This document shows positions 1-64,000 of a DNA stretch of 64,000 nt, piece by piece. The stretch lies in contig JALFRW010000008.1 in NCBI GenBank assembly GCA_022778715.1, positions 1 to 64,000 of the forward strand, in the 5' to 3' direction. The translations under genes were made by a program, and so were the position numbers. Below the pieces are notes generated by a model. The model saw only the letters and a list, made by a program, of their open reading frames with translations, was not told where the DNA came from and did not search any database. This stretch comes from Ezakiella sp. (GTDB taxonomy: Bacteria > Bacillota > Clostridia > Tissierellales > Peptoniphilaceae). Positions within the stretch are counted from its first letter, which is position 1. Each line of letters starts with the position of its first letter.

Positions 1-93
1 TCTCTTTTCTTTAACTCCTTCAGGCGTATCTGCCCATTTTCCTTTTCTGTACAATTGTACGCATTCTTTTTTAAATTCATAACTATATTTCAT
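1..93 (-). CDS. Partial IS3-like transposase OrfA (HTH), cut by the window edge
   Basis: Minus-strand translation MKYSYEFKKECVQLYRKGKWADTPEGVKEKR... resembles the N-terminus of IS3-family OrfA; preceded by GGAGGGT. Confidence 0.65.
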   Translation of the reverse strand, partial: MKYSYEFKKECVQLYRKGKWADTPEGVKEKR

Positions 94-107
94 AAAAATA
101 CCCTCCT

Positions 108-135
108 TACCGGGTTGTCCAGTAAAGAGGGTACA
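108..135. mobile_element. Putative terminal inverted repeat (one end) of the IS element
   Basis: Minus strand reads TGTACCCTCTTTACTGGACAACCCGGTA just upstream of the transposase start; TGTAC...GGACA resembles IS150-like ends. Confidence 0.55.
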
Positions 136-161
136 TATCATAATTAACAACCCGCTATTTT

Positions 162-1499
162 TTATCTGGATTCGACAGATATACGTTTTTCTGCCGGCCT
201 AAATGAAAATCTTGAGTATACTTCGCTTAGGCATAAGCTTAGAGCAAATGGAAGCACCCAGCCAAGGCCAACACTTGAGAGCGGCAATTTACTTGCGAGC
301 GCACTTAATACAGGTAAAGTGATTCCGGCAGTTTTAAATCCGTCTATCACGGAAATAAAAAGAGTTACATATACAGAAATTTTGTAGGTCTGCTTTGATA
401 AATTTAGAAAATCTTGTGAAAGAGCCATAAGAATCAATATGATGGCTACCGGATATATTGTATTTAATACTGGAACTGAAAATTTTAGGATAGTATCTAA
501 TCCAAAGTTTGCAAGCACCAAGGACACGAATGTGAATATAAATACCCAGGATTTGTAAGAGAGTTTTTCTTTAGTAAGCGTTGTGAAATATTGGCTAACG
601 CTAGTTATTAATCCAACTGCTGTGGAAAGGCAAGCTATTGTAAAGATCAAAATCATAACGACTGAACCAAATGCACCGAACACGTCATGTGTGACATTAA
701 ACAAAAGTTTTCCGCCATTTGATGCTCCGGCATATTGAAGAGAACTCATTTTTCCGACTTTTGCTAAGAGTGCATAGACCACAAAGAGCACAGAACCTGC
801 AAGAAGACCAGAACGTGATACATATTTTAAAACGGTTTTGTCGTCTTTGATTTGAAATTTTCTAACTGCAAGCGAGATTACAAATCCGAAATTTAGAGCT
901 GCAAGAGCATCTAAAGTGTTGTATCCTTCAAGAAAGCCCGTTGTAAGAGGAGTGCTGTATTTTGGGCTTACTTCGCCAATTGCACTTGGGTATTTTACAA
1001 ACACACCAACTGCGAATATTGCAATCAATGTTAAAAGCAGCGGAGTTAATACTTTTCCGATTCTATCCACCAATTTTTTGGGATTTAAACTTAAGAAAAA
1101 TGACCAGCCGAAAAATGCTAAGGTGTATAACAAACGATATATTGCTTCACTTCTTTCGCCAAGATATGGCACAACAGACATTTCAAAAGCAAGACTTGCG
1201 TTTCGCGGAATTGCGATACCGGGTCCTATTGCTAAAAAAATAACTGCAGGGAAGACAAATGCAAACAAATTGCCCACTTTTTTGCCTAAATTCTGGATGC
1301 CATTTGTTTTTGCAACTGCAAGGATTCCAAGAACGGGAAGCACTACGGCGGTTATCGTAAAGCCCATGAGAGCAGGAAACATATTTTTTGCTCCCAAATT
1401 GCCAAGCATTGGTGGGAAGATAAGGTTTCCGGCACCGAAGAACATTGAAAATAGTAATAAACTAATACTTAAAAATTCTTTTTTTGATAATTTTTTCAT
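162..1499 (-). CDS. brnQ: Branched-chain amino acid transport protein BrnQ
   Basis: 445 aa, MKKLSKKEFLSISLLLFSMFFGAGNLIFPPMLG..., LIVCS family hallmark; RBS CGGAGGAAAT. Confidence 0.93.
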   Translation of the reverse strand: MKKLSKKEFLSISLLLFSMFFGAGNLIFPPMLGNLGAKNMFPALMGFTITAVVLPVLGILAVAKTNGIQNLGKKVGNLFAFVFPAVIFLAIGPGIAIPRNASLAFEMSVVPYLGERSEAIYRLLYTLAFFGWSFFLSLNPKKLVDRIGKVLTPLLLTLIAIFAVGVFVKYPSAIGEVSPKYSTPLTTGFLEGYNTLDALAALNFGFVISLAVRKFQIKDDKTVLKYVSRSGLLAGSVLFVVYALLAKVGKMSSLQYAGASNGGKLLFNVTHDVFGAFGSVVMILIFTIACLSTAVGLITSVSQYFTTLTKEKLSYKSWVFIFTFVSLVLANFGLDTILKFSVPVLNTIYPVAIILILMALSQDFLNLSKQTYKISVYVTLFISVIDGFKTAGITLPVLSALASKLPLSSVGLGWVLPFALSLCLSEVYSRFSFRPAEKRISVESR

Positions 1500-1534
1500 A
1501 ATTTCCTCCGAAATAAATTTTTAATATATAAACT

Positions 1535-1790
1535 AAAAAGCCCCTTGTCATATATATGACAAAGGGCGAAAGATCCGCGGTACCACCTTTATTTCTCTAT
1601 ATAAAATAGAGACACTTAACACATCCAACAATGCGCTGTGCTGATAACGGACACAAACCCGGAAGCCACTACTATTGTTTCACAACTTCTGACCTTAAGA
1701 TGATTTTCGCATATCGTCGCACATTGGTTCACACCGACCACCAACTCTCTGAAGTACTAAGATACCTACTCTTTCTTAGAATTTATATAT
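1535..1790 (-). promoter_or_regulatory. T-box riboswitch leader of brnQ
   Basis: Minus strand has AAGAGTAG, GAGAG...GGTGGTCGGTGTGAACCAA stem I features, the T-box AAAGGTGGTACCGCGG and a terminator GCCCTTTGTCATATATATGACAAGGGGCTTTTT. Confidence 0.93.
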
Positions 1791-1941
1791 TAAATTGTAT
1801 TATATACTTCCGAATATTATTTGTCAAGTATTTTTTTGTAAAAAATATAAAATTTTTTAAATTTATATAAAAATTCTACACGATGAGCATAAAAAAGAAT
1901 AAATATTAATTTGGTTATATATGATATAGTATGACGATGGA

Positions 1942-2385
1942 TTATCTTTTGCTACTAAACGGAAATTTAAATTCATATCCATTATATTTAAAACTCATAG
2001 TTTCCATTTCTTTGCCGTCATAATCAGACAATGCCTTGTATATGAGAGAGGTAAAAGTTTCTAAATTTTCTTTATTTAGCAAATGTTTTTTTCTGAGCTT
2101 TAAAAAAGTTTCCTTATCGGTGAAAACGTCGCTGAACAGTTCATTATTTTCAAGAGAAATAAAATTGTCCGCTTCACTTTTTTTGTCAAATTTATTATTT
2201 ATTATTTTTTTATAATATTCTAAAGCACGATTTATTGTTTGATATTCAGATTCACTTAAAGTTATATCGTGTTTTAAAACTTTTGCGCTTAAAGATGTTT
2301 CGATTATATTATTATTGAAATTAGCTACTACAAACGCAATAAAAATTATTAGCAAATAATAAAAAGAAAATTTATGATTTTTCAA
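1942..2385 (-). CDS. Hypothetical protein with N-terminal TM/signal anchor; likely TTG start
   Basis: Track ORF start (2427) overlaps the upstream gene; GAGGTGG-TAAA-TTG at 2385 gives MKNHKFSFYYLLIIFIAFVVANF... Confidence 0.6.
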   Translation of the reverse strand: MKNHKFSFYYLLIIFIAFVVANFNNNIIETSLSAKVLKHDITLSESEYQTINRALEYYKKIINNKFDKKSEADNFISLENNELFSDVFTDKETFLKLRKKHLLNKENLETFTSLIYKALSDYDGKEMETMSFKYNGYEFKFPFSSKR

Positions 2386-2386
2386 T

Positions 2387-2578
2387 TTACCACCTCGTAT
2401 ATAATGGGAGGTAGTTAACATCGACACTGTATTGTTTATTAGCTTCGTTATAGTAAATTTTGAAGCCTTTCGGACACAAAATCATATATATGACATAAAT
2501 TGTCATAAATAGGTATAATATAACTTGAAGCCATATTTCTGTTTTTGTTTTATTTTCATTTGGATAATTCATTTTCAT
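2387..2578 (-). CDS. Small hypothetical membrane protein (63 aa)
   Basis: MKMNYPNENKTKTEIWLQVILYLFMTIYVIYMILCPKGF..., one predicted TM helix. Confidence 0.55.
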   Translation of the reverse strand: MKMNYPNENKTKTEIWLQVILYLFMTIYVIYMILCPKGFKIYYNEANKQYSVDVNYLPLYTRW

Positions 2579-2607
2579 TTAAACCTCATTTCATAAAAAA
2601 TGTTAAG

Positions 2608-2651
2608 TACAATAAACATAGATAATTAAAAAATTATCTATGTTTATTGTA
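2608..2651 (-). terminator. Perfect 20-bp inverted repeat, probable terminator of the secreted-protein gene
   Basis: TACAATAAACATAGATAATT-aaaa-AATTATCTATGTTTATTGTA; a T-run follows about 7 nt after the arm on the minus strand. Confidence 0.6.
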
Positions 2652-2654
2652 TCA

Positions 2655-2679
2655 TAATTGTAATGTCACATTACAATTA
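2655..2679. repeat. 25-bp palindrome, possible operator
   Basis: TAATTGTAATGT-c-ACATTACAATTA, perfect 12-bp arms. Confidence 0.6.
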
Positions 2680-2693
2680 AATTTGAAACCTTT

Positions 2694-3293
2694 TTAAATT
2701 TCTTTATATTTTTTCTTTAAGAACATCATATATTCTCTGCCCGGTGAAATCCAGCCATCTCTAACATGGATTCTTTGTATATAGCCACCACCTTCAATGA
2801 ATTCAACATCCGGATAATCCCATCTTGTATAAACAGAAAATTGAACTTCCGCTTCAATGACAGGTCTGGATAACCATTCCTCGGTGTTTCTATATCCATC
2901 TATTGCTCTATCAATTGCTATTAATCCTTCCATTGTAGTTTCTTGAATTGCTCTAACCTCTTCGTTTTTAGCAATTCTAATAAGTGCCCTAATGCCTGCC
3001 ACTGCGGTTGAAACTTCGTATCCAAATACTACTTTAACAACACTATCAACAGCAAAATCCCCAATATACTCTGCTAGTATTGAAGGATTTTTGTTGTCAA
3101 GCGATTCATAATAAGCATGAGTATATTCCCTAAGTGCATATAATTCATCTAAATTCAATCTAAAGGTTTTTAAGTATTCACCTCTTAACGGTCTCACATC
3201 TAAATTATCGTCATTTGCAGCAAACGATGTAATACTGCACATTAAAGAGATTGCTAATATTATAGCAATAACATTCACATAATGTTTTTTCAT
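2694..3293 (-). CDS. Hypothetical secreted protein
   Basis: Signal peptide MKKHYVNVIAIILAISLMCSITSFAAND after GGAGGAATT; start at 3293 preferred over 3311. Confidence 0.7.
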   Translation of the reverse strand: MKKHYVNVIAIILAISLMCSITSFAANDDNLDVRPLRGEYLKTFRLNLDELYALREYTHAYYESLDNKNPSILAEYIGDFAVDSVVKVVFGYEVSTAVAGIRALIRIAKNEEVRAIQETTMEGLIAIDRAIDGYRNTEEWLSRPVIEAEVQFSVYTRWDYPDVEFIEGGGYIQRIHVRDGWISPGREYMMFLKKKYKEI

Positions 3294-3398
3294 AATTCCT
3301 CCTTCAAACAAAGTTTATACATTCAAAATCCACAATTCTATCATTCAAAAGAATAATATTTGTTTATATTATATTATTTCATATTTGAACACCTGCTT

Positions 3399-3989
3399 TC
3401 ATAATTTATTATTAATAATCGTATATAGAAAATATTGACTAAAATCATCTCTGGAAAATAATTTTAAATTAATATTTGCTACATAAAATTGATTAATGCC
3501 GGATATGCCGATTTTTTTATATATTTTAGAAATTTCAGAAGAAAGCCCATTGGTAGTATAGAGCAATTTAGAAGCTATACTTTTAATAGAATGGCTTATT
3601 AAATATTCTTTTAGCAGTAATAAATCTTTAAATTTTAAATCGTTATCAATATTTATAACTATTGGCTTATTTTCTAAAATTGTATGTATAAAATTATTTA
3701 CAACAATAGTGTTATCGTATAAGTAAAAATAATTAGCACCTGCTTTAATAGCTTTCATATGACTGAATAAAGAATATGTATGACTGAAAATATATATTTT
3801 TTCTTTGTTACGCTTGATAAAATCAATTAGAATATCGAAATAGGCAGCATTTATAATAAAAATACAGTTATCTGAAAGATTCGCAGAATTATAATATCCA
3901 AAATCAATGACATTACATGAATATATTTCTTTTAAATAGTTTTTAAGCTCACCAAGATTAGAAAGATAATATACATTTTTATTATTCAT
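3399..3989 (-). CDS. Response-regulator-like protein with LuxR-type HTH-like C-terminus
   Basis: C-terminus LLLLKEYLISHSIKSIASKLLYTTNGLSSEISKIYKKIGISGINQFYVANINLKL resembles a GerE/LuxR HTH; GGAGGGTAAAATG at 3989. Confidence 0.5.
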   Translation of the reverse strand: MNNKNVYYLSNLGELKNYLKEIYSCNVIDFGYYNSANLSDNCIFIINAAYFDILIDFIKRNKEKIYIFSHTYSLFSHMKAIKAGANYFYLYDNTIVVNNFIHTILENKPIVINIDNDLKFKDLLLLKEYLISHSIKSIASKLLYTTNGLSSEISKIYKKIGISGINQFYVANINLKLFSRDDFSQYFLYTIINNKL

Positions 3990-4142
3990 TTTACCCTCCA
4001 TACATATATTAACACAATCTGAGTAATAAGTAAATGCTATTTTTACGTTTGACGTTTTTGAGTACAAATATATTAATAGGTTATTGAATTATTTTTTGAA
4101 ATATATTAAAATCGATATATTAATTTAAATAACGAGGTAAAT

Positions 4143-4619
4143 ATGGATTACGAAAGAATTATTTTTAATATAAAATTGCAATTACACAAAGAGTCAAATC
4201 CGCTTGCAAATTTGTGCAATTCACTTGCTTTTATTTATGAATTGGAAGATGTCAGTTGGGCGGGAATTTATTTTTTTGATGGTAATGAACTCGTGCTTGG
4301 ACCATTTCAAGGCAAAGCTGCCTGTAATAGAATAAAACCTCAAAGTGGAGTTTGTGGAGCAGCTTTTTCAGATTTAAAAACTTATGTAGTGAAAAATGTA
4401 CATGATTTTCCCGGCCACATCGCTTGCGATTTTAACACAAATTCTGAAATTGTTTTACCGATTATTATTGATGGAAAAGCAATCGGTGTGTTGGATCTTG
4501 ATTCTTATAAACCGGCAAGATTTGATGAGTATGACAAAGAGAAACTGGAACAAATCCTTTCAATTCTAACTGATGCCGGAGTATTTAATATATTCAAAAA
4601 AACACGAGGTTTCAATTAA
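4143..4619 (+). CDS. msrC: GAF-domain free methionine-(R)-sulfoxide reductase
   Basis: 158 aa with ...PFQGKAACNRIKPQSGVCGAAF...FPGHIACDFNTNSEIVLP..., the fRMsr cysteine signature. Confidence 0.87.
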   Translation: MDYERIIFNIKLQLHKESNPLANLCNSLAFIYELEDVSWAGIYFFDGNELVLGPFQGKAACNRIKPQSGVCGAAFSDLKTYVVKNVHDFPGHIACDFNTNSEIVLPIIIDGKAIGVLDLDSYKPARFDEYDKEKLEQILSILTDAGVFNIFKKTRGFN

Positions 4620-4633
4620 GAAACCTCTTATTT

Positions 4634-5623
4634 TTAGTCATTTAGAACTATATCCTCAAGCATTGCATAGGATTTTTCTAACAAGTCATATTCAGGAATA
4701 TAACATACGGCGATAAGTTCGTCAGGCTGGTATTTTTCTTTTAGTTGACGCCATTTTTTAACTGCTTCATCTTTAACTCCGCCGATATGAAGTCCGCGCA
4801 TTGTGCGAAGTGCAAATTTTTCCATTGAAGTTAAATTTGGAGCTTCGTCCGGATTAATTTTCTCGAAGGCTTTACGATCTTTAACATTTAAAGTTTGCAG
4901 AAAAACTTGAATTGCATTAAATTCCAGTGCATCTGCATCGGTTTTGTTGTCTGCAATATTTGCAGACAGTCCAAGGATCGTGTATGGTTTGTCAAGATAT
5001 TTGCCCGGTTTAAAGTGAGTTCTATAATATTTGAAAGCCGATTCAACTGAGCGTGGAGCAAAGTGACCGGCAAATGAATATGGAAGTCCCAATTTTGCTG
5101 CAACTGTTGCAGAATCAAGAGAACTACCTAGAATTGTTACAGGGATTTTGGATCCGCTTCCTGGAAAAGGAGCAACTTTCAAATCGTGGTTTTCGTCATA
5201 AAAATAGCGAAGCAGCTCTTCAATTGCATCTTGGAATCCGTCTAATTTGTAGGGGTTTCGGCAAATCAACCTGGCAGTTTCGACATCGGTTCCGGGAGCT
5301 CTTCCAATTCCAAGATCGATTCTACCGGGATAAATTGCATCCAGTGTTCCATATTTTTCAGCCACTTGAAAGACAATGTGGTTGGGAAGCATTACGCCGC
5401 CGGCACCTACTCTGATTCTGGAAGTATTTTCAGCAATGTGAGCTATAACTACTTCTGTTGCAGAACATAATACACCTTGACTATTGTGGTGTTCTGCAAC
5501 CCAATATCTGGTAAAATCGTGTTTGTCTGCAAATTTTGCAAGATTAACCGCCCTGTCAAACGACTCTTTCATGGTTTCATGACTATATTTTGGAACTAAA
5601 TTTAAAATCGATACTCTTGTCAT
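4634..5623 (-). CDS. LLM-class flavin-dependent oxidoreductase (luciferase-like)
   Basis: MTRVSILNLVPKYSHETMKESFDRAVNLAKFADKHDFTRYWVAEHHN...; start at 5623 with AGAGGTG. Confidence 0.88.
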   Translation of the reverse strand: MTRVSILNLVPKYSHETMKESFDRAVNLAKFADKHDFTRYWVAEHHNSQGVLCSATEVVIAHIAENTSRIRVGAGGVMLPNHIVFQVAEKYGTLDAIYPGRIDLGIGRAPGTDVETARLICRNPYKLDGFQDAIEELLRYFYDENHDLKVAPFPGSGSKIPVTILGSSLDSATVAAKLGLPYSFAGHFAPRSVESAFKYYRTHFKPGKYLDKPYTILGLSANIADNKTDADALEFNAIQVFLQTLNVKDRKAFEKINPDEAPNLTSMEKFALRTMRGLHIGGVKDEAVKKWRQLKEKYQPDELIAVCYIPEYDLLEKSYAMLEDIVLND

Positions 5624-5804
5624 TAAATCACCTCTTTTTATTAATACATATATACCCAAATTGAAAACAATTATTTAATTAATTTTATTAATATTATAAT
5701 TAAATAATTAACTAGATAGAAGTGATTATTAAGGAATAGTTATGGGTATTATATAAGTGCTTGAGTGATTAAGCGAAATTTAATTAAATGTAAGGAGGAC
5801 AAAT

Positions 5805-6389
5805 ATGTTAACAGATTTATTTATCGAAAATTTGATTGGCCAAGAAATTGGTGATTTCAATGTGACCGCATATAAAGATGGCGAATTTTTCAATGTTGAA
5901 AAAGACGACCTAAAGGGAAAATGGAGTGTGTTTTTCTTCTATCCAGGAGATTTTACATTCGTTTGCCCGACAGAACTGGAAGACTTAGCTGAAAATTATG
6001 AAAAATTTCAAGCAATTGGATGCGACGTCTATTCAATTTCAACTGACTCTGAATTTGTTCACAAAGCATGGCAAGATGCCAGTCCGTCAATTGCAAAGAT
6101 TCAATACACAATGCTTTCAGACAGAACCAGACAGTTGGGAGAAATGTTCGGCGTTTATGTTCCGGAAGAAGGACAAAATTTAAGAGGAACATTTATCATA
6201 AATCCGGATCTAAAGATTTCGGCTTATGAAATTCACGATATGGGAATTGGACGTGATGCTTTAAGTCTCTTAAGAAAAGTGGAAGCAAGTCAATTTGTAT
6301 TTGAACATGGCGATAAAGTTTGCCCGGCGAAATGGACACCGGGAGATGATGTTCTAACACCGGGTATCGATTTAGTGGGTAAGTTATAA
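5805..6389 (+). CDS. ahpC: Peroxiredoxin, AhpC type
   Basis: FFFYPGDFTFVCPTELEDLAENYEKF...VCPAKWTPGDDVL. Confidence 0.92.
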   Translation: MLTDLFIENLIGQEIGDFNVTAYKDGEFFNVEKDDLKGKWSVFFFYPGDFTFVCPTELEDLAENYEKFQAIGCDVYSISTDSEFVHKAWQDASPSIAKIQYTMLSDRTRQLGEMFGVYVPEEGQNLRGTFIINPDLKISAYEIHDMGIGRDALSLLRKVEASQFVFEHGDKVCPAKWTPGDDVLTPGIDLVGKL

Positions 6390-6400
6390 ATTTGAATTTC

Positions 6401-6440
6401 TTGAAAAAAGACTCCAGTGCCTATGCATAGGGTCTTTTTT
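6401..6440 (+). terminator. Rho-independent terminator downstream of ahpC
   Basis: ttgaaaaaagactccagtgcctatgcatagggtctttttt. Confidence 0.75.
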
Positions 6441-6665
6441 AGTATGATTATAATTTTAATTAAAAATAAATAATAATAGATATTTATTAGTTATATATTG
6501 TAAAAATATTTTTAATATGTTATCATATAGGAGATCAAATATCTTTCAATCAGAGTTTTAAAATACATATTACAAACCAGACCGGTTAAGACAGGAGAAA
6601 CTACTCAATCTTTTACTTGGGCATCAGGTTTAAGTATTAATTGCAGTAATGGCAAGTAGTTCAAG

Positions 6666-6689
6666 TTAAGGAGGGTGTTCCCTCCTTAA
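6666..6689. repeat. Perfect inverted repeat upstream of the ABC exporter pair
   Basis: TTAAGGAGGG-TGTT-CCCTCCTTAA. Confidence 0.75.
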
Positions 6690-6712
6690 TACATAAAAAC
6701 AAGGGAGAAATT

Positions 6713-8290
6713 ATGAAAAAAAGTAAATTTACAAAGAGCTTAATATTTGTTTTGTTATTTTTTATGTCGGCGTTAGAGATATTAACAACAATATTCAATG
6801 GAAGACTTATAACTGTTTTGGAAAAACAATCCGATTTATCCATTATAATTAAGTTTATGGCATATTTTTTTGTAGCAATTTTCCTTTCAATTGTTTTAAA
6901 TTATTGTTTTCAAATTGTGGTGGCAAAATATATTGAGAAAGAAAAATTTAACAAGAAATCTAAAATTATAAACAATCTTCGAATGAGCGATGCGAAAGAA
7001 TTCAGAAATATTGATTCTTCATATATTGCAATGCGTCTTGACGGAGATATGGATGCTGTGTTGAATTTTAAATTTAAACAATATTATCCAAGTATATTTA
7101 AAATAATAAAAATGGCTGTTATGATGGGTATAGTTTTTTATATTGACAAGTATGTGTTTCTATTTTTATTGTTTGGAATGCCGCTTATGTATTTTGTCTA
7201 CAAGGCTTCAAAAGAAAAAATCACAACAACTGCGAATGAAATGATGGACACGGATGCAAAATATTATTCGGCTTTTAATTCCAGAGTAAGCAATGTTGTA
7301 GAAATTGTTCAGGTTGGAAATTATGATAATGTTGACAAAAATTTTGATAATATTTTCAGAAGAGCATACGATGCTTATATGAAATTTATGGGACTTGATG
7401 CAAAATTCGATTCTATTATAAATCTTTTGATGTTTGGAATTCAAATTGTAATTATGGTTTTTGCCGGATACAAAGTTTTTAACGGTGATATGTATTTGGG
7501 AGATATGTCTAATTTGTTTCAATTTAGCACTGCAATTTTAATAAGTGTTATGATGTTAACGGGACTGGGTAAAGATTATAGAAAGATTATGGCCAGCGAA
7601 AACAAGCTTAAAACATTTGACAATATAGAAAAACTTGATGAAGGTACAAAAGAAATTTCAAACGTGGAGAATCTTTCGTATGATATTACTTTTGGTTTTG
7701 ACGACAATATTTTATATTCAAATTTTGAAGGCGAATTGAATAATGGAAATATTTATATCATTAATGCCCAAAATGGGAAGGGAAAGACAACTCTATATAA
7801 AATTTTAACCGGCGTTATCAAAGACGATAAGGCAAAAATTTATGTAAATGGTATAGATTTAAAAGATATTAATGCGATTAAATTTAGAAAAGATTTAGTT
7901 GATGTCGTCTTTCAAACACCGAGGACGAGAATTAGTACACCAAAAGAATTCTTTGAACAAAATGTTAGGGTTAACAATTATGAGAAATTGAATAAGTTGT
8001 TAAATGAAAGTTTTAAAAATACAGAAGTTGTAAATGAAACAATAAAATCGACTTACGATAAGAATTTCAAAGATTTATCCGGAGGCGAAAGACAACTGAT
8101 ATTTATTTTGTCTTCTATGTTAAAAAATAAAAATATTCAAATATATGATGAACCGACAAGCAATTTGGATGTGAAAAAGAAGCAATGGTTTATGGATGAA
8201 ATAAAAAAAATAAAGAATGACAGAATTATTCTTATTATTTCACACGATGATGACTTAAAGCAAATCGCTGATAAAATTATAGATTTTTAG
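6713..8290 (+). CDS. ABC transporter, fused permease/ATP-binding protein
   Basis: N-terminal TM domain; P-loop NAQNGKGKTTLYK, signature LSGGERQ, Walker B IQIYDEPTSNLD. Confidence 0.85.
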   Translation: MKKSKFTKSLIFVLLFFMSALEILTTIFNGRLITVLEKQSDLSIIIKFMAYFFVAIFLSIVLNYCFQIVVAKYIEKEKFNKKSKIINNLRMSDAKEFRNIDSSYIAMRLDGDMDAVLNFKFKQYYPSIFKIIKMAVMMGIVFYIDKYVFLFLLFGMPLMYFVYKASKEKITTTANEMMDTDAKYYSAFNSRVSNVVEIVQVGNYDNVDKNFDNIFRRAYDAYMKFMGLDAKFDSIINLLMFGIQIVIMVFAGYKVFNGDMYLGDMSNLFQFSTAILISVMMLTGLGKDYRKIMASENKLKTFDNIEKLDEGTKEISNVENLSYDITFGFDDNILYSNFEGELNNGNIYIINAQNGKGKTTLYKILTGVIKDDKAKIYVNGIDLKDINAIKFRKDLVDVVFQTPRTRISTPKEFFEQNVRVNNYEKLNKLLNESFKNTEVVNETIKSTYDKNFKDLSGGERQLIFILSSMLKNKNIQIYDEPTSNLDVKKKQWFMDEIKKIKNDRIILIISHDDDLKQIADKIIDF

Positions 8291-8299
8291 GAGATTCGT

Positions 8300-9919
8300 A
8301 TGTTTAGAAATATAAATTTATTGCAAAAAGATAATTCAAATTTAAAGTTGAAGTATATATATTTAGTTCTGATTTCAACAATTGCCGCTATTTTAGATGT
8401 TGTTCAATACCGCTATATGTGGAAAATTTTTGATGTGGTAAAATATGCAGATACATGGCAATATGTAATAAATTACATCTTGATTTTTGTGTCGATTGTT
8501 TTATTAATAACTGTTTTTGGTTATTTAAAGAAAATATCAAAGGCCAAGTTTTCTCTATTGACTTCAAAAACAGGTTATGACAATATGAACGACAGATTAA
8601 GAGAATCTGATGTGACGCTTTTTAAAAAGGTGGATTCAGCATATTTTTCAAATCGTGTGAAAAGCGATTTAGAAACTATTTCTCAGTATTATACAGATGG
8701 AATTTTATCATTTGTTTTAAATATTTTAAAAATAGTTTTAATGCTCGGGATTTCAATTATAATAAATTGGAAAATTACTCTTGGTTTTGTTATTACTGTA
8801 CCGGTATTAATTTATGTTTATAAATATTTTTTGAACAATATGCAGGATAAAGCACAGGCATATCAAGAAGAGGCTTCAAAGTATTTTTCAAATTGGAGCG
8901 GTCAGGTTGAGTTTTTGGATGAAATTGTACAAACGGGAGATTATGAAAGAGAAAATAACAGCTTTTTAAACTCATTTAAAAATTATTTTAGAGAATTTTT
9001 CAGCTTTACTAAGTTTAATCAACTTTTTGGACTTTCGATGAATGGGATTACTATACTTTGCCAGCTGATAATAATTTTATTGGGTTCTTATTTTGTTTAT
9101 AAAAAAGAACTCACTATTGGTGATTTGTTGGTTATTGTAGCATATGGACAGGAAATTCAAAAAATATCACTAAGTTTAATTCAGTTTGGAGAACAAAAGG
9201 CAAAAAAAGTTGCTTCACAATCAAAGTTAAATGAATTCTATGATGTTCCGTTAGTTGAAGAAGGCAATTTAGTAATTGATAGTATTAAATCTATCGAAGG
9301 TAATATTAATTATTCATTTGATGAAGATAAATCAATATATAAAGATTTAAATATTTCGCTTAACTCTGGAAATATTTATGGTATTTTAGGGGATAATGGT
9401 AAAGGCAAAACTACCCTGATTAGAATTATCACGGGTGTTTACAAAGAAAATGAATATAGCAGGATAAGTGTTAAAATAAATGGCAATGATCTAAAAAACA
9501 TAGATACAATTAATATGAGAAGAAATAAAATTGCCTATGTATCACAATTTCCAAAATCAATTTATGGAACGGTTGGAGATTATCTTTTTAATGAATATGA
9601 TATTGACAATATTAATTTTGATACTGCTAAAAATCTAGATGCTTTGAGTGTAAGTGTGTCAGATTTTATTAAAACTCATTTAAATCTTCCTTTTTCAGAG
9701 CTATCCGGAGGAGATAAGACATTCACGTCTATTGTTGGTGCGTTAAAATCCGGTAAAGAGGTAATTATAATGGATGAACCTACCGCTAATTTGGATGACA
9801 GCAGAAAGGAATGGTTAAATTATATATTGAAAAGGGAAAAGTCTGATAAAATTATAATTATTATATCGCACGATAAAAATATTATTGAAATAATTGATGA
9901 AAAAATAGAATTAAATTGA
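8300..9919 (+). CDS. ABC transporter, fused permease/ATP-binding protein (partner)
   Basis: P-loop GDNGKGKTTLIR, LSGGDKTF, VIIMDEPTANLD; same architecture and adjacent. Confidence 0.85.
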   Translation: MFRNINLLQKDNSNLKLKYIYLVLISTIAAILDVVQYRYMWKIFDVVKYADTWQYVINYILIFVSIVLLITVFGYLKKISKAKFSLLTSKTGYDNMNDRLRESDVTLFKKVDSAYFSNRVKSDLETISQYYTDGILSFVLNILKIVLMLGISIIINWKITLGFVITVPVLIYVYKYFLNNMQDKAQAYQEEASKYFSNWSGQVEFLDEIVQTGDYERENNSFLNSFKNYFREFFSFTKFNQLFGLSMNGITILCQLIIILLGSYFVYKKELTIGDLLVIVAYGQEIQKISLSLIQFGEQKAKKVASQSKLNEFYDVPLVEEGNLVIDSIKSIEGNINYSFDEDKSIYKDLNISLNSGNIYGILGDNGKGKTTLIRIITGVYKENEYSRISVKINGNDLKNIDTINMRRNKIAYVSQFPKSIYGTVGDYLFNEYDIDNINFDTAKNLDALSVSVSDFIKTHLNLPFSELSGGDKTFTSIVGALKSGKEVIIMDEPTANLDDSRKEWLNYILKREKSDKIIIIISHDKNIIEIIDEKIELN

Positions 9920-9937
9920 TTTTATAATTTTGTTTTT

Positions 9938-9978
9938 TTGAAAAAAGACTCCGGTGCATATGCATTAGAGTCTTTTTT
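9938..9978 (+). terminator. Terminator downstream of the ABC pair, near-copy of the ahpC terminator
   Basis: ttgaaaaaagactccggtgcatatgcattagagtctttttt. Confidence 0.75.
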
Positions 9979-9995
9979 GTATTTATTTGAAGGTA

Positions 9996-10296
9996 ATGGA
10001 CGGGGAGATGTTTTGTAAGATATTAACAAATGAATAGTGGCGAAACGGTTTTTGAGCTTTTCGGAAATGCAGACACACATTTAAATTTGTTTTTGGTAAT
10101 TGAAGATTGATTAGCAAAAGATTTATACAATGACAAAGATGAACAAATTATTCTATTCGAGATAGAAATTTTAATACGTGTTTCAAGATATGCAATTTTT
10201 TAAAATCTCGATGCATATGAAAATATTGTTGATGGTTATAAAAATACCGGAGAAAGTTTAATACTCACTCCGGTATTCGGCCATTTTAAGGGGTAA
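9996..10296 (+). pseudogene. Decayed ORF with a frameshift and two in-frame stops
   Basis: MDGEMFCKILTNE / SGETVFELFGNADTHLNLFLVIED*LAKDLYNDKDEQIILFEIEILIRVSRYAIF*NLDAYENIVDGYKNTGESLILTPVFGHFKG; TGA at 10108 and TAA at 10201 in the same frame. Confidence 0.6.
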
Positions 10297-10353
10297 CCTT
10301 ACTTTGCCATCCCATTTTTATTTTAAATCTATCACGATTTTACAAGCGGCCGT

Positions 10354-12117
10354 TTAATTTGCTTTTGTTGCTAATTCGTAATATTTGCCCGCGTTGCCGA
10401 TCAACTCTTCGTGATTTCCTCTTTCCACAATTCTGCCCTTTTCCATAACAATAATCTGGTCGCAGTTTTTAATAGTGGAGAGTCTATGCGCAATAATAAA
10501 TGAAGTTCTGCCTTTCATGAGTTCATCCAAACCCATTTGTATATATTTTTCCGTTTCGGTGTCGATTGAAGCGGTGGCTTCATCCAATACCAATATTTTC
10601 GGATCGCGAAGAATTGTTCTTGCAAATGTGACGATTTGCTTTTCACCGAGAGATAGTCCAGTGCCTTCACCCATAATGTCGGTGTCGAGCCCGTCTTTCA
10701 TTTTGCTATACAAATTTTGTCCCCCCACTTTAAACAGAGCGTCTATAATTTCTTTGTCGCTATACTTGTCCCCGAGCGTAATATTGTTTCTTAGATTGTC
10801 TTTAAAAATAAATGGGTCTTGAAGCACAAGCGCCATATCTTTTCTAAAGGAATCTTTTTTTAGGTCGTTTAGGTTGTAGCCGTCAATTGTGATTTCACCT
10901 TTTTGCGGAACGTAAAATCTAAAGAGCAGATTAATGATTGAGCTTTTGCCCGAGCCTGTGTCGCCAACAATCGCTGTTTTGGTGCCGTGCTTTGCATTAA
11001 GCACAATGTCGTTTAACACGTAGTTTTCGTCGATATATGAGAAGCTCAGGTCTTTTATTTCCACATCGCCAACCATATTTCTAATCTTTCTTTCGCCGTC
11101 AATTTCTTCTGGCACGTCAAAAAGTTCTGTTATGTGGTGACTGGAAGCGAGTGCTTTTTCGAGCACATTCATACGTCTTAAGGTGTTGTTAATGTTTTCA
11201 TAAATTTGGTTGTTGTAGTTGATTAAAACGAGTGCAAAGCCAACTGTTACGATATTTTTTTGATTTATTATTGAATAGCCGGTTAGAGCTAAAATCAAAA
11301 TGTTTGAAATCATGGACAAAAATGAAGAGATATTAAATGAGAAAAATGCATCAAACAGTTCCATTTTTTTACCGATGTTGTATGAGCGCTCGTTTATTTT
11401 TGCATATTCTTCATTCACAGGATCCATCACGCCATAAGCACGAATCACTTCGGAGCCGTTTAAATGCTCATTTAAATCTGCAATAACTTTCGAAGTGTTT
11501 TTTCTATATTCTATATTATATTTTGCACTGAATTTGTTGTACACAAAAATGAGCAGAGTAAGAATTGGGATCGGAATGCAAAGAATTAGTGCAGCAGTTG
11601 TATTTTGAGTTGCCACATAAACAATTGAGCCCGCGATATAACAAAATGAGCTGAACATTCCGTCAAATCCCATAAAGAATAGATTTTTTATTTCGTCTAC
11701 GTCGCCCACAACTCTACTTGCAATTTTTCCCACAGGAGTTTGGTCAAAGTAGGATAGCGGCAAATTGATCGTGTGTTCATATAGTTCTTTTCTTAGCACA
11801 TGACCTGCTTTGTTTGAAGTTCTCTTTAGCTGATATTGTTTTAAAAATCTAAAAATATTTGCTAAAAGTATTGAACCCAAATAAAATGCGGTGGTGATAG
11901 CAAAAGAGCGTTTGTTTATAATTCCGAATTTTGGAGAGATTTCTTTATCGATTAATTTTTGAAGCACCAGCGGACTGTACAGAGTTAAAAATGTTGCTAT
12001 AAGTGATAGTGCGATTCCTAAAATTAAATCCCATTTCACGTGCTTGATTGTGTCAAGCACGAGCGAGAGCGTGCCTTTTCTAAATCTTTTTTCTGTGTAC
12101 AATTTATCGTTTCTCAT
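10354..12117 (-). CDS. ABC transporter permease/ATP-binding protein (multidrug exporter subunit)
   Basis: 587 aa; GDTGSGKSSIINLLFRF; non-canonical signature LSLGEKQ; ILVLDEATASID. Confidence 0.9.
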   Translation of the reverse strand: MRNDKLYTEKRFRKGTLSLVLDTIKHVKWDLILGIALSLIATFLTLYSPLVLQKLIDKEISPKFGIINKRSFAITTAFYLGSILLANIFRFLKQYQLKRTSNKAGHVLRKELYEHTINLPLSYFDQTPVGKIASRVVGDVDEIKNLFFMGFDGMFSSFCYIAGSIVYVATQNTTAALILCIPIPILTLLIFVYNKFSAKYNIEYRKNTSKVIADLNEHLNGSEVIRAYGVMDPVNEEYAKINERSYNIGKKMELFDAFFSFNISSFLSMISNILILALTGYSIINQKNIVTVGFALVLINYNNQIYENINNTLRRMNVLEKALASSHHITELFDVPEEIDGERKIRNMVGDVEIKDLSFSYIDENYVLNDIVLNAKHGTKTAIVGDTGSGKSSIINLLFRFYVPQKGEITIDGYNLNDLKKDSFRKDMALVLQDPFIFKDNLRNNITLGDKYSDKEIIDALFKVGGQNLYSKMKDGLDTDIMGEGTGLSLGEKQIVTFARTILRDPKILVLDEATASIDTETEKYIQMGLDELMKGRTSFIIAHRLSTIKNCDQIIVMEKGRIVERGNHEELIGNAGKYYELATKAN

Positions 12118-13837
12118 GAGTCACCTCCTGAATTACAGCTTGTTCGTAGAACCAACCTTTGTTTTCCATGAGGCGGTCAAAGTTCCCGCTTTCCACAATT
12201 TTTCCGTTGTCTAATACGAAAATCATGTCAAAATTTTTCACGGCATTTATTTTGTGACTGCTCATAACAACGATATTATCCGCAAATTCTTCATTTAAAT
12301 TTTCAAGGATCTTGTTTTGCGTGCTGTTATCTACAGCGGAGAGCACGTCGTCCAAAACCAGAATGTCGACTTTTTTTGCAAGTGCTCTTGCAAGGCTGAT
12401 TCTTTGTTTTTGACCGCCTGAAAGAGAAATACCCTGTTCGCCTGAGAGGGTGTGAATTCCTTTTGGCAGATTTTGCAAATCTTTTTTAAAATCCGATGCC
12501 AAAATTACTTTTTCTACTTCGTTATCGGTTAAAGGTCGATAAAATTCAATGTTCTCGCGAATTGTTTTGGAATAAAGGAAATGTTCCTGAGGCACATAGC
12601 CGACTTTCTTTTTAAGACTGATAAGATTTAGATCTTTAACATCTATCCCGTTAATTAAAATTTTACCGGAAAAGTCAGGATATTCATTTATCAGTTGACG
12701 CAAAATCGTAGTTTTACCGGAACCGGTTTTTCCCACAATTCCATATTTTTTACCTCGTTCGAAAGTCATATTGATGTCTTTAAGTTCAAACTTGTCGTTT
12801 CCCGGATATTGAAAAGAAAGATCTTTTAGTTCAATTTTATCTACTCTTGCAACTGTTTTTGTAGCATTATAGTTCTTGAAATCGTCTTCGTAATACAAAA
12901 GCTTATCGATTCTTTTTATTGAAGCATTACCTTCTTTAAACACTATAATCATGTCGGAAAGAGCGTAAGCCGGCCACGTCAAAAAAAGCAAATACATAGA
13001 GAAAGTTATTAAATCGCCATAAGAAATAGTGCCGTTGTGAATTAATTTTGCTCCAACCACAAAAGAAATAATTGAGAAAAACCCAATTCCAATTTCTGTT
13101 ACAGGATTATAATATGCCGCAAGCTTTGTGGTGTAAAGCTCTTTACTCAAGCTGTCATCAACTTTTTTAAGAAAAATCTCTTTTTTATTTTCTTCAATGA
13201 CGAAACTTTTAACCACTTTTATAGCGCTAAAATCTTCAATTGCATTTTCGTTTAAACTATCCAAACTTTTTTGAAAAGCCTCATAAGCAGGGTCGTATTT
13301 TTTTGAAATTTCAGTGATGATATAAACCATAATCGGCAGAGCAATAACAGAAATTAGAGTTAGAAGTACTGAAATTTTGCTCATAGCTACAAAAATAAAG
13401 ACAGGAAAAACAACCCCATCCACAAGTGTCATAAGTCCGTATCCAACCACTTCACCAACTTTGCCAGAGTCGGAGCTGGTTTTGTTTATGATTTCGGATA
13501 TAGGATTTTTCTTTAAAAAAAGTGGACTTTGGCGGAGTGCTTTTTTCAAAATATCGACGCTTAGTTTAGCTTTCACATAATAGAAGTTGCGAAAAATATA
13601 GTAACCCCAAATGATATTTGCTATATAGATTGCAATTGCTAAGCTTAAAAGTTTTAATAGTAAATCTTTCATTACAGCAACGGTTAGAGTCGCATTTTTT
13701 ATGTGATCCACTAAAGTGCCAATCATTCTTGGAAAGATAACATTTCCAAGACTAGTTACTGCCGCAAGAATTACCGCAATCAAAATTTGAAATCGGAATT
13801 TCTTTACGAGCATATAGTATCTTTTAAAATATTTCAT
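12104..13837 (-). CDS. ABC transporter permease/ATP-binding protein (multidrug exporter subunit)
   Basis: 577 aa; GKTGSGKTTILRQL; LSGGQKQRISLARAL; LVLDDVLSAVD; overlaps the partner by 14 bp. Confidence 0.9.
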   Translation of the reverse strand: MKYFKRYYMLVKKFRFQILIAVILAAVTSLGNVIFPRMIGTLVDHIKNATLTVAVMKDLLLKLLSLAIAIYIANIIWGYYIFRNFYYVKAKLSVDILKKALRQSPLFLKKNPISEIINKTSSDSGKVGEVVGYGLMTLVDGVVFPVFIFVAMSKISVLLTLISVIALPIMVYIITEISKKYDPAYEAFQKSLDSLNENAIEDFSAIKVVKSFVIEENKKEIFLKKVDDSLSKELYTTKLAAYYNPVTEIGIGFFSIISFVVGAKLIHNGTISYGDLITFSMYLLFLTWPAYALSDMIIVFKEGNASIKRIDKLLYYEDDFKNYNATKTVARVDKIELKDLSFQYPGNDKFELKDINMTFERGKKYGIVGKTGSGKTTILRQLINEYPDFSGKILINGIDVKDLNLISLKKKVGYVPQEHFLYSKTIRENIEFYRPLTDNEVEKVILASDFKKDLQNLPKGIHTLSGEQGISLSGGQKQRISLARALAKKVDILVLDDVLSAVDNSTQNKILENLNEEFADNIVVMSSHKINAVKNFDMIFVLDNGKIVESGNFDRLMENKGWFYEQAVIQEVTHEKR

Positions 13838-13949
13838 ATAACCTCACATTCTTTATTGACAGAATGCGATTTTAAAGTATTATAGATAAAAATTTTAATA
13901 GATAAAAATAAGTACAACAATTATGTGATCATAATATGAATCAAAATAA

Positions 13950-14075
13950 TTAAGTAATACTTATCCCATAATTATCTACAAATTTCTTTGTTTCTTTAAC
14001 GCAAGCTGTCATCTTTTTGAAAAATAATTCTTGTTTGTTTGTTTTAATTTTTAAAAATTTAATTCTACATGTCAA
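13950..14075 (-). CDS. Putative small protein (41 aa), not in the supplied ORF track
   Basis: TTG start after TAGGAGGCGATTACAAAA; MTCRIKFLKIKTNKQELFFKKMTACVKETKKFVDNYGISIT; promoter-like TTGATT-N17-TACACT upstream. Confidence 0.45.
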   Translation of the reverse strand: MTCRIKFLKIKTNKQELFFKKMTACVKETKKFVDNYGISIT

Positions 14076-14249
14076 TTTTGTAATCGCCTCCTAAATATTT
14101 AGACCACAATTCATAGTGTAGCATAATAAAGATCATTAATCAATATTTAGAGGCATTTTTAACACAATCGTAATACACGATTATTAAAAACTGTTAATTC
14201 TTGAAATCATACTTGTAATATATTATAATAAAGTTAGAGTGAGGGTAAA

Positions 14250-15458
14250 ATGGAGTTAATATATATTTTTATTTTAATAATTTTCAGTGCGTTTTTTTCA
14301 TCGAGTGAAACTGTTGTTACATCCACAAAAACATATAAACTTAGAAAGTATATCGATGAGGGAAATAAAAACGCAATAATTTTTAATGCTTTGATTGAAG
14401 ATTCGGCTAAGACGATTTCTGCGGTTTTAATCGGAAATAATATTGTAAATATAATTGCACCAAGTATTTCCACACTGTATTTTGTTTCGAAATATGGCAG
14501 TAGAGGAGTTACTTATTCAACAATTGTTATGACTATTTTGCTACTTATTTTTGGTGAGATTTTACCTAAGACACTTGCGAATAAAAACGCAATTAGCTTT
14601 GGACTTGCGGTTGCACCTGCTATCAGATTTTTTGTAGTGATATTAAATCCGATAAATATTTTCTTTACGATGCTCATAAAAATTTTTGTAAGAGATGAAG
14701 AAACTGAAAAAATTACAGAAGATGATTTGATTGGAATTTTAAACGAAGGTCATGAAGAGGGAGTTGTGGAGGCTTCGGAAAAAAATATGATTGAAAACGT
14801 GTTTGATTTAACAGATTCAAAGGCGAGTGACATAATGACTCCGAGAACTTCAATTGTGGCTGTACCAATAGACATAACTTATAGAGATTTGATGGAACAA
14901 GTAAATGAAACTCATTTTTCACGCATTCCCGTAGTCGGTGAAAATATTGACGACATAGTGGGACTGCTTTATGTAAAAGATTTGGTTGGTTTTAATGAAG
15001 ATAATTATGATTTGAAGAGCATTTTAAGACCGGTCTTTTTCCAATTTGAATCAATTTCGAGTTATAAGCTTTTGACAGACTTAAAGAAATACAAATCTTC
15101 TCTTGCAATATTGGTGGACGAATACGGCGGCACTTCAGGAATTGTAACGATTGAAGATATTGTGGAAGAAATTGTGGGCGAAATTGACGACGAATACGAC
15201 GAAGTGAAAGCGCCAATTAGAAAGATTTCTCCGGATATTTATTCGGTGCGCGGAGATATGGATATAGAAGATGTGAACGACGTTTTAAACACCGATTTTG
15301 AAAATGAAGACTATGAATCAATCGGAGGATATGTGATTGGACTTGCAGGAAAATTCCCGAAAAAGGGTGAAGTATATCACTCGGATGGGTATGAATTTAT
15401 CGTTGAACGGGCAGATGCTTGTAAGGTTTTGAGGCTTAGAATAAAAAAGATTAAGTAA
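14250..15458 (+). CDS. CNNM/CBS-domain hemolysin-family (CorC/HlyC-like) transporter
   Basis: FSAFFSSSETVVTSTKTYKL...; CBS domains; IVTIEDIVEEIVGEIDDEYD. Confidence 0.92.
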   Translation: MELIYIFILIIFSAFFSSSETVVTSTKTYKLRKYIDEGNKNAIIFNALIEDSAKTISAVLIGNNIVNIIAPSISTLYFVSKYGSRGVTYSTIVMTILLLIFGEILPKTLANKNAISFGLAVAPAIRFFVVILNPINIFFTMLIKIFVRDEETEKITEDDLIGILNEGHEEGVVEASEKNMIENVFDLTDSKASDIMTPRTSIVAVPIDITYRDLMEQVNETHFSRIPVVGENIDDIVGLLYVKDLVGFNEDNYDLKSILRPVFFQFESISSYKLLTDLKKYKSSLAILVDEYGGTSGIVTIEDIVEEIVGEIDDEYDEVKAPIRKISPDIYSVRGDMDIEDVNDVLNTDFENEDYESIGGYVIGLAGKFPKKGEVYHSDGYEFIVERADACKVLRLRIKKIK

Positions 15459-15472
15459 TTAGAGGTGATAAA

Positions 15473-18400
15473 GTGGCTTTTACTCATTTGCATTTACACA
15501 CAGAATATTCGCTCTTAGATGGACATATAATGATTAATGAGCTCGCACAAAGAGCTAAAGAAAATGGTATGAAAGCTGTCGCAATCACCGACCATGGCAA
15601 TATGTTCGGGGCAGTCAATTTTTACAAGGCGATGAAAAAAGAAGGTATAAAGCCAATTATTGGTAGCGAGGTTTATATCTCAATTGGCGACCATAAGAAA
15701 AAGACTCCGGACGAAAAAGAGTATTATCATCTTATATTGCTATGCAAAAATGAAACCGGCTTAAAGAATTTATTTAAGATCTCAAGCGAAAGCTACCAAA
15801 ACGGCTTTTATTACAAACCACGCGTTAGTCATGAATATTTGAAAGCACACAGTGAGGGGTTAATTGCACTTTCCGCTTGTTTGAGCGGAGAAATTCAAAA
15901 ACAATTTCTAGATAGAAATTTGGCGGGTGCAAAAGAAGCTTTCGATTTTTATAAAGATGTGTTTAAAGACGATTTTTATCTCGAAATTCAAAATCACGGA
16001 ATTCCGGAAGAAAAGATGGTGGCGGACTTTTTTAAGGAGCTTTCAAAAAAGACCGGCACAAAAGTGGTGGTCACAAACGATTGTCACTATTTAAACAAAG
16101 AGGACGCTAAAACTCAAGAGATTTTGATGGCGATTTCCACGGGAAAAACTTTAAATGATGCAGACAGGATGCAATTTTCAAGCGACGAGTTTTATTTTAA
16201 AAACGAGAAAGAGATGCGTGCTCTGTTTCCGGATTTTCCGGAAGCAATTGACAACACAGAGGAGATTGTGGAAAAATGTAATGTGGAATTTGAATTTGGG
16301 CATTATCATTTGCCTAGTTTTGATGTGCCAAACGGGGAAGACCATTTTGAATTTTTAAAGAGGAAAACGTTTGAAGGGCTTGAAGAAAGATATGGAGTAA
16401 ATGGAGAGATTCCTCAAAATGTGATGGATAGAGCAAACCATGAGTTAAAAATAATAGATGACATGGGTTTTGTGGATTATTTCCTTATCGTGCAAGACTT
16501 TATAAGATTTGCACATTCAAAAGATATTCCGGTTGGACCGGGTCGTGGCTCGAGCGTTGGCTCCGTTGTTTGTTATGCACTAAAGATTGTGGATTTGGAT
16601 CCTCTGAAATATGATTTATATTTTGAAAGATTTTTAAATCCTGACAGAGTTACGATGCCGGATATAGATATCGACTTTTGCTACGAACGTCGAGGCGAAG
16701 TAATCGATTATGTGCGTGAAAAATACGGTGAGGACCATGTTGTTCAGATTGCAACTTTTGGTACGATGCAAGCAAAAGGAGGAGTGCGCGACGTTGGCAG
16801 AGTGCTCGGTTTAGACTACAATTTTGTAGACAAAGTGGCAAAGATGATTCCGTTTGCACTTGACATGACGATTGACAAAGCGCTTGAACAAAACGAAGAT
16901 TTAAAAAAAATATATGAAACCGATGAACAAGTAAAAGAATTAATTGATTATTCAAAACGAATTGAAGGACATGTGAGGCATATTTCAACTCACGCAGCAG
17001 GTGTTGTAATTTCAAACAAACCGGTGGTAAATTATGTGCCACTTGCGATTGCAAACGACAGTTTAGTCACTCAATTTGACATGACCACAATTGAAGAACT
17101 GGGTTTGTTAAAGATGGACTTTTTGGGACTTAGGACACTCACGGTCATAGACGATGCTCTTAAAATGATTGAAAGAAATTACGGCAAAAAAATTGCACTT
17201 AACGATATGAGTCTTGACGATCCGCTTACTTTAAAACTTTTTAGAGATGTAAATACTATTGGAGTCTTTCAATTCGAATCTCCGGGAATGAGAAATTTCT
17301 TAAAAGATCTAAAAGTGGAAAGATTTGAAGATTTGATTGCTGCAAACTCTTTATTTAGACCAGGACCGATGAACTCGATTCCGGATTTTTGCAAGAGAAA
17401 AAATGGAGAAGAAAAATTTGTATTCCCACATCCGATTTTGGAAGATATTTTGAAGGATACTTATGGTGTAATTGTTTTTCAAGAGCAGGTTATTGCAATT
17501 GTGGAACGCGTTGGTGGTTACTCAAAAGGAGAGGCTGATAATATAAGGAGAGCAATGAGCAAGAAAAAAATGGACGTTATGGAAAGGGAACGTCCGGTGT
17601 TTATAAAAGGCGCTGTAGATAAAGGTTTCACAAAAGAACAAGCAAATGGCATTTTCGAAGACATGATTGACTTTGCAAAATATGCTTTTAACAAATCACA
17701 CTCTGCAGCATACAGCTTAGATGCTTGGCGTACAGCGTGGCTAAAAGCACATTATCCTAAAGAATTTTTCGCAAGTTTGCTCACTTCAGTTTCGGGTTCA
17801 CAATCAAAAGTACTCCTGTATGCTGAAGAAGCAAAAAAATTCGGCGTAAGAATATTTCCGCCGTCAATAAATCATTCTAATTGGGAATTTAATTCAATAA
17901 ATGACGGAGTTTATTTTGGACTTTCCGGCATAAAAGGACTCGGAAGAGCGACAGTTGAAGCGATAAAAAAAGCAAGAGAAAACGGCAAGTTTAAAGATAT
18001 AAGAGATTTATTTGAACGCGTTTATGAAGTGGATAAAACGGCACTAAATAAACGTTCAATCGAAGCACTCATTAAAGCCGGTACGCTAAACGAACTAGGC
18101 ATCAACAGAAGAACTGCGCTAAATAATTATGAGCAAATAATAGATTCAATAGCATTACAATCTAAATCAAATGTAATCGGTCAAAAGTCGATGTTTGACA
18201 TGGTGATAAGTGAAGAAAAACCGAACTATGATTTTGAAATCTATAAAGAGTTTGAATTAGAAGAAGTTTTGGCTATGGAAAAAGAGGTGCTTGGAATGTA
18301 TTTGTCGGGGCATCCATTGGAAAAATATGAAAAGGCAATTAAAAGTATTAATTCAGATGCAGTAAACTCGATTTTTGAAAGCTATGAGGAATACAAGCAA

Positions 18401-18898
18401 GATGGTGTACCAATCGAAAATAGCATAGTGACTATCGCGGGATTTGTGAAAAATGTACGAGTAACCACCACAAAGCGTGACGAGAAGATGGCGATTTTAG
18501 AAATTGAAGATTTAACCGGCACTATTGAAGCAGTTGTCTTTCCAAGGCAATTTAAAAATTATGAAAGTTTTATTAGATTGAATGGAAAATTAGTATTTAC
18601 AGGTGCGTTAAATTACAGCGATGTCAAAGAGCCGAGTTTAATTGTGAACAAAATCGAAAATTTAAACAAAATTTATAGGGTATATATTAGAATAAAAGAA
18701 GACGAAAAAGACGAGAAAATTATGGAAGGCAAGAATTTTATTAAATCCTGCTTTGGTTGTGCACAAGTGATTTTTTATTTTGAAAAGGACAAAACCAGCG
18801 GTTCATTTAATGATGCCAAATTTTTCGATGCAACGGATAATAATATTGAGGAGCTTAAAAGAATTTTTGGGGAAGGTAATGTGAAGTGCGATGATTAA
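15473..18898 (+). CDS. dnaE: DNA polymerase III subunit alpha
   Basis: GTG start; PHP domain MAFTHLHLHTEYSLLDG...; GPGRGSSVGSVVCYAL; PDIDIDFCYERR. Confidence 0.97.
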   Translation: MAFTHLHLHTEYSLLDGHIMINELAQRAKENGMKAVAITDHGNMFGAVNFYKAMKKEGIKPIIGSEVYISIGDHKKKTPDEKEYYHLILLCKNETGLKNLFKISSESYQNGFYYKPRVSHEYLKAHSEGLIALSACLSGEIQKQFLDRNLAGAKEAFDFYKDVFKDDFYLEIQNHGIPEEKMVADFFKELSKKTGTKVVVTNDCHYLNKEDAKTQEILMAISTGKTLNDADRMQFSSDEFYFKNEKEMRALFPDFPEAIDNTEEIVEKCNVEFEFGHYHLPSFDVPNGEDHFEFLKRKTFEGLEERYGVNGEIPQNVMDRANHELKIIDDMGFVDYFLIVQDFIRFAHSKDIPVGPGRGSSVGSVVCYALKIVDLDPLKYDLYFERFLNPDRVTMPDIDIDFCYERRGEVIDYVREKYGEDHVVQIATFGTMQAKGGVRDVGRVLGLDYNFVDKVAKMIPFALDMTIDKALEQNEDLKKIYETDEQVKELIDYSKRIEGHVRHISTHAAGVVISNKPVVNYVPLAIANDSLVTQFDMTTIEELGLLKMDFLGLRTLTVIDDALKMIERNYGKKIALNDMSLDDPLTLKLFRDVNTIGVFQFESPGMRNFLKDLKVERFEDLIAANSLFRPGPMNSIPDFCKRKNGEEKFVFPHPILEDILKDTYGVIVFQEQVIAIVERVGGYSKGEADNIRRAMSKKKMDVMERERPVFIKGAVDKGFTKEQANGIFEDMIDFAKYAFNKSHSAAYSLDAWRTAWLKAHYPKEFFASLLTSVSGSQSKVLLYAEEAKKFGVRIFPPSINHSNWEFNSINDGVYFGLSGIKGLGRATVEAIKKARENGKFKDIRDLFERVYEVDKTALNKRSIEALIKAGTLNELGINRRTALNNYEQIIDSIALQSKSNVIGQKSMFDMVISEEKPNYDFEIYKEFELEEVLAMEKEVLGMYLSGHPLEKYEKAIKSINSDAVNSIFESYEEYKQDGVPIENSIVTIAGFVKNVRVTTTKRDEKMAILEIEDLTGTIEAVVFPRQFKNYESFIRLNGKLVFTGALNYSDVKEPSLIVNKIENLNKIYRVYIRIKEDEKDEKIMEGKNFIKSCFGCAQVIFYFEKDKTSGSFNDAKFFDATDNNIEELKRIFGEGNVKCDD

Positions 18899-19859
18899 GA
18901 TAAAAAAAATTGCAGTTTTGACAAGTGGTGGCGATGCTCCGGGAATGAATGCAGCGATAAGGGCAGTGGTTAGAACTGGCATTTATAACGGGATTGAAGT
19001 TTATGGTGTGAATATGGGATATAGCGGACTATTGGAAGGCAATATTAAAAAAATGGAATTATCATCTGTGGCTGACATAATTCATAGAGGCGGCACAATT
19101 TTGGGTACCGCAAGAAGCGACGAATTTGAAACTAAAGCAGGGCAACAAAAAGCTAAAAATATTTTAAAGGATATAGGAATTGAAGGGCTCGTAGTGATTG
19201 GTGGCGATGGCAGTTTTAGAGGACTTTTAGAACTAGCTAAGCTTGGAATAAAAGTGATTGGCATTCCTGCTACAATTGATAACGATATGGGGTACACGGA
19301 TTTCACAATAGGTTTTATGACGGCCGCTGAAACTGTGGCTGATGCAATAAGCAAACTTAGGGACACTTCTTCTGCACATGGCAGAGCAAATGTGGTGGAG
19401 GTGATGGGCAGAGATTGCGGCGATATCGCACTTTATTCGGGACTTGCAGGTGGAGCTGAAACTATTTTCGTACCGGAAGTGAATGTGGATTATAAAGATT
19501 TTATTGAAAAGGCAATGCAAGGGAAAAGGCGTGGCAAAAGACACCATATCATTGTGGTGGCTGAAGGCTCGGCAAACACGTTTGAGCTTTGCAAAATGCT
19601 CGAAGAAGAAACAGGCATTGAAACTAGAGTAACCGTTTTGGGACACGTGCAAAGAGGTGGCACGCCTACAGTTTTTGATAGAATTTGGGCGAGTCGAATG
19701 GGATATGTGGCAGTCAATTCTTTGATGGTCGGGGATAGCGGTTTTGCGCTTGGAATTAGATGTAATGAATTAGTAAAAACTGAAATAGAAAAAGCAGTTA
19801 ATATTAAAAAAATATTTAATAAGGAAATTTTAGAAATAGCAGAAATTCTTTCAATCTAA
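18891..19859 (+). CDS. pfkA: 6-phosphofructokinase
   Basis: KIAVLTSGGDAPGMNAAIRAVVR; GGDGSFRG; PATIDND; VLGHVQRGGTPT. Confidence 0.96.
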   Translation: MIKIKKIAVLTSGGDAPGMNAAIRAVVRTGIYNGIEVYGVNMGYSGLLEGNIKKMELSSVADIIHRGGTILGTARSDEFETKAGQQKAKNILKDIGIEGLVVIGGDGSFRGLLELAKLGIKVIGIPATIDNDMGYTDFTIGFMTAAETVADAISKLRDTSSAHGRANVVEVMGRDCGDIALYSGLAGGAETIFVPEVNVDYKDFIEKAMQGKRRGKRHHIIVVAEGSANTFELCKMLEEETGIETRVTVLGHVQRGGTPTVFDRIWASRMGYVAVNSLMVGDSGFALGIRCNELVKTEIEKAVNIKKIFNKEILEIAEILSI

Positions 19860-19868
19860 GGAGCGATT

Positions 19869-21620
19869 ATGAAAAAGACAAAAATTGTGGCAACAATTGG
19901 TCCGGCAAGTGACAAAAAAGAAGTGTTTTCTGAGCTGGTAAAAGCCGGAGTGAACGTTGCAAGGCTTAATTTTTCGCACGGCACGCACGAAGAACATCAA
20001 AAGCGAATTGATATGATTAAAGAAGTGAGAAAAGAGCTCGGCATTCCGGTTGCAATTATGCTTGACACAAAGGGTCCGGAAATTAGAATTGGAAAATTTG
20101 AAAAAGGCAGAATTGATATTTTGCAGGGTCAAAATTTTACACTCACTACTGAGAATATTTTGGGAGATGGGACAAAAGTTTCCGTGAGTTACAAAGGTTT
20201 ACCAAATGATGTTCAAGTTGGCGGACGTATTTTGATAGATGATGGTTTAGTGGAATTTGAGATTGTAGAAAAAACCGACACTACAATTAAACTCATTGCA
20301 ATAAATTCAGGTGAGCTTTCTAATAGAAAAGGCGTGAATGTGCCAAACACTAAAATCAATTTACCATCTCTTACAGAAAGCGACATTGAAGATATAAAAT
20401 TTGGCATTAAAAACGAGGTGGATTATATTGCTGCAAGCTTTATTAGAACACGAGAAGATGTTCTTTCAATCAGGGCGATATTAGAACAAAATAAAGGGTA
20501 TAATATAAAGGTAATATCCAAAATTGAAAATCGCGAAGGCGTTATAAATATGGATAGAATTTTAGAGGTTTCTGACGGAATTATGATTGCAAGAGGAGAC
20601 CTTGGTGTTGAGATTTATCCCGAAGAAATTCCGCACGTACAAAAAGAACTCATAAGAAAGTGCATGGCAGTGGGAAAAATTTCAATTACCGCTACTCAAA
20701 TGCTAGATTCTATGATTAGAAATCCAAGACCAACTAGAGCGGAAGTAACCGACGTGGCAAATGCAATTTTGGACGGCTCATCTTGCGTTATGCTTTCCGG
20801 TGAAACGGCTGCCGGAAAATTTCCGCTTAGAGCGGTAGAAATGATGGCTAGCATTGCACTAAAGACAGAAGAAAAAACGATTTATGAAGAGTTTTCAAAA
20901 ATCTATACAGATTATTACGAAATTAATATTACAAATTCAATTGCAAGCGCAACTTGCAAGATAGCAAAAGAATTAAATGCTAGCGCTATTATTACTCTTA
21001 CTAAGAGCGGACATACAGCAGAGGCAATTTCAAAATTCAGACCAAATATGGACATACTCGCATTTACAGACAGTAAGGAAGTGGAAAGAGAATTATGTGG
21101 GGTTTGGGGTGTGTATCCGGTTTTGATTGGTACTCATACAGATGAATTAAAAGCATTTGACGAAGGAATTCAAAAATGCATGGGAAATGTTTTAAAGGAG
21201 GGAGATCTCGTAGTGCTTACAGCAGGTTTGCCAATGGGGAAGTGCGGCTCGACAAATATGCTGAAAGTGGAGATATTATCAAAGATGTTAGCAAAGGGAA
21301 TGGGAATTGGCGAAGGGATGGTGACAGCAAAAGCAATTATCGCCAATTCAAAAGAAGAACTTTTAAATGGTTTTCAAGATGGCGATATTATTGTAACGAT
21401 AGGGATGGATAGAGATATGGTGACTTTTGTGGATAGAGCTTCAGGCATTATCACAGAAGAAGCGGGATTAACAAGCAGTGGTGCAATCATTGGGTTAAAT
21501 ATGAAAAAACCGACCATTGTTGGGGTGATAGATGCAACTAAAAGTATAAAGTCGGGAGATATTATTACTATCAATGTAAAAACAGGAGAAATTTATAAAG
21601 GAGAAATTAAAAATGAGTAA
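19869..21620 (+). CDS. pyk: Pyruvate kinase with C-terminal PEP-utilising domain
   Basis: KTKIVATIGPASD...; MIARGDLGVEI; 583 aa with TSSGAIIGLNMKKPTIVG. Confidence 0.96.
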   Translation: MKKTKIVATIGPASDKKEVFSELVKAGVNVARLNFSHGTHEEHQKRIDMIKEVRKELGIPVAIMLDTKGPEIRIGKFEKGRIDILQGQNFTLTTENILGDGTKVSVSYKGLPNDVQVGGRILIDDGLVEFEIVEKTDTTIKLIAINSGELSNRKGVNVPNTKINLPSLTESDIEDIKFGIKNEVDYIAASFIRTREDVLSIRAILEQNKGYNIKVISKIENREGVINMDRILEVSDGIMIARGDLGVEIYPEEIPHVQKELIRKCMAVGKISITATQMLDSMIRNPRPTRAEVTDVANAILDGSSCVMLSGETAAGKFPLRAVEMMASIALKTEEKTIYEEFSKIYTDYYEINITNSIASATCKIAKELNASAIITLTKSGHTAEAISKFRPNMDILAFTDSKEVERELCGVWGVYPVLIGTHTDELKAFDEGIQKCMGNVLKEGDLVVLTAGLPMGKCGSTNMLKVEILSKMLAKGMGIGEGMVTAKAIIANSKEELLNGFQDGDIIVTIGMDRDMVTFVDRASGIITEEAGLTSSGAIIGLNMKKPTIVGVIDATKSIKSGDIITINVKTGEIYKGEIKNE

Positions 21621-22110
21621 AATATTGTACATTGTAGGTTCACTTACAAAGAATTCAATCAACAAAAAAATTGCTGAAGAATTGCAAAAAAATGCAGGCG
21701 GAGAGATATTTACACTAGAAAATATTCCGCTATTTAGCGAAGATTTGGAAAAAGAAAACGTACCGGCCGTGGCAGAACTTAGAGAAAAAGTTTTGGAAGC
21801 AGATAGAATTGTATTTGTTTCGCCGGAATACAATTACACATTTTCAGGTGTTATGAAAAATACAATCGATTGGTTAAGTCGTCCTTATGGAGACAATAAG
21901 CCGGCAATCATAGGTAAAAAGGCGGCAATTTGCGGTGGGTCAACTTCATTTTTTGGACCGGTCAGAATGAGAAAAGATTTGTTTACCTTGCTATCTCTCT
22001 TGGGAATGAATGTTTCTAGTGCTGAATTATATGTTTCAGCAGATAAGATAACTAAAGAATGGGATGAAGCAACATCAAAAAGAATTAAAAAATTCGCAGC
22101 GGCTTTATAA
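21613..22110 (+). CDS. NADPH-dependent FMN reductase-like oxidoreductase
   Basis: IVGSLTKNSINKKIAEEL...VFVSPEYNYTFSGVMKNTIDWLSRP. Confidence 0.87.
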   Translation: MSKILYIVGSLTKNSINKKIAEELQKNAGGEIFTLENIPLFSEDLEKENVPAVAELREKVLEADRIVFVSPEYNYTFSGVMKNTIDWLSRPYGDNKPAIIGKKAAICGGSTSFFGPVRMRKDLFTLLSLLGMNVSSAELYVSADKITKEWDEATSKRIKKFAAAL

Positions 22111-22530
22111 ATGAGACAACCTTGGGACAATTATTTCATGGACATCACAAAAAAAGTGGCTGAAAGGTCAACTTGTGATAGAGCATTTGTTGGTTGCGTA
22201 ATCGTAAATAACGAGCACAGAATTGTTTCAACCGGTTATAATGGGAGTGTTAGTGGAAATCCTCATTGTATTGACGTTGGTCATACAATGAGAGATGGAC
22301 ACTGCATTGCCACAATTCACGCTGAAATGAACGCACTTTTGTACTGCGCGAAAGAGGGCATTTCGGTGAAAGGCTGTACTGCTTATGTAACGCATTTTCC
22401 TTGTTTAAATTGCACAAAGAGTTTAATTCAAGCGGGAATTGTGAGAATAGTTTACCAAAATGATTACAGAGTTGATGACTACGCGCTTGAGCTAATCAGA
22501 AAAAATAAAATTGAGTTAAAGAAATTATAA
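22111..22530 (+). CDS. comEB: dCMP deaminase (ComEB-like)
   Basis: WDNYFMDITKKVAERSTCDRAFVGCVIV...TIHAEMNALL...PCLNCTKSLIQAGI. Confidence 0.9.
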   Translation: MRQPWDNYFMDITKKVAERSTCDRAFVGCVIVNNEHRIVSTGYNGSVSGNPHCIDVGHTMRDGHCIATIHAEMNALLYCAKEGISVKGCTAYVTHFPCLNCTKSLIQAGIVRIVYQNDYRVDDYALELIRKNKIELKKL

Positions 22531-22560
22531 TATTTTGAAAAATTATTGATTTAAAAACTA

Positions 22561-22589
22561 TTGACAAAAGTTTTTTAAGCGAGTACAAT
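22561..22589 (+). promoter_or_regulatory. SigA-type promoter of the pyr operon
   Basis: TTGACA (22561)-N17-TACAAT (22584-22589). Confidence 0.75.
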
Positions 22590-22644
22590 AGTAAGAAAAG
22601 TTTAAAACAATTCGACAGATTAACGATTTTATTTTGGAGGAAAT

Positions 22645-23577
22645 ATGCTAAAAGGAAGAAATTTTATCGAACCAACTAACTTCAGTTTGGAAGAGCTAGA
22701 CGAAGTAATGAACCTAGCTGCAGCAATTAAATCAAACCCTGAGGATTACCTTGACGTTTGTAAAGGCAAATTATTAGCAACTCTATTTTATGAGCCCAGC
22801 ACGAGAACCAGATTTTCATTTGAGGCTGCCATGTTAAGACTTGGTGGTAGCGTTATTGGTTTTTCGGAGCCGGGCTCATCTTCTGTTGCGAAGGGTGAAT
22901 CACTACGCGACACAATAAGAACAGTTGGAAGTTACTCAGATATTATTGTCATGAGACATCCAAAAGAAGGAGCGCCAAATTTTGCACAAGAATTTACTTA
23001 TGTACCTTTAATTAACGCTGGAGACGGTGGACATCAACATCCAACACAAACTTTGACAGACCTTTTCACAATTAGAGAAAGCAAGGGCAGACTCGATAAT
23101 TTGACAATTGGTCTTTGTGGAGACTTAAAGTTTGGCAGAACTGTTCACTCTTTGATTAAAGCAATGAGCAAACACACAGCAATAAGATTTATTTTAATTT
23201 CTCCTCCGGAACTTCAAGTCCCAACTTATTTCAAAGCTACCGTGCTTGATGGAAACAATTTGGAATATGAAGAATATGTGAAATTGGAAGATGTAATTCC
23301 TGAACTGGATATTTTATATATGACAAGAGTTCAAAAGGAAAGATTTTTCAACGAAGCAGACTATGTAAGACTCAAAGATTCTTATGTTTTGGATGCAAAC
23401 AAATTAAAATTAGCAAAAGAAGATTTAGCAGTTTTGCATCCGCTACCAAGAGTTACGGAAATCGCAAATGAAGTTGACGATGATCCACGTGCTTGGTACT
23501 TCAGACAAGTAAAAAACGGTATGTTTGTAAGAATGGCACTTATTATGAAATTGTTGGGGGTGGAAAGGAATGCTTAG
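22645..23577 (+). CDS. pyrB: Aspartate carbamoyltransferase catalytic subunit
   Basis: [39 protein letters not shown]. Confidence 0.96.
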
Positions 23578-24004
23578 TATAAACTCAATTAAAAGAGGAA
23601 TTGTGATTGACCACATCCACGCAGGTTTGGGGTTAAAGATTTTTGATTATTTGGGACTTAGAGATGCGGATTATACTGTAGCTCTTATTATGAATGCACA
23701 CAGTAATCAATTTGGGAAAAAGGATATTATAAAAATCGAAAATGTTATAGATTTGGATTTGTCGGCACTCGGTTTTATCGATCCTGAAATTACAGTAAAC
23801 ATTATTGAAGATGAAAAAATCGTAAAAAAGATAAACCTATCTCTTCCGGAACATGTTGAAGGTGTTATGAATTGTAAAAATCCAAGGTGCATCACAAGTG
23901 TGGAAAGAGGAATAAAGCAAAGTTTTAGTTTAGTAGATGCTGATAAAGGCACTTATCGTTGCGATTACTGCGATCATTTGATGAGTAAGCGCGATGTCTA
24001 TTGA
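23570..24004 (+). CDS. pyrI: Aspartate carbamoyltransferase regulatory subunit
   Basis: [24 protein letters not shown]...; zinc motif CKNPRC...CDYCDH. Confidence 0.95.
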
Positions 24005-24845
24005 TAAATTATATGAAAGTGTGAAAGACAAGGGTCCAGTCTGTGTCGGATTGGACCCAAATCTTCAACATATTCCGGAAATTTTCGATAATTATTCATC
24101 AATAGAGGATAAACTATTTTTTTACAACAAGGCAATTATTGATTCAACTTATGATTTGACTGCTTGCTACAAGCCTCAACTCGCTTATTATGAAGCACTT
24201 GGGATTGATGGATTGAAAGCTCTAAAAAGAACTAATGAATATATCAGAAATAAGGGCGGTTTGATTATAAACGACGCTAAGAGAGGTGATATCTCTACAA
24301 CTGCAAGCGCTTATGCAAGGGCTTTTTTTGAGGGCGATTTGGAAGGTGATATTTTAACTCTCAGTCCATACATGGGGTTAGACAGCATCGAACCATATTT
24401 GGAATACATTGACTCCAAAGATAAGGGAGTGTTTGTAATTATTAAAACTTCAAATAAGGGTAGCGCTGATTTTGAAGAAATTGATGTAAACGGGGAACCA
24501 CTTTATGCAATCGTGGGCAAGAAAATTGTGAACATGAATGGTAATTCAGTTGGTAAACACGGATACCGAAAAATCGGCTTTGTAATTGGAGCTACAAATA
24601 AAAAAGAAAATGAAGGTGAATATATAAGAAACCTTTTTAAGGACACTTTCTTTTTGATTCCCGGCTATGGAGCACAGGGCGGCGCTGCAAAAGATGTAAT
24701 GGGTTTGCTTGTAGATGGGAATGGCGGAGTTGTAAATTCTTCTCGCGGGATTATAAGAGCATTCGAAAAATCTGAAAAAGATTTTGATATTGCAACGAGA
24801 GAAGCAGTAATTAAAATGAGGGAGGATTTTTATGTCGGGTTATAG
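23994..24845 (+). CDS. pyrF: Orotidine-5'-phosphate decarboxylase
   Basis: [15 protein letters not shown]...[27 protein letters not shown]. Confidence 0.94.
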
Positions 24846-25557
24846 TGTACACAAAATTTTAGAAATGAAACCGTTAAATGATGAAGTTTTTGTAATGTGT
24901 GTGGAGGCAGAATCTAACGGAGCACCGGGACAATTTTATATGTTAAGAGAACCAGACACTACAGACCCAATGATGGGAAGACCAATTTCAATTTCTGATG
25001 TGGATGGAAATAAAATTTATTTCTTGATTCAAATTATGGGCGAAGGTACAAAGCTTCTTAGTAAGAAGAGAGCTGGCGATGAAATTTTACTTATGGGGCC
25101 GCTTGGAAATGGCTTTACACTTGTGGAAGGCAAAACTGCAATGCTAGCCGGAACTGCGGGAATTGCACCATTTTTATATCTATCCAAGCAATTAAAGCAA
25201 AAACCGGACTTGTATGTGGGATACAGAAGTGGCAGCTACTACACGGAAGAATTTAAAGATACTACTGAAAATATTTACATTGCAACTGAAGATGGGAGCG
25301 TTGGACACAAAGGCTATGCACTTGATATTTTAGACATAGACAAGTACGACACGATATATGTTTGCGGACCAATGCCAATGGTTAAGGCGACTCTTAAAAA
25401 ATTTCCTGATGCAAACACACAAGTGAGTCTTGAAGCATATATGGGCTGCGGATTTGGCGCTTGCATGAGTTGTTTATGTGACACAATCAAAGGCAGAAAG
25501 GGCATCTGCAAAGTTGGTCCGGTGTTTAACGGAAAGGAGCTGATTTTTAATGAATAA
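24832..25557 (+). CDS. pyrK: Dihydroorotate dehydrogenase electron-transfer subunit
   Basis: GRPISISDVDGN...AGTAGIAPFLYL...GCGFGACMSCLC. Confidence 0.94.
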   Translation: MSGYSVHKILEMKPLNDEVFVMCVEAESNGAPGQFYMLREPDTTDPMMGRPISISDVDGNKIYFLIQIMGEGTKLLSKKRAGDEILLMGPLGNGFTLVEGKTAMLAGTAGIAPFLYLSKQLKQKPDLYVGYRSGSYYTEEFKDTTENIYIATEDGSVGHKGYALDILDIDKYDTIYVCGPMPMVKATLKKFPDANTQVSLEAYMGCGFGACMSCLCDTIKGRKGICKVGPVFNGKELIFNE

Positions 25558-26461
25558 ATTAGCAACTGAATTTTTAGGCACTACTTTAAAAAATCCGGTT
25601 TTGACTGCAAGTGGAACTTTTGGATTTGGGGACGTGTTTCAACAATTTTATGATGTAAAAAAGCTCGGAGGAATTATTGGCAAAGGGTTAACTTTAAATC
25701 CTCATTCAGGGAATAAAGGTCAAAGGGTTTGGGAAACAGCATCAGGTATGATGAACTCAATTGGACTTGAAAATCCGGGAGTAAAACATTTTATAGAAGT
25801 TGAGCTTCCTATTATGAAAAAGCAGACAGATTACGCTATTGCAAATTTAGGGGGTCATTCACTTGAAGATTATGTGGAAGGCGCAAGTCTTTTGGATGGA
25901 TCAGATGTGGATGCAATTGAACTAAATATTTCATGTCCGAATGTAAAAAGCGGAGGAATGCTTTTTGGCATTCGATGTGAAGACGCAAGAGTTGTAGTTA
26001 CAAAAGTTCGCGATGTTGTGAAAAACAAACCTTTAATTGTAAAGCTTTCACCAAATGCTGAAAGTGTTTTGAGTCTTGCAAAAATGGTGGAAGAAGTTGG
26101 AGGAGATGCAGTTTCTCTTGTTAACACTTTTAATGCACTTGCAATTAATGTGAAAACTAAAAGACCAAGATTTGAAAATGTAACTGCAGGACTTTCTGGC
26201 CCGGCGATCAAACCAATCGCACTTAGAATGGTATATGAAGTAGCTAAGAACGTTAACATTCCGGTTATTGGGATCGGTGGAATTCAAACGACTGAAGATG
26301 CCTTGGAATTTTTGATGGCTGGAGCAACTTTGATAGAAGTTGGATCAGCAAACTTGTACAACCCAACTTCTGCAGGAGAAATTGTAGACGGGTTGGAGAA
26401 TTACGCAAAAGATAATATAAAGAAAAATATCGATGAAATTAGAGGTTGTATTTGGAGGTGA
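25550..26461 (+). CDS. pyrD: Dihydroorotate dehydrogenase
   Basis: LATEFLGTTLKNPVLTASGTFGFG; ELNISCPNVKSGG; VIGIGGIQTTEDALEFLMAGA. Confidence 0.95.
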   Translation: MNKLATEFLGTTLKNPVLTASGTFGFGDVFQQFYDVKKLGGIIGKGLTLNPHSGNKGQRVWETASGMMNSIGLENPGVKHFIEVELPIMKKQTDYAIANLGGHSLEDYVEGASLLDGSDVDAIELNISCPNVKSGGMLFGIRCEDARVVVTKVRDVVKNKPLIVKLSPNAESVLSLAKMVEEVGGDAVSLVNTFNALAINVKTKRPRFENVTAGLSGPAIKPIALRMVYEVAKNVNIPVIGIGGIQTTEDALEFLMAGATLIEVGSANLYNPTSAGEIVDGLENYAKDNIKKNIDEIRGCIWR

Positions 26462-27042
26462 AAATGTCTGAGAGAGAAGTTTCCGAAATTTTAAGGAAAA
26501 GAGAAGCACTTTTACACGGGCACTTTGGTTTAAGCAGTGGTAAGCATTCAAATGTTTATATGCAATGTGCACTTGCAACTGAATATGCAGAAGATGCAGA
26601 AGTCATCGCAAATGCGATTAAAGCAAAATTGGAAGAAAACAATATTCACCCAGACGTTGTAGTTGGACCTGCAATGGGCGGAATTATTATTGGATATGAA
26701 CTCGCTCGCTCACTAAAAGTTCGCTCTATTTTTGCAGAAAGAAAAGATGGAGAAATGTGTTTGAGACGCGGATTTAAAATAGAAAAAGGCGAAAAGGTTT
26801 TGATATGCGAAGACGTGGTTACAACGGGTAAATCTTCTCTTGAAACTGCAAAAGTTATCGAAGAACAAGGTGGAATTGTAATTGGTATTGCAGCAATTGT
26901 AGATCGATCTAAAGATGATACTCCAATCCCGGTTTACTCAGCATACAAACTTGAAGCAGAAATTTATGAACCGGAAGATTGTCCACTCTGCAAAGAAAAT
27001 GTGCCAATCAACAAACCGGGCAGCAGGTTTTTAAAAAAATAA
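26446..27042 (+). CDS. pyrE: Orotate phosphoribosyltransferase
   Basis: REALLHGHFGLSSGKHSNVYMQCA; VLICEDVVTTGKSSLE. Confidence 0.95.
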   Translation: MYLEVKMSEREVSEILRKREALLHGHFGLSSGKHSNVYMQCALATEYAEDAEVIANAIKAKLEENNIHPDVVVGPAMGGIIIGYELARSLKVRSIFAERKDGEMCLRRGFKIEKGEKVLICEDVVTTGKSSLETAKVIEEQGGIVIGIAAIVDRSKDDTPIPVYSAYKLEAEIYEPEDCPLCKENVPINKPGSRFLKK

Positions 27043-28172
27043 TGTCCGGTATTGATGTGGTTCAAATTGCCAGAATAGAAAATTTGATAAAAAGACGGGG
27101 GATTACCTTTGTCCAAAAAATGTTGAATACTCGCGAGGATAGAAGTGATACCCTTGCGGGTATTTTTGCTTCTTATGAAGCTTTGGGAAAGCATATTGGT
27201 ACAGGGATTAATGAGGACATTTTAAAAAACGCGGAAATAAAAAAAGATAAATTGGGTAAGCCGACTATTTTTTATAATGGAGAAACTTATGAACTTTCGA
27301 TTAGTCATGATGGCGATTACGCAATTGCAATTGTGAGCGGAAAAATCAATCAAATAAAAATTGAAGAAGAATTTCTAAAGCTTTTGCCTAAAAGGCCCAA
27401 AAATTCAAATAAGAGCACATTTGGCAGGCTCGGAGTGGTTGCCGGGAGACGTGGAATGGTGGGTTGTGCAAAACTTGTGGCAAATGCGGCGATGCGAGCC
27501 GGCTCGGGATATGTGTATGTTTTTACTGACGAAACAAGTAAAGAGATTTTACAAGTTTCTCTTGTGGAAGAAATAATTGACGATAAAGAAAATATATTTA
27601 CTCACAAGCTTGATGCTATTGCTATGGGACCCGGAATTGGTTACGATGACGAAGAATTTGTGTTAAAGGTATTTAGTTTTGCTGCGAAAAAAAACATTAA
27701 AATGGTTCTAGATGCTGACGGATTATTTTACTTAAAAAAATTTGGCAATATTGGAATTAAAAATCTTACCATAACTCCTCATCTATTAGAAGCTGCAAGG
27801 CTTTTAGATGTGGATTCAACGGAAATAACTGAAAACAAAATTGAATGCGCAAAACAAATCTCGCAAAAATACAATACAAATGTTATAATAAAGAGTGATG
27901 AATCAATTATATGCGGAAAAAGAGGCGAATGCTTTTGGAATCCAACAGGCAACAATGGGCTTTCAAAAGCCGGCTCTGGAGATGTTTTAACAGGAACGAT
28001 AGGTGCTTTTTTAGCAAACGGCGTGGACGCATTAAATGCCACAAGGCTTGGGGCATATTTTCATGGGCTTGCTGCAGACTATCTTGCAGCACACATATCA
28101 AAACGTTCAATTCTTGCAAGCGATATAATTGAAGCATACAAATATGTATTTTTGGAGGAAAATGATGCTTAA
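27042..28172 (+). CDS. nnrD: Fusion of holo-ACP synthase-like domain and ADP-dependent NAD(P)H-hydrate dehydratase
   Basis: N-terminus MSGIDVVQIARIENL...LAGIFASYEALGKHIGTGI...LSISHDGDYAIAIV (AcpS-like); C-terminus GRLGVVAGRRGMVGCAKLVANAAMRAGSGYV...GSGDVLTGTIGAFLANG (NnrD). Start moved from 26979 to 27042. Confidence 0.85.
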   Translation: MSGIDVVQIARIENLIKRRGITFVQKMLNTREDRSDTLAGIFASYEALGKHIGTGINEDILKNAEIKKDKLGKPTIFYNGETYELSISHDGDYAIAIVSGKINQIKIEEEFLKLLPKRPKNSNKSTFGRLGVVAGRRGMVGCAKLVANAAMRAGSGYVYVFTDETSKEILQVSLVEEIIDDKENIFTHKLDAIAMGPGIGYDDEEFVLKVFSFAAKKNIKMVLDADGLFYLKKFGNIGIKNLTITPHLLEAARLLDVDSTEITENKIECAKQISQKYNTNVIIKSDESIICGKRGECFWNPTGNNGLSKAGSGDVLTGTIGAFLANGVDALNATRLGAYFHGLAADYLAAHISKRSILASDIIEAYKYVFLEENDA

Positions 28173-28821
28173 TTATAAAAAATATATTTTTGGCAGTGGA
28201 GGAGCATTAATTTTATATTTCGTGTTTTGTTACGCTTTTAAAAAGCAACCGGACGCAATAATTGGGGGACTTTTAGCTGGAGTTATTGTCATTATCATGT
28301 CCAGCTTAGATTTAAAGCACATTAAAAAAGATTTTAATATTATGAAAGAACAAGTTAATGAATTTAAATCCACACAAAATGTAGAAAAATTCATAAAAAG
28401 TCAAATCGAATTAATGGGAAGCACAAAAAATAACTCCATTAAAAATATTTTAAAATTAAATATTGCTAGCGCTTATGCTGAACAGTTTGATAAGATAAAT
28501 GCAAAAAAATTCTTGGATATGGTGGATCTTGATGAGTTTGACAAAAAGAATTTTTACAATGCAGTGTTAAATAAAATATTTTTATTGTACCAAATTGGCG
28601 AAAATGAAGAGGCGCATAAGCTTTATGATGAAACATTTTCTTCCGGTTATAAAGCGGGCGGAATTTTATACGAAGTGGTAAAGATTTTGAGATATAATAT
28701 TTCAAGCAAAAATGGAATAAAGGAACTTTCGGAGCTTAAAATAAAAGAAGGTTCAGAAACTTATCGCGATATTATAAGACTTGCAAAAGAAATAATCAGT
28801 AGAAACATAAAAGAGGTTTAA
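28162..28821 (+). CDS. Hypothetical membrane protein
   Basis: Start MMLNYKKYIFGSGGALILYFVFCYAF; GGAGGAA RBS. Confidence 0.65.
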   Translation: MMLNYKKYIFGSGGALILYFVFCYAFKKQPDAIIGGLLAGVIVIIMSSLDLKHIKKDFNIMKEQVNEFKSTQNVEKFIKSQIELMGSTKNNSIKNILKLNIASAYAEQFDKINAKKFLDMVDLDEFDKKNFYNAVLNKIFLLYQIGENEEAHKLYDETFSSGYKAGGILYEVVKILRYNISSKNGIKELSELKIKEGSETYRDIIRLAKEIISRNIKEV

Positions 28822-28822
28822 C

Positions 28823-30655
28823 ATGTGCGGATTTACCGGAATTATAACAAAAGAAAACTATGATGACAGCTCAATAAAAGATATGCTTAAAAAAATAGAA
28901 CATCGTGGACCTGATAATCAATCTTTTTATGCGGGAGAGAATTTGCACTTGGGATTTGCAAGGCTTCAAATTATAGATCTAGATCCAAGAAGCAATCAGC
29001 CGATGATTGATGAAAACACGGGTGCAGTTATAACATTTAATGGAGAAATATACAATTACAAAGAGTTAAAAGCGGAACTTATGAGTAAAGGTGTTGAATT
29101 TAAAACAATGTCAGACACTGAAGTGATTTTGAGGGGGTATTTATATTACGGAAACGAAATCATAAAAAAACTTAGAGGCATGTTCGCGTTTATAATAGTC
29201 AACGGCAACAGAGTATTTATGGCAAGAGACCATTTTGGAATTAAGCCTTTTTATTACACTATTAATGAAGCCGGCAATTTTATTTTTGGTTCAGAGCTTA
29301 AAGCACTCGTGGCAAATAAGGATTTTAAACCGGAATTAAATGAAAAGTGTTTATTTTCATATCTTGAACTTCAACACACATTGGGCGAAGAAACTATGCT
29401 TAAGGGCGTTTATCGTCTGCCAAATGGACATTATATAGAAATTGAAAATATGGCAGAATCTGTTGAACCGAAAGTGCATAAATATTTTGAGTTCGAGATG
29501 GACGAAGATAAAATCACAGATCTGGAAGAAGCAAAAGAGCTAATTAGAAACGCCGTAAAAGAAAGTGTGGAACTCCACAAAGTGGCCGATGTAAAGGTGG
29601 GTACTTTTTTGTCGGGCGGAGTTGACTCCAGCTATATCACGGCGCTAACCATGCCGGAAATGAGCTTTAGCGTTGGATTTAAAGAAGAAGACGGTAAATT
29701 TGATGAAAGCGGACTCGCAAAAGAACTCTGTGAAGTTCTCGGCATAAAGCATGAGAGAGAGTTTATTACAGAAGACGACGTATACCAAAATTTGGATAAA
29801 ATAATTTGGCATCTTGATGAACCTCAAGCAAATTTGTCAAGCATACCGCTATATTTTTTATCGCAAGTGGCGAGAGAAAACGTGACAGTTACGCTTAGCG
29901 GTGAAGGTGCTGATGAATTATTTGGCGGATATGATTTATACAGAGAAGACAGTACTATCGAAAAATATTTAAAACTACCAAAAGGGTTTAGACAATTTGT
30001 TGGCGGAGTTTCTACGATTTTCCCGGATTCAAATTTTAAGCGCAGATTAAAAAAAGGAGCGCACGACATCTCAGACATTTTTGTAGGAGAATCTAATATT
30101 AGTTCCGAATCAGAAGTGAAGAGCATTTTAAAAGACAAATATAAAAACGGTTTTAGAGCCACAGATATCACAAAACAATATTACAGCAAGGATATATCTG
30201 AAATTTCATTTAAACAATTGGTGGATTTAAATTGTTTTATGCAACACGACATTTTGCTTAAAGGCGACAGAATGAGCATGGCAAATTCACTGGAAGTGAG
30301 AGTACCGTTTTTGGATCTGGAAGTTTGGAAGGTAGCAAGAAGGCTTTCACCGGAATTAAAAGTAAATGGAAGCATAACAAAGTTTGCTCTTAGAGAAGCA
30401 GCCAAAGATGTGCTTCCGCCAGATTGGTACAACAGACCAAAGAAAGGTTTCCCGGTACCATTTAGAGACTTTTTAAAGAGCGACAAATTTTATAATAAAT
30501 TCTATGAAGTTCTCTCAAGCGATATGGCAGAAGAATTTTTTGACAGAAAAGGATTGATAGGCATGTTAGATGATCATAAGAATGGGGTAAAGAGATATCA
30601 TAGAAGACTGTATTCATATTATGTATTTTTAAAATGGTATGAATCTATATTTTAG
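28823..30655 (+). CDS. asnB: Asparagine synthase (glutamine-hydrolysing)
   Basis: MCGFTGIITKENYD...; FLSGGVDSSYI; RVPFLDLEV. Confidence 0.96.
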   Translation: MCGFTGIITKENYDDSSIKDMLKKIEHRGPDNQSFYAGENLHLGFARLQIIDLDPRSNQPMIDENTGAVITFNGEIYNYKELKAELMSKGVEFKTMSDTEVILRGYLYYGNEIIKKLRGMFAFIIVNGNRVFMARDHFGIKPFYYTINEAGNFIFGSELKALVANKDFKPELNEKCLFSYLELQHTLGEETMLKGVYRLPNGHYIEIENMAESVEPKVHKYFEFEMDEDKITDLEEAKELIRNAVKESVELHKVADVKVGTFLSGGVDSSYITALTMPEMSFSVGFKEEDGKFDESGLAKELCEVLGIKHEREFITEDDVYQNLDKIIWHLDEPQANLSSIPLYFLSQVARENVTVTLSGEGADELFGGYDLYREDSTIEKYLKLPKGFRQFVGGVSTIFPDSNFKRRLKKGAHDISDIFVGESNISSESEVKSILKDKYKNGFRATDITKQYYSKDISEISFKQLVDLNCFMQHDILLKGDRMSMANSLEVRVPFLDLEVWKVARRLSPELKVNGSITKFALREAAKDVLPPDWYNRPKKGFPVPFRDFLKSDKFYNKFYEVLSSDMAEEFFDRKGLIGMLDDHKNGVKRYHRRLYSYYVFLKWYESIF

Positions 30656-30663
30656 GAGGAATT

Positions 30664-32445
30664 ATGCTTAGAAAAGATGTTGACAAAAAATTAACTTGGG
30701 ATTTAACCGATTTGGTTAAAGACGATGAAGATTTCAAATCAAAAATTACCAAGAAAAAAGAATTGGCAAGTGAAATAGCAGAGTACAAAGGGAAAATTAA
30801 AGGCTTAAAAGAACTTGATGAAGTGCTGGCAAAATTTGAAGAATATTTAGAGCTAGATAGACTCGTTGGGGGATTTGTGGAAATGTATTTCTCGCAAGAT
30901 GGCACAAACCCGAAAGCATTTGATTATATGGAAGAATATGACATGGCTAACAAAATTACAACTGAAGCTCTTGCATTTATGGAATACGAAATCACAGAGC
31001 TACCGGATGAAGTTTTAGATGAAGGAATGCAAAAGATTGATTTTGCATATTCATATTTGAGAACTTTGAAGAAAATTAAGAAACACAAGCCGCCTTTTGC
31101 AGTGATAAATGCACTAAACAAACTAAATCCTGTTTTTGGCTCACCATATAACATTTGGGGAAGTGCAATTGCTAGTGATGTTAGATTTAATGATTTACAT
31201 GTAGACGGTAAAACTTATCCAATGAGTTTTGGACTTTTTGAAGACAAATATTCCGCAAACACGGATACCAATTTGAGACATGCTGCATTTAAAGAATTTG
31301 AAGAAACAATGAGAAAATATCAAACTACACTTGCCTTAAACTACAATGCAAGACTTAAAGCAGAAAAAGCTTTGAGTGAAATTTATGGCTTTGAAAGCGT
31401 GTTTGACTATTTGCTTGATATGCAAGACATTCCAAGAGACGTTTACGAAAAACATATCGACATATTAAAAGAAAATTTGCCAAAACATATGAGAGAATAT
31501 GCAAAGCTTATTAAAGAAAAATACAATTTAAGCGAAATGACATATGCAGACTTGAAAGCTCCTCTTATGCCGGAATTTGAAAAGAATGTGACAATTGAAG
31601 AAGCAAAAGATTATTTGAGAAAGGGACTTGCAATTTTTGGCGAAGAATATGTGAATGAAACAATAAGACATATTGAAAATCGTTGGATAGACTTTGCAGA
31701 AAACGAAGGTAAATCCACCGGCGCATTCTGCGCATCATTCTATAAATTGCATTCGTATGTTTTGATCACATGGATTGGCAAAATGGAAGACGTGTTTGTG
31801 CTTGCTCATGAACTTGGCCACGCCGGCCACGGAAGATATTCATTTATGAACAATTCACTATTAAACAGTGAAAGCTCAATGTATATTAGTGAAATGCCAT
31901 CCACCTGCAACGAAATGTTACTAGCTAATTATCTAATCAATAATACATGTGATGAAGATTATAAACGTTGGGTAATGGTTCAAATGATTGAAAGAACATA
32001 TTATCACAACTTTGTCACTCACGGAATTGAAGCAATCTTTCAAAGAGAAGTTTATAGAGCAATCGACAGAGGAGAAAATATCAACGCTGAAAAATTGAAC
32101 AAAATGTTTAGAGACACTCTAAAAGATTTCTGGGGAGATGATGTCGTTTTGACTGATGGTGCAGAGCTAACTTGGATGAGACAACCTCACTATTTCATGG
32201 GACTTTATCCATTCACGTATCAAGCAGGACTTTCAATTGCAACACAATTGTTCCTTAAATTGCAATCCGGAACACCGGAAGAAAATGAAAAGACAATTAA
32301 AAATTATAAAGAAACCATGATGACAGGTGGAAAACTTTTACCACTTGAATGGGCAAATAAGCTCGGTGCAAATATGGAAAAGGGAGAAGCACTAAAAAAT
32401 ACGATTGATTACATTGGAGAATTGGTAAGAAAAATATCTAAATAA
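30664..32445 (+). CDS. pepF: Oligoendopeptidase F (M3 family)
   Basis: HELGHAGHGRYS zinc motif; 593 aa, PepF-like. Confidence 0.94.
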   Translation: MLRKDVDKKLTWDLTDLVKDDEDFKSKITKKKELASEIAEYKGKIKGLKELDEVLAKFEEYLELDRLVGGFVEMYFSQDGTNPKAFDYMEEYDMANKITTEALAFMEYEITELPDEVLDEGMQKIDFAYSYLRTLKKIKKHKPPFAVINALNKLNPVFGSPYNIWGSAIASDVRFNDLHVDGKTYPMSFGLFEDKYSANTDTNLRHAAFKEFEETMRKYQTTLALNYNARLKAEKALSEIYGFESVFDYLLDMQDIPRDVYEKHIDILKENLPKHMREYAKLIKEKYNLSEMTYADLKAPLMPEFEKNVTIEEAKDYLRKGLAIFGEEYVNETIRHIENRWIDFAENEGKSTGAFCASFYKLHSYVLITWIGKMEDVFVLAHELGHAGHGRYSFMNNSLLNSESSMYISEMPSTCNEMLLANYLINNTCDEDYKRWVMVQMIERTYYHNFVTHGIEAIFQREVYRAIDRGENINAEKLNKMFRDTLKDFWGDDVVLTDGAELTWMRQPHYFMGLYPFTYQAGLSIATQLFLKLQSGTPEENEKTIKNYKETMMTGGKLLPLEWANKLGANMEKGEALKNTIDYIGELVRKISK

Positions 32446-32569
32446 TGTTTTAAATCTGTATAATAGGGTATAAAAATATTGAGTCAATGACTTTTATAAA
32501 TTAAAGTATTTACAGACACACTTTAATATGATACAATAAGATTATGTATTAAAGCAAGGAGGTTTTAAG

Positions 32570-34240
32570 ATGAAAACAGACGTAGAGATTGCACAAGAAG
32601 CGAAGATGCTATATATCGATGAAATAGCAAAACAATTAAACATTGAAAAGGAAGATTTATTCCAATATGGTCACTACATGGCAAAAATTGAACCGGTAGT
32701 TTATGAAAGACTAAAAGATAAAAAAGATGGCAAATTGGTTTTAGTTACAGCTATTAATCCAACTCCGGCAGGAGAGGGGAAAACCACAGTTAACATTGGT
32801 CTTTCAATGGGATTAAACAAGATCGGTAAAAAAGCGATTTCGGCTTTGAGAGAACCATCCCTCGGACCATCATTTGGCGTTAAGGGGGGAGCTGCAGGTG
32901 GAGGATATTCGCAAGTTGTACCAATGACAAATATTAACTTGCATTTCACAGGTGACTTCCATGCAATCACAGCTGCAAACAACTTGATTGCTGCACTTCT
33001 CGACAATCATATTCATCAAGGAAATGAACAACAAATCGACGTAAGAAGAATTGTTTGGAAGAGAGTTTTAGATATGAACGATAGAGCACTTAGAGATATC
33101 GTTGTTGGACTTGGAGGAGTTTCAAATGGTTATCCACGTCAAGATGGATTTGATATAACAGTTGCATCAGAAATTATGGCTATTTTGTGTTTGTCAAATA
33201 GTTTGGAAGACTTCAAAGAAAGAGTTTCAAAAGTTGTTATTGCATACAGAAGAGATAAATCGCCGGTTTTCGTAAAAGATATCAACGCTCAAGGTGCTGT
33301 AACAGTTCTTATGAAGGACGCAATTTTGCCAAACTTGGTACAAACTCTTGAAAACACTCCAGCTATTTTACACGGTGGACCATTTGCAAACATTGCTCAC
33401 GGTTGCAACTCAATTTTGGCAACAAAGTATGCATTAAAACTTGCTGATTACACTGTAACGGAAGCCGGATTCGGTGCTGACCTTGGAGCTGAAAAATTCT
33501 TTGACATTAAATGCAGAATGGGCGGGCTAAAACCGGATGCAGTTGTAATTGTCGCTACAATTCGTGCATTGAAACACCACGGTGGAGCGTCAAAAGAAGA
33601 ATATGGAGTTGAAAATTTGGATCAACTGAGAGCAGGATTTGAAAACTTGAAAAAACACATTGAAAACATTGCAAAATTCGGAGTGCCGTCAGTAGTTGCA
33701 ATCAATCAATTCCCAACAGATACTGAAGCAGAAATTGCTCTCTTAAAAGAGTTGGTAGAAGAAACCGGCAGAAAATGCATTTTGACACAAGTGTTTGCTA
33801 AAGGCGGAGATGGGGCAATCGACCTAGCAAACGAAGTTGTTAGAATTTGTGAAGAAGAAGAATCACACTTTAAACCGCTTTACGATGTAAACGATACAAT
33901 CGAAAATAAAATCAGAACAATTGCTAAAGAAATTTACGGAGCAAAAGACGTAATATTCACAAAAGAAGCAAAGAGTTCTATTAAGAGAATTGTGGATAAC
34001 GGTATGGATAAAGTTCCTGTATGTATGGCAAAAACACAATACTCATTGTCCGACGATCCAAAATTATTGGGTGCACCGAAAGATTTTGAACTCACAGTCA
34101 GAAATGTAAGAATTTCAAACGGTGCCGGTTTTGTAGTTGCTTTAACAGGCGACATTATGACAATGCCAGGACTTCCTAAAGTGCCGGCTGCAAACTCAAT
34201 TGATATTAAAGAAGACGGAGAAATTGTTGGACTGTTCTAA
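32570..34240 (+). CDS. fhs: Formate-tetrahydrofolate ligase
   Basis: [49 protein letters not shown]. Confidence 0.97.
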
Positions 34241-34263
34241 AATTATAAAGGAGGAGGAATATC

Positions 34264-34566
34264 ATGGCATACAATTCTAGACTAAAAAGCGAACAAACTG
34301 ACGGTTTGTTTGAAGCTATCTTAAGGTTAGAAACTATGGAAGAATGCTACAGATTCTTCGAAGATATTTGCACAATTAAGGAAATTCAAGCTATTGCTCA
34401 AAGACTTGAAGTTGCAAAGCAACTCAGAGAAAACAAAACATACAACGAAATCGAAGCTGAAACCGGAGCATCAACAGCAACTATTTCAAGAATCAATCGT
34501 TCGTTGAACTATGGTGCTGATGGCTATAATTTAATTTTCAAAAAGTTGGGACTTACAAAGGAATAA
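34264..34566 (+). CDS. YerC/YecD family TrpR-related protein
   Basis: 100 aa; ICTIKEIQAIAQRLEVAKQLRENKTYNEIEAETGASTATISRINRSLNYG. Confidence 0.92.
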   Translation: MAYNSRLKSEQTDGLFEAILRLETMEECYRFFEDICTIKEIQAIAQRLEVAKQLRENKTYNEIEAETGASTATISRINRSLNYGADGYNLIFKKLGLTKE

Positions 34567-34569
34567 TTT

Positions 34570-34938
34570 ATGAGTAATAGCGAATCTCAGGAAATGTATC
34601 TGAAGACAATTTTGCTTCTTCGCCTAGGAAATCAAACAACTAGGAGTGTCGATGTAGCAAATGAACTTGGATATTCAAAAGCCAGTGTTTCGCGAGCAGT
34701 AGGACTTTTAAAAAATGAAGGACTCATTGAAGTAATCGACGGTGGTGAAATTGTTTTCACAGAAACAGGCAAAGAAAAAGCACTCTCAGTGCTTGAAAGA
34801 TATAAAGTCTTGATGAAAATTTTTAGGTCAATGGGCCTTAATTTTGAAGAAGCTGATGAGGAAGCTTGTAAACTAGAACATTTTATAAGCGACAATTTGT
34901 ATGAAAAATTAAAATTATATTCCGAGACTTTGAAATAA
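34570..34938 (+). CDS. DtxR/MntR family metal-dependent regulator
   Basis: EMYLKTILLLRLGNQTTRSVDVANELGYSKASVSRAVGLLKNEGLIEV...CKLEHFIS. Confidence 0.87.
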   Translation: MSNSESQEMYLKTILLLRLGNQTTRSVDVANELGYSKASVSRAVGLLKNEGLIEVIDGGEIVFTETGKEKALSVLERYKVLMKIFRSMGLNFEEADEEACKLEHFISDNLYEKLKLYSETLK

Positions 34939-34953
34939 TTATGTTAGTATTAA

Positions 34954-34990
34954 AAGCAGAATGGATTATTTATTCACTCTGCTTTTTTGT
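34954..34990 (+). terminator. Terminator after the DtxR-like gene
   Basis: AAAAGCAGAatggattatttattcacTCTGCTTTTTTG. Confidence 0.65.
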
Positions 34991-35302
34991 TTGGAAAATT
35001 GAATTATATAATTTATGATAAGTTATAATTTTTTTTAAATGTGTTTACAATTAAGTTATTAAAAATAAATATACAAATTTATATTTATAAGGAATAGGAA
35101 CTTATAATCTATATTAAACAGGAATAATTGTTATTGCAACAATTTATATTCAGATTGTTAGATATAGTTTAATACGTAAAAAGAACAGCATTTAAAAAAT
35201 GAATATTTATATGTTGGACTTCCTGTTTGTAGTTTGCAGGAAGTTGTAATTATATACTACAAAACAAATGATTTTTTAAATCAGGGACCAATTCTCGTTA
35301 AT

Positions 35303-35343
35303 ATTATTTCTTAAACGTACATAAAGTATGTTTAAGAAATAAT
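35303..35343. repeat. Long inverted repeat in a non-coding stretch
   Basis: ATTATTTCTTAAACGTAC-ataaa-GTATGTTTAAGAAATAAT, 18-bp stem with one G.T pair. Confidence 0.8.
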
Positions 35344-35626
35344 AATTTTCATGTCGCGTAATTCATCTAAAGTTGGACCGTTCTTTAAGGACAATGTTTG
35401 GATAGTTTAGTACCTAAAAGGTAAATATATTTTGATAGTTGTGTTTGCTTTAAATAAATCGGGGTTATGATGAATTTATATGTATATTTTTACAATATAA
35501 TGATATTAACAACATTAAGAATAGATGTAAATGCACAGTATATTATTTTACAAATATTACAATTGTATTGAATTTAAAGTCTTTTAAAGGTATAATAAAA
35601 CTAACAGTGTTATTGAAAGGATAGTT

Positions 35627-37762
35627 ATGGACATTAAAAATTTACTTAATACAAATCAATATGAGGCAGTACAAACTACAGAAGGACCGGTTTTAGTTTT
35701 AGCAGGAGCGGGTTCAGGTAAAACGAGAGTTGTTACATACAAAATCGCGCATCTGGTAAATGATTTAGGAGTTAATCCTTATAATATTTTGGCTATCACA
35801 TTTACGAACAAAGCCGCAAACGAGATGAAGGAAAGAGCGGAAGATGTGTTAAATCGAGATATTACCGGACTATGGATTGGTACTTTTCACAGTATTTGCG
35901 TTAGGATTTTAAGAAAGCATTATTCTAGTAATTTTACAATTTATGATACGCAAGATAGCACAAATTTAATAAAAAAGATTTTGAAAGCAAGAAATATCGA
36001 TGACGAACAAATTAAGCCGAAGTCGGTTAAAAACAGAATTTCAGATTTTAAAAATAAAGGACATGGTTTAAAAGAGTTTAAGACTTTTGCAGGAAACGAT
36101 TTTTATCTTAATAGAATTTATGAAGTTTTTTCTGATTATGAAAACGCATTAAAAGAATCAAATGCACTCGATTTTGACGATTTGATTTTAAAGACAGTAA
36201 ATCTTTTTGAAGCGGATAAAGAAGTGCTCGAATATTATTCTAAAAAATTTCAATATGTGTTTGTGGACGAGTACCAAGACGTGAACGATTTACAGTATAA
36301 ATTTGTAAAGCTTATTTCTTCCTACCACAACAATTTGACTGTTGTGGGCGATGAAAATCAAAGTATTTACGCTTTTAGGGGGGCAAATTTAAACAATATT
36401 TTAAACTTTGAAAAGGATTTTCCCGGAGCAAAGGTAATTTATCTAAATAAAAATTATCGTTCCGCCAAAAGCATTTTAGATGTGGCAAACCATTTGATAG
36501 AAAATAATCCGCAAAAATATAAAAGGGAGCTTATGTCCACTAGGATAAATGACCAAAAAGTAGAGCATTTCAATTTAAGAACCGGCGACGAAGAGGCATA
36601 TAAAGTGCTAGAGCTAATCGAAAAGCTTCATGAAGGAGGAAGCAATTATGCTGATATGGCGATTTTATATCGCACAAACAATCAATCGCGGGCGTTTGAA
36701 GATGTATTTGTGAGAAATTCGATTCCATATCAAATTATTGGCGGTATCAGATTTTACGAAAGAAAAGAAGTTAAAGATGTACTTGCTTATTTGAAGCTTT
36801 TAAACAATCCTTACGATTCTGAAAGCTTTTCCAGAATTGTAAACGTGCCAAAAAGAGGCGTTGGCGAGAAAACTCTTGCAAGTTTGAACGAATACAGATT
36901 AATAACCGGCAAGAATTATTTTGAAACTTTAAACGAAGCCGGTATAAAACAGGCAAAGAAGTTTGGAGAGGATTTCACTGAAATTTATAATAATTTGGAT
37001 AAATATGTTTTGAGTGATTTGGTGCAAGATGTGATAGAAAAATCGGGATATTTACCATATCTAAGAGCATCGAACAGCCCGGAAGACGAGTCCAGAATTG
37101 AAAACGTGTCTGAATTTGTAAACTACGTAAAAGAGTACGAAGAAAATCACGAAAATGCTAATTTGTCAGAAATGCTAAACGAAATTTCTCTATTGTCTGA
37201 CATCGACCAATCTAGAGATGATGACAAGGTAACACTGATGACAGTCCACTCGTCAAAGGGTTTGGAATTCAATACTGTGTTTGTAGTAGGACTCGAGGAT
37301 GGACTCTTCCCATCTAAAATGAGTATGGAAAATGAAAAGGATTTGGAAGAAGAACGACGCCTTTTCTATGTGGCGGTCACAAGGGCAAAGGACAAGCTTT
37401 ATCTTACTTCTGCCGATCAACGAATGGTTTATGGACAAATGATTTTTTCTAAAAACAGCAGATTTTTGGACGAAGTTTCGGATTATATTACTAGAGTGAA
37501 TAACTCGGAAAAGTTCGCGAAAAAATCAGGAGAAAGAAGCTTTAATCCAACTAATTATACCGGTTCGTTTAACGCCGGAACATTTAAATTTGGAGTAGAG
37601 AAAAATTCCGGTGAAAACTTTAAAGTGGGTGATGTAATAATTCATAAAATGTGGGGCGAGGGGACTGTGGTTATGCTAAGTGGCGATGATATTACAATTG
37701 CATTTGATGCAAAGGGAATAAAAAAACTGAAGGCTTCACTTGCACCTTTAAAAAGAAAGTGA
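35627..37762 (+). CDS. pcrA: ATP-dependent DNA helicase PcrA/UvrD
   Basis: LNTNQYEAVQTTEGPVLVLAGAGSGKTRVVTYKIAHL; VFVDEYQDVND; LMTVHSSKGLEF. Confidence 0.96.
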   Translation: MDIKNLLNTNQYEAVQTTEGPVLVLAGAGSGKTRVVTYKIAHLVNDLGVNPYNILAITFTNKAANEMKERAEDVLNRDITGLWIGTFHSICVRILRKHYSSNFTIYDTQDSTNLIKKILKARNIDDEQIKPKSVKNRISDFKNKGHGLKEFKTFAGNDFYLNRIYEVFSDYENALKESNALDFDDLILKTVNLFEADKEVLEYYSKKFQYVFVDEYQDVNDLQYKFVKLISSYHNNLTVVGDENQSIYAFRGANLNNILNFEKDFPGAKVIYLNKNYRSAKSILDVANHLIENNPQKYKRELMSTRINDQKVEHFNLRTGDEEAYKVLELIEKLHEGGSNYADMAILYRTNNQSRAFEDVFVRNSIPYQIIGGIRFYERKEVKDVLAYLKLLNNPYDSESFSRIVNVPKRGVGEKTLASLNEYRLITGKNYFETLNEAGIKQAKKFGEDFTEIYNNLDKYVLSDLVQDVIEKSGYLPYLRASNSPEDESRIENVSEFVNYVKEYEENHENANLSEMLNEISLLSDIDQSRDDDKVTLMTVHSSKGLEFNTVFVVGLEDGLFPSKMSMENEKDLEEERRLFYVAVTRAKDKLYLTSADQRMVYGQMIFSKNSRFLDEVSDYITRVNNSEKFAKKSGERSFNPTNYTGSFNAGTFKFGVEKNSGENFKVGDVIIHKMWGEGTVVMLSGDDITIAFDAKGIKKLKASLAPLKRK

Positions 37763-37769
37763 GAAGAAA

Positions 37770-39755
37770 ATGTTTGAGAGAATGAGAGAACTCGTTGATA
37801 AGCTCAATCTTTATAATTATCATTATTACACTTTAGACGCTCCACTTGTAGTGGACGCAGTGTATGATAAATTATATTCGGAGCTTGTGGCACTGGAAGA
37901 TGAGTACAAATTCAATTTTATAGATTCACCGACCACTCGTGTAGGTGGAGAGCTTTTAACCTCTTTTGAAAAATACACTCACGAAAGACCACTTTGGAGT
38001 TTGCAAAAATCGCAATCATATGAAGAGCTTCTGGCTTGGATAAATCGTGTGGAAAAGCTTAGAGATGAATACAACGAAAAAAAAACTGAAAAGCTTCCAC
38101 CGTTGGAATATGTAGTAGAATACAAATTTGATGGACTCACTTGTAATCTCACATACGAATCCGGAGTGTTAAAAGTAGCGGCAACTCGTGGCAATGGAAT
38201 TGTGGGCGAAAATATAACTGCTCAAGCACGCACCATAAAAAATGTACCATACATGATAAATTATCGGGGACATATCGAAGTTCAGTGTGAGGCATATATG
38301 CCGCTGTCTGAACTCGAGAGATATAACAAGACAGCAGAGACGCCACTTAAAAATGCGAGAAATGCAGCCGCAGGTGCTCTTAGGAATTTGGACACCACAG
38401 AAACTGCAAAACGCAATTTGAGAGTGTTTGCATATAACATTGGTTATATGGATGACTATAATTTTAAAACGCATGTAGACACGCTTGATTTTTTAAGAGA
38501 TGAAGGTTTTCCTGTAAATTCGTATTCAAAGCTCGTTCATTCTTACGAAGAAATTATTAATGAGCTTGAATTTATTAAAAATTACAGATTTAATTTGAAT
38601 TATCTGACGGACGGTGCAGTTATAAAGATAAATGATATTAAAACACGTGAAGTGATGGGATTTACAAACAAATTTCCACGCTGGGCAATTGCGTACAAAT
38701 ACGAAGCCGAAGAAGTAGAGACTAAAGTTCTGGAAGTGGTTTGGCAAGTTGGTAGAACAGGTAAAATAACTCCTGTTGCAAAATTAGATCCAATTGAGAT
38801 TTCAGGAGCGATGGTAAGCTCGGCAACACTAAATAATATCGCTGATATAAATCGCAAACATGTGCGTGTGGGGTCAAATGTGATTGTGCGAAGATCAAAC
38901 GAAGTGATTCCGGAAATTATGGGAACAATCGGCGATGAAAAAGACACTGAAGAGATTGAGATTCCAAAAATCTGTCCATCATGTAGCGAACCGCTTGTGA
39001 TGGAAGGTGCTTATCTAGTGTGCAAGAATTACGCATTTTGCAAGCCACAGATTGTGAATAGAATTGTCCACTTTGCTTCGAAGAATGCAATGAATATCGA
39101 AGGTTTAAACGAAAAAACGGTGGAATCTATGGTGGAAGTTTTGGGAGTGAGTGAAGTTAGCGATATTTATGAACTCACAAAAGAGGATTTACTAAAGCTA
39201 CCTCTGTTTGCAGATAAAAAAGCTGACAATCTATTAGAGGCCATCAATAATTCAAAAAAGCGAGATTTGCATGCATTCATATTTGCACTCGGTATAAATG
39301 AAGTTGGCGTAAAGACAGCACGAGATATTGCACTTAAATTTAAATCGCTAGATAATTTCAGAAACGCAAAGCGTGAGGAATTGGAAACGATTGACGGAGT
39401 AGGAAGCGTTATTGCGGACAATCTGATGAAGTTTTTATATTGTAAAAGCAGTGTGAATTATATAGACAAACTTTTAGAAATTGGAATAGATCCACTTGAG
39501 ATGGAGACAAGTAAAATTAAAGACAATTTCTGGAGTGGAAAGACGGTTGTCATTACGGGCACGTTTGCATTTATGACACGCAACGAAATAAAATCAATTT
39601 TGGCAGATCGTGGGGCAAATGTTACAGGCTCAGTTTCAAAGAAAACAGATTTGGTGCTTGTGGGTGAAAATCCGGGTTCGAAACTTGACAAGGCAAATGA
39701 GTTAGGAATTCAAATTATTAATGAAGAGGAATTAAAGGAGAAAATTAATGAATAG
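37770..39755 (+). CDS. ligA: NAD-dependent DNA ligase
   Basis: VEYKFDGLTCNLTYESGVL (KxDG); Zn Cys cluster; C-terminal BRCT. Confidence 0.96.
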   Translation: MFERMRELVDKLNLYNYHYYTLDAPLVVDAVYDKLYSELVALEDEYKFNFIDSPTTRVGGELLTSFEKYTHERPLWSLQKSQSYEELLAWINRVEKLRDEYNEKKTEKLPPLEYVVEYKFDGLTCNLTYESGVLKVAATRGNGIVGENITAQARTIKNVPYMINYRGHIEVQCEAYMPLSELERYNKTAETPLKNARNAAAGALRNLDTTETAKRNLRVFAYNIGYMDDYNFKTHVDTLDFLRDEGFPVNSYSKLVHSYEEIINELEFIKNYRFNLNYLTDGAVIKINDIKTREVMGFTNKFPRWAIAYKYEAEEVETKVLEVVWQVGRTGKITPVAKLDPIEISGAMVSSATLNNIADINRKHVRVGSNVIVRRSNEVIPEIMGTIGDEKDTEEIEIPKICPSCSEPLVMEGAYLVCKNYAFCKPQIVNRIVHFASKNAMNIEGLNEKTVESMVEVLGVSEVSDIYELTKEDLLKLPLFADKKADNLLEAINNSKKRDLHAFIFALGINEVGVKTARDIALKFKSLDNFRNAKREELETIDGVGSVIADNLMKFLYCKSSVNYIDKLLEIGIDPLEMETSKIKDNFWSGKTVVITGTFAFMTRNEIKSILADRGANVTGSVSKKTDLVLVGENPGSKLDKANELGIQIINEEELKEKINE

Positions 39756-40026
39756 AGAAGTTTATAAGAATTTGCTTGATTTGGCAAAGTTTAGAGACGA
39801 AGGTGAAGAATTTTATGAAAAATTAATCGATTGCTTGGGAGTTCTCGAAACTATAGACGATTTCCACGAACAAGGGGAAGAAATGTTTAATATTAATGAG
39901 CCGGAAGTGACTCCGGCACTCGATGAAACCAAAAAGTCACTATCAAACGAAGATGCAACCAAAAATGCAAAGAGTGCCAAGTATGGATTTTTTGAAACAA
40001 TCAGATTTGTGGGTGAAGATAAATGA
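39748..40026 (+). CDS. gatC: Divergent GatC-like subunit
   Basis: 92 aa directly upstream of and overlapping gatA; weak similarity, position-supported. Confidence 0.6.
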   Translation: MNREVYKNLLDLAKFRDEGEEFYEKLIDCLGVLETIDDFHEQGEEMFNINEPEVTPALDETKKSLSNEDATKNAKSAKYGFFETIRFVGEDK

Positions 40027-41429
40027 GATATATGCACGAAACTTTAAAACTTATCAAAGACGGCAAATTGTCTTTCGGAGAGCACATTGAAGAAATAATT
40101 GCAATTTTAAAAGAAGATGAAACCATTAATAGTTTCATCACTCTTGATGTGGACAATTTGAAGAAGCAAGCTGTATCTGCAGATAAAAATGGCGACCTTT
40201 ATGGGGCTGTAATCGGTTTAAAGGACAATATAAATTATAGAGGCCTTAAGATGACTTGTGCGTCAAAAATGCTTGAAAATTTCGAAAGCGTTTACGATGC
40301 GGATTGCGCAAAAAACATTAAAGATGATGGTGCCGGAATCATTGGCAAATTAAATATGGACGAGTTTGCAATGGGTTCCTCAAATGAAACTTCATATTTT
40401 GGATTGGTTAGAAATCCGATTGATAACGAGCTTGTGCCGGGTGGTTCAAGTGGTGGGTGCGCAGCTGCAACCAAGATGGGTTTTGTGGATGCGGCAGTAG
40501 GAACAGATACAGGTGGCTCCATAAGACAACCTGGTTCATTTTGCGGAGTAGTTGGATTTAAACCGACTTATGGAGCTGTTTCAAGATACGGAATTACTTC
40601 TCTTTCAAATACTTTGGACAGTGTAGGTTCATTTGGTAGATGCGTTGAAGACGCTTACATGCTTCTAAGAACAATGTCAAAAGATACAACAAATGATATG
40701 ACTAAAATCAAAGTGGATATGCCGGAGCTCACAACCACAATCGAACAAGATGTCGAAGCATTAAAAGGCAAAAAGATTGCAATCTTAAAACATTTAAGAG
40801 ACTTCCAGCTAGACGAGCCGGTGAAAGTTGCATATGAAAATTCAATAAAACTTTTAGAAGAAGCCGGCGCTGAAATTGCGGAAAAAGATTTCAACTATTT
40901 AAACTATGCCGTGGGCACATATTATTCTATCGTATACAGTGAAGCGAGTTCAAACCTTTCAAGATTTGATGGAATTAGATATGCGGGAATTGATTCAAGT
41001 GCAACGAATTTCTCGGATTATATGAAAGATGTAAGAAGCGAAGGATTTAGCGATGAAGTTAAGAGAAGAATTATTCTTGGAATGTATATTTTAAGCAGTG
41101 ATTATAGAGATAAATACTACAAAAAATCGCTTATTTTAAGAAATAGGATTTGTCAAAACTACGAAGAAATTTTTGAAACTGCTGATGTGATTTTAACACC
41201 AACTTCACTCACTCTTCCATTCAAACTAGGAACAACTTCAAATAATCCTAGACAAATGATGGAAGAGGATTTACTAACAGTTGCACTTAATTTGGCGGGC
41301 ATTCCGGGAATTAGCGTGCCATCACAAAAAGGCAATGTAATAAATGCGGGTATGCAATTTATTGGCAAAAAGAAATCGGATTTTGAACTTGCAAAAATTG
41401 CAAGAGCTTATGAAGGGTTGGTGAAGTAA
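40023..41429 (+). CDS. gatA: Glutamyl-tRNA(Gln) amidotransferase subunit A
   Basis: GSSNETSYFGLVRNP...VPGGSSGGCAAA...GTDTGGSIRQP. Confidence 0.96.
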   Translation: MRYMHETLKLIKDGKLSFGEHIEEIIAILKEDETINSFITLDVDNLKKQAVSADKNGDLYGAVIGLKDNINYRGLKMTCASKMLENFESVYDADCAKNIKDDGAGIIGKLNMDEFAMGSSNETSYFGLVRNPIDNELVPGGSSGGCAAATKMGFVDAAVGTDTGGSIRQPGSFCGVVGFKPTYGAVSRYGITSLSNTLDSVGSFGRCVEDAYMLLRTMSKDTTNDMTKIKVDMPELTTTIEQDVEALKGKKIAILKHLRDFQLDEPVKVAYENSIKLLEEAGAEIAEKDFNYLNYAVGTYYSIVYSEASSNLSRFDGIRYAGIDSSATNFSDYMKDVRSEGFSDEVKRRIILGMYILSSDYRDKYYKKSLILRNRICQNYEEIFETADVILTPTSLTLPFKLGTTSNNPRQMMEEDLLTVALNLAGIPGISVPSQKGNVINAGMQFIGKKKSDFELAKIARAYEGLVK

Positions 41430-42844
41430 TGAAGACTTTAATTGGACTTGAAATTCACGTTGAGCTAAAGACAGAAAGAAAAATGTTTTGCGATTGTAAA
41501 AACACGTTCGGTGACGATCCGAACGTCAACACTTGCCCGATTTGTTTAGGTATGCCGGGGGCTCTTCCAAGAATCAACAGGCGTGCAATCGAATTTGCAA
41601 CAATGGCTGGTCTTGCGTTCCATTCAGACATATCCCGAATAATCAAGATGGACAGAAAAAATTATTTCTATCCGGACCTCGTTAAAGGATATCAGATTTC
41701 TCAGGATGATTTACCGATTTGTTCAAATGGTTTCATCACAATCGATACTGAAGATGGTAAAAAAGATATCGGTTTAATCAGAATTCACATGGAAGAAGAT
41801 ACAGGTAAAGCACTTCATATGCAAGATAACACCACTCTTATGGACTACAACCGTGCAGGTGTTCCACTAGTTGAAATTGTTACAAAGCCTGAAATCTCAT
41901 CAGGAAAAGAAGCACGTGCATTTATAGAAAAGCTCCGTGAAATCTTGACAGAGCTAGGAATTTCTGACTGTAAGATGGCAGAGGGTTCATTGAGATGTGA
42001 CTGCAACATAAATGTTATAGATGGCGATTTTAAAACAGAGATAACTGAAATCAAAAATATCGGTTCTACAAAGAGCATTGAAATGGCACTTGATTATGAA
42101 ATTGCCCGTCACGAAGAAATGGTTGCCCGGAAAGAAAAAGGTCAAAAAGAAACCAGAAGATTTGACGAACAAAAAAATGAAACAGTACTCATGCGCATAA
42201 AAACCACTAAGGATGACTACAGATTCCAATTTGAAGGAGATATTCCGATTTTTAAGCTCGAGGAAAATTTCATTTCAAACATTAAAAACAATCTGCCGGA
42301 ACTTCCGGACGAAAGAAGAGACAGAATTCAAAAAGCTTACAATTTAAGCTATTATGATACAGGCGTTATCGGAGCAAATAAAGAGTTGTCTGATTATTTT
42401 GAAGATCTGGTGAGAGAAATTGGCGATGCTACAATTGCAACAAATTGGGTTATAAACGAACTTTTAAGAAGATTGAATCAAGAAGAAGCGTCAGTTCGCG
42501 ACTTGAAATTTAGTGTAGGCGATTTTGCTTATATGTTAAAACTTTTAAAAGATTCTAAAATAAACAACAACACCGCAAAGAAAGTTTTTAAAGAAATGTT
42601 TGAAGAAGGAACAAGTCCGGAGGAAATTGTAAAACGTGATGGACTAATTCAAATATCTGATGAAGGGACAATTGAGGTAATTGTGATGGAAGTGCTTAAT
42701 GAAAACCCTCAATCAATAGAGGATTTCAAGCAAGGAAAAGATAGAGCATTAGGATTTTTAGTAGGACAAGTCATGAAAAAATCTAAAGGCAAAGCAAATC
42801 CAACGATGGTAAACAAACTATTGTTAAAAGAGTTAAACAAATAG
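41429..42844 (+). CDS. gatB: Glutamyl-tRNA(Gln) amidotransferase subunit B
   Basis: IGLEIHVELKTERKMFCDC...; MDYNRAGVPLVEIVT; SLRCDCNINV. Confidence 0.96.
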   Translation: MKTLIGLEIHVELKTERKMFCDCKNTFGDDPNVNTCPICLGMPGALPRINRRAIEFATMAGLAFHSDISRIIKMDRKNYFYPDLVKGYQISQDDLPICSNGFITIDTEDGKKDIGLIRIHMEEDTGKALHMQDNTTLMDYNRAGVPLVEIVTKPEISSGKEARAFIEKLREILTELGISDCKMAEGSLRCDCNINVIDGDFKTEITEIKNIGSTKSIEMALDYEIARHEEMVARKEKGQKETRRFDEQKNETVLMRIKTTKDDYRFQFEGDIPIFKLEENFISNIKNNLPELPDERRDRIQKAYNLSYYDTGVIGANKELSDYFEDLVREIGDATIATNWVINELLRRLNQEEASVRDLKFSVGDFAYMLKLLKDSKINNNTAKKVFKEMFEEGTSPEEIVKRDGLIQISDEGTIEVIVMEVLNENPQSIEDFKQGKDRALGFLVGQVMKKSKGKANPTMVNKLLLKELNK

Positions 42845-43381
42845 ACTTGAAAGATTATATTAAAAATATAAAATATAAAAGTAAAATAGCATATGGCATG
42901 AGTTTCAACCGCATTTGTGATTATCACATTTGCCAAGAGACTTTTGCCATTTTTCATCGGTTTCTTAAAATTACACTGTGAAGAGCATTGGAGAGTCATA
43001 AGCATATGTTTAAGAATTAAGACGGACTTTATTACAAATTATTAAACATCCGGTAAGGTTAACTTTATTTCGGATTAATCCGCTCATAAAAACTTTTTTG
43101 CAGCGTGAAACATTTTAAAAGTGAGAGGCAGTCCAAAGTCGTAGTAAAAAGAAAACGCGAACAGTGTAAAGTGCAAGTTAGAAAGCGATTTTTTGTTATT
43201 AAATATTTTTTTAAATTTACGTTATAAAAATAACCTAATAATTTTCAAACCACCACAAAAATTCTAATAATTTTTCACTCGTTTAAATGCAAATATTATG
43301 TTTTTATTACATTTTATCGGATAACATTCATACTATTTGAATAAAAGAAAAGTATATGATAAAATTGAATTGGAGGGCGAT

Positions 43382-45493
43382 ATGAAAAAACTTAGTTTCA
43401 TTTTTATTTTTATTTTATTAACTATAATAATGTTGTTTTCGGCGAAAGCTGAAGCTCAGCAAATCACTATAAATGGAAAGACAAAAGAATTAGTTGAAGT
43501 TAATTTAAACATCAATGGAAAACCGGAAAAGAGCAATACACCGAGTTTTGTGTTTGATGGCATTACATATGTGCCGGTGAGATTTGTATCTGAAAAAATG
43601 GGTTACAGGGTTGAATGGATTGATAAAACTTTGACCGTTGGAATCTATGACGATAAAAAGATTTGGTTTCCCATAGGAAAGAATTTTGTGAATTTGCAAG
43701 GTACTAGAACTAAAACACCAAATGGAATTATGGCACTACTGTTAAATTTGACAGGTGGTAAAAATAAATCCACATATGTGCCGGTTCGATATTTGAGCGA
43801 ATATATGGGGAAAAAAGTGAGCTGGGATCAAGCCACAATGACTGTGTCAGTTAGCGACAAGGGAATGATAGATCAGAAAATAAATTCTAGTGACACCGAT
43901 TCAGGCATGAATTCTGAAACGGCTGATATTATAACCGGTGAAATTACAAATCCATTACCCACAGAAGTGATTGAAGCACCAAAGGATAATGAAAATATTG
44001 AAGACTTGACTTTGATAAATCAAACTTCGGACTACGATTCTAGTACGTATAAAATGATTTTCACATTTAATACAAAAGTAAATTATGAGGTAAAAGTAGG
44101 CAACACTTCTACCACAATTGTTATAAAAAATGGAAATAGTAAAAAAGAGTTTATCGGTCAAAATAAGAGTATGATTGAAAACTCTGATATGTATGTTGTA
44201 CAAAAATCAGGAAAAGATCTCATGATTTCATTTAATAAAACTAAAGGAGAAATTGCTGTATATAAAAGTGACGATGGTAAAAGTATCATTGTCACTGATA
44301 CTTTTTTATTCTCGACAATTACAAAAGATATGATTGATGGCAAGGAAAGCATTGTCATTAAGAACATGGGTAAGCAAAAGTACAACAAGATGATTCTCGA
44401 ATCTCCAAAGAGAATCATTTTAGATTTTTTAGATTCCAACATGGATCAAGGCAATTATAAGGAATTTAACATTGAAACTTCATTTGTTAAAAAAGTACGT
44501 ACAAGCCAATTTATCCCAGATAAGAATTACAAACCAACTGATAGAATTGTTCGTGTGGTTTTTGATATTGCTGAAGGCATTGAGCATCCAAACTTAAAGA
44601 TTTCGACAATTGGGAACGACTTAATTGTTACTCCGGAAAGATCGCTTTACGACAATTTCGTGTTTAGAACATCGGGAACAAATAGATATCTCACTATTAA
44701 AGGGGCAGACCCAAGTTTGAATATTAATTATGACGCCGGAGCAAATATTGTAACTGTGCCCGTTGGAAATCTGGTGCCGGACGGTTCTATTGAGTACAAC
44801 GACAGCCTCATAAAAGATATTTCTGTAAAAAACGGAATGCTTACTTTAAACCTTTTAAGAAAAGTTGAAGTAAACAAGAGTGGCGTTCAAGGCGGACTAA
44901 CTCTTGAGATAAAAAGAATTCGTACAGGAAATAATAGTGACTACTTTATTTTGCTAGACCCGGGCCATGGTGGAACTGATCCCGGCGCAATTGATGATCC
45001 ATCAGGCACGAAAGAAGTTGACATAATTATGCCAATTCAAAGACTACTGGAACAAAGACTAAAAGCTATGGGTTTTAGAGTTCAAAAGACAAATAATACG
45101 GTGGATTCTTATGTGGAATTGCAAGACAGAACCAATATGTCAAACAGTTTGAAACCGGACGTGTTTATTTCAATTCATGCGAATAAAGCAGACAGCAAGA
45201 GCGCTCAAGGGCTAGAAGTATACTACTACGAAACTTCGGCAAAAGAACCGAACCAAAAGGAATTTGGAGAAGAAGTTGTAAAAGCAATAGAATCACAAAT
45301 TGGAAAAACTCGCGGACTTAAGAAAGAAAAGTTTTTTGTTATTAAAAATACCATTGCACCTGCAATTTTGATTGAAACCGGCTTTATCAGCAATGATACA
45401 GAAAGGACACTGCTTTTGGACCCGAACTATCAATCCAAAATTGTGGATGGAATCATTGAAGGGATTGAAAACTTTTTGGAGGCATATAGATGA
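43382..45493 (+). CDS. N-acetylmuramoyl-L-alanine amidase with stalk (copper amine oxidase N-like) and AMIN-like regions
   Basis: Signal peptide MKKLSFIFIFILLTIIMLFSAKAEAQ; FDGITYVPVRFVSEKMG; YFILLDPGHGGTDPGAI...SIHANKADS...ILIETGFISN. Confidence 0.91.
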   Translation: MKKLSFIFIFILLTIIMLFSAKAEAQQITINGKTKELVEVNLNINGKPEKSNTPSFVFDGITYVPVRFVSEKMGYRVEWIDKTLTVGIYDDKKIWFPIGKNFVNLQGTRTKTPNGIMALLLNLTGGKNKSTYVPVRYLSEYMGKKVSWDQATMTVSVSDKGMIDQKINSSDTDSGMNSETADIITGEITNPLPTEVIEAPKDNENIEDLTLINQTSDYDSSTYKMIFTFNTKVNYEVKVGNTSTTIVIKNGNSKKEFIGQNKSMIENSDMYVVQKSGKDLMISFNKTKGEIAVYKSDDGKSIIVTDTFLFSTITKDMIDGKESIVIKNMGKQKYNKMILESPKRIILDFLDSNMDQGNYKEFNIETSFVKKVRTSQFIPDKNYKPTDRIVRVVFDIAEGIEHPNLKISTIGNDLIVTPERSLYDNFVFRTSGTNRYLTIKGADPSLNINYDAGANIVTVPVGNLVPDGSIEYNDSLIKDISVKNGMLTLNLLRKVEVNKSGVQGGLTLEIKRIRTGNNSDYFILLDPGHGGTDPGAIDDPSGTKEVDIIMPIQRLLEQRLKAMGFRVQKTNNTVDSYVELQDRTNMSNSLKPDVFISIHANKADSKSAQGLEVYYYETSAKEPNQKEFGEEVVKAIESQIGKTRGLKKEKFFVIKNTIAPAILIETGFISNDTERTLLLDPNYQSKIVDGIIEGIENFLEAYR

Positions 45494-46089
45494 TTGAAAT
45501 TATTGTTGCAAGCGGAAATAAACACAAAATAACTGAGATTAAACACATTTTAAACGAGTTGGATGTGAATGTGAAAAGTGTTTATGAAATAACAAATGAA
45601 TATGATGAACCACTGGAAAATGGGGAAACATTTGAAGACAACGCATATATAAAAGCGGCAGCAATCAGAAATCTATTTCCGAATTGCTATGTGCTTGCAG
45701 ATGACTCCGGATTAATGGTGGAAGCGCTTAATGGTGACCCTGGAGTTCACAGCGCAAGATATGCCGGCGAACAACATAACGATGCGGACAACAATGCACT
45801 TTTGATAAAGAATATGTCTAATGTTGCGGAAGACAAAAGAAGTGCAAAGTTTGTGTCCGTGCTATGTTTAATTGAGCCGGACGGCAAGGTGAATAATTTT
45901 AGAGGCGAATGTGAAGGGAAAATCATCTATGAAAAAAGAGGTGACAATGGTTTTGGATACGACCCGTACTTTTTACCAAATGGCGAGGTGAAAACTTTTG
46001 CAGAAATGTTGGAGGAAGATAAGAATATGATTAGTCACCGAAAAAAAGCGTTAGAAAAATTAATGGCTTATTTGAAAGAAAATATTTAA
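45490..46089 (+). CDS. rdgB: XTP/dITP diphosphatase (RdgB/HAM1 family)
   Basis: IVASGNKHKITEIKHIL; ADDSGLMVEALNGDPGVHSARYAG; NGFGYDPYF. Confidence 0.95.
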   Translation: MIEIIVASGNKHKITEIKHILNELDVNVKSVYEITNEYDEPLENGETFEDNAYIKAAAIRNLFPNCYVLADDSGLMVEALNGDPGVHSARYAGEQHNDADNNALLIKNMSNVAEDKRSAKFVSVLCLIEPDGKVNNFRGECEGKIIYEKRGDNGFGYDPYFLPNGEVKTFAEMLEEDKNMISHRKKALEKLMAYLKENI

Positions 46090-46402
46090 AATATAACATA
46101 TTTTTGTGATAATACTTTTTTTAAAAGTTTATTCGGTCATAAGTACATCAAAGTAGAACTAACTGATAAGAATTTAAAAACTTAGAAATAAAAATATTTA
46201 AAAATTCCGCAATTAGCGGATAAAATGTAATAATTAACTAAGATATCTGCTTGGACGATTCCGAGCAGATTTTTAATAATTCTAAATGGAAATAGAAAAG
46301 TAGTAAAAATATTCACAATGGTAAAATGAAAATTCGAATGTTTCACATTTGAAATGATCTTAGAAAAAAATTTTAAAATAATATATTTTTTTAAAAAAAC
46401 TA

Positions 46403-46442
46403 TTGACAGCCATAGAAATATGGTGTACTATATAACTAGTAC
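46403..46442 (+). promoter_or_regulatory. Promoter with overlapping palindromic operator
   Basis: TTGACA (46403)-N17-TACTAT (46426); palindrome GTACTA-TATAAC-TAGTAC at 46425-46442 covers the -10. Confidence 0.75.
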
Positions 46443-46463
46443 AATATGACGATGGAGGTAGCA

Positions 46464-46676
46464 ATGAATATAGTATCTAAATTTTTAATTTTTATGATGC
46501 TTATTTTATTTATTGAGTTAATAATTTTGAGCATCACAAAGAGCAGACTTATAAAATATGGAAATGCAGACGCGAGTGTAATGGACGCTCTTAATTTAAA
46601 AAAGGCTAAGTCGATAATGTGCACACTGGTTTTAATTATTTTATGCGTACTCTTCACTTGGAGTATGGGATGGTAA
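46464..46676 (+). CDS. Small hypothetical membrane protein
   Basis: GGAGGTAGCAATG; MNIVSKFLIFMMLILFIELIILSITKSRLIKYGN...; two TM segments. Confidence 0.65.
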   Translation: MNIVSKFLIFMMLILFIELIILSITKSRLIKYGNADASVMDALNLKKAKSIMCTLVLIILCVLFTWSMGW

Positions 46677-46688
46677 AAAGGAGGAATT

Positions 46689-47564
46689 ATGAAAGTTGTA
46701 GAATTAAATAAACTTTGCATGAAGTTTAAGCAAAAACTAGTTTTGAAAAATATTACGCTGAATTTAGAAGAAGGCAATATTTATGGGTTAGTTGGTAAAA
46801 ATGGGGCCGGAAAAACCACAATGATGAAAATAATTTTGGGACTTTTGCCCGGATACAAAGGAGAGGTGAGATTGTTTGAATCCACCGAGCTTGAAAAACA
46901 AAGAAGAAAAATTGGGGCTCTCATTGAAACTCCGGTTTTTTATGAAAGCATGACCGGTTATGAAAATTTGAATTATTATAGAATTGCCAATGGTTTAAAA
47001 AACACAAAAGAAATTGATGAACTCTTAAAGTTGGTAAAGCTGGAAGATGCCGGAAACAGAAAATACAAAACTTATTCTCTTGGGATGAAGCAAAGACTTG
47101 GAATTGCTTATGCAATGTTAGGAGATCCTGAATTTTTGGTTCTTGACGAACCTATAAACGGTATTGACCCGGAAGGAATTGTGGAAATCAGAAATCTTTT
47201 TAAAAGCCTTGCTAAAAACGGGAAGACGATTTTGATAAGTTCTCACTTATTAAACGAACTGGAGCAGTTGAGCGATGACATATTCATAATTGAAAATGGA
47301 GAACTCATTGATGAAATCATAACCTCCAAAAAGGAAGAGAGTAAATTCCACACTATGATAGTTACAGATAATGACAAGAAATTTGAAGAAATTCTCAAAG
47401 AACTCGGGCTATCCAAAAACGATAGAAACGAAATTGACGGTGTTTTTGATATAAATACTATAGTTAAAAAGATTTATTCCAACAATTTAAATATTTTGGA
47501 ACTTGAAAGAAGAAAAAACAATCTCGAAGAATACTATATTGACCAATTAGAAAGGAGAAACTGA
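46689..47564 (+). CDS. ABC transporter ATP-binding protein (BcrA-like)
   Basis: GLVGKNGAGKTTMMKIILGLL; YSLGMKQRLGIAYAML; FLVLDEPINGIDPEG. Confidence 0.92.
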   Translation: MKVVELNKLCMKFKQKLVLKNITLNLEEGNIYGLVGKNGAGKTTMMKIILGLLPGYKGEVRLFESTELEKQRRKIGALIETPVFYESMTGYENLNYYRIANGLKNTKEIDELLKLVKLEDAGNRKYKTYSLGMKQRLGIAYAMLGDPEFLVLDEPINGIDPEGIVEIRNLFKSLAKNGKTILISSHLLNELEQLSDDIFIIENGELIDEIITSKKEESKFHTMIVTDNDKKFEEILKELGLSKNDRNEIDGVFDINTIVKKIYSNNLNILELERRKNNLEEYYIDQLERRN

Positions 47565-47565
47565 T

Positions 47566-48330
47566 ATGTTTTCATACATTAAAGCTGAATTTTATAGAAC
47601 CAGAAAGCGCTTGCCAATAATTTTGCTCTTCATATTTGGAGTGGTTGGAATTGGTCTTAGCTATTACACCACCGTAGAATACACAAGAACGAAATCAGCA
47701 TCCACATTTTTGTTTCAAGTGGCTCAAACAGCGGAGCAGGTGGTAATTTTCATCACACTTATGCTTGCAACGGTAACTTTTAAAAGAAGGGAAGAAATGA
47801 GAAACTATTTACAAAAAGGAAATAAGAGACTAAACCCGGTTATTGGAGATTATATTGTTGCAACTTGCTACACAATTTTATTTGCATTTATTTTCGGACT
47901 CATTTCAGTACTTTTATCTAAAACACTTTCTCAAACACCAAATGAATTTTATGATGGAATGAACACTTCAATGTTTATTCGTTCAATTTATGGAGAAATC
48001 ATTTTTGTATTTTTAACTCTTGGCGGTGTGAATATGTTCTATGAACTCACAAATCTTCAAGGTGCAACTGTTGCAATCGGAATTTTATACTATATGTTTG
48101 TGCCTATGATTTTTATTACAACCGGACTAAGCGGAATGGATACTTGGATTGGACATATTGCAGATTACTTTGTAAAACTGGCACCGTATAATTACGGCAA
48201 TGAAATTGCAAATTGGGTTCAAATGGGAGTAAACCCTTTTAGAGAAGGTTGGTTTACTGCCATGGTAATTGTCAATGTTGTAGTTTTTACAATTATTAGA
48301 TATATTGTGATAAATAGAAAGAAATATTAA
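47566..48330 (+). CDS. ABC transporter permease
   Basis: Six hydrophobic segments, abuts the ATPase gene. Confidence 0.8.
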   Translation: MFSYIKAEFYRTRKRLPIILLFIFGVVGIGLSYYTTVEYTRTKSASTFLFQVAQTAEQVVIFITLMLATVTFKRREEMRNYLQKGNKRLNPVIGDYIVATCYTILFAFIFGLISVLLSKTLSQTPNEFYDGMNTSMFIRSIYGEIIFVFLTLGGVNMFYELTNLQGATVAIGILYYMFVPMIFITTGLSGMDTWIGHIADYFVKLAPYNYGNEIANWVQMGVNPFREGWFTAMVIVNVVVFTIIRYIVINRKKY

Positions 48331-48331
48331 T

Positions 48332-48703
48332 ATGAAATTTGATGACAATCAACCGATTTTCATCCAACTAGCAAATGTTTTTATTTCTCAGATTGTCTCA
48401 AACAATCTAAAAAAAGGCGAGAAGTTGCCTTCTGTTAGAGATATTGCAAAAGAATACAAAGTTAATCCAAATACTGTTACAAAAACAATTGACGAGCTTG
48501 TAAACAGCGGACTTTTCGAGGTAAGGCGTGGGCTGGGCACTTTTGTAATAGAGGATGAAAATTTGATAAATAAAAAAAGGAAAGAACACTTGGACGAAAG
48601 ACTGAGAGCTTTTGTTCACGAATTCGAAAAATTTGGGATAAATAGGGAAGAATTAGTTAGAATGATAATGGAGAACGAGAATGGCGACAATATTACAAAT
48701 TGA
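48332..48703 (+). CDS. GntR family regulator, YtrA-like
   Basis: DNQPIFIQLANVFISQIVSNNLKKGEKLPSVRDIAKEYKVNPNTVTKTIDELVNSGLFEVRRGLGTFV. Confidence 0.92.
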   Translation: MKFDDNQPIFIQLANVFISQIVSNNLKKGEKLPSVRDIAKEYKVNPNTVTKTIDELVNSGLFEVRRGLGTFVIEDENLINKKRKEHLDERLRAFVHEFEKFGINREELVRMIMENENGDNITN

Positions 48704-49382
48704 AAATTTAAACAAAAAATATGGTAAAAAATTGGCACTAAATAATGTCACCTTTAGTTTGGAAGAAGGAAAAGTGCTCGGACTTTTGGGTTCAAATGGA
48801 AGTGGTAAAACTACTTTGATAAAGTTGCTTGCAGGATTTCACCAAAAGACTTCCGGAACGGTAAAAATCTGTGGAGAAGAACCGAGCATAAGGACAAAAT
48901 CCTTTGTGTCTTATCTTCCGGACAAAGATTTTTTACCGAAATGGATGAGCGTGAAAGATGCAAAAGATTATTATACCGATTTTTTCTTAGATTTTAGAGG
49001 GGATACTTTTGATGAAATGCTTGAAACAATGAAACTAACAATCAACTTAAAAGTAAAAGAGCTCTCAAAAGGTATGCAGGAAAAATTAAACTTGGCGCTG
49101 ACGCTTTCAAGAGATGCAAGGCTTTATCTTCTGGATGAACCGATTGGAGGAGTGGATCCGGTGGCTAGAGATATGATTTTAAATTCAATAATAGATAAAT
49201 CCATGGAAAATAAAACACTAATTATTTCCACTCAGCTTATTAGAGACATTGAATCTATTTTTGATGATATAATTATATTAAACGAAGGGCAAATATCAAA
49301 ACACATTTGCGTTGAAGAATTGCGTGAAACAGAAGGAATAAGTGTGGAAGAATTGTTCAAGAAAGAGTATGAGGTGCTATAA
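48681..49382 (+). CDS. ABC transporter ATP-binding protein
   Basis: GLLGSNGSGKTTLIKLLAG; LSKGMQEKLNLALTLS; LYLLDEPIGGVDP. Confidence 0.92.
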   Translation: MATILQIENLNKKYGKKLALNNVTFSLEEGKVLGLLGSNGSGKTTLIKLLAGFHQKTSGTVKICGEEPSIRTKSFVSYLPDKDFLPKWMSVKDAKDYYTDFFLDFRGDTFDEMLETMKLTINLKVKELSKGMQEKLNLALTLSRDARLYLLDEPIGGVDPVARDMILNSIIDKSMENKTLIISTQLIRDIESIFDDIIILNEGQISKHICVEELRETEGISVEELFKKEYEVL

Positions 49383-50158
49383 TGGGTAAGTTTTTAAAAT
49401 ACGAATTTAAAGGCAACTATAAAACATTGCTCGGCTTTTTGCTTGGCGGCATTCTTGCCTCATTTATGGTTCAAATGAGTGTTTATAGATTAAATAAAGT
49501 GCCGGGGACGAGTATAGCAACGGTACGTGGAATGATGACAATATTTGGAGTTATCATAGCCATGGCTGTAATGATTGGATTTATTTACACAGCGGTTGCA
49601 ATTTTTGGTAAAGAAATAAATTCAAACACCGGTTATCTCACATTCCAAGTTCCGGAAAAAATGTGGAAAATGGTGGCTGCAAAACTAATTATGATTGCAA
49701 TTTGCAGTGTTTTATATGTTATATTCGGCTTGCTTGTAAATATGTTAATATATACTTTTTTAATTAATCCAAATTTCATTCAGGAAGCGAAAGAAATAAC
49801 TATGGATATTAATTTTAACATAAGTTTTAAATATTTAACGCTTATGGTTTTTGAAATTACTTCTATATTATCAATAATTTATTTTTCAATGTCACTTTCA
49901 AAAATGACCTTTAAGAATAAAAAAATGGGTTGGTTTTGGATTGTTCCTCTGGCCGCAATTCTTTATATTGTAACTATAATAAAGGTTTATTTCAATGATG
50001 TAAGCAATCCTTTCTATTTAACATATCCGGTGGAATATGTTTTTGGAATTCATATAACAAATAGAGCATTTGTCAGTTATATAATATTTGATGCAATTTT
50101 AGTTGTATTATTAGTCTATCTGACAGGTAAGATATTGGATAAAAGAATAAATTTATAA
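49382..50158 (+). CDS. ABC transporter permease
   Basis: Six hydrophobic segments, overlaps the preceding ATPase gene. Confidence 0.8.
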   Translation: MGKFLKYEFKGNYKTLLGFLLGGILASFMVQMSVYRLNKVPGTSIATVRGMMTIFGVIIAMAVMIGFIYTAVAIFGKEINSNTGYLTFQVPEKMWKMVAAKLIMIAICSVLYVIFGLLVNMLIYTFLINPNFIQEAKEITMDINFNISFKYLTLMVFEITSILSIIYFSMSLSKMTFKNKKMGWFWIVPLAAILYIVTIIKVYFNDVSNPFYLTYPVEYVFGIHITNRAFVSYIIFDAILVVLLVYLTGKILDKRINL

Positions 50159-50169
50159 GAATTATAATT

Positions 50170-50214
50170 GAAAGAGTCGCAAAGATATTATTGAAAATAT
50201 CAGCGACTTTTATT
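50170..50214 (+). terminator. Terminator of the GntR/ABC operon
   Basis: AAAGAGTCGCAAAGATATTattgAAAATATCAGCGACTTTT. Confidence 0.8.
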
Positions 50215-50450
50215 TTTTGCCAACAAAAAAATCTTTAAATAAACGTAATAACGACTTATTTTTATACATTTCTATAACCGAAATATATTTTTTTAATTAA
50301 AATATTTAAGTTGTGAAAAAAATATGAAAAACTTCAAAATTTAATAGAATTAAAAATTCAGAAAAATATAATTAAATGCAAAATAAATGCATAGTTTTAA
50401 ATTTTTACGAATAAATTAATACAAAAATGTAAAAAGGATAAGTAATTATA

Positions 50451-50479
50451 TTGTAATATATAAAAAAATATGATATAAT
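50451..50479 (+). promoter_or_regulatory. Probable promoter of the opp operon
   Basis: TTGTAA-N17-TATAAT. Confidence 0.55.
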
Positions 50480-50553
50480 GTACACAGTTGGAAAAATACG
50501 GTATAATAATATATCGCACCACTAAAGTACATATTTATTTGTGCTTTAGAAAT

Positions 50554-50581
50554 ATAAAGTATAAAGTATAAAGCATAAAGC
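50554..50581 (+). repeat. Four tandem heptamers ATAAAG(T/C)
   Basis: ATAAAGT ATAAAGT ATAAAGC ATAAAGC. Confidence 0.9.
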
Positions 50582-50640
50582 ATAATATACTTTATGAGTG
50601 GTTCCACAATATTGGTTAATCCATTTTATAAGGAGGAATT

Positions 50641-52635
50641 ATGTCAAAAAGATTAATGGCACTTTTAGTTGCTGGTTTAATGACAGCTTCAGTATTCACA
50701 GCTTGCACAAAGCCAACTGATAAGCCTGAAGATAAAACGCCAGTGACTGAAGAAAAAACAGACAAAGAAGACACAAAAGAAAAAGAAGAAACTGAAGACA
50801 CTGCGACAGAAGGTGAAATCGTTTTCAGAATGACCGGGGGTAAAGCTAAAACATTGAATCCGCACAACTTCGAACAATCCGCTGAAGGTGACGTTAATGT
50901 TCTTATCTATGGTAATTTCTTAGATATCATTTACGATCAAGAAAGGGATTCATTCACATTCCAACCAAACTTTGCAGAAGCTCTTCCTACAAAGAACGAA
51001 GACGGCACTGTTTGGACATTCAAAATGAAAAAAGACCTACAATGGCCGGACGGCTCACCAATAACAGCAGAAGATATCATGTATTCTTATAAGATGCTAC
51101 TAGATCCAAAGTTGAAAAACTTCCGTGGAGCAGAAGCATTCTTCTCAGGAGACATTGCTATTGTTAATGCAAAAAAATATTGGACAGGTTATGCAGCAGA
51201 TAACATTAAACTTCAAGAACAAAAAGAAGAAGAAGCTGCTCTAGAAAAGTTACAAAAAGAAATCGAAGCTATGGAAGATGGCGAAGAAAAAGATAAAAAA
51301 CAAGCTGAATACGACGAAAGATATGCTGCTCTTCAAGCTGATTACATTGACGTTAGTGATGAAGACCTCGCAGAAGGCGGTGCTAAATGGGAAGATGTCG
51401 GTATTAAAGCTCCAGATGATTACACAATCGAAATTACACTCGAATACCCTGTACCGGACGTTGACTTCTATATATCATTCTCACAAGGAGGATCAACTTC
51501 TCCAGTTAGAGAAGAACTTTACGAAGCAGGTATGAACGAAGACAGAACTGAAACGGACTACGGCACAGCTCTGGGCAAAATGGACTATTCAGGTCCATAT
51601 ATCTTAACAAAATGGGAAAGAGACCAATACAGAGAATATATTAAGAATGATAAATCTCCTCTAAAGGATATTTACACGCCAGAAAAGATTACTGAAAGAG
51701 TTATTGAAGATGCCAACACAGCACTTCAATTATTTGAAAATGGCGAAACAGATACAGTTGGTCTAAGTGGTGCAAACTACGAAAAATATGAAGAAGACCC
51801 TCGTTTGGTATTCTCAAAATCAGACTCTGTATGGCAAATGTTCATAAATATGACATCTGAAGACCCGGAAAAAGCTTTTTTGACAGATGTAAACTTCAGA
51901 AAAGCTATGTACTGGGGAATGAACAGAGAATCAATCGCAAAAGATATTTATAAGACGGCTATTCAGCAACCATGTATCATTGCAGATACAAGAACAGTTG
52001 ACCCAATTAAAGGTACAACATTCAGAGAAACTGAAGTTGGTAAAGCAAACTATCCTGAAAACGATGGATACGACCCAGAAAAAGCAAAAGAATTCTTTGA
52101 CAAAGCTTATGAAAAATTTGGCAAAAAGATGGTTGTAGATATCATGTACTTTGATAACTCAGATAACATGAAAGCAACGGCCGAATTCCTAGAACAAGAA
52201 TATGAAAATATGTTTGGTGCTGATAGGATCGACGTTAAATTAAGAGCTGTTCCATGGCAAAATGCTTATGACAACATGCAAAACGGCGACTATGACATGG
52301 GCTTCGGCGCTTGGACCGGTGGTATCTTCAATCCTTGGAGCGGAATGATGGTTTATACTCAAGAATTCGGTATCAAATGTGACCAATTCAGAAGTGACGA
52401 ATTTGACGAACTCTTCAGAAGAACTGTAAAGGGCGACCTAATCTTCAAGCCTGAAGAAAGACTTGTAGCACTGGGAGAAATGGAAAAAATGTTACTTGAC
52501 AATGTTCCGATGGTTCCTATGTATCAAGCAACAAATGCTCGTCTATACCAAGATAGAATTCACTTGTTGACCCATGAATGGAGACCAGGTGTTGGTTTTG
52601 CTCCATTCCAAGCAGAAATCGACCCACTACAATAA
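50641..52635 (+). CDS. oppA: Oligopeptide ABC transporter substrate-binding lipoprotein
   Basis: Lipobox LMTASVFTACTK; SBP family 5 sequence; followed by oppB/C-like genes. Confidence 0.93.
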   Translation: MSKRLMALLVAGLMTASVFTACTKPTDKPEDKTPVTEEKTDKEDTKEKEETEDTATEGEIVFRMTGGKAKTLNPHNFEQSAEGDVNVLIYGNFLDIIYDQERDSFTFQPNFAEALPTKNEDGTVWTFKMKKDLQWPDGSPITAEDIMYSYKMLLDPKLKNFRGAEAFFSGDIAIVNAKKYWTGYAADNIKLQEQKEEEAALEKLQKEIEAMEDGEEKDKKQAEYDERYAALQADYIDVSDEDLAEGGAKWEDVGIKAPDDYTIEITLEYPVPDVDFYISFSQGGSTSPVREELYEAGMNEDRTETDYGTALGKMDYSGPYILTKWERDQYREYIKNDKSPLKDIYTPEKITERVIEDANTALQLFENGETDTVGLSGANYEKYEEDPRLVFSKSDSVWQMFINMTSEDPEKAFLTDVNFRKAMYWGMNRESIAKDIYKTAIQQPCIIADTRTVDPIKGTTFRETEVGKANYPENDGYDPEKAKEFFDKAYEKFGKKMVVDIMYFDNSDNMKATAEFLEQEYENMFGADRIDVKLRAVPWQNAYDNMQNGDYDMGFGAWTGGIFNPWSGMMVYTQEFGIKCDQFRSDEFDELFRRTVKGDLIFKPEERLVALGEMEKMLLDNVPMVPMYQATNARLYQDRIHLLTHEWRPGVGFAPFQAEIDPLQ

Positions 52636-52663
52636 TACACTGACAAATAAATAATTCGAGCAA

Positions 52664-52686
52664 AAAGAGGGGGTTTTCCCCTCTTT
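52664..52686 (+). terminator. Intercistronic hairpin between oppA and oppB
   Basis: AAAGAGGGG-gtttt-CCCCTCTTT, no following T-run. Confidence 0.75.
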
Positions 52687-52713
52687 GCCGAATATATAGG
52701 AAAGGAGAATTAT

Positions 52714-53661
52714 ATGGCACGATATATTGCGAAGAGACTTGTCCTCATGGCCATAACATTATTTTTAATTATTACTATTAGTTTTTTCGTTATGCATAGT
52801 ATGCCGGGCAATTTTATTAGAAACAATAAACTACCTGAAGATGTTAAGAAGGCTATGCTTGACAAGTATCACTTAAATGACCCATTAACTGTTCAATATG
52901 GATATTTTTTACGAGATTTTATGAAAGGTGATTTCGGGATTTCTCTTGTTATACAACCAAAAGTACCGGTTAACCACGTTTTAGCAGCAAAAATTCCGGT
53001 TTCAATGCAATTAAACATTTTCTCTTTAATTTTCACAATGCCTGTAGCTCTTATTTTGGGTATTTGGGCGGCAATTAAAAAGAATAAACTTGCGGACCAA
53101 ATTATTTCTGTTTTGATTATTTTATTTATTTCTGTACCTAGTTTTGTTTACGCTTCATTAATGCAATATTATTTAGCTTTTAAGCTTGGATGGTTCCCGA
53201 TTGTTACGGAAGTTGGAACAAAGTTAACATGGGCAAAATTCCACTCAATGATTCTACCTATTCTTGCATTGTCTTTTGGTTCAATCGCGGGTGTTGCCAG
53301 ATATACCAGAGCAGAACTTACTGAAGCTTTGAACTCTGAATATATGCTTCTTGCTAAATCAAAGGGTTTAAGCCAAGTGCAATCAACAATAAGACACGCC
53401 TTAAGAAACTCTTTTATTCCACTTGCAAACATTATTATTCCTATGTTCATTCAAATAATGGGTGGTTCTTTAGTTATTGAAAAAATCTTCGGTATTCCGG
53501 GCATGGGTAATATTATGGTTGATGCTATAAATGCATACGATTTCCCTCTAGCTATCGGAGTATTATTCTGGTTCTCATTACTTAGTTTGTTTACAGTTCT
53601 TATCGTAGACTTGAGTTATGGCATAATTGACCCTAGAATTAGGTTGGGAGGTAGAGACTAA
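52714..53661 (+). CDS. oppB: Oligopeptide ABC transporter permease
   Basis: MARYIAKRLVLMAITLFLIITISFFVMHSMPG...; EKIFGIPGMGNIMVDAI. Confidence 0.94.
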   Translation: MARYIAKRLVLMAITLFLIITISFFVMHSMPGNFIRNNKLPEDVKKAMLDKYHLNDPLTVQYGYFLRDFMKGDFGISLVIQPKVPVNHVLAAKIPVSMQLNIFSLIFTMPVALILGIWAAIKKNKLADQIISVLIILFISVPSFVYASLMQYYLAFKLGWFPIVTEVGTKLTWAKFHSMILPILALSFGSIAGVARYTRAELTEALNSEYMLLAKSKGLSQVQSTIRHALRNSFIPLANIIIPMFIQIMGGSLVIEKIFGIPGMGNIMVDAINAYDFPLAIGVLFWFSLLSLFTVLIVDLSYGIIDPRIRLGGRD

Positions 53662-54788
53662 TGAGTGAAAAACAATTTGACATAAATAATATCCCAAAAG
53701 ATAAGTTCGAGTTTGTTCAAATTGATACAAAACTCCACGACGAATTAATTCAAGGGGAAGCAATCGGATTCTTTAAGGATGCTATGATAAGATTTAGAAA
53801 AAATAAAGCGGCCCTCGTAAGTTTTATTATTATTGCATTCCTTGCGATTATGGCAATTATCGGACCATCACTAAGTAATTATGGTTACGCTGAACAAAAT
53901 ATTAAACTTCAAAATATGCCACCACGTGTGAGTTGGTTATCCGGACTCAAGTTATTCTCTGGAACAATGACCAAAGCAGTTAGAACTGAAAATATTGAAA
54001 GTAAATATAAAAACGCATATATAGAAACTCTTTCTACAAGAACTTTAAAAGGAGTAGACATGTCTACAATAAGACTCGATATGTACAAGCTAAATGAAGT
54101 AGAAGATGTATATTATTGGTTTGGTTCAGATAGTTTAGGACGTGACCTTTGGACCAGACTTTGGAGAGGTCTCAGAATTTCATTCTTTATTTCTCTTATA
54201 GCTATGGCAGTTAATATTTTAGTAGGTATTATTTACGGGGCTATCTCCGGATATTATGGCGGTTGGATAGACCTTATAATGCAACGCATTATCGAAATTA
54301 TCGGCGGCGTTCCATATCTTGTTATCGTTATTCTATTCGTTTTTTACTATGGACCTGGTATACTTCCAATTGCACTTGCAATGTGTTTAACTGGTTGGAT
54401 AGGTATGAGTAGAATGATTCGTGCTCAATTCTTGAAGTACAAAGAAATGGAATATGTACTTGCATCAAGAACTCTTGGTGCATCAGACGGAACACTTATT
54501 TTTAGACATATTTTACCAAATGCAGCAGGTATTATTATTACAATGTCAGCTCTTGAAATTCCTGGAGCAATCTTTGGAGAATCTTTCCTAGCTTATTTAG
54601 GACTCGGTATCCAAGCTCCGGAACCATCTATCGGTGTTCTTTTATCAGAAGGTCAAAAAGTTTTGCTTCAATATCCGCACTTAACCATTTTCCCGGCTAT
54701 CGTAATATCTGTTATGATGATTGCGTTTAACTTGATGGGTAATGGGCTAAGAGATGCATTTGACCCGACTTTGCGCGGAATTGAATAG
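53661..54788 (+). CDS. oppC: Oligopeptide ABC transporter permease
   Basis: FGSDSLGRDLWTRLWRGLRIS; ESFLAYLGLGIQAPEPSIGVLL. Confidence 0.94.
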   Translation: MSEKQFDINNIPKDKFEFVQIDTKLHDELIQGEAIGFFKDAMIRFRKNKAALVSFIIIAFLAIMAIIGPSLSNYGYAEQNIKLQNMPPRVSWLSGLKLFSGTMTKAVRTENIESKYKNAYIETLSTRTLKGVDMSTIRLDMYKLNEVEDVYYWFGSDSLGRDLWTRLWRGLRISFFISLIAMAVNILVGIIYGAISGYYGGWIDLIMQRIIEIIGGVPYLVIVILFVFYYGPGILPIALAMCLTGWIGMSRMIRAQFLKYKEMEYVLASRTLGASDGTLIFRHILPNAAGIIITMSALEIPGAIFGESFLAYLGLGIQAPEPSIGVLLSEGQKVLLQYPHLTIFPAIVISVMMIAFNLMGNGLRDAFDPTLRGIE

Positions 54789-54797
54789 GAGGTAAAA

Positions 54798-56792
54798 ATG
54801 AGCGAAAAATTACTGGAAGTAAAAGACTTATATGTCACATTTAATACCTATTCTGGAAAAGTTCACGCTGTTCGTGGAGTTAATTACGAATTAAATAGAG
54901 GGGAAACTCTTGCTATCGTAGGTGAATCAGGATCCGGCAAATCGGTTACAGCAAGAGCCATAATGGGCATATTAGCTAAAAACGCTAATATTGAAAGCGG
55001 TGAAGTCATTTACAAAGGGGTTGACCTTTTAAAATTGTCTGAAAGAGAAATGGCAAAGTATCGTGGGGATGAAATTGCTATGATTTTCCAAGATCCGCTC
55101 TCTTCTCTGGACCCTGTTATGAAGATAGGTAAACAAATTACAGAAGCTGCTATTTTAAAGAAAAATACAACAAAAGAAAATGCTAAGGAAAAAGCTTTAG
55201 AATTGATGGAAGCAGTTGGAATTAAAAATGCTGAGGTTAGATACACTCAATATCCATTCCAATTTTCCGGTGGTATGAGACAAAGAATTGTTATCGCAAC
55301 AGCTCTTGCCTGCGACCCTGAACTTTTAATCTGTGACGAACCAACTACTGCTCTTGACGTTACTGTTCAAGCTAAGATTCTTGAACTGATTAAAGAAATT
55401 CAAGAAGAAAGAAATATTGGTGTTATTTTTATTACACACGACTTGGGCGTTGTTGCCCACTTGGCAGATAAGGTAGCAGTTATGTATGCCGGAAAATGCG
55501 TTGAATATGGAACGGTTTACGAAATTTTTGAAAAGCCTAGACATCCATATACAATGGCGCTTCTTGCAGCTATGCCAGACCTTGAAACAGATTCAAATAC
55601 AGAACTATATACAATTCCGGGAGCTCCACCGAACATGCTCTATCCACCTGTTGGGGATGCGTTTGCACCAAGAAACCAATTTGCACTAAAGATTGACCTG
55701 GAACAAGCTCCACCATTTTTTGATGTATCGCCGTCACATAGGGCTGCTACTTGGTTACTTCATCCGAATGCACCTGATATTGATTTAGACGCATTTAAGA
55801 AAAAGGTTAATAATTTTGCCGGTGAAGCAATTAATAAACACAAACACGGCAAAGGCGAAGAACCAATTTTGAGTGTAAGAAATCTAAAACAATACTTCAA
55901 AAGTGGTCGCGGGAAAAACAAAATGGTTGTTAAAGCTGTTGATGACGTTTCATTTGACATTTATAAGGGTGAAAGCTTTGGACTTGTTGGCGAATCAGGC
56001 TGTGGTAAGACTACTACAGGTAGAACTATTATCAGACTATACAAACCAACAAGTGGCGAAATTATTTATAAAGGTAAAGATATTTCTGGAAAACTTACGA
56101 AAGAAGAAGCAAGAGAAGTTCACCAATCAATGTCTATGATTTTCCAAGACCCTATTGCTTCAATCAACCCAAGAATGACAGTTAAGGAAATCATTGGGGA
56201 AGGTCTTAGAATCAATCACTTGGTTAAAAACGAAAAAGAACTAGAAGAATTGGTATATCAAATGCTTGAAACCGTTGGTCTAACTAAGGATCACGCAAAC
56301 AGATATCCACACGAATTCTCAGGCGGACAAAGGCAAAGAATTGGCGTCGCCAGAGCTCTTATTTCTAATCCAGACTTTGTTATAGCTGACGAACCGGTTT
56401 CTGCACTTGACGTTTCTATTCAAGCTCAAGTTTTGAACTTATTAAACTCAATTAAGAGACAATTAGGACTAACCGTCATGTTTATTGCACATGACTTGTC
56501 AGTTGTTAAATATTTCTCAGACAGAATTGGGGTTATGTACTATGGCAAGCTGGTTGAACTTGCTGATGCAAATGAGTTGTATCACAATCCACTTCACCCA
56601 TATACTAAGGCTCTATTATCTGCAATTCCAATTCCTGACCCAAGAATTGAAAAAGGTCGTAAACATATTGTTTATGATCCATCAGTTCACAATTACTCAA
56701 CTGATAAACCAGAAATGGTTGAAATCAAGCCAGGACATTTTGTATATTGCAATAAAAAAGAACAAAGTGAATATTTAAGTCAATTGAAATAG
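54798..56792 (+). CDS. Fused OppD-OppF ATP-binding protein with two NBDs
   Basis: Two P-loops (GESGSGKSVTA, GESGCGKTTTG), two signatures (FSGGMRQR, FSGGQRQR), two Walker B motifs in 664 aa. Confidence 0.95.
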   Translation: MSEKLLEVKDLYVTFNTYSGKVHAVRGVNYELNRGETLAIVGESGSGKSVTARAIMGILAKNANIESGEVIYKGVDLLKLSEREMAKYRGDEIAMIFQDPLSSLDPVMKIGKQITEAAILKKNTTKENAKEKALELMEAVGIKNAEVRYTQYPFQFSGGMRQRIVIATALACDPELLICDEPTTALDVTVQAKILELIKEIQEERNIGVIFITHDLGVVAHLADKVAVMYAGKCVEYGTVYEIFEKPRHPYTMALLAAMPDLETDSNTELYTIPGAPPNMLYPPVGDAFAPRNQFALKIDLEQAPPFFDVSPSHRAATWLLHPNAPDIDLDAFKKKVNNFAGEAINKHKHGKGEEPILSVRNLKQYFKSGRGKNKMVVKAVDDVSFDIYKGESFGLVGESGCGKTTTGRTIIRLYKPTSGEIIYKGKDISGKLTKEEAREVHQSMSMIFQDPIASINPRMTVKEIIGEGLRINHLVKNEKELEELVYQMLETVGLTKDHANRYPHEFSGGQRQRIGVARALISNPDFVIADEPVSALDVSIQAQVLNLLNSIKRQLGLTVMFIAHDLSVVKYFSDRIGVMYYGKLVELADANELYHNPLHPYTKALLSAIPIPDPRIEKGRKHIVYDPSVHNYSTDKPEMVEIKPGHFVYCNKKEQSEYLSQLK

Positions 56793-56797
56793 GGATT

Positions 56798-56844
56798 TTA
56801 GGGGCACCAAGAAAATAAAGTTGTTTTTATTTGGTGTCCCTTTA
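56798..56844 (+). terminator. Terminator of the opp operon
   Basis: GGGGCACCAAgAAAATAAAgttgtTTTTATTTGGTGTCCCTTTATTT. Confidence 0.8.
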
Positions 56845-56859
56845 TTTATGGAAGGTAAA

Positions 56860-57426
56860 ATGAAATTAAAAAAGATTTTTAATATTGTCACTATTATATT
56901 TGTAATTATTTTTATAGCATCAATTTTTGCAATAGAGCTTAATTATTATGGCGATGATGTAAATCGTCTTTCAAGTAAAGATTATACTCCAGAAGTGAAA
57001 ACTAAAATAAAGAGATATTCTGCTATTTATCAGTTTTATATTGTGTTTATGCTATATATAATTGTTTATTCATTTGTAAGTATATTTACATTTTTAACAA
57101 GTCCATTAATTGGAGGCAAAGTTTACAAAATTGCACTTGTAGTTTTGCTTTATATCACTTCGATTATTATTTCAATAAGAGGATACTCTGCAATTTTTGA
57201 TGCAGACTGGAAAGTGAATCTAACAGGAGTTATAACATATCACTTTTATGAAACGGCATGGACTCATATGGTCGGCCTTGTGATTATGAATTTAGCAGAG
57301 CTTATAAAAAAGTGGATTGCAAAAGATTTAGTGACAGAAAACGAACAGTTTCACAAAAACTCAAAGAACAATAAATTCGAGACATTAAAGGAAATTATAA
57401 ATGAGAAGAGTGGAGAAAAAAAATAA
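56860..57426 (+). CDS. Hypothetical membrane protein, paralog of the next gene
   Basis: MKLKKIFNIVTIIFVIIFIASIFAIELNYYG...; about 4 TM; start 56860 with GGAAGG, since the 56821 start lies in the terminator. Confidence 0.7.
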   Translation: MKLKKIFNIVTIIFVIIFIASIFAIELNYYGDDVNRLSSKDYTPEVKTKIKRYSAIYQFYIVFMLYIIVYSFVSIFTFLTSPLIGGKVYKIALVVLLYITSIIISIRGYSAIFDADWKVNLTGVITYHFYETAWTHMVGLVIMNLAELIKKWIAKDLVTENEQFHKNSKNNKFETLKEIINEKSGEKK

Positions 57427-57877
57427 GAAATATTTTGAGATTGCCTTACTCATATTTTTAGTTGTAATACTATTTGCCCTAGAAAAAAATCGTATTCATG
57501 GCTATATTTACGAGATAAATTATAGACTTATGACAGAAACCCAAAGAAATCATATCAGAATTTTTAGTAGTATTTATACTGCTTTAATAGTAGTGCTTTT
57601 GTATTTTATAGTTTGTTCTTTTTGGAAGACTATTAGCTATCTTATAAGCTTTAGAGTTGGTGGAGATTTGCTAATATTTATAGTGTATTTAATATTAACA
57701 GGAGTTATTTTTTATTTCGGGTTTTACAGTGCTATATACTTGATAAAAGCCGATAGTCTTCTCAATAGAACTGGGGAAGTAATAATATCGGGTTATGTAA
57801 GAGTGTTAGCCATTTTAGGTATAATGGTTTGCAATTTATTTAGAGAAATTTTATCAAAACATTCAGAATTTAAATAG
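57401..57877 (+). CDS. Hypothetical membrane protein, paralog of the preceding gene
   Basis: IRIFSSIYTALIVVLLYFIVCSF...VGG...FYSAIY aligns with IKRYSAIYQFYIVFMLYIIVYSF...IGG...GYSAIF. Confidence 0.7.
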   Translation: MRRVEKKNKKYFEIALLIFLVVILFALEKNRIHGYIYEINYRLMTETQRNHIRIFSSIYTALIVVLLYFIVCSFWKTISYLISFRVGGDLLIFIVYLILTGVIFYFGFYSAIYLIKADSLLNRTGEVIISGYVRVLAILGIMVCNLFREILSKHSEFK

Positions 57878-57889
57878 TAAGGAGAAAAA

Positions 57890-58618
57890 ATGATAAATTA
57901 TAATACTACAAAACCACCTGAACCGCCTAAAAAGATGTTTTCTTATGAAGCTCTTTATTTATCTTTTTCATTTTTCGCTCTGATTTTCATATTTAATGAG
58001 ATATTTATATATGACTTATCAGTTATTAGTAAAATGGGACTGGAAAATGCGTCAAAAATAGACTTGAACAAGCTTTATGTCACGTTAAACGTGTTAGGAT
58101 CTGTTGCAATTCCAATTGGTGCTTTTTTAATAGAGCAATCAGTTTTAAAAGATAAAAAATTTTTATATAAGTTAATTGCTCCGGCGTTATGCTACGAGAT
58201 AATTTATGATTTGTATGCTTTTGATAAATTTTTTGAGTATAGATTTCAAAGCATTGCAATTGCATTTTTATTTGGCGCTCTTTACTCTGCTCTTTATAGG
58301 AAGTATGAAGAAAAATGGTGGATAAATGTTATTTTATCAATTGCTTTTTTAGTTATTTCAGCTATTAGTGGGATTGATAGGGGAGTTATTATTGCGGCGA
58401 TATTTGTTGTTTTAAATTTTTTTGAAAAAGATTTAAAGACACAAAGTTTATTTTCTTTTGTTGTGTCAATAGCCGGTGGCGGAATGGTTTTGGGAAATGT
58501 TTTTATTTATTTTTACGATGGTTATTACAACAGAAAAAAATTTAATGATTATTTAAATTGGATATTTGTTATTATTGCACTTTTAGTTTGGAGGATTAGA
58601 GTTATTTTTTTAGGATAG
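57890..58618 (+). CDS. Hypothetical polytopic membrane protein
   Basis: 242 aa, about 6-7 TM; AAGGAGAAAAA RBS. Confidence 0.7.
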   Translation: MINYNTTKPPEPPKKMFSYEALYLSFSFFALIFIFNEIFIYDLSVISKMGLENASKIDLNKLYVTLNVLGSVAIPIGAFLIEQSVLKDKKFLYKLIAPALCYEIIYDLYAFDKFFEYRFQSIAIAFLFGALYSALYRKYEEKWWINVILSIAFLVISAISGIDRGVIIAAIFVVLNFFEKDLKTQSLFSFVVSIAGGGMVLGNVFIYFYDGYYNRKKFNDYLNWIFVIIALLVWRIRVIFLG

Positions 58619-58626
58619 GAGATATT

Positions 58627-61092
58627 ATGGATATTAAAGATTATTATGGAAAGACAATGTTGGGTTGGATTTATTATAACGAAAATTATACTCATGGGGA
58701 AAATGCAAACTATATTAACAGAGTTTGCTATATTTATCCAAGATATATATTAGAGGAAGATGGTGAGGTTATACCAATTGACCCAAACGATTTTCCGACT
58801 TTGGGTAGCTTTGAGGTTAGAATTCAAGGCGGATTTTCAGCTGAAGAGGTGGTTGAAAAGCTAACTCATTTAGTAAAAGTTAAGTTTAATATTATTCCGG
58901 AGGAAGATTTAGAGCAACAAAACAATCATTATAGATTAAAATTCAATCCGACTTATGATCAAGAAATTTCAGAAGTTTGGATGGAAAAATTTAATGACAA
59001 TAAATTTTATCAAGTGATTTCAACCGATTTATCGATTGACGAAATTGTAAAAAGAAAGGCAATAGACTGTTATGTCGAAGATATTTTTACTAAATATATA
59101 GTGCTTAAAAATAAAGAAGGTTTTTTTGGACCATTTGACTATAGTTTTGAAGACGATGTTATAAAATTACAAGCTACAAGCCTATTCGATTACCATGTGC
59201 TCAAGCCTAATCCGGCAATTATTTCAAAAGAAATGATGCGTGTGGGCGATAGAGTAGACAATGGTGTAAACTTGGTGAGATCGGATCTTTTAGATTTAAA
59301 TTCAGATTTAAAAGATTCTTACGATTTTATCACTGACGATATTTTATTAGATATAATAATTAATATTTTTGAAGAAAGAAGTACTATTGATAGGTCCCAA
59401 GTTAAAGATTTAAGAAAGCTTTTATTCTCACAAATTAATCCTGAAGTTTATCCAGAAATCACGGATAAAAGACTTGCAAGATTAAAAGAATATATTAAAA
59501 GAACAGGATATCAAGATGAATTTTTATCGAAAATAGCATATTTCTTGATGGAAGATGAAAATAACAAGGATTACGTTTTAAGGCAAGTTTTAAATACAAG
59601 ATTTGAGGAATTGGAAGAACGCTCTACAAAGTTTATTGAAGTTAGAGAAAGACTTGAGGAGTTAAACCGCAAAAAAGAACAAGTTCAAAATGAACTTGTT
59701 ATGTTAAACAATGAGCTTATTGATTCCAAAAGTTTTATTATTAAAGAAAATGAAGCACTATCAAATGAACTAAATAAGCAAATAGAAGCTTTAGAAGAAA
59801 AAAAGAGTGAGCTTGAAAAAAATGTAGAAAATCTTATTGTGACAAATGAACTTTCAAATCTAAATTCTGAACTTGATGGAGCTATTGAAACAAAAAAACA
59901 AGAACTTGTAAGGTTAGAAAAAACTAAGTCCGGCATTTTAGAAGAGCTAAATAATGGTATTGCGGATTTTAAAAACGAAACCAAATTAATTGGCAGAGCT
60001 CTTGTGGCTAATGGATTTGATGATATTATTAATACCGCAAAAGGCAACACAAATTTTTATTACCCCGATAAAGAGCCTATAGTTTATGCTGATTTTGCAT
60101 CTAAAGATGAGATTGTGGATTATATTTACACCAAGATGAATGCCGTTTACAATCACAGAATTACTAGAAACGAAGTTGTGAATATGCTCGTGCTTTTTTC
60201 CAATAATTTCATCACAAATATAGCAGGAAAAACCGGTTCCGGAAAGACTACGACCGCAGTTAAATTTGCAAATGCGCTTGGACTAAATTTTGAAGCACAA
60301 AATCTTGTAAAAATTGCCGTGGACTTAGATATTAGATCTATAAAAGATTTGATAGGTTATTATAATCCAAATAATGGCGAAATTGTGAAATCCAACTGGC
60401 GCTTGTTTGATATGCTTGAAAGTAAAAATGAACTGAGTTGTTTGATTTTAGATGGAATTAATTCGAGCATTCCAGAGCATTTTATGGCAAGTTTAATCGG
60501 CAAAGATGTGGATGTGTGTGAAGCAATCAGTCTTGGTGGCGGAAAAGATATTTTTGCGGGCAAAGAATTTAGAATTTTAACAACGATTAACGATGACAAT
60601 TCGGGATTTATTCTCACAAATAGATATTTTGACAACACGGCTACAATGTATTCAAGTTATGATGGCAGAAGTGCGTATCGTTTAAACGATGAAGAATTTG
60701 AAGACAAAGGCGCCATTAGATATATAGATTTGATGCGCTTTAGAGAAAGAGTCGGCATCTCAAATGAATATGAAAGCAAATTTAATTCGCTTATAAGTAT
60801 ATTAAAAAAAAGCGGACAGCATATTTCTTCAAGATCAATTGAGAAATCTATTTGCTATATAGAATCAACCACAGATTTGATGGATTTAAATTGTCCAAGC
60901 AATAAATATTTGCCTCTTGAACTTGCGGTTCTTCAATTTATTGTGCCAACTCTAGATCCTGGAATAATGGGGGAACGGTTTGTATCAATGCTAGCAAACG
61001 AAATTAAAACAATGCCGCTTTTGGAAGAAAAATTGTCTGAATTTAAATCTAAATCAAAGGACAATATTTTCAGTGATTTTAATCTGGACTAG
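58627..61092 (+). CDS. Coiled-coil McrB-like AAA+ ATPase
   Basis: Coiled coil about aa 325-455; GKTGSGKTTTAVKFANALG; Walker B-like LSCLILDGINSS; FRILTTINDDNSG in the position of the McrB MNxxD motif. Confidence 0.75.
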   Translation: MDIKDYYGKTMLGWIYYNENYTHGENANYINRVCYIYPRYILEEDGEVIPIDPNDFPTLGSFEVRIQGGFSAEEVVEKLTHLVKVKFNIIPEEDLEQQNNHYRLKFNPTYDQEISEVWMEKFNDNKFYQVISTDLSIDEIVKRKAIDCYVEDIFTKYIVLKNKEGFFGPFDYSFEDDVIKLQATSLFDYHVLKPNPAIISKEMMRVGDRVDNGVNLVRSDLLDLNSDLKDSYDFITDDILLDIIINIFEERSTIDRSQVKDLRKLLFSQINPEVYPEITDKRLARLKEYIKRTGYQDEFLSKIAYFLMEDENNKDYVLRQVLNTRFEELEERSTKFIEVRERLEELNRKKEQVQNELVMLNNELIDSKSFIIKENEALSNELNKQIEALEEKKSELEKNVENLIVTNELSNLNSELDGAIETKKQELVRLEKTKSGILEELNNGIADFKNETKLIGRALVANGFDDIINTAKGNTNFYYPDKEPIVYADFASKDEIVDYIYTKMNAVYNHRITRNEVVNMLVLFSNNFITNIAGKTGSGKTTTAVKFANALGLNFEAQNLVKIAVDLDIRSIKDLIGYYNPNNGEIVKSNWRLFDMLESKNELSCLILDGINSSIPEHFMASLIGKDVDVCEAISLGGGKDIFAGKEFRILTTINDDNSGFILTNRYFDNTATMYSSYDGRSAYRLNDEEFEDKGAIRYIDLMRFRERVGISNEYESKFNSLISILKKSGQHISSRSIEKSICYIESTTDLMDLNCPSNKYLPLELAVLQFIVPTLDPGIMGERFVSMLANEIKTMPLLEEKLSEFKSKSKDNIFSDFNLD

Positions 61093-61104
61093 GGGGGTAA
61101 TCTT

Positions 61105-62751
61105 ATTAAAAGCTATGTACTTTTAAATTGTCTTTACCCACATGATGATCTAATTGTCGATATGGATATTGATAACAAAAATTCTTATGTAAATGGTTGC
61201 GTATTTGAAAATGGGCTTTATAGCATAAGTTATGTGGCTTACACCGAAAAAGAGATTGAAGACGGCATAATTTATGTGGATGATGATCCTGTGGGAGAGC
61301 TGGAGTTTGTGTCAAAGTCTGACAACAGACAAGAGTATCGTGTCAATTTTCAAATCCAGTACGGTGGACGAGATAGAGCATATCCATTTTTGATGCTGAT
61401 TGATTCGATAAAGCTTAAACTATATCTCAAATTCACTGATGATTCTGACTTATATTTATATTCGCAGAGAATTCTTGTAACCACAAAAAATGACACGGAC
61501 CAAAAAAGCATAAATGAAATGATATGTTATATAATGTCAGACAAAGGACTTTACCGTGAGATAAATGAAAATTTGGAATTTTCTGCACTATCCATAGGAA
61601 AATACGGTGAGTATTTAGATAGAGTATTTTTGGAACTTCAAAAATATAAATTCAGATACTATGATTCTAAAGAAAGAACAAATTATAGCAGAGATTACTG
61701 TTTTAGAGATATTGGCAAAAATTACACAGTACCAGAAATTAAAAGGGAATTAAAATTCATAAATGAATTTTTGGATAATTTGTACTACGAAACGGTTAAA
61801 ATAGAGCGTATATTTAAAAGCATTTTATATGAAAACAAAAAGCAGTATGAAGATTTAAAGAAATTCATTCCGGCAGAATTTACAGCACCTATTATCACTA
61901 CGCAGGAGCTTCAACTTAAAAAGGGAATTTCTGAATATTACAATCTCACTCAAAATATAGAAAAAATTAAAGCTTTACGCAGATTTTTCTCGAATAATAA
62001 CGGCAAAGCAAATGAAGCACGTCTTATTAAAAAGAGCTACAAAAAATATGAAAGCGAAAAAATTAAAGCACTTGGATCGCTCAATTATCAGCGGTTTTTC
62101 TACAACATTGAGTCTCTCGACAAGTTATATGAGTACTACTGCTTGGCACGAATATTGAATCTTTTAGATGAAATTAACTATATTCCGGATAGAGAGAAGG
62201 ATATAAATTTTAACTACGAAACAGGAAACTCTCTTTTCTTAAATGAAAATTTTTTAAACAACACTTTCTATCGGAAAAAAGGATATGTAAATTTAACTTT
62301 GTATTTTCAACCGGTCGTCTACAGAGATTCATCAAAAAATGAGATTGGGCTTTTTAGAACGACAGGTGCGGACAAAATGTATACTCCGTTTAATAAAACC
62401 GGCGATTATTATAGTCCGGATTTTATTATAAAATTTTCCGGGAAACGCGACAGATATTTGATTTTGGATTCCAAATTTCAAACTAGAAACACGATTCTAA
62501 AGAGAGATATGGAAGAAGTTATAAGCAAATATTATGTTCAATTAAGAGACGCGAATTACAATCGCTCTCAATATGTATATGTGCTCCAAGGTAGAGCAGA
62601 CGAAAATAAGACCACACTTTGGAACTATGAAAATTTTGAAATGAATAAAAATAATATATCAAATTTTGGTATTATTCATTTTTCACCGGAGATTGATAAT
62701 AATTATTATTTCATAAACCTTATTTCTAAATTAGAAAATGAAGTAAAATAA
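61105..62751 (+). CDS. DUF2357/McrC-like protein with PD-(D/E)xK nuclease domain; probable ATT start
   Basis: YYSPDFIIKFSGKRDRYLILDSKFQ (PD...DxK) and SLDKLYEYYCLARILNLLDE; frame open upstream of the ATG at 61162, with AGGGGGGT before ATT at 61105. Confidence 0.65.
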   Translation: MKSYVLLNCLYPHDDLIVDMDIDNKNSYVNGCVFENGLYSISYVAYTEKEIEDGIIYVDDDPVGELEFVSKSDNRQEYRVNFQIQYGGRDRAYPFLMLIDSIKLKLYLKFTDDSDLYLYSQRILVTTKNDTDQKSINEMICYIMSDKGLYREINENLEFSALSIGKYGEYLDRVFLELQKYKFRYYDSKERTNYSRDYCFRDIGKNYTVPEIKRELKFINEFLDNLYYETVKIERIFKSILYENKKQYEDLKKFIPAEFTAPIITTQELQLKKGISEYYNLTQNIEKIKALRRFFSNNNGKANEARLIKKSYKKYESEKIKALGSLNYQRFFYNIESLDKLYEYYCLARILNLLDEINYIPDREKDINFNYETGNSLFLNENFLNNTFYRKKGYVNLTLYFQPVVYRDSSKNEIGLFRTTGADKMYTPFNKTGDYYSPDFIIKFSGKRDRYLILDSKFQTRNTILKRDMEEVISKYYVQLRDANYNRSQYVYVLQGRADENKTTLWNYENFEMNKNNISNFGIIHFSPEIDNNYYFINLISKLENEVK

Positions 62752-62759
62752 ATAAAAAA

Positions 62760-62800
62760 CTACCGAAACTCTTAATTGGATAGTTCGGTAGTTTTTTATT
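62760..62800. terminator. Bidirectional terminator between convergent genes
   Basis: ACTACCGAAactcttaattggatagTTCGGTAGTTTTTT. Confidence 0.85.
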
Positions 62801-62813
62801 TAATTAAAATTTA

Positions 62814-64000
62814 TTAAATCCTCACTTTTAAGAAAACTTTTTTACCTTTTTGTATAATGATTTCTTTTTCGAGTTCTGATTTTGATATTCTTATTTTTGG
62901 ATCATTTATTTTTTTGTTGTCGATACTGATTCCTCCACCAGTGATTAGATTTCTGGCTTCACTGTTGGAATTACACAGACCTGCTTTTACAAGAAGTGCC
63001 AGGAGTCCGATTTCGTCTCCTTCCATATCTTCAAGTACAAACTCAGGCATATTTTCGGCGTTTATTTGTCCGCTAAAAAGAGCGCGTGCAGTTTTGATTG
63101 CTTTATCAGCTTCGTTTTTACCATGAATGTCTTTTGTGATTTCGTATGCCAAAATTTCTTTCTGGCGATTAATTTCCTCTTCTTTTTCAATTCTTGCAAT
63201 TTCGTTTAGTGGCAAGAAAGTTAAAAGCTTCATAAATCTGATAACATCTCTATCATCTACATTTCTGAAGTATTGGTACAAATCAAATGGGGAAGTTTTC
63301 TCTTTACTTAACCAGATTGCGTTGCCCATAGATTTTCCCATTTTTACACCGTCAGCTGTTGTTAGAAGAGGGATTGTCATATTGTAAACAGTTTCTCCCT
63401 CCATTTGTTTTACTAGCTCGTATCCGCCAAGCATGTTGGACCATTGGTCGTTTCCGCCAACTTGAAGTGTGCAGTGGTGTTTTCTGTAAAGTTGTAAGTA
63501 GTCGTAAGATTGCATTAACATGTATGAAAATTCAAAAAAGGTGAGTCCTTGGTCTAAGCGATTTTTGTAGCAATCGAATTGTAACATTCTCTTAACGCTA
63601 AATTGAGTTCCGATTTCTCTAACAAAATCCAAGAAATTCAAATCCAGAAGCCAATCTTTGTTGTTCATGAATATTCCATGTGCTCCGTCCATGTTTAATA
63701 GAGATGAAAGTTGGATTTCAAAATGCTTTGCGTTGTTGTCTATAAATTCACGGCTCATCAATCTTCTCATATCGGTTCTGCCTGAAGGGTCACCTATCAT
63801 TGTCGTACCGCCACCAATCATACAAATTGCTTTATGTCCTGCATTTTGTAAGTGTTTAAACAGACAAATCAACAAGTAGTGTCCAACGGTTAGTGAATCT
63901 GCGGTGCAGTCAAATCCAGCGTAGAAAGTCATTTTTGAATTATTTAATTTATCTGTGAGTTCGTCTTCATAAGTCATTTGCTCAATAAATCCACGAGCTT
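62814..64000 (-). CDS. tyrS: Tyrosine-tRNA ligase, 5' end beyond the window
   Basis: Frame continues to the edge (KARGFIEQMTYEDELTDKLNNSKMTFYAGFDCTADSLTVGHYL...); GGNDQWSNM; KMGKS. Confidence 0.95.
   Translation of the reverse strand, partial: ARGFIEQMTYEDELTDKLNNSKMTFYAGFDCTADSLTVGHYLLICLFKHLQNAGHKAICMIGGGTTMIGDPSGRTDMRRLMSREFIDNNAKHFEIQLSSLLNMDGAHGIFMNNKDWLLDLNFLDFVREIGTQFSVKRMLQFDCYKNRLDQGLTFFEFSYMLMQSYDYLQLYRKHHCTLQVGGNDQWSNMLGGYELVKQMEGETVYNMTIPLLTTADGVKMGKSMGNAIWLSKEKTSPFDLYQYFRNVDDRDVIRFMKLLTFLPLNEIARIEKEEEINRQKEILAYEITKDIHGKNEADKAIKTARALFSGQINAENMPEFVLEDMEGDEIGLLALLVKAGLCNSNSEARNLITGGGISIDNKKINDPKIRISKSELEKEIIIQKGKKVFLKVRI

Follow-up and report, generated by a model that had tools for sequence, protein, structure and literature searches.

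Loss of motor residues in a CoCoNuT-like McrBC-family pair linked to membrane-protein genes in Ezakiella, and its possible domestication

The question raised by this locus is what a relative of the McrBC restriction systems is doing in a tightly spaced module with three membrane-protein genes, at one place in the chromosome of Ezakiella. The window, that is, the whole stretch of 64,000 nucleotides that was analysed, belongs to the 1.62 Mb genome of an Ezakiella species. A preliminary description of it had listed five codirectional ORFs (Table 1) encoding two small paralogous transmembrane (TM) proteins, a third polytopic membrane protein, an 821-residue protein with a coiled coil and a P-loop, and a protein with a PD...DxK motif, and had read the last two as a McrB-like AAA+ protein and a McrC/DUF2357-like PD-(D/E)xK nuclease of the CoCoNuT kind; from their coupling to the membrane proteins it had suggested a membrane-associated nucleic-acid defence or stress system, of which the defence role stays a hypothesis here. 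The observations were borne out, the P-loop reading GKTGSGKTT and the coil being a proline-free helix of 144 residues, with the exception of one start codon and of one part of the proposed membrane link (see below). The ORFs go beyond chance, being intact and in the same order in six species with dN/dS values of 0.04-0.15. TM1 and TM2 overlap, and the remaining module genes are spaced by 8-12 nt. The two terminators placed earlier at 56798-56844 on the opp side and at 62760-62800 at the 3' end also held, since the first hairpin folds better than its shuffled versions and the second is a good terminator hairpin; both were missing from a simple terminator scan because the stem rules are stricter there.

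Table 1. Positions of the module, its genes, protein domains and flanking hairpins in the window
Feature	Position	Strand	Remarks
Five-gene module	56860-62751	+	between the oppDF hairpin and the tyrS-side terminator
Hairpin, terminator-like	56798..56841	+	between oppDF and TM1; fold z = -3.9
TM1, 188 aa, about four TM helices, charged C-terminal tail	56860..57426	+	ORF; orthologues in 5/6 Ezakiella
TM2, 158 aa	57401..57877	+	TM1 paralogue (31% identical), overlaps TM1
mem3, 242 aa, polytopic membrane protein	57890..58618	+	remote TraX (PF05857) relative; 6/6 Ezakiella
McrB/CnuB-like coiled-coil AAA+ protein, 821 aa	58627..61092	+	
N-terminal beta-rich region, residues 1-235	58627..59331	+	best conserved part of the ATPase within Ezakiella; AF2 strands
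Coiled coil, residues 328-471	59608..60039	+	one continuous AF2 helix (low confidence); no proline
Walker A GKTGSGKT, residues 534-541	60226..60249	+	intact
Walker B D609-G610	60451..60456	+	catalytic Glu replaced: D-G in the window, D-N in the other five
NxD/sensor-1 N655-D-D657; putative arginine-finger site D669-N670	60589..60636	+	D-R in homologues
McrC/CnuC-like nuclease, 548 aa	61105..62751	+	start codon probably ATT at 61105
IG-like beta-sandwich, residues 1-129	61105..61491	+	AF2 strands
DUF2357-like helical region, shortened	61492..62112	+	about 50 residues missing, the YEN segment among them
PD-(D/E)xK nuclease domain	62113..62748	+	P438-D439 ... D455-x-K457 invariant
Rho-independent terminator	62757..62799	+	3' of the nuclease gene

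The pair is a McrB/McrC relative of the NxD branch, with a layout closest to the two-gene Type I (I-C-like) CoCoNuTs; the likeness to I-C is one of architecture by description, and the ATPase tree described below contains no named CoCoNuT. The AF2 model of the ATPase (moderate, pLDDT 66) runs from a beta-rich N-terminus through helices and the 144-residue helix to an AAA+ domain that matches the AAA+ folds of NorQ/MoxR, MCM and dynein; this fold stands together with a Walker A motif, as in McrB-like NxD-branch GTPases. The PADLOC profile PDC-M26A matched the ATPase of the window and those of two out of three scanned sister species, at 4e-10 to 5e-18. The N-terminal domain had no match among PDB sequences, and its profile retrieved only two Ezakiella and one weak match from 392 genomes of the class. 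Weak matches of the coil to SMC, PspA, Exonuc_VII, JetC and LmuB (Pfam, NCBIfam, PADLOC) were taken as coiled-coil bias, and many further weak matches (profile 380-555, frames of 760-850 aa) resemble Lon, a protein that also came up in the PDB search.

For the nuclease of the window no Pfam family match was obtained, and a fold search with its AF2 model (pLDDT 66, moderate) yielded no nuclease from the PDB that matched the C-terminal domain. Its full-length homologue at locus L017, 25% identical, nevertheless matches PF09823 and PF04411 (DUF2357, PDDEXK_7) over the curated cut-offs, and the PD...DxK residues, aligned with those of homologues, are invariant in all six Ezakiella proteins. The best PDB folds for the IG-like domain were RhoGDI (1rho), which came first, and FnIII (3pe9), with a probability of 1.0 and E of about 4e-3. 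Since a RhoGDI-like IG domain has been reported for the CnuC of Types I-B and I-C, and Type I-C systems have been described that consist of two genes and have a CnuB with a coiled coil (PMC11090510), we regard the architecture as Type I-like.

The main departure from this family, overlooked in the preliminary description, lies in the motor. In McrB, the Walker-B glutamate and the asparagine of NxxD position the catalytic water, and mutation of neighbouring arginines impairs activity (PMC7680126); within the McrB-like NxD branch, the NxD motif is described as strictly conserved. Walker A is kept in all six Ezakiella proteins. The Walker-B glutamate is lost in every one of them, as is the arginine of the D-R pair (D-N or D-K instead), a putative arginine finger whose role was assigned by alignment and not by structure. 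The asparagine of NxD/sensor-1 is lost in five of the six, which read TDD, QDD, AGD, QKD and QKD, and is kept by the window (NDD). Outside the genus, 35 of 35 aligned homologues keep the Walker-B glutamate (34 as D-E, one as E-E), N-x-D and D-R; five of these homologues had been found early, 28 came from a sample of 399 genomes of the phylum, and two are plasmid pairs. In the tree, the Ezakiella ATPases form one clade (support 100/100) whose very long stem measures 2.6 changes per site; the clade lies among intact coiled-coil homologues and has L017 as its sister (95/88), which indicates that the residue loss is derived and probably happened once. Therefore, the Ezakiella ATPase is unlikely to act as a McrB motor, the residue loss predicting, without proving, a loss of hydrolysis.

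The partner has changed as well. Compared with homologues, the Ezakiella proteins have a DUF2357 region that is shorter by about 50 residues, and the YEN segment, absent in Ezakiella, reads YEN in five of seven homologues and AEN in a sixth. The McrC finger domain, which activates McrB (PMC7680126), is part of the region called DUF2357. It appears that the nuclease partner degenerated alongside the motor and, with PD...DxK kept, that the nuclease itself is intact. Mean identities within Ezakiella are 56% for the N-terminal domain and 43% for the AAA+ domain of the ATPase, and 58% for the nuclease domain and 28% for DUF2357, the last value being perhaps partly a product of alignment error. Between the homologues L022 and L023 the corresponding values are 68% for AAA+, 43% for the N-terminal domain, 61% for DUF2357 and 63% for the nuclease domain, and between L017 and L022 they are 42% for AAA+ and 21% for the N-terminal domain. 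Judged from these alignments, constraint has shifted away from the motor and towards the N-terminal domain and the nuclease.

The module follows oppABCDF directly, at 50-107 nt, in all six Ezakiella genomes, a sample of six species of which two are nearly identical. The genes for mem3, ATPase and nuclease are found in six of six and a four-TM gene in five; the ATPase is one intact frame in each genome, 42-58% identical to that of the window. No full ATPase was found in about 50 other sampled genera, where one order-level genome (G051) gave a distant AAA+ match only. A single-protein genome scan and a search of viral contigs retrieved no relative, and an alignment scan retrieved four records of the genus plus L017. 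Between the window and E. coagulans (G004) identity is 76-92% for the flanking opp proteins and 47-58% for the proteins of the module, and across Ezakiella the ATPase, at 42-58%, compares with 82-88% for oppDF; between the two closest species the dN/dS of TM1, mem3, ATPase and nuclease (0.04-0.15) is like that of opp. As far as these comparisons reach, the module is fast-diverging yet under purifying selection, and is vertically inherited and fixed in Ezakiella, unlike its mobile relatives; the patchy, horizontally moving distribution expected of a mobile anti-phage system was not seen. Relatives do occur in mobile settings, next to a relaxase-like gene (L017), next to phage genes (L024), and on plasmids of Klebsiella and Acinetobacter beside integrases and RM genes, and for this reason the ancestor of the module was probably a mobile defence pair.

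The preliminary description had further coupled the membrane genes to the ATPase and nuclease, a claim that holds inside Ezakiella (mem3 in 6/6, TM1-type in 5/6); neither gene was seen beside such a pair elsewhere. The gap between mem3 and the ATPase gene is 0-10 nt in all six genomes. TM1-like genes are present in two copies in the window and G003, in one copy in G001, G004 and G005, and in none in G002, and the dN/dS of TM1 between the two closest species is 0.05. Among the homologous pairs inspected, no polytopic gene was found upstream within the flank covered, and one pair has a frame of 80 aa with a single TM segment; the membrane link is thus taken as an Ezakiella trait, and it is operon structure that suggests it. 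The likeness of mem3 to TraX (PF05857) covers residues 65-194 and scores 24.4 bits, below the Pfam cut-off of 25, and three mem3 orthologues scanned against Pfam gave no TraX match. The mem3 profile does pick up ordinary TraX genes, which elsewhere stand alone, none adjoining a McrBC-like pair, and mem3 is without the N-terminal DH segment of those genes; its most conserved parts are the N-terminal tail NYN..KP...KK and a YFYD motif. An identification of mem3 as TraX was therefore rejected as remote, sub-cut-off and at odds with the solitary TraX genes elsewhere. The idea that the 300-nt gap of E. coagulans holds a decayed TM2 was likewise rejected, as no significant similarity was seen. One TM1 relative was found outside Ezakiella, in an order-level genome (G041; L071 7014-7562), where it lies by itself between a hisS/hisZ-like gene and thrS.

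Regarding expression, a strong terminator-like hairpin lies between opp and the module at all six Ezakiella loci (window 56795-56859), with a different sequence each time. In the window about 18 nt separate its 3' end from the TM1 start codon, and promoter room after it is scant there, in E. coagulans and in G003, so that the module seems to require either readthrough or a promoter that lies before the hairpin; its expression by readthrough from the opp side is possible. The nuclease ORF stood as first described, whereas its start is very probably ATT 61105 and not ATG 61162. In five of the six Ezakiella the first conserved codon of the nuclease is not ATG but ATT (three) or ATC (two, the E. 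peruensis pair); this codon follows a strong Shine-Dalgarno sequence and aligns with the ATG of G003, and the ATT is where the first strand of the AF2 model starts. The E. peruensis pair also has a TTG four codons downstream, but its distance to the Shine-Dalgarno is about 17 nt. Translation of the nuclease thus probably starts at AUU or AUC in five of the six species. At 61093-61170 of the window, start calls restricted to ATG/GTG/TTG give a nuclease that is too short. Stop-codon readthrough or frameshifting that would fuse ATPase and nuclease was rejected, as the relative frame differs among species.

Comparison with described systems defines what is particular here. Type I (I-C-like) CoCoNuTs (Bell et al. 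2024, PMC11090510) share the two adjacent genes and the NxD-type spacing; their CnuB has N-terminal beta domains, coiled coil and AAA+ like the window ATPase (the coil here per AF2), and their CnuC has RhoGDI-like IG, DUF2357 and PD-(D/E)xK domains like the window nuclease. Unlike them, the Ezakiella pair has lost the Walker-B glutamate, the arginine finger and, in five of six, the NxD asparagine, has a shortened DUF2357, is linked to TraX-like and 4-TM genes and is inherited vertically in one genus. The McrBC of E. coli and T. gammatolerans (PMC7680126, PMC6624300) also joins an AAA+ protein to a PD-DxK nuclease partner, but it has an NxxD motif, a functional GTPase that the finger domain of McrC stimulates and, in E. 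coli, a methylcytosine-binding domain, with neither coiled coil nor membrane genes. CoCoPALM (PMC11090510) is an NxD-branch pair with a coiled coil and a membrane connection; its FtsB-like domain is fused to the GTPase and signal-peptidase-like genes accompany it, whereas the Ezakiella membrane proteins are separate and polytopic, and hydropathy gave no TM segment in the window ATPase that would correspond to such a fused domain. TraX differs from mem3 in its DH segment and in that mem3 sits in a McrBC-like operon. The PADLOC candidate PDC-M26A (e.g. L024, L025, L078-L100), on which a literature search found nothing, has a homologous AAA+ domain and usually a DUF2357/PD-(D/E)xK-type partner; its proteins differ in being mostly 550-750 aa long, with DE and NxD intact and no polytopic membrane gene seen alongside. 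The G051 locus L025 (230-18001) holds a DUF2357-type ATPase/nuclease pair that has SEL1-like repeat proteins, a CbxX-type AAA+ protein and the end of a large toxin-like gene around it.

We hypothesize, at a probability of roughly 0.45, that the module arose by domestication of a Type I CoCoNuT-like pair of the McrBC family, fixed in the Ezakiella ancestor, whose motor catalysis was lost and which became tied to dedicated membrane proteins. The sequences themselves show the family relationship, vertical inheritance, purifying selection, the loss of hydrolysis residues beside a retained Walker A, the shortening of DUF2357 beside retained nuclease residues, and the operon linkage of mem3 and TM1. 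The coiled-coil protein would bind nucleotide with little or no turnover and serve as a static, switch-like scaffold, while its conserved N-terminal domain would bind a ligand. The CSD/YTH domains of CnuB point, by analogy, to nucleic acid as the probable ligand, which is a guess because the fold of this N-terminal domain has no match. The coiled coil and the conserved tail of mem3 may hold the complex at the membrane, where ligand binding could release or position the PD-(D/E)xK nuclease for local cleavage of nucleic acid without DNA translocation, and the upstream terminator and the AUU/AUC start would keep output low and the nuclease scarce. The likeliest use would be to counter incoming DNA or the nucleic acid of phages at the membrane. 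A bolder and rather doubtful extension is that this represents a new class, a resident membrane-anchored nuclease complex in which a McrB-descended pseudo-NTPase is a nucleotide-gated sensor and not a motor; fixed in a genus, it would have evolved from a mobile CoCoNuT-like pair that lost hydrolysis and captured membrane partners.

Other readings have to be weighed against domestication. An ordinary, active Type IV restriction or CoCoNuT defence system, with membrane genes adjacent by chance, would agree with the two-gene close relatives in mobile settings (L017, L024, plasmids), the unchanged domain order and the intact PD-(D/E)xK; we consider it improbable, as Walker-B glutamate and arginine finger are lost in 6/6 and the sensor-1 asparagine in 5/6 against 0/35 homologues, the DUF2357 is shortened, the locus is vertical and fixed in the genus, and mem3 abuts the ATPase gene (0-10 nt) in every species. 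Somewhat less unlikely is a domesticated module outside defence, engaged in membrane-localised nucleic-acid processing (stress, DNA uptake, envelope physiology) and possibly co-expressed with the peptide-uptake genes (opp). Fixation throughout the genus at a single chromosomal site, 50-107 nt after opp, purifying selection and the stress-response role proposed for Pseudo-Type I-B CoCoNuTs (PMC11090510) fit such a role, but no link to a known process was seen, and the fast divergence (ATPase 42-58% vs oppDF 82-88%) resembles that of a conflict gene more than that of a housekeeping one.

An abortive-infection style nuclease toxin, restrained by the dead-motor protein and with the membrane proteins providing sensing or immunity, would account for the weak AUU/AUC start of the nuclease gene, the varying copy number of TM1/TM2 and a coiled-coil scaffold that has a nucleotide-binding site; the absence of TM1-type genes from G002 means that they are not an obligatory antidote, and we give this reading as small a chance as active restriction. 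Loss of catalytic residues and of part of DUF2357, and TM copy numbers drifting from 0 to 2, might instead suggest decay, the module being the relic of a mobile defence pair that was captured and is losing its function. That all ORFs are intact in six species despite 40-60% divergence, with nuclease motif and N-terminal blocks strongly kept, makes decay very improbable, and the dN/dS of 0.04-0.15 largely refutes it.

The current picture of McrBC is that of a translocating nuclease driven by GTP. Here both halves of the hydrolysis switch, the AAA+ residues and the DUF2357 region of the partner, have been lost together while selection still acts on the N-terminal domain and the nuclease, a natural separation-of-function experiment that makes testable whether McrBC/CoCoNuT nucleases can act motor-free and what the N-terminal domain senses. 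It would also document the passage of a mobile defence-type pair to a fixed genus trait with membrane partners, in small anaerobic bacteria of the human body. On the side of the mobile relatives, coiled-coil AAA+/hypothetical-protein pairs related to L017 (L109 5170-9497, L110 5356-9632) are common on plasmids, where their annotation goes no further than AAA family ATPase or hypothetical protein; the L017 ATPase matches 277 plasmid records, 154 of them from Klebsiella.
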